Assembly (NCBI GenBank): GCA_025399215.1
Contig: MU621419.1
Location: 1,134-18,524 of the forward strand
From: Globomyces pollinis-pini
Taxonomy: Eukaryota > Chytridiomycota > Chytridiomycetes > Rhizophydiales > Globomycetaceae
Length of the DNA: 17,391 nucleotides
Reading direction: 5' to 3'
Part shown: piece after piece, positions 1 through 17,391 of the stretch
How the letters are laid out: the number at the start of each line of letters is the position of its first letter
How positions within the stretch are numbered: the first letter of the stretch is position 1
Notes under the pieces: generated by a model
Told to the model about the DNA's origin: nothing
What the model saw: the letters and a program-made list of their open reading frames with translations, nothing else
The model's database searches: none
Translations under genes and position numbers: made by a program

Positions 1-1200
1 ATCTCAAATGGATTCAACCGGGAAGTGTTTCTTGAAGGATTAACCCAGAACGATATAGTTATAATTTCGAATCAAGCAGACGAGACCGTATTTAGAGACA
101 AAGAAACTATTGTATTTCAAAATCCAAAAGAGTTCTTTGAAAATCCAAATAATGAAAGCTATTTAGACCAATTTTCTACTTTTCGTCCAAGAGTTTTGTC
201 TAGAATTTTGATGGATGCTTTATCCCATCCATACTTCAATACTTCTGCTCAGGATAATTTAGCAATCAGATTCGCTTCTAAATATGGCCAAACTGAAATA
301 GTCAAACTTTTGTTGCAAGATTCAAGAGTTGATCCTTCTGATGGTAGCTTCCCCGCAATCGTATGGGCTTCTAAAAATGGGCAAACTGAAATAGTCAAAC
401 TATTGATGAAAGATCCAAGAGTTGATCCTTCTGCGCGGGACAATAGCGCAATCAGTTGTGCAACTTTTTATGGACATTTTGAAACGGTCGAACTTTTGTT
501 ACAAGATTCAAGAGTTGATCCTTCTGATGATAAGAATCTCACAATCAGATGGGCTTCTAGAACTGGACATGCTGGATCTGTAAAACTTTTATTGAAAGAT
601 TCAAGAGTTGACCCTTCTTTTCGGAACAACTACGCAATCAAATGGGCTTCTAGAAATGGACATGCGGAAACAGTAAAACTTTTATTAAAAGATTCAAGAG
701 TTGATCCATCCGCCGAAAATAATTTCGCCATCATATGGGCTTCTAGAAATGGGCATGTTGAGACAGTTAAACTTTTATTGGCAGATTCAAGAGTTGATCC
801 TTCTGCTAATAGCAATCACGCAATCAAATGGGCTTCTAGAAATGGTCTTACTGAAATAGTGAAACTTTTGTTACAAGATTCAAGAGTTGATCCTACTGTT
901 CGACGCAACTACGCAATCATATTGGCTTCTAAATATGGTCATACTGAGACAGTTAGACTATTGCTAAAACATGAAAAAGTTGATCCTTCAGCTTTGAGCA
1001 ATTTAGCGATTTGGGTAGCTTCTAGAAATGTGCGTTCTGACACATTTGAAATCCTGTGGAAGGATTTACGAGGTGATACTTATGTTCGGGACAACTGCGC
1101 AGTCTTATGGGCTAATAGATATAGTCTTACTGAGACAGTTAGACAATTGTTAAAACATGAAATCGTCGATCCGTCGGTTCGGAACAATTTAGCGATTTGA
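1..1200 (+). CDS. Ankyrin-repeat protein, copy 1 (5' partial, premature stop)
   Basis: The frame is open from base 1 (Ile-Ser-Asn-Gly-Phe) with no start, so the gene begins upstream. Position 1 corresponds to about 2528 in copy 2, so a similar N-terminal domain is probably missing here. After about 80 residues of non-repeat linker come 31-residue ankyrin-like units. The typical pattern is AI.WASRNGH.E.VKLLL.DSRVDPS, two residues shorter than the canonical 33. Ten complete units precede TGA at 1198-1200. The same frame then continues open for 55 codons to TAA at 1366-1368 and encodes two more units plus a C-terminus ending SQ, matching copy 2. The TGA therefore looks like a nonsense mutation of a Trp codon. 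Ankyrin repeats normally bind protein partners; the partner here is unknown. It may be a truncated but expressed protein or a young pseudogene. Confidence 0.75.
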   Translation: MSNGFNREVFLEGLTQNDIVIISNQADETVFRDKETIVFQNPKEFFENPNNESYLDQFSTFRPRVLSRILMDALSHPYFNTSAQDNLAIRFASKYGQTEIVKLLLQDSRVDPSDGSFPAIVWASKNGQTEIVKLLMKDPRVDPSARDNSAISCATFYGHFETVELLLQDSRVDPSDDKNLTIRWASRTGHAGSVKLLLKDSRVDPSFRNNYAIKWASRNGHAETVKLLLKDSRVDPSAENNFAIIWASRNGHVETVKLLLADSRVDPSANSNHAIKWASRNGLTEIVKLLLQDSRVDPTVRRNYAIILASKYGHTETVRLLLKHEKVDPSALSNLAIWVASRNVRSDTFEILWKDLRGDTYVRDNCAVLWANRYSLTETVRQLLKHEIVDPSVRNNLAI

Positions 1201-1344
1201 CTAGCTTCTAGAAGTGTCCGTTCTGATACACTTGAACTTTTGTTGAAGGATTCAAGAGTTGATACTTCTGCTCTTTACAATATAGCGATCCGAATGTCTG
1301 CTGAAAAGGGGCATACTGAAATGGTTAAACTACTAGAAAATAGT
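256..1344 (+). repeat. 93-bp ankyrin unit array, copy 1 (12 units)
   Basis: Units start at Asn codons 256, 349 and so on in steps of exactly 93 bp; the ninth starts at 1000 and the twelfth at 1279. The core GATTCAAGAGTTGATCCTTC recurs almost unchanged. Units 8+9 and 10+11 resemble each other as a 186-bp dimer, more than adjacent units do, which points to a block duplication. Because 93 is a multiple of 3, gain or loss of units keeps the frame. Confidence 0.9.
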
Positions 1345-1368
1345 ATAATGACTAAACAATCTCAATAA
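1201..1368 (+). pseudogene. Former C-terminus of ankyrin copy 1, downstream of in-frame TGA
   Basis: In frame with the preceding gene, these 55 codons plus TAA encode LASRSVRSDTLELLLKDSRV, one more degenerate ankyrin unit and a tail ending KQSQ. Copy 2 ends with the equivalent units and tail (ending KVSQ) in intact frame. The segment is thus the displaced tail of copy 1. The final TAA sits inside AATAAA (1364-1369). It would be translated only by stop readthrough. Confidence 0.7.
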
Positions 1369-1667
1369 AATTGAATTTGTTTACTGTAAGAGGTTATGTC
1401 TTTGGTAACTTGGTTTTGGAAATGATAAATCATTATTCCGCTTTATCCTTTTTGTACGTATTGCTATAAGCAATCTTATTATTCAAAATTTGAATACCTA
1501 TTTTCTTCCATAGTTGGAATCTTTCACGTTGGAATCACCAATCCAATTGGTGAAGCCATTGAAGAATAACCTCTTAAATATAAAAATTTGAGTTCAATTC
1601 AATGAGTATGTGAAGTCAAACGAACCTTTTTGATTTATTTCATCAGGATTGAAAGAATAGTGGTTGT

Positions 1668-1850
1668 TTAGTTCATCAATAGTAGAAAAGTATTCAAATC
1701 ATGATTGAATTGTATAATTCGATTCCTTTTTGTTATTTCTTTCGATTGTTGAAGATGACCTTCATTGCAATTCGACATACAACACAAGCATTCATCACAG
1801 AATTTACATATTTTTCTTTTGTGATTAGTTTCGTTCTTGCATTTACTCAT
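1668..1850 (-). CDS. Possible small Cys-rich protein (60 aa), unproven
   Basis: This short frame begins ATG at 1850 and ends TAA at 1668. Its first half is dense in potential metal ligands: C4, H10, C15, C18, C21, C23, C24, C28 and H32, within segments such as HKRKICKFCDECLCC. The spacing resembles a small zinc-binding fold, but I recognise no family. The second half is plain (Asn/Leu-rich). It lies between the two ankyrin genes on the opposite strand. The length is within chance range for AT-rich DNA; only the ligand clustering argues for a gene or gene relic. Confidence 0.2.
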   Translation of the reverse strand: MSKCKNETNHKRKICKFCDECLCCMSNCNEGHLQQSKEITKRNRIIQFNHDLNTFLLLMN

Positions 1851-1886
1851 TAAAGATAATATTTCTGTGATGTAAAGGTTTGAAAG

Positions 1887-1896
1887 ATCACGTGAT
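1887..1896. promoter_or_regulatory. E-box palindrome ATCACGTGAT
   Basis: A perfect 10-bp palindrome with core CACGTG. TCACGTGA is the known preferred site of fungal bHLH factors of the Cbf1/Pho4 type. It lies about 170 bp upstream of the start of ankyrin copy 2, so a promoter role is plausible but inferred. Confidence 0.35.
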
Positions 1897-2068
1897 TAAC
1901 ATAATAACTCAATGAAATCAAATTCAATTCAGAATCGGAAAACAGATTCTTCAATCCGAACCTTAGCGCTTTCTAACGATATAGTTTACATCAATATTGG
2001 AGAAATTTTTTGATTTTCAAAATGGCCCAATTTTACATGGAGAACACAAAATTATTCGCTCTTAAAAC

Positions 2069-4154
2069 ATGCCCCTAGAAACCATGTCCATTAAATCAAA
2101 CCTCCCATATACAATCGCAAGTGAAGTAATTGATACTCCAGTCCAAATCGAACCCGTCAAAGCTGTTACTTTGGCCCTTCAGCAAACTGAACCGAAGTCT
2201 TTACTAATTCAGCATGAAATTCTTCAACAGTTCACCTCTTTCAATCAATTTGGCAAGTATGCATCAACAAACAAGGCAACCTATGAACTCGTTAAAGACT
2301 TTGGATTTAATGAGTTGAGAGACTCTTTGAAAGATGGTTCATTCTACAAAAACCCGGATCTCATCAAATTAGCTCAAAAACGATTCAAACGACTCGCACC
2401 TCTAAACCTAGAGATTAGCCTGATGGTTGATCCCAAAGGAGTCTTCTCTGATCACAACAATAGCATATTTCTAAATACTTTGGCTTTCGAGCATCCAGAA
2501 GTTTACCTTAGCTCATTAAAAGAAGCAATCTCGAATGGATTCAACCGAGAAACGTTTCTTGAAGGATTAACCCAGAACGATATAGTTATAATTTCGAATG
2601 AAGTAGACGAGACTGTATTTAGAGGCAAAGAAACTATCTTGTTTCAAAATCCTTCTTTGAAAATCCAAATAATGAAAGGTATTTAAACCGACTGTATAGT
2701 TTTTATCCAAAAGTTTTGTGCAGAGGTTTGATGGATGCTCTTTCCCATCCAAGCTTCAATACTTCTGCTCAGAATAATTTAGCAATCAGATTTGCTTCTA
2801 GATATGGCCAAACCGAATTAGTCAAACTTTTGTTGAAAGATGAAAGAGTTGATCCTTCTGCTCGAAACAATTCAGCGATTTATGAAGCATCTGGAAATGG
2901 CCATAATCAGATAGTGAAACTCTTGTTACAAGATTCAAGAGTCGATTCTTCTGATGATTTCAATTCGGCCATCAGACTTGCCTCTACAAAAGGCCATAGT
3001 CAGATAGTTAAACTTTTATTGGCAGATTCAAGAGTTGATCCTTCTGCTGATAGTAACCTAGCAATCATACGGGCTGCTTCCTCCGGTCATATTGAAATAG
3101 TCAAACTACTTATGAAAGATTCAAGAGTTGATCCCTCTGCTGATAGAAATGTTGCAGTTGGAACTGCTACTTTGAACGGACATACTCAGATAGTCAAACT
3201 TTTAGAGTTGATCCTTCTGCTCGGGACAATCGCGCAATGAGATGCGCTTCTGAATATTGCCGCACTGAAATAGTCAAACTACTGATGGAAGATTTAAGAG
3301 TTGATCCTTCTGCTAATAGTAATCACGCAATCAGATGGGCTTCTAGGAATGGCGAAACTGAAATAGTCAATCTTTTGTTACAAGATTCAAGAGTGGATCC
3401 TTCTGCTGAAAGCAATTACGCAATCAATTGGGCTTCTAGAAATGGGGATGCTGAACCAGTGAAACGTTTGTTGAAAGATTCAAGAGTTGATCCTGCTGAT
3501 CGGAACAATTACGCGAGCAAATGGGCTTGTAGAAATGGACATGTTGAAGTAGTCAAACTTTTGTTGAAAGATGCAAGAGTTAATCCTTCTGCTGATAACA
3601 ATTTATCGATCCAGGAAGCTTCTAGAAACGGCCATGCTGAGATAGTGAAACTTTTTTTAGAAGATTCAAGAGTGGATCCGTCTGCTGCTAATAATTTAGT
3701 GATCCGCAAAGCTTCTAGAAATGGCCATACCGAGACAGTGAAACTTTTATTGGTAGATTCAAGAGTTGATCCATCTGCTGATAACAATTTAGTGATCCAG
3801 GAAGCTTCTAGAAACGGCCATACAGAAATAGTGAAACTTTTATTACAAGAGTCAAGAGTTGATCCGTCTACTGATTACAATTTAGCTATTCGGGAAGCTT
3901 CTAGACATGGCCATACTGAGACAGTGAAAATTTTATTGGCAGATTCAAGAGTTGATCCTTCGGCTTGGAGCAATTTAGCGATTTGGTTGGCTTCTAGAAA
4001 TGGCCATTCTGAGACACTTCAACTTTTGTTGAAGGATTCAAGAGTTGATACTTTTGCTCTTTACAATTTAGCGATCCGAATGCCAGTTGAAAACGGACAT
4101 ACTGAAATAGTTAAAATATTGGAAAACAGTATAATTGCAAAAGTATCTCAATAA
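2069..4154 (+). pseudogene. Ankyrin-repeat protein, copy 2 (two frameshifts)
   Basis: Three consecutive frames cover one ancestral gene: 2069-2686, then 2716-3240, then 3237-4154 ending TAA. Residues about 43-90 (from LLIQHEILQQF) loosely resemble an F-box-like helical region; this is tentative. Then come linker sequence shared with copy 1 and 15 ankyrin-like units of 31 residues. Compared with copy 1 or with its own repeats, 7 nt are missing at about 2652/2653 and 13 nt at about 3204, each shifting the frame by one. If both are real, translation gives only the N-terminal 205 residues. A 35-nt GT-AG segment (2679-2713) could bypass the first break; nothing convincing bypasses the second. The start at 2069 is the first ATG of the long frame; Met6 (2084) is an alternative. 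F-box plus ankyrin proteins usually select substrates for ubiquitination, but that role is inference here. Confidence 0.7.
2776..4130 (+). repeat. 93-bp ankyrin unit array, copy 2 (15 units)
   Basis: Units begin at Asn codon 2776 and recur every 93 bp to 4065, allowing for the 13-nt deletion at about 3204. Units 10 and 12 are nearly the same (IQEASRNGH core), suggesting recent exchange or duplication within the array. The penultimate unit carries NLAIWLASRNGHSET, the counterpart of the units flanking the TGA in copy 1. Confidence 0.88.
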
Positions 4155-5080
4155 AAATGAATTTGTAAATTGTAATTGGCTCCAAATTGGTTTTGGGAAT
4201 GATAAACTGTTTGTTTGCTTAATGCTCTTTGTATGTATCGTTCGTTCCTTCTAAGCAGTCTGAGTTAAAATCAATTATTATTCCTGAAGCTTGCTTTGAA
4301 TCTTTCCCATCATAGTTGGAAAATACGAGATTCTTTTTCGTTCATAGTCATCAAGTAAAGCATAGCTTTAATTGAATTTGTTGACCTTAACCTGGGTTTG
4401 TAACTCTCGCATCTAATTATTCGCGTCATAACTAGCTTTGTTTATCAACAGAAGATAGCATAGTTTTATGTGTTGAAAGAATGAGTCCAGGACTTCAAAT
4501 GACGGAAATAACAGGTAGGGTTGTAAAGTAGGGCCGAATAATTTTGAATTGTTTTTCTAGTAGGGTGGAATAAGCCCACTAGGGTTGAATAGTTCAATCG
4601 TTATCATAAAGTTTACCGAATCCAAAAGAATTATTTTTTGCTGTATCTTTCCTAATCCTTCTGGATCTTCAAAACTTCTATTCTTGATCTTCTTTTCTTC
4701 TTCCTTTTCGATTACCTTTCATCAATATCTATTGTCAAGCTAAAGAATCATGTCTCTTGATTCTTTCTACACTTTTCGAAGTTGTAAGTCAAACCATTTA
4801 AATCCAAGCCTTAATAACTCGTACATTAGTATTAGACAATTATCGACGTTATAAGCATTGACTCTTGATCTTAGAACGTAATTATATCCAGATGGCACGT
4901 GTCTGTTCCGATCGAAACATGTGTAGCCAATATTGATACATCACCTGTTTCTAAAAAACTTTAATCTAAAAATTATTAGATTCCACTGAGTATGTTTATA
5001 TTTAGATTGGAACGTTAGAACACTGCTTTTTTAAAGTATTGAAACTCTTTAACTTTCAATTGATATTTCAAAGGTTGAAA

Positions 5081-5113
5081 GTGTGTTGTGTTTTGACAAT
5101 TAGTACAACACAC
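5081..5113. repeat. Inverted repeat GTGTGTTGT / ACAACACAC
   Basis: Perfect 9-bp arms at 5081-5089 and 5105-5113 flank a 15-nt spacer. The same ACAACACA/TGTTGTGT words recur in other intergenic stretches of the window. Confidence 0.5.
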
Positions 5114-5263
5114 AGGTCAGTTCACATACATGCTTTAAATACCATTGATCAAAAGAAGATATTCTTTTTGAGTCTACATATTTGGCAATAATGGTATTAG
5201 AATCCCACAACTTTCTTGTTTGTACCAACTGACAATCCAATTTACCTTGTTACAGTCAATTTC

Positions 5264-5281
5264 GAATGTACAAGTACATTC
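5264..5281. repeat. Inverted repeat GAATGTAC-AA-GTACATTC
   Basis: Perfect 8-bp arms around a 2-nt centre form an 18-bp near-palindrome. The shape fits a site for a dimeric DNA-binding protein; no specific factor can be named. Confidence 0.45.
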
Positions 5282-5558
5282 TATCAAATGAAAGTGATTT
5301 GATTTAGAAGATCACATTGTTGTGTTTTTGGTACACCTTTTAGGTAAGTAAATTTTTGGCCAGTCACATGCTGCTTTCTAAACAAACCATTTAGTACTTC
5401 ATACTTGCAATATAAAATGGTGCTGATGGTATAGATCTAGTTTATATTGGTAATGTCAACAGTGGTGAAGTCATCCATTTATAATAGTCTGTCTTGAGAT
5501 GGACGTGAATTTTATCAGAAAGGACTCTGATCTAGCTTTAAACATACTTACCGCAACT

Positions 5559-5567
5559 ATGAGTCAT
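5559..5567. promoter_or_regulatory. Gcn4/AP-1-type bZIP site ATGAGTCAT
   Basis: This is an exact match to the classic fungal Gcn4 consensus ATGA(C/G)TCAT, located 150 bp upstream of the ATG at 5717. Control of that gene by a bZIP factor is inferred. Confidence 0.4.
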
Positions 5568-5670
5568 TTCTCAGTAAACTATTAAATTGTCTTTAAGTTG
5601 TTGTGTGTCCATGACAGACTGTTCAGACACACCATGCTTTTCAAAGCCATACCTGTATTAAATTTTATGA

Positions 5671-5678
5671 TATAAAAG
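5671..5678 (+). promoter_or_regulatory. TATA box (TATAAAAG)
   Basis: A consensus TATA box lies 38 nt before the ATG at 5717, implying a very short 5' leader. HADH has the same arrangement. Confidence 0.55.
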
Positions 5679-5716
5679 CCAAGAATAATTTACTTTTTCT
5701 ATTACCGAAAAGAAAA

Positions 5717-6574
5717 ATGAATGGTGTATTGATTGTATTAGTATCCTTGATCTCTTGTGTCTTGAGTAATGTTATCTCAGGTGCAAGAAAGGTATTCCCA
5801 TTAAAAGTTGAAGATGGTGAGAAATATTGGCCTTCGATTGGAAAAGCGGAAGGTGATTTCAGTGGTTCACCTAAAGATGAATTGGATATTATGGAAAGAA
5901 AGTATATCAACTCCTCTATTTCTATTCCAGCAGATAAAGCCTTTATATTGGATTCAAAATTTCAATTCTTGTATGGAACAATTGAATTGGAAAAGGTTGA
6001 TATACAAATTCAAGTGCTTGATCCAGAATATAAAAAAAAGGAATGGTACGTTCCATTGGATCAATGGGGGAATGGGTCTGTAACAGATAAGCAGATAACA
6101 GAGGCGATGGATTCTGCATTTGCATCTCGCGTTTTACTACGATCAGTGTCTGTTGGTTCTGCCAAAGCAGCAGGAACTGGTTTTGAAAGTGTTGGGCCAG
6201 TGAATGATGTTGTGTATGCACAAACTTGGAAGGGGACATTTGGTGGATTGTTTAATGGGAATGCACATCTATCATTTGATAAGTTAAACAAGCAGTCAAT
6301 TTTACAGTTGTTTAATATCAGTATGGTAAAAGTGGAAGGACAAATTGTAAGGGTTGTAACAGAAAAAGCAAGATTTAATCTCGAAGTATCGTATGTAACC
6401 GGAATCTTAGGCAATGGTACGATTAGTAAAGGACCACTTGTTTTAGAAGGGTTAGAATCCAATGCAGTACCAAACAATGGAAGATTTTTGACTATTTTAG
6501 TAGTTATTTTCGGGATATTGTTAGTAGGAGGTGTTTTGATTTACTTTTATCGTCGAAAGCGCGTTTCCAAGTAG
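5717..6574 (+). CDS. Type I single-pass membrane glycoprotein, unknown family (285 aa)
   Basis: The intact intronless frame begins with a hydrophobic signal peptide (MNGVLIVLVSLISCVLS, cleavage around residues 17-22). A luminal or extracellular domain of about 235 residues follows, then one strong transmembrane helix (about 257-278) and a short basic tail YRRKRVSK. Potential N-glycosylation sequons are at N65 (NSS), N119 (NGS), N200 (NIS) and N233 (NGT), which fits passage through the ER. The domain contains beta-like alternating stretches and no cysteine after residue 14, so it is not disulphide-stabilised. I do not recognise the family and assign no function. The start is supported by the signal peptide and the TATA box 38 nt upstream; AATAAA follows the TAG stop by 8 nt. 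Confidence 0.85.
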   Translation: MNGVLIVLVSLISCVLSNVISGARKVFPLKVEDGEKYWPSIGKAEGDFSGSPKDELDIMERKYINSSISIPADKAFILDSKFQFLYGTIELEKVDIQIQVLDPEYKKKEWYVPLDQWGNGSVTDKQITEAMDSAFASRVLLRSVSVGSAKAAGTGFESVGPVNDVVYAQTWKGTFGGLFNGNAHLSFDKLNKQSILQLFNISMVKVEGQIVRVVTEKARFNLEVSYVTGILGNGTISKGPLVLEGLESNAVPNNGRFLTILVVIFGILLVGGVLIYFYRRKRVSK

Positions 6575-6581
6575 GATACCA

Positions 6582-6587
6582 AATAAA
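6582..6587 (+). terminator. Poly(A) signal AATAAA after membrane-protein gene
   Basis: A canonical AATAAA hexamer begins 8 nt after the TAG stop at 6574, within the 177-bp gap to HADH. The predicted 3' UTR is very short. Confidence 0.5.
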
Positions 6588-6708
6588 ACCCAAGAATTTT
6601 GACCAGTTACGTGTGTTTTCAATACTAGTCTACTATACCAATGCTAATCTACTATTCTTGTATGTGAGTATCTAAAACAAATGGTTTTCACATTCCCAAT
6701 CATGTGAG

Positions 6709-6716
6709 TATAAAAA
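6709..6716 (+). promoter_or_regulatory. TATA box of HADH (TATAAAAA)
   Basis: This TATA element lies 35 nt before the ATG at 6752, at nearly the same distance as in the upstream membrane-protein gene. CATGTG just precedes it. Confidence 0.5.
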
Positions 6717-6751
6717 TAACTCCACCAACCCTAGAATAGAATTCTTTACCA

Positions 6752-7960
6752 ATGTTTGCTACTACTCGAATCAACTCAATCAAAAGACATTTCACTACTA
6801 ACAATCATAATATTAACCATATCACTATCATCGGTGCTGGTTTAATGGGTTCCGGTATAAGATCTTATGTTCTAATTCAATTCAGGTATCGTTCAAGTAG
6901 CTGCTCAATCGTATATCCTTTGATGGTCAATTTAATCTTATAGTGGTTATAAAGTCACAATGTGTGATACTTCAGATGCTGCTATTTCGAATGGTAAAAA
7001 TATTATCACAAAGTCCTTGGCTAGAGTCGCAAAAAAGAAATATCCTGATGACCCTGAAGGTAATTCTATGAATATTCTTTTACAATTTTAGGTATCATTG
7101 TCATTTTTCTCTAAACTGGCAGGTATTTACCATCACCTTAACTGATCTTAAAGGTGCCAATTCTTTTATTCAATCTGTATTCAAAAACATTGAAACGTCT
7201 ACTGATCCAAATAATGCTGTCAAAAAAACTGACCTGGTTATCGAAGGTATTGATAATTAATTAACAATAGGTATGAGCTTTGCTTTTATTTACCACTAGG
7301 TATAAAATAAATGAAATTGACAATATTCAGCTATTGTTGAGAACTTGGCTGTTAAACAAAAGTTATTCAAATCTTTAGATGCAAATGCTCCAAAACATAC
7401 AATCTTTTGTTCAAACACATCAAGTTTACCAATCGGTGATATTGCTGTTTCTACCAATCGTCGTTCACAATTTGCAGGATTACATTTCTTCAATCCTGTT
7501 CCACAAATGAAATTGGTTGAAATTGTAAACACCTCTGAAACCACTAACGAAGTTTTGTACGTATTCATATTCTAATTTTCCTAGTACCGCTTTGGAAACT
7601 TTCACCAAAAACATTAAAAAAGTCCCTGTCAAATGCAAAGACACTCCTGGATTTATCGTCAACCGTCTCTTGGTTCCATATATTGGAGAAGCTATCCGTC
7701 TCGTTGAACGTGGGGATGCGTCCAAGGAAGATGTGGACATTGCTATGAAACTTGGAGCTGGTTACCCAATGGGACCTTTTGAACTGGCTGATTATGTTGG
7801 GTTGGATACCATGAAATTCATCAATGATGGTTGGTACACTAGCGGTAAAGGCTTAAAGGGTGAACCTATCTGTGCTCCTTCTCCTTCCGTTAATGAATTA
7901 GTTGCCGAAGGGAAATTGGGTCGTAAATCAGGTGAAGGGTTTTATAATTACAAGAAATAA
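6752..7960 (+). CDS. HADH: 3-hydroxyacyl-CoA dehydrogenase (short-chain, HADH type), 6 exons
   Basis: Exons by codon phase and family continuity: 6752-6854, 6886-6910, 6944-7059, 7154-7246, 7331-7556, 7585-7960. Spliced length is 312 aa, close to the roughly 314 of the animal enzyme. The enzyme oxidises L-3-hydroxyacyl-CoA with NAD+ in mitochondrial beta-oxidation. The first 22 residues are rich in Arg/Lys/Ser/Thr/Asn and free of acidic residues, like a mitochondrial presequence. The Rossmann motif GAGLMGSG is at 28-35. Catalytic His164 and Glu176 (GLHFFNPVP...KLVE) have the family's 12-residue spacing. SNTSS is at 140-144 and [15 protein letters not shown] includes Asn214. The C-terminal domain has GYPMGPFEL and GEGFYNYKK. 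Introns are 31, 33, 94, 84 and 28 nt. The TAA stop lies inside AATAAA. The next gene is tail-to-tail, 79 nt away. Confidence 0.93.
7060..7153 (+). other. Composite intron 3 of HADH: three head-to-tail GT-AG units
   Basis: Exon 3 ends with one base of a Gly codon that exon 4 completes, giving [14 protein letters not shown], the same length as in animal HADH. The 94 nt between them divide as 7060-7091 (32), 7092-7122 (31) and 7123-7153 (31). Each unit starts GTA and ends AG, with AG|GTA junctions and no exon base between. Units 2 and 3 have branch-like CTAAAC and TTAACT. Using only an earlier AG gives immediate in-frame stops. Confidence 0.85.
7247..7330 (+). other. Composite intron 4 of HADH: three head-to-tail GT-AG units
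   Basis: The flanking exons join within an Ala codon to give VIEAIVENL, a continuous family motif, so the 84 nt are intronic. They split as 7247-7270 (24), 7271-7299 (29) and 7300-7330 (31). Every unit is GTAT...AG and both junctions are TAG|GTAT. Confidence 0.85.
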
Positions 7961-8039
7961 ATCAACTCTCCTTATTATTCCAGATCTTTTAAAATGTGCA
8001 TTATGGTAGTGAAAAAAACTCTATATGATTTTATTATAA

Positions 8040-9207
8040 TTATCTTGTAGTGGAATTATTTAAAGTTGAAGATTCAAAATCAACCTTGCTCTTCAACACT
8101 TCATCTTCTTGACCATCAAAAGTAAAGTCCCATTTAACAACCACATCCCCACTATCGCCCGTGTTACCATTATGAGGACGAGCAGGGACTGCATTTGGAT
8201 CCTGCAAACTACCCACCAGTAACCATGTATATTTTTGCCCAGACACTGTACTATACACGTACACAATCGCGAGCGCATGAATATACCCTCGCATTGGTGT
8301 CAACAAACTTCTTGAAAAGAAAATCAACAATTCAATTGGAGAAGCATTTATACAACCTCTTAATACTTCATATTCGGAAACACCATTAAAATATTGAGTC
8401 ATGACATATTTTGCAATCCAAGGTGTCCAATCCAAAACGGTAGCAATACTATAAATCATCACCAATTTCTTCATCACCCCCAAAGCAGTTTTCTTTTCAC
8501 GATCTTCCGTATCAATATCATCCACCTTTTCATTTTTCTTGATTGCAATAAAAATAATCAAATAACAGATCAAATTGATTGTCATACATGTTATGACTGT
8601 ACCTACTACTTGACGAAATACCATCACACAATAGATAGTATCGCAAGTTCTACAAATGATGTTAATTAGATGAGGTTTACTTTGGTAATTGAGGTCGATT
8701 GTATTTGAAAAAGATCTTTTCTTTAAAGATGATGGACCAAGGTAAAAAGTAAGTGAATGTAGGTAAGATCAATATGAATGCAATAACCCAATATTTGTAT
8801 TTCTGTAACCATCGAATTGAACCATTGAATTTTATAATATTGAGGGTATTGAATACAATTGGTAACGTCAATAGACAAGAAGTTAAGGCCATATAATCGA
8901 ATATGACATTAATATAAACATCCCATTGATTTAAATTATTCACAAATTGTTCTAATGACAGTAAACAATAGTAAACTAGTAAATTAATCAAATCAAAGAA
9001 ATTACTTGCTGAACCAAGATCTGTCATGGCAATCACAAACATAAACAAACCCGGTAAATTGTTCAAGATACGGCCTCGATAATATTCATACATAACCCAT
9101 ATGGATCCAAACATTCCAATATAACTACATAAATGCATCAGTCCATAACTGAAATGGAATAATGATGGAAATGGTACCCATACATAAGATACTCCACAAT
9201 CTTTCAT
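8040..9207 (-). CDS. Seven-transmembrane receptor-like protein (putative GPCR), 2 exons
   Basis: Exon 1 is 9207-8681 and exon 2 is 8649-8040. The 31-nt intron (8680-8650) starts GTAAAC, holds TCTAATTAAC and ends TAG. Joining restores phase and gives a 378-residue protein. Seven hydrophobic helices lie at about 14-40, 51-80, 97-124, 137-160, 184-212, 229-250 and 278-308, followed by a roughly 70-residue hydrophilic tail ending NNSTTR. The acidic/basic loop between helices 5 and 6 (KKNEKVDDIDTEDREKK) is typical of a cytoplasmic G-protein-coupling loop. The overall pattern recalls fungal cAMP-receptor-like/Git3-type receptors, but no single diagnostic motif proves the class. TAA is followed by AATAAA after about 7 nt. 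Ligand unknown. Confidence 0.7.
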
Positions 9208-9956
9208 TTTTTTGTATTTGAATTACAATTTATTGGTTGACTTTATGCTCAGTACCCGAATATGGGTTTGGTTCCCGAACTTGATTTTGATTTTTCCTTT
9301 CATTGTGAACAGGGTACTTGACATCAGAATCAAAATCCCTTTACCGTGTTTTCCATTCACATTCAACTCTTTGCTATTGATTTGGATTCATATCTGTCAT
9401 CTCTCATTTTAAATTTGAATTTTTTTTTGATTTCGTACGAATTGAAAGATGGTGGCACAAACCCATGTCTGGGTACTGCTAAATAGGTCCTGACAGAATC
9501 AAATTAAATCTATGGTACCTGTCATACTATCTATTTCATTCCATTCCCTAATCTTCATATATATCCTGTTGTGTTTCATCCAATGATAAAGTCATTTATT
9601 TATACAACACACAACATGATTTTTAATAGTTGTTATAATGAGTGATTCAATTGAAACGTATTCCTAATGGGTATAGTTCCCCTCAATATTTTTTAATATC
9701 GTGCCTGGTTGTTTCATTTTGTACTTGGTACGATGGCTATAGACACTTCAGGTGGACTATCATTGCCACAGTAATGACAAATAAGATCCTTTCAACAAGA
9801 TATCAAGTATCGCTAATACTATTTAGATTTGCGTACTAGGTCGAAATTGTATTTCAATTACTTCCCATGGAATCAAAAGCAAGCAAGATTGGTGTCACCA
9901 AAAAAGTCAACTAAAAAATTGTAAAGAACAGAAAGGATTGGATCAATGATATATAT
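9208..9956. other. Intergenic region, receptor to GPI protein
   Basis: No convincing gene is visible on either strand; the open stretches lack family features and are AT-rich chance frames. TGTTGTGT (9567-9574) and ACACAACA (9609-9616) form an 8-bp inverted pair, and ACAACACA begins at 9604, echoing 5081-5113. Confidence 0.5.
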
Positions 9957-10316
9957 TTAAAAAAGGAAGGCGACAAGGGCGAAAAGGCCATAGGAAACCA
10001 TTACTTGTTGACCATCTACTGCAGCATTTGGAGTTGAAGTTGCAGAACCAGTTGAAGCAGCAGTTGTGAGTTGAGCAGTTTTAGAGACAGTTGTTACTGG
10101 ATTCGTTACTGTTGGTGGTTGAACAGTGATAGTAATCCCATTAGTTGGATTCACGGATGGTTTAATAGTTGGTAGAGTGATTTGAGAAACAGACAAGGAA
10201 GGTAATGGTATAAAGGTCATCAAGTCTGGATTCATTCCCGGAGGAATTCCACCTGGTTCTTGACCCTTTGCCGAAACTGACAATGCTACACATAGAATTG
10301 CATAAATAGAATTCAT
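9957..10316 (-). CDS. Small secreted GPI-anchored-type surface protein (119 aa)
   Basis: The N-terminus MNSIYAILCVALSVSA is a signal peptide with likely cleavage after Ala16. The middle (residues about 20-95) is rich in Thr, Ser, Pro and Val, with almost no charged residues, a typical substrate for dense O-glycosylation. The C-terminus has a small-residue stretch TPNAAVDG, a plausible GPI attachment site near Asn97, then a hydrophobic end SYGLFALVAFLF that reaches the stop, as required for GPI transfer. Such proteins sit on the plasma membrane or become cell-wall linked in fungi. No catalytic domain is visible. A TATA box lies 25 nt upstream of the start. It is divergent to chitin synthase A, with about 0.9 kb between them. 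Confidence 0.8.
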   Translation of the reverse strand: MNSIYAILCVALSVSAKGQEPGGIPPGMNPDLMTFIPLPSLSVSQITLPTIKPSVNPTNGITITVQPPTVTNPVTTVSKTAQLTTAASTGSATSTPNAAVDGQQVMVSYGLFALVAFLF

Positions 10317-10340
10317 TTTTAGGAATTATTTTCCAACTTG

Positions 10341-10348
10341 TCTTTATA
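10341..10348 (-). promoter_or_regulatory. TATA box of GPI-protein gene (TATAAAGA)
   Basis: On the - strand TATAAAGA ends 25 nt before the ATG at 10316, giving a short leader like those of the membrane-protein and HADH genes. Confidence 0.45.
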
Positions 10349-10968
10349 AATCCATTGCTTGGTGTAACCATGCTGTCTGTTTCGAATTCACCCTGGGACT
10401 CTTTGAATTTCAGAATCGTTTGGTAAGATATATTGGATTTGGAATTAGTTACTTTTGTCTTTCATAAAAAGAAAATCATAAACGCGATGGTCTGTGATTG
10501 AAAGTCCTTTTGATGGTTCAGGAGTGAATGGAAAAATATCAAATGTTACTGAAAGGATCAAATAAGTGATGTATGCATTCCGTAACAATTAAAGCTTTTG
10601 ATTCAGAGGTTAATCTTGAATAAATCATAGTCATAATGGAATTGTCAAAGTGTACCTAGGTGGGGGGAATATCAGGAATCTTTAAAGTTGGCTGTAACAA
10701 ATATCTGTAGAATCTACTGATAATCAATCTACTGAAGATTGTAATTCAGCATCTAAAAGCGATTGCAAGATGAATGGGTTGGTTAAAATACTCAATTGGT
10801 GTGATTTCATACAGCAATTGTTATTTAATATGAAATAGAATTGAGTTGTTTGAGCAATGGTAATCATTAAGAAGATCAAGTCCTTTAAGTATTGTTGGTT
10901 CTTGAAGGGAGAACTAGAGCCATTTCAAGTTCGATTTAAATTAAACTGACAAGAGTACTTGACTGTAG

Positions 10969-11005
10969 TTATCCATTAGTAGTAGTGACTACAATTAATG
11001 GATAA
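10969..11005. repeat. Inverted repeat with nested stem, TTATCCATTA / TAATGGATAA
   Basis: Perfect 10-bp arms (10969-10978 and 10996-11005) enclose a second perfect 5-bp stem, GTAGT/ACTAC, with a 4-nt loop and a 3-nt bulge. It lies about 225 bp before the CHS-A ATG. It could be a dimeric factor site or an RNA or DNA hairpin; function is unknown. Confidence 0.55.
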
Positions 11006-11048
11006 AAGAGTTTGACTACTTCAGAATCCATTAACCAAACACCGCACA

Positions 11049-11234
11049 ATGATACCAACACTGTACAAACAACAATCATACTACCTACAGTTACTACCAA
11101 CAACTACTATCGACTCTTTATCTTTGAAAAGGCAACGTTACCAGCCTGTGATTGAGTGCGTCTGCAAACTCCGAAAAAGGCACTGCCGTCAGAGACTCAA
11201 AGACTCAAGCCTACATTTCATTTCTTACCCATGA
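11049..11234 (+). other. Upstream reading frame ending on the CHS-A start (ATGA)
   Basis: ATG at 11049 opens 61 codons that end with TGA at 11232-11234, overlapping the CHS-A ATG at 11231 as ATGA. The predicted peptide shows no known domain. If it lies in the transcript it would be a uORF able to influence chitin synthase translation; transcript start is unknown. Confidence 0.3.
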
Positions 11235-13834
11235 GTTATCAACCTCAATTTAACTCAAATACTATTGGAACTAGGTATGGATTCTTAATCTAATTCTTAG
11301 GTATTTTACTGCTTTATGGTCTAATATATTTTAGGTACTGATATTCTATCTCATCAAAAGGTCTCGTTTAACGAGAAAACAAACCCAAAAGGTCGGAAAG
11401 CAGGGTAACTTTGTCTTGCATATTCCTGTCGCTGCTCAAGTGCTCGAAGGCTGTAAATACAAAGATGGCCATGAATTCACTCAAATCACTTACACTGCTG
11501 TCACTCAGGAACCTAGACCTCCTGGTAATTGATTTTCTTTCTAAGTATTTCTTAGAAGGTGCTTCCGAACATGACTACCCTCATGAAACTGATACGTTCA
11601 AGAATAAATATCAACTTCGACAAAAAGCAATGGGTCGGGAGATTAAAGTCGCATTAGTGATGACTATGTATAACGAAGATGATCAACTGTTTCTGAAATC
11701 AATGCGTTCTGCTCAGATTAATATTGATTACCTATGGTATTGGATTTCTACTTATTGTCTAGTTCGCGACAATGTCCATTTAGTTGGGGTCCTGATGGTT
11801 GGAAAAACTTTTTGGTCGTCATTGTATCTGATGGTCGTCAAAAAATCAATCCAAGAGTATTGACTGTCTTGGAAGTTATGGGATTGTATGTTGATAAAGT
11901 ACACAAGACAAATATCGATAGTGTACCAGTTGAAGCTCATTTTTATGAATTCACTACCCAAGTGTCTGTGCATAAATCTCAATTGGAACGAAGAGCTGTA
12001 CCTACTCAATGTGTTTTTGTATTGAAAGAGAAAAATGCCAAAAAGGTATCTCTATTTGACTCATTCTAGATTAATTCTCATAAATGGTTCTTTAATGCTG
12101 TTTGTGGTTCGGTTAACCCTGAAGTCTGTATGCTTTTGGATGTCGGTACAAAACCATCCGATACTTCACTCTTCCACCTCTATCGTGCTTTCGAACGTGA
12201 CCAAAAAGTTGGAGGTGCTTGTGGTGAAATCAAGGCTGAATTAGGATTTGGTTGGAAAAATTTACTCAACCCAATTGTAGCTGCTCAAAACTTTGAAGTA
12301 TTTTTTTTGTATTAACAAACTAGTATAAAATGAGTAACATTTTGGATAAACCTTTGGAATCTGTGTTTGGTTATATTTCTGTTTTGCCTGGTGCTTTCTC
12401 TGCATATCGTTATCGTGCCCTTCTTGGACGTCCGTTGGAACAATATTTTGCAGGTGAAAACCCATTGGCCGATATCTTTACATCCAATTTGTATTTGGCA
12501 GAAGATCGTATTTTATGTTTTGAATTGGTGACCAAAAAGGATGAAGCCTATGTCCTGAAGTATGTCAAAACTGCTAATGCTGAAACTGATGTCCCTGATA
12601 CTTTGGATGAATTGGTTTCTCAACGTCGTCGTTGGTTGAACGGATCTTTCTTTTGTTCCGTTCATGCTCTCATGCATTTCACACAAATCTATAGAAGTCC
12701 GCATTCATTTTATCAAAAAGTGTTATTCACGATTGAATTTTTTTACAATGCCATCAATTTAGTATTCACTTGGTTCGGTGTTGCCAACTTCTACTTGTCC
12801 TTTTATGTATATTAAAACTCTACTAACAACTAGTTTCTTTTCGATGTACGTAAATCCCGGTCAGATGATGAATTTATTGCCGATGACAAAAACGATCCTT
12901 TTGCCCCATTTGGTGATCAAGTTTTCGAAACTTTGAACTATATTTACATGTTTTTACTCTTTTCCATGTTTGTGACAGCTTTGGGTAACAGACCTCGCGG
13001 AACTCGATGGTTATATAAATCAATGTCGGTTTTCTTTGCTACCATTATGGCTTTGATGTTGTTTATGGGTGGATGGTCAATTCGTCAATCTATTGTCAAA
13101 TATTATTCAGATAAAGGAAATCAACAGAATTTTATTGATTATGTACGAAAAAATCCTATTTTCAGGGATGTTGCTATTTCAGTGTTTTCCACCTATGGTC
13201 TCTACTTGGCTGCTTCTGTTATGCATCTTGATCCTTGGCATATATTTACCAGTCAAATCCAATATCTGTTCCTCCTTCCTACTTATCTAAACGTATTTAT
13301 GATCTATTCGTTCTGTAATCTTCATGATGTAAGAAACAATTATATTTATCCTAGGTGACTTGGGGAACCAAGGGAGCAACAAAGGAAGAACCAGTGGCAG
13401 CTGTGAAGAAGACAGTACAAGCTGATGGTACAGCTGTCTTTGAGTATATCTCTGTGGATGAAAGTGATATCAATGACCATTGGGTTGAAACCAAGCAACG
13501 TATGGATCAAGAATATTCCAATCCACCACAATCTAGTGGTAAACGTTCTGATTCCGACAAACGAGAAGATGCAACCAAAACTTTCCGTACCAAGATTGTA
13601 CTATTTTGGATTTTTTGTAATGTGGGATTAATTGCAATTTTCACAAATGGATACACTCTTAGTATCCTCTTCCCTAACCATGCTGGAGAAGCTAATCCAT
13701 ATTTGACATTCTTGTTCTGGTCAGTGGCTGGACTCAGTTTTGTACGATTCTTGGGTAGTTGTGTGTACATGGTTGGATGGTGGAGTGAAAAAATGGTGGA
13801 TGCTGGTAAATCAACGATGCAATCTAAAGTTTAA
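11231..13834 (+). CDS. CHS: Chitin synthase A (division 1 type), 8 exons
   Basis: Exons: 11231-11274, 11361-11524, 11556-11736, 11763-12045, 12070-12297, 12324-12806, 12834-13328, 13355-13834; 785 aa. It polymerises GlcNAc from UDP-GlcNAc into chitin at the plasma membrane (GT2 family). The N-terminal chitin-synthase domain starts near [12 protein letters not shown]. Nucleotide-binding MTMYNEDD is at 105-112, LLDVG with Asp248 follows [16 protein letters not shown] has Asp361, and QRRRW is at 400-404. Multiple C-terminal helices follow ([30 protein letters not shown], others), with a cytosolic segment containing [16 protein letters not shown] and [14 protein letters not shown] indicate division 1 (classes I-III). 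The N-terminus is short (about 30 residues before the domain) and lacks a myosin motor. Introns are 86, 31, 26, 24, 26, 27 and 26 nt; the 27-nt intron has TACTAAC. Confidence 0.95.
11275..11360 (+). other. Composite intron 1 of CHS-A: three head-to-tail GT-AG units
   Basis: Exon 1 ends two bases into an Arg codon, which the first base of exon 2 completes, restoring the frame that aligns with CHS-B. The 86 nt split as 11275-11300 (26), 11301-11334 (34) and 11335-11360 (26). Each unit starts GTA and ends AG; both internal junctions are TTAG|GTA. Units 1 and 2 have CTAAT branch-like sequences. CHS-B has a single 39-nt intron at the corresponding place. Confidence 0.82.
13329..13354 (+). other. 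CHS-A-specific intron 7 (26 nt)
   Basis: GTAAGA...CCTAG interrupts [11 protein letters not shown] in phase 0. CHS-B has the same codons uninterrupted at 16742/16743. It is a clean presence/absence difference between tandem paralogues. Confidence 0.88.
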
Positions 13835-14663
13835 TGACTTGATTTATTTTATTAGTTGTTACTTGATTTTTATAAATAAATTGAGATTGAATTTTCTTTG
13901 TTTTTTTTCTTTTTTTTATGATTGACATTGGATTTGGGTGAATGGTTCGATTGTAATGTTTTTTCTCAACACTTGAAAGCAGTTGAAAAAATACAAAACA
14001 ATCCAAGCATTCGCCATGTTGATCCTTATTGTAACCTTGGATATTTCACTTGTTTGAATCAGTATCTTGAATATTAAATACAACCTTCAAACAAAAACAA
14101 AAACATCTCTCATCAAAAAATAGACACTGCGATAGATCAATTCTAGTATTAACGAGTCAAGATGATTGGGTGATATATAATCACTGACTATTTACAACTT
14201 CTCATCCATCTTTAAACTCACAACTAATGAGTTTTTGAGTTGATATTACCAAAAACTTCATGAGTAACTCACAAACTTTACACTCCAAAGGTGCATTTGC
14301 GTTTGGAACAGATTTAGGAGTGCCAAGCAATGTAAGTTGAAAGACTTTGGTAAATCTTACAATTGAATTTCTCAGTTCATGAGATATATATATAGCCCAG
14401 CCGTAGTATAAATCACAGAATCTGAATCTGATGTTTGACTATTTGAAAAATAAAGAGTTGTTTTTACTTCATATTGAAAAATCCAATATCATGCTACATA
14501 CAATAGAGATCTACATAAATACAATCTACCAACAAAAATAACTCGCTAGCTGTGTAGGTTTGAAGTAACGAATCGACCACTTCGCCTGGGATTTTTCAAT
14601 GTGCTTCGCCGATCACTTTCAGTTTTGTTTAAAAAACTTGTAGTTTACAATCATCATATTGAA
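13835..14663. other. Intergenic region between the chitin synthases
   Basis: An AATAAA lies 41 nt after the CHS-A stop. T-rich and A-rich tracts follow (about 13898-13918 and 14090-14105). AACTCACAA occurs twice (14215-14223 and 14266-14274). A TATATATATAG and a TATAAA-like site lie at about 14384-14412. A possible two-exon micro-frame is at 14260-14411. No tRNA or conserved gene seen. Confidence 0.5.
13875..13880 (+). terminator. Poly(A) signal AATAAA of CHS-A
   Basis: The canonical hexamer begins 41 nt downstream of the TAA at 13834 and is followed by T-rich sequence, as expected around a fungal cleavage site. Confidence 0.5.
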
Positions 14664-17234
14664 ATGAATTATCAAAGACTAAATCCTCGTCAAGTAGAAG
14701 AAGGTTCATCATACATACCCATTGACCCATCATTACAAAAGTATCATTAAACGATTGAATTGATTTCATTTTTAAATAGAACAATACGAAGAAAGAAGAC
14801 TGTTAATGCACGTCAAGGTCGATTTACATTACATGTTCCAGTAGCTCATCAAGTATTGGAAGGATGTCCATATAGAAACGAGGATGAATTTACTCATTTA
14901 ACTTATACTGCAGTTACTGAAGAACAACGACCACCAGGTAATCTAATTATTTTTTATCTATTGATTAAAGATGGAGCAAATGAACATGATTATCCACATG
15001 AAGCCGATACTTTCAAGTTCAAGTATCAGTTACGACAACGTGCTCTATCAAGACAAATCAAAGTTGCATTAGTCATGACGATGTACAATGAAGATGATAT
15101 TTTATTTCTGAAATCTATGCGATCCGTTCAAATCAATATTGAATATTTATGGTGAGTTTATCAAAATCTAACAACCCAGTTCAAAACATTGTCCATTTAG
15201 TTGGGGTCAAGAAGGTTGGAAAAACTTTTTGGTGGTTATAGTATCGGATGGACGACAGAAAATCAATCCTCGAGTGTTGACGGTTTTAAATGTTATGGGT
15301 ATCTATCAAGATAACCTTCATCGAACTCAAATCGATCAAGTACCTGTAGCAGCTCATTTTTATGAATTCACCACTCAAATATCCATTCGAAATGCCAAGA
15401 TTGAAGTTCGAAAAGTTCCTACTCAAGTTGTTTTTATTCTTAAAGAAAAGAATGCAAAGAAGGTATAGATAAATTATTTGATTGTGTAGATTAACTCTCA
15501 TAAATGGTTCTTTAATGCTGTTTGTGATTCTGTAATTCCAGAGGTTACCATGCTATTGGATGTGGGAACGAAACCATCTGATAAATCCTTGTATCATCTT
15601 TATCGAGCGTTTCAACGTAACCCAATGGTAGGCGGTGCTTGTGGAGAAATCAAAGCAGAGTTAGGATTTGGTTGGAAAAATCTTTGGAATCCAATGGTTG
15701 CTGGGCAAAACTTTGAAGTAATCTATCCATTTTAATGATTCAGTATAAAATGAGTAATATCCTGGATAAGCCGTTAGAGTCTATTTGCGGGTATATTTCT
15801 GTTTTACCTGGTGCTTTTTCTGCATATCGTTATGTTGCATTACAAGGCAGACCATTAGAACAATATTTCGCAGGTGAAAACCCATTGGCTGACATCTTTA
15901 CATCCAATTTGTATTTGGCAGAAGATCGTATTTTATGTTTTGAACTGGTGACAAAGAGGAATGAGGCATATATTCTTAAGTATGTGAAATCTGCCAATGC
16001 TGAAACGGATGTTCCTGATACTTTGGATGAGCTGGTTTCTCAACGTCGTCGTTGGTTGAATGGATCTTTCTTTTGTTCCGTTCATGCTCTCATGCATTTC
16101 ACTCAAATCTATAGGAGTCCTCATAGCTTCATTCAAAAAGTGATCTTTACATTTGAATTTCTGTACAATGCTATCAATTTAGTATTCACCTGGTTCGGTG
16201 TTGCCAATTTCTACCTGTCTTTTTATGTATCCCAATTGCTTTTCTAATATTACTAGTTTTTGTTTAATGTCCGAAAAAATTTGTCACTTGAAGAGTTTAC
16301 CAGTAAAGATCAATTAGACCCTTTTGCACCATATGGTGATCAAGTGTTTTCTGTTTTGGATAATCTTTACAAATTTCTATTATTCACAATGTTTATCACT
16401 GCATTGGGAAATCGTCCAAGAGGAACCCGTTGGCTGTACAAAACTATGTGTGTCTTTTTTGCCCTGATTATGTCATTGATGCTGTTCATGAGTGGTTATA
16501 CCATCTATACTCTTGTTCAGCTATTTTTGGTGGATAGGCGAAACTGGTTGGCCATATTTTTAGAGAAGCAAGTTTATAGGGATATGGTTTTATCGGTTGT
16601 CTCAACTTATTTGATCTACCTCTTGGCATCTATCATTCATCTAGACCCCTGGCACATATTTACCTGTTTGATCCAATACTTGCTGCTTATACCTACATAT
16701 CTGAATGTGTTCATGATTTATTCATTTTCCAATTTACACGATGTTACATGGGGAACGAAGGGAGCTACTACCGCAGAACCAATTGCGGCGGTCAAGAAAA
16801 CAGTTGGAAGTGATGGGGAGGTCATGTATGAATTTGAAGCAGTTGAGCCAGAGAACTTGGATAATGTGTGGTTAGCGAAAAAGCAACAGATGCTTAATGA
16901 ATACCATAATCCACCAAAAAGTGACAATAAGAGAAGTGCTTCTGATAAGCGGACAGATGCTACCAAAACGTTCCGAACCAAGATTGTGTTATTTTGGATT
17001 ATTTGTAATACCCTGTTGATCCTGATTTTTACGAATGAATACGTTCTGGGTCTAATAACTGCACCACCAAAGAGTGAAAAAGATATCGCAATCAATCCGT
17101 ACTTGGCTTTCCTTCTATGGTCAGTAGCTGCTTTGGGAGCCGTTCGGTTTGTGGGAAGTTGTATCTTTATGGTTCAATGGTCTCTGGAAAGAATGCGAGA
17201 CAGGGCAGAATCATTAATGTTAAAATTGAAGTAA
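14664..17234 (+). CDS. CHS: Chitin synthase B (division 1 type), 7 exons
   Basis: Exons: 14664-14740, 14780-14937, 14971-15151, 15180-15462, 15490-15717, 15744-16226, 16257-17234; 795 aa. It is the tandem paralogue of CHS-A in the same orientation. Exons 3 to 6 have identical lengths in both genes (181, 283, 228 and 483 nt). All key motifs are kept: [43 protein letters not shown] and [11 protein letters not shown]. The C-terminal membrane region includes [15 protein letters not shown] and [16 protein letters not shown]. The N-terminus [14 protein letters not shown] mirrors MSYQPQF of CHS-A, supporting the start. Introns are 39, 33, 28, 27, 26 and 30 nt; CHS-A intron 7 is absent. The 33-nt intron 2 lacks a stop and is a multiple of three. 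The TAA stop overlaps AATAAA. Silent divergence is considerable, so the duplication is not recent. Confidence 0.95.
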
Positions 17235-17391
17235 TAAATCATTGCTGTTTAATTATTTTCTTTCTTGTAAATCTATTCGAATGTAGTAAATTATACGATA
17301 CTATATTAAAATTGTTATGATATTAACTACATAATCAAACATCCTTTCTTCACTTTTGTGGTTCGTTTGTAAGCTTCCAAAAATTTCAATT

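Follow-up and report, generated by a model that had tools for sequence, protein, structure and literature searches.

Zero-nucleotide recursive splicing, as the accessible text of one source presents it for Drosophila and human (PMC13149111), relies on juxtaposed AG|GU sites that act as acceptor and then as donor and leave no trace in the mRNA. Ascomycete stwintrons, according to the available sections of another (PMC7138796), combine several U2-type units, which are removed in successive reactions, and there is a model in which an extant intron is split. Ciliates provide examples of extremely short introns, with 15-16 nt in Stentor, where they are AU-rich and devoid of a strong branch consensus, and a median of 24 nt in Paramecium bursaria (PMC9505925, PMC12862383); the accessible parts of these two papers make no mention of tandem chains (the word “recursive” is absent and “tandem” appears only in unrelated contexts). 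Likewise, the terms chytrid, tandem, nested and AGGT are absent from the accessible text of PMC9860276, which mentions stwintron once, in its reference list, and neither micro-intron chains nor Globomyces introns appeared among the listed matches of our literature search, in which subscription journals were thinly covered.

As in recursive splicing, the stretches removed in Globomyces pollinis-pini contain AG|GT joints, six of them in the window (the whole 17,391-nt stretch of DNA analysed here) and many more implied by their genome-wide spacing. However, whereas the recursively spliced introns in the text available to us measure tens to hundreds of kilobases, the chains called in this fungus do not exceed 138 nt, apart from a 222-nt intron in VRG4b, and the presumed steps are mostly of 24-40 nt, with up to five units. 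Stwintrons are also complex fungal introns of several units, but they are described as nested, the internal intron splitting one of the external intron's splice signals and thereby forcing the order of removal, whereas Globomyces units lie side by side, are complete and could be removed in any order. As in the ciliates covered by those partial sources, the spliceosome handles very short introns, although Globomyces, unlike them, retains a minority of introns of 63-200 nt. We consider it probable, on the basis of sequence analysis, that the chains are excised unit by unit by zero-nucleotide recursive splicing, beside this minority of ordinary single-piece introns.

Three genes of the window, all on the + strand and with open frames, were rebuilt from the DNA. 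The 3-hydroxyacyl-CoA dehydrogenase gene (HADH, 6752..7960, 312 aa) has introns of 31, 33, [32+31+31], [24+29+31] and 28 nt, namely three simple micro-introns (6855-6885, 6911-6943 and 7557-7584) and two chains of three units each, one of 94 nt (7060-7091, 7092-7122, 7123-7153) and one of 84 nt (7247-7270, 7271-7299, 7300-7330). The model is 100% identical, across 90% of its length, to a public 281-aa G. pollinis-pini protein from the same contig (P0241), which lacks exactly the first chain (7060..7153), leaving PDDPEGANSFIQ uninterrupted, and exactly the second (7247..7330), leaving DLVIEAIVENL uninterrupted. Chitin synthase 1 (CHS1, 11231..13834, 785 aa), one searched exon of which matches chitin synthases, carries introns of [26+34+26], 31, 26, 24, 26, 27 and 26 nt, that is, one 86-nt chain (11275-11300, 11301-11334, 11335-11360) and six simple introns. 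The introns of chitin synthase 2 (CHS2, 14664..17234, 795 aa) measure 39, 33, 28, 27, 26 and 30 nt and are all simple.

The three genes thus contain 15 simple introns of 24-39 nt (mean 29.0); a preliminary description of this DNA had given the same length range but counted sixteen, with one 31-nt intron too many. Its proposal that the longer introns of these genes are built from units was borne out by the rebuilt models, in which three composites of 84-94 nt (94, 84 and 86, 264 nt in total) each split at AG|GTA, and its nine units of 24-34 nt, with a mean of about 29.3, were reproduced. The six AGGTA joints that it had placed at unit-like spacing within these 264 nt are indeed there, far above chance since the motif occurs only 20 times on the + strand of the whole 17,391 bases. 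In 4000 shuffles restricted to the interior of each composite, with the ends fixed, full tiling into units was obtained in 0.05%, 1.6% and 0.7% of cases, respectively. Retention of one or more units would introduce an early stop in all 21 possible combinations, including the seven of the CHS1 chain.

The same pattern extends to the whole genome. There are 401 TAGGTA pairs with a spacing of 20-39 nt, for a Poisson expectation of ~42, and among the first 100 of them listed, 93 are spaced 24-36 nt (65 if uniform); zero-exon chains of micro-introns, as suggested from the window, are in this sense real, genome-wide and unit-sized. Another 118 pairs lie 40-59 nt apart, 90 of the first 100 listed at 50-59 nt, matching the expectation for two units. 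Triples reach 107, for ~0.2 expected, and the pattern search also gave runs of seven joints. The reversed word ATGGAT, an unmatched control that is also commoner (~244 pairs expected per bin), shows little spacing preference, its pairs numbering 368 in the 20-39-nt bin and 330 in the 40-59-nt bin, and its 15 triples exceed the expected 2.8. A 310-kb sample contains eight TAGGTA pairs at 20-39 nt, of which seven fall in introns modelled as multi-unit. Three of these seven belong to the window; another falls in an intron that includes a 174-nt piece and was not counted as a chain.

This sample was decoded with a gene finder using a learned length prior and splice-site models trained on micro-introns; with such splice-site models, the signals within chain units are partly built in. 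Introns are typically of about 28 nt and very dense, as 198 kb of predicted coding sequence hold 687 sites; at sites with strong coding flanks, 159 out of 171 are single introns of 20-36 nt, the main class being below 40 nt. Twenty chains of 2-5 units were called, about 3% of intron sites; the coding score of both flanks exceeds 5 in only six of them and 8 in two. The single VRG4b intron accounts for two of these 20 calls; it tiles imperfectly (27, 39, 31, 63, 33 and 29 in our own reading), and no 20-45-nt tiling of it exists. The first units of chains start with GTA in only 13 of 20 cases, versus 253 of 272 simple introns. Chains were not significantly enriched as first introns (6/20 vs 99/627, p 0.12). 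A U6 Rfam search of the Globomyces genome yielded no match, but was uninformative as the control genomes were likewise matchless. The eight chains tested for tiling in a side-by-side reading, picked because they had been called as chains, each consist of complete GT...AG units; VRG4b does not tile fully. Complete removal was shown in seven tested cases, by the annotated protein for the two HADH chains and by homology for the UXS triple [28,27,37], the CLK five-unit intron [25,27,29,28,29] and the DOHH [29,29], SPT3 [31,34] and Rieske [32,30] doubles.

From these observations we infer both a stepwise excision and the way in which chains arise. The Globomyces spliceosome would be adapted to micro-introns of 24-36 nt, AT-rich, with GTA...TAG ends and a weak branch site. 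When micro-introns are in direct contact at AG|GT, the intervening exon has zero length. Every unit comes with a donor, a branch region and an acceptor of its own and would most likely be removed singly via intron definition. As an intact exon|GT or AG|GT remains after each excision, the next unit would be removable in any order. All complete excision routes would lead to an identical mRNA, in a recursive splicing operating at the 30-nt scale. Ordinary introns, a minority that measures 63-200 nt in the sample, would be spliced in one piece, mostly with the help of a stronger branch site.

Alternatively, although we find this unlikely, a chain might be a single long intron spliced in one step between its outermost GT and AG, with internal AG|GT joints that are relics of fusion or duplication without present role. 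Such a splice would produce the same mRNA, and single introns of this size do exist and are spliced, implying that the spliceosome can span such distances. Eight of them (63, 74, 76, 82, 181, 198, 199 and 200 nt) are supported by homology without missing residues across the splice or by an identical annotated protein, and none contains AGGT; the MKK query, when aligned, shows five additional residues shortly past the junction and none missing, and the 63-nt intron, without any internal AG, cannot consist of units. Duplication is also visible: the units of the DOHH double are identical at 25 of 29 positions (similarity 0.72), which looks like a recent tandem duplicate, and 5 of the 34 adjacent unit pairs in chains lie above the 95th percentile of random pairs, where 1.7 would be expected. 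Nevertheless, neighbouring units are mostly unrelated (one pair of 34 above the 99th percentile, 33 at or below it) and yet keep the full GT...AG spacing, and the genome-wide spacing of joints remains quantised. Adjacent introns at AG|GT might arise through tandem duplication or through Introners; among the adjacent pairs compared within chains, most units resemble each other scarcely more than random introns do.

The branch site also argues against the one-step reading. The CTAAY motif occurs in none of the 20 last units of chains, in 43 of 272 micro-introns and in 9 of 16 long calls (Fisher 1.2e-4 for chain last units vs long calls). Once false or unsupported calls were removed and two introns added, it was found in 8 of 11 curated long introns (2e-5 vs the 0/20); eight of these 11 are backed by a computed result, the 75-nt one precedes the aligned part of DOHH, and those of 84 and 85 nt we take to be supported. 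The eight backed introns alone have the motif in 6 cases. In this respect the last units of chains resemble micro-introns and not long introns.

Chance clustering, whereby dense micro-introns inserted at proto-splice sites would sometimes hit one point, concerns only the origin of chains and is compatible with excision by units. It would be favoured by the high intron density, but random neighbouring insertion would also fill the small exon classes, so that the excess of zero-length exons in the gene model (38, of which 34 are within the 20 chains, against 4 of 1-9 nt and 10 of 10-19 nt, in a decoder that prices a tandem unit below a separate intron and is thus somewhat biased toward zero-length exons) makes it improbable. 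A strict ceiling, with introns above about 40 nt existing only as multiples, holds at each of the 18 intron sites in the three rebuilt genes and agrees with the absence of single introns of 44-62 nt among 664 decoded under the learned length prior, but is extremely improbable, being refuted by the eight supported introns of 63-200 nt unless these are spliced via non-canonical nested units. These introns also exclude a spliceosome handling only very short introns, as the preliminary description had proposed, although it may prefer them. Introns of 50-100 nt lacking AG|GT joints, which that description had considered contrary to its proposal if numerous genome-wide, occur at 63, 74, 76 and 82 nt and represent a small minority in the sample.

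Returning to unit-by-unit excision, we tentatively suggest that one spliceosome might deal with two substrates, loose-branch micro-introns and rare long introns mostly with CTAAY, any sequence that falls short of the long-intron requirement surviving within genes only when AG|GT joints divide it into micro-units. If so, Globomyces would have about a thousand obligate recursive chains (scaling the 20 called in 310 kb to a genome of 18.5 Mb), the length of which would change by one excisable unit at a time. Work on recursive splicing deals with very large animal introns, the intermediates of which are difficult to capture. In a compact fungus, candidate chains of 30-nt units, perhaps a thousand of them, would provide a natural test of the gain and loss of adjacent introns, of the minimum size of spliceosomal introns and of the tolerance of order-free serial excision at scale. 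For annotation, gene callers that demand an exon between introns will miscall chain sites, and those that penalise introns of 60-200 nt in a micro-intron genome will miscall sites as well.

A second gene finder, with flat intron lengths, merged genes and skipped exons, and its raw list was not used as main evidence. Of its 118 introns of at least 46 nt, many of which look false (for example at window offsets 12761, 15151 and 1148), 14 tile into units, where shuffles predict 2.3; the flat prior also yields untiled calls of 49-63 nt, several of them false. Judged against family alignments, long calls in IDE (93 and 86 nt), ProRS (114 nt) and XDH (186 nt) were rejected because conserved stretches would be missing, and calls of 196 and 177 nt at C1:2848, in an apparent merged gene, were also judged false.

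The two chitin synthase genes of the window are paralogues. The single 39-nt intron of CHS2 (14741..14779, + strand) lies at most about 3 codons from the position of the CHS1 chain, when the translations are compared by eye. On the tentative two-substrate reading, this and the VRG4 pair would suggest that a chain grows or shrinks by one excisable unit at a time.

The genome of Globomyces pollinis-pini, a chytrid fungus of the Rhizophydiales (18.5 Mb in 459 contigs), contains introns made of micro-introns in direct contact, with no exon between them. Gene models rebuilt from the DNA sequence for the 3-hydroxyacyl-CoA dehydrogenase (HADH, window 6752-7960) and the chitin synthases CHS1 (11231-13834) and CHS2 (14664-17234) give open frames of 312, 785 and 795 amino acids. 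They are interrupted by simple introns, 15 in all, that measure 24-39 nt and average 29.0 nt, and by three composite introns, or chains, of 94, 84 and 86 nt. The three composites of the preliminary description stand, with units of 32+31+31, 24+29+31 and 26+34+26 nt and AG|GTA at all six joints; its count of 16 simple introns does not. Full tiling appeared in only 0.05%, 1.6% and 0.7% of shuffled interiors (4000 shuffles per composite), and retention of units, singly or in any set, produced an early stop in all 21 combinations. The HADH model matches the public Globomyces protein P0241, which is continuous across both HADH composites exactly as predicted from their removal. P0241 begins at MGSGIV, lacking the first 31 residues of our model (window 6752-6885), which presumably contain the start of the nucleotide-binding motif; the related protein P0243 does have this N-terminal part.

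Taking gap-free alignment or sequence identity across the intron site as support, complete removal is supported in seven chains. Besides the two HADH chains, these are found in UXS (28, 27 and 37 nt), a CLK kinase (25, 27, 29, 28 and 29 nt), DOHH (29 and 29 nt), SPT3 (31 and 34 nt) and Rieske (32 and 30 nt), all five supported by homology with the junction residues located. In the VRG4 pair, copy a (C20:30618) has a single 25-nt intron where copy b (C20:36588) has one of 222 nt, which we read as five putative micro-units plus one 63-nt piece. The CHS1 chain and the 39-nt single intron of CHS2 occupy nearly the same gene position.

In 310 kb, a gene finder that permitted tandem units and introns of 12-200 nt called 687 intron sites, of which 664 held a single intron and 23 were multi-unit; 20 of the latter, comprising 11 doubles, 5 triples, 3 fours and 1 five, had only units shorter than 45 nt. 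These chains lie closer to the gene start than other sites (median codon 86 versus 224, Mann-Whitney p 0.0004). Where coding flanks were strong (score above 8 on both sides; 171 sites), 159 introns were single and of 20-36 nt, 10 were longer (63-199 nt, some of these calls being false) and 2 were chains. The length range 44-62 nt was empty of single introns in the calls for the 310 kb, a gap to which the finder's length prior contributes; a run with a flat prior gave several in this range.

The spacing of joints is quantised genome-wide. Pairs of TAGGTA numbered 401 (169+232) at 20-39 nt and 118 (50+68) at 40-59 nt, against about 42 expected per 20-nt bin from the word density in the 310-kb sample. 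Among the matches listed, 93 of 100 in the first bin fell at 24-36 nt and 90 of 100 in the second at 50-59 nt, a range that matches two units added together. Triples reached 107 (47+60) versus 0.2 expected; runs of up to seven joints (C102:3738-3929, C194:3382-3560) may be simple minisatellites. The reversed word ATGGAT showed little spacing preference, with 368 pairs (192+176) at 20-39 nt, 330 (166+164) at 40-59 nt and 15 triples versus 2.8 expected, this control being unmatched because the word is commoner (355 versus 148 in the 310-kb sample, hence about 244 pairs expected per bin). Seven of the eight TAGGTA pairs at 20-39 nt in that sample lie inside multi-unit introns of the gene model, and AGGTA pairs at this distance numbered 23 versus about 9 expected in 242 kb outside the window. 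One TAGGTA pair with 35-nt spacing (C1:33761-33801) lies outside every called chain; it can be divided into three units (about 33, 35 and 30 nt), with a downstream frame that did not fit.

The stricter proposal that longer introns exist only as multiples of such units is refuted by eight supported single introns of 63-200 nt, none of which contains AGGT. The 63-nt intron of the PP2A scaffold gene (PP2A-A, contig C20), which has no internal AG, is supported by 100% identity of the predicted protein over 587 amino acids to the annotated Globomyces protein P0121. The others, supported by homology, occur in MKK (74 nt, the query having five extra residues just downstream and none missing), Spt6 (76 nt), CCT6 (82 and 199 nt), rpS3 (181 nt) and VRG4 copy a (198 and 200 nt). 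TTAGGG-like repeats lie in the predicted first-intron region of CCT6 (C20 near 70226-70400). Eleven long single introns on contigs C20 and C300 hold fewer AG (22 versus 32.3) and GT (26 versus 43.8) than shuffles, as if they avoided sites able to form micro-units; as micro-intron bodies are also AG-poor (100 versus 160.9), the AG depletion may be a general intron feature.

Near the intron end, CTAAY occurs in 8 of 11 long introns (the eight supported plus three less certain), 43 of 272 micro-introns and none of 20 last chain units (long introns versus last units, Fisher 2e-5; 9 of 16 long introns, p 1.2e-4, before calls judged false or unsupported were dropped and two added). The micro-intron-like last unit, the unit spacing and the quantised joints argue for stepwise excision, and splicing of a whole chain in one step appears unlikely. 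Chains are probably excised unit by unit, each unit acting as an autonomous micro-intron removed serially and in no fixed order, a reading we hold slightly less firmly because strong coding flanks on both sides are rare among called chains. The nearest known principle is zero-nucleotide recursive splicing, described, in the part of the source cited here, for introns whose length runs from tens to hundreds of kilobases (PMC13149111). Stwintrons, as the cited portion of PMC7138796 presents them, are nested and order-bound, whereas the Globomyces units are most likely order-free. Ciliate micro-introns are similar in size to these units, and the cited portions of the two papers contain no mention of chains (PMC9505925, PMC12862383); none like those of Globomyces appeared among the matches listed in a literature search.

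As to their origin, units side by side differ from each other about as much as random micro-introns do (mean similarity 0.15 versus 0.13; 1 of 34 neighbouring pairs above the 99th random percentile and 5 of 34 above the 95th). The DOHH double is an exception, a clear tandem duplicate with 25 of 29 positions identical. In the gene model, zero-length exons number 38 (34 within the 20 chains) versus four exons of 1-9 nt. These chains fit both the gain of units at an existing junction and the origin of new AG|GT joints that divided longer introns.

Elsewhere in the window, two related genes (1-1368 and 2069-4154) with repeat units, which we take to be ankyrin-like, look interrupted. The first has an in-frame TGA at 1198-1200, and the gene finder spans the interruption with a doubtful 63-nt intron; the second changes frame, and its call is divided between 2069-3240 and 3285-4154, a doubtful 35-nt intron being placed at 2679-2713. 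An intronless open frame of 285 codons (5717-6574) looks, by eye, to encode a protein, secreted or membrane-bound, that has a membrane segment at its C terminus.
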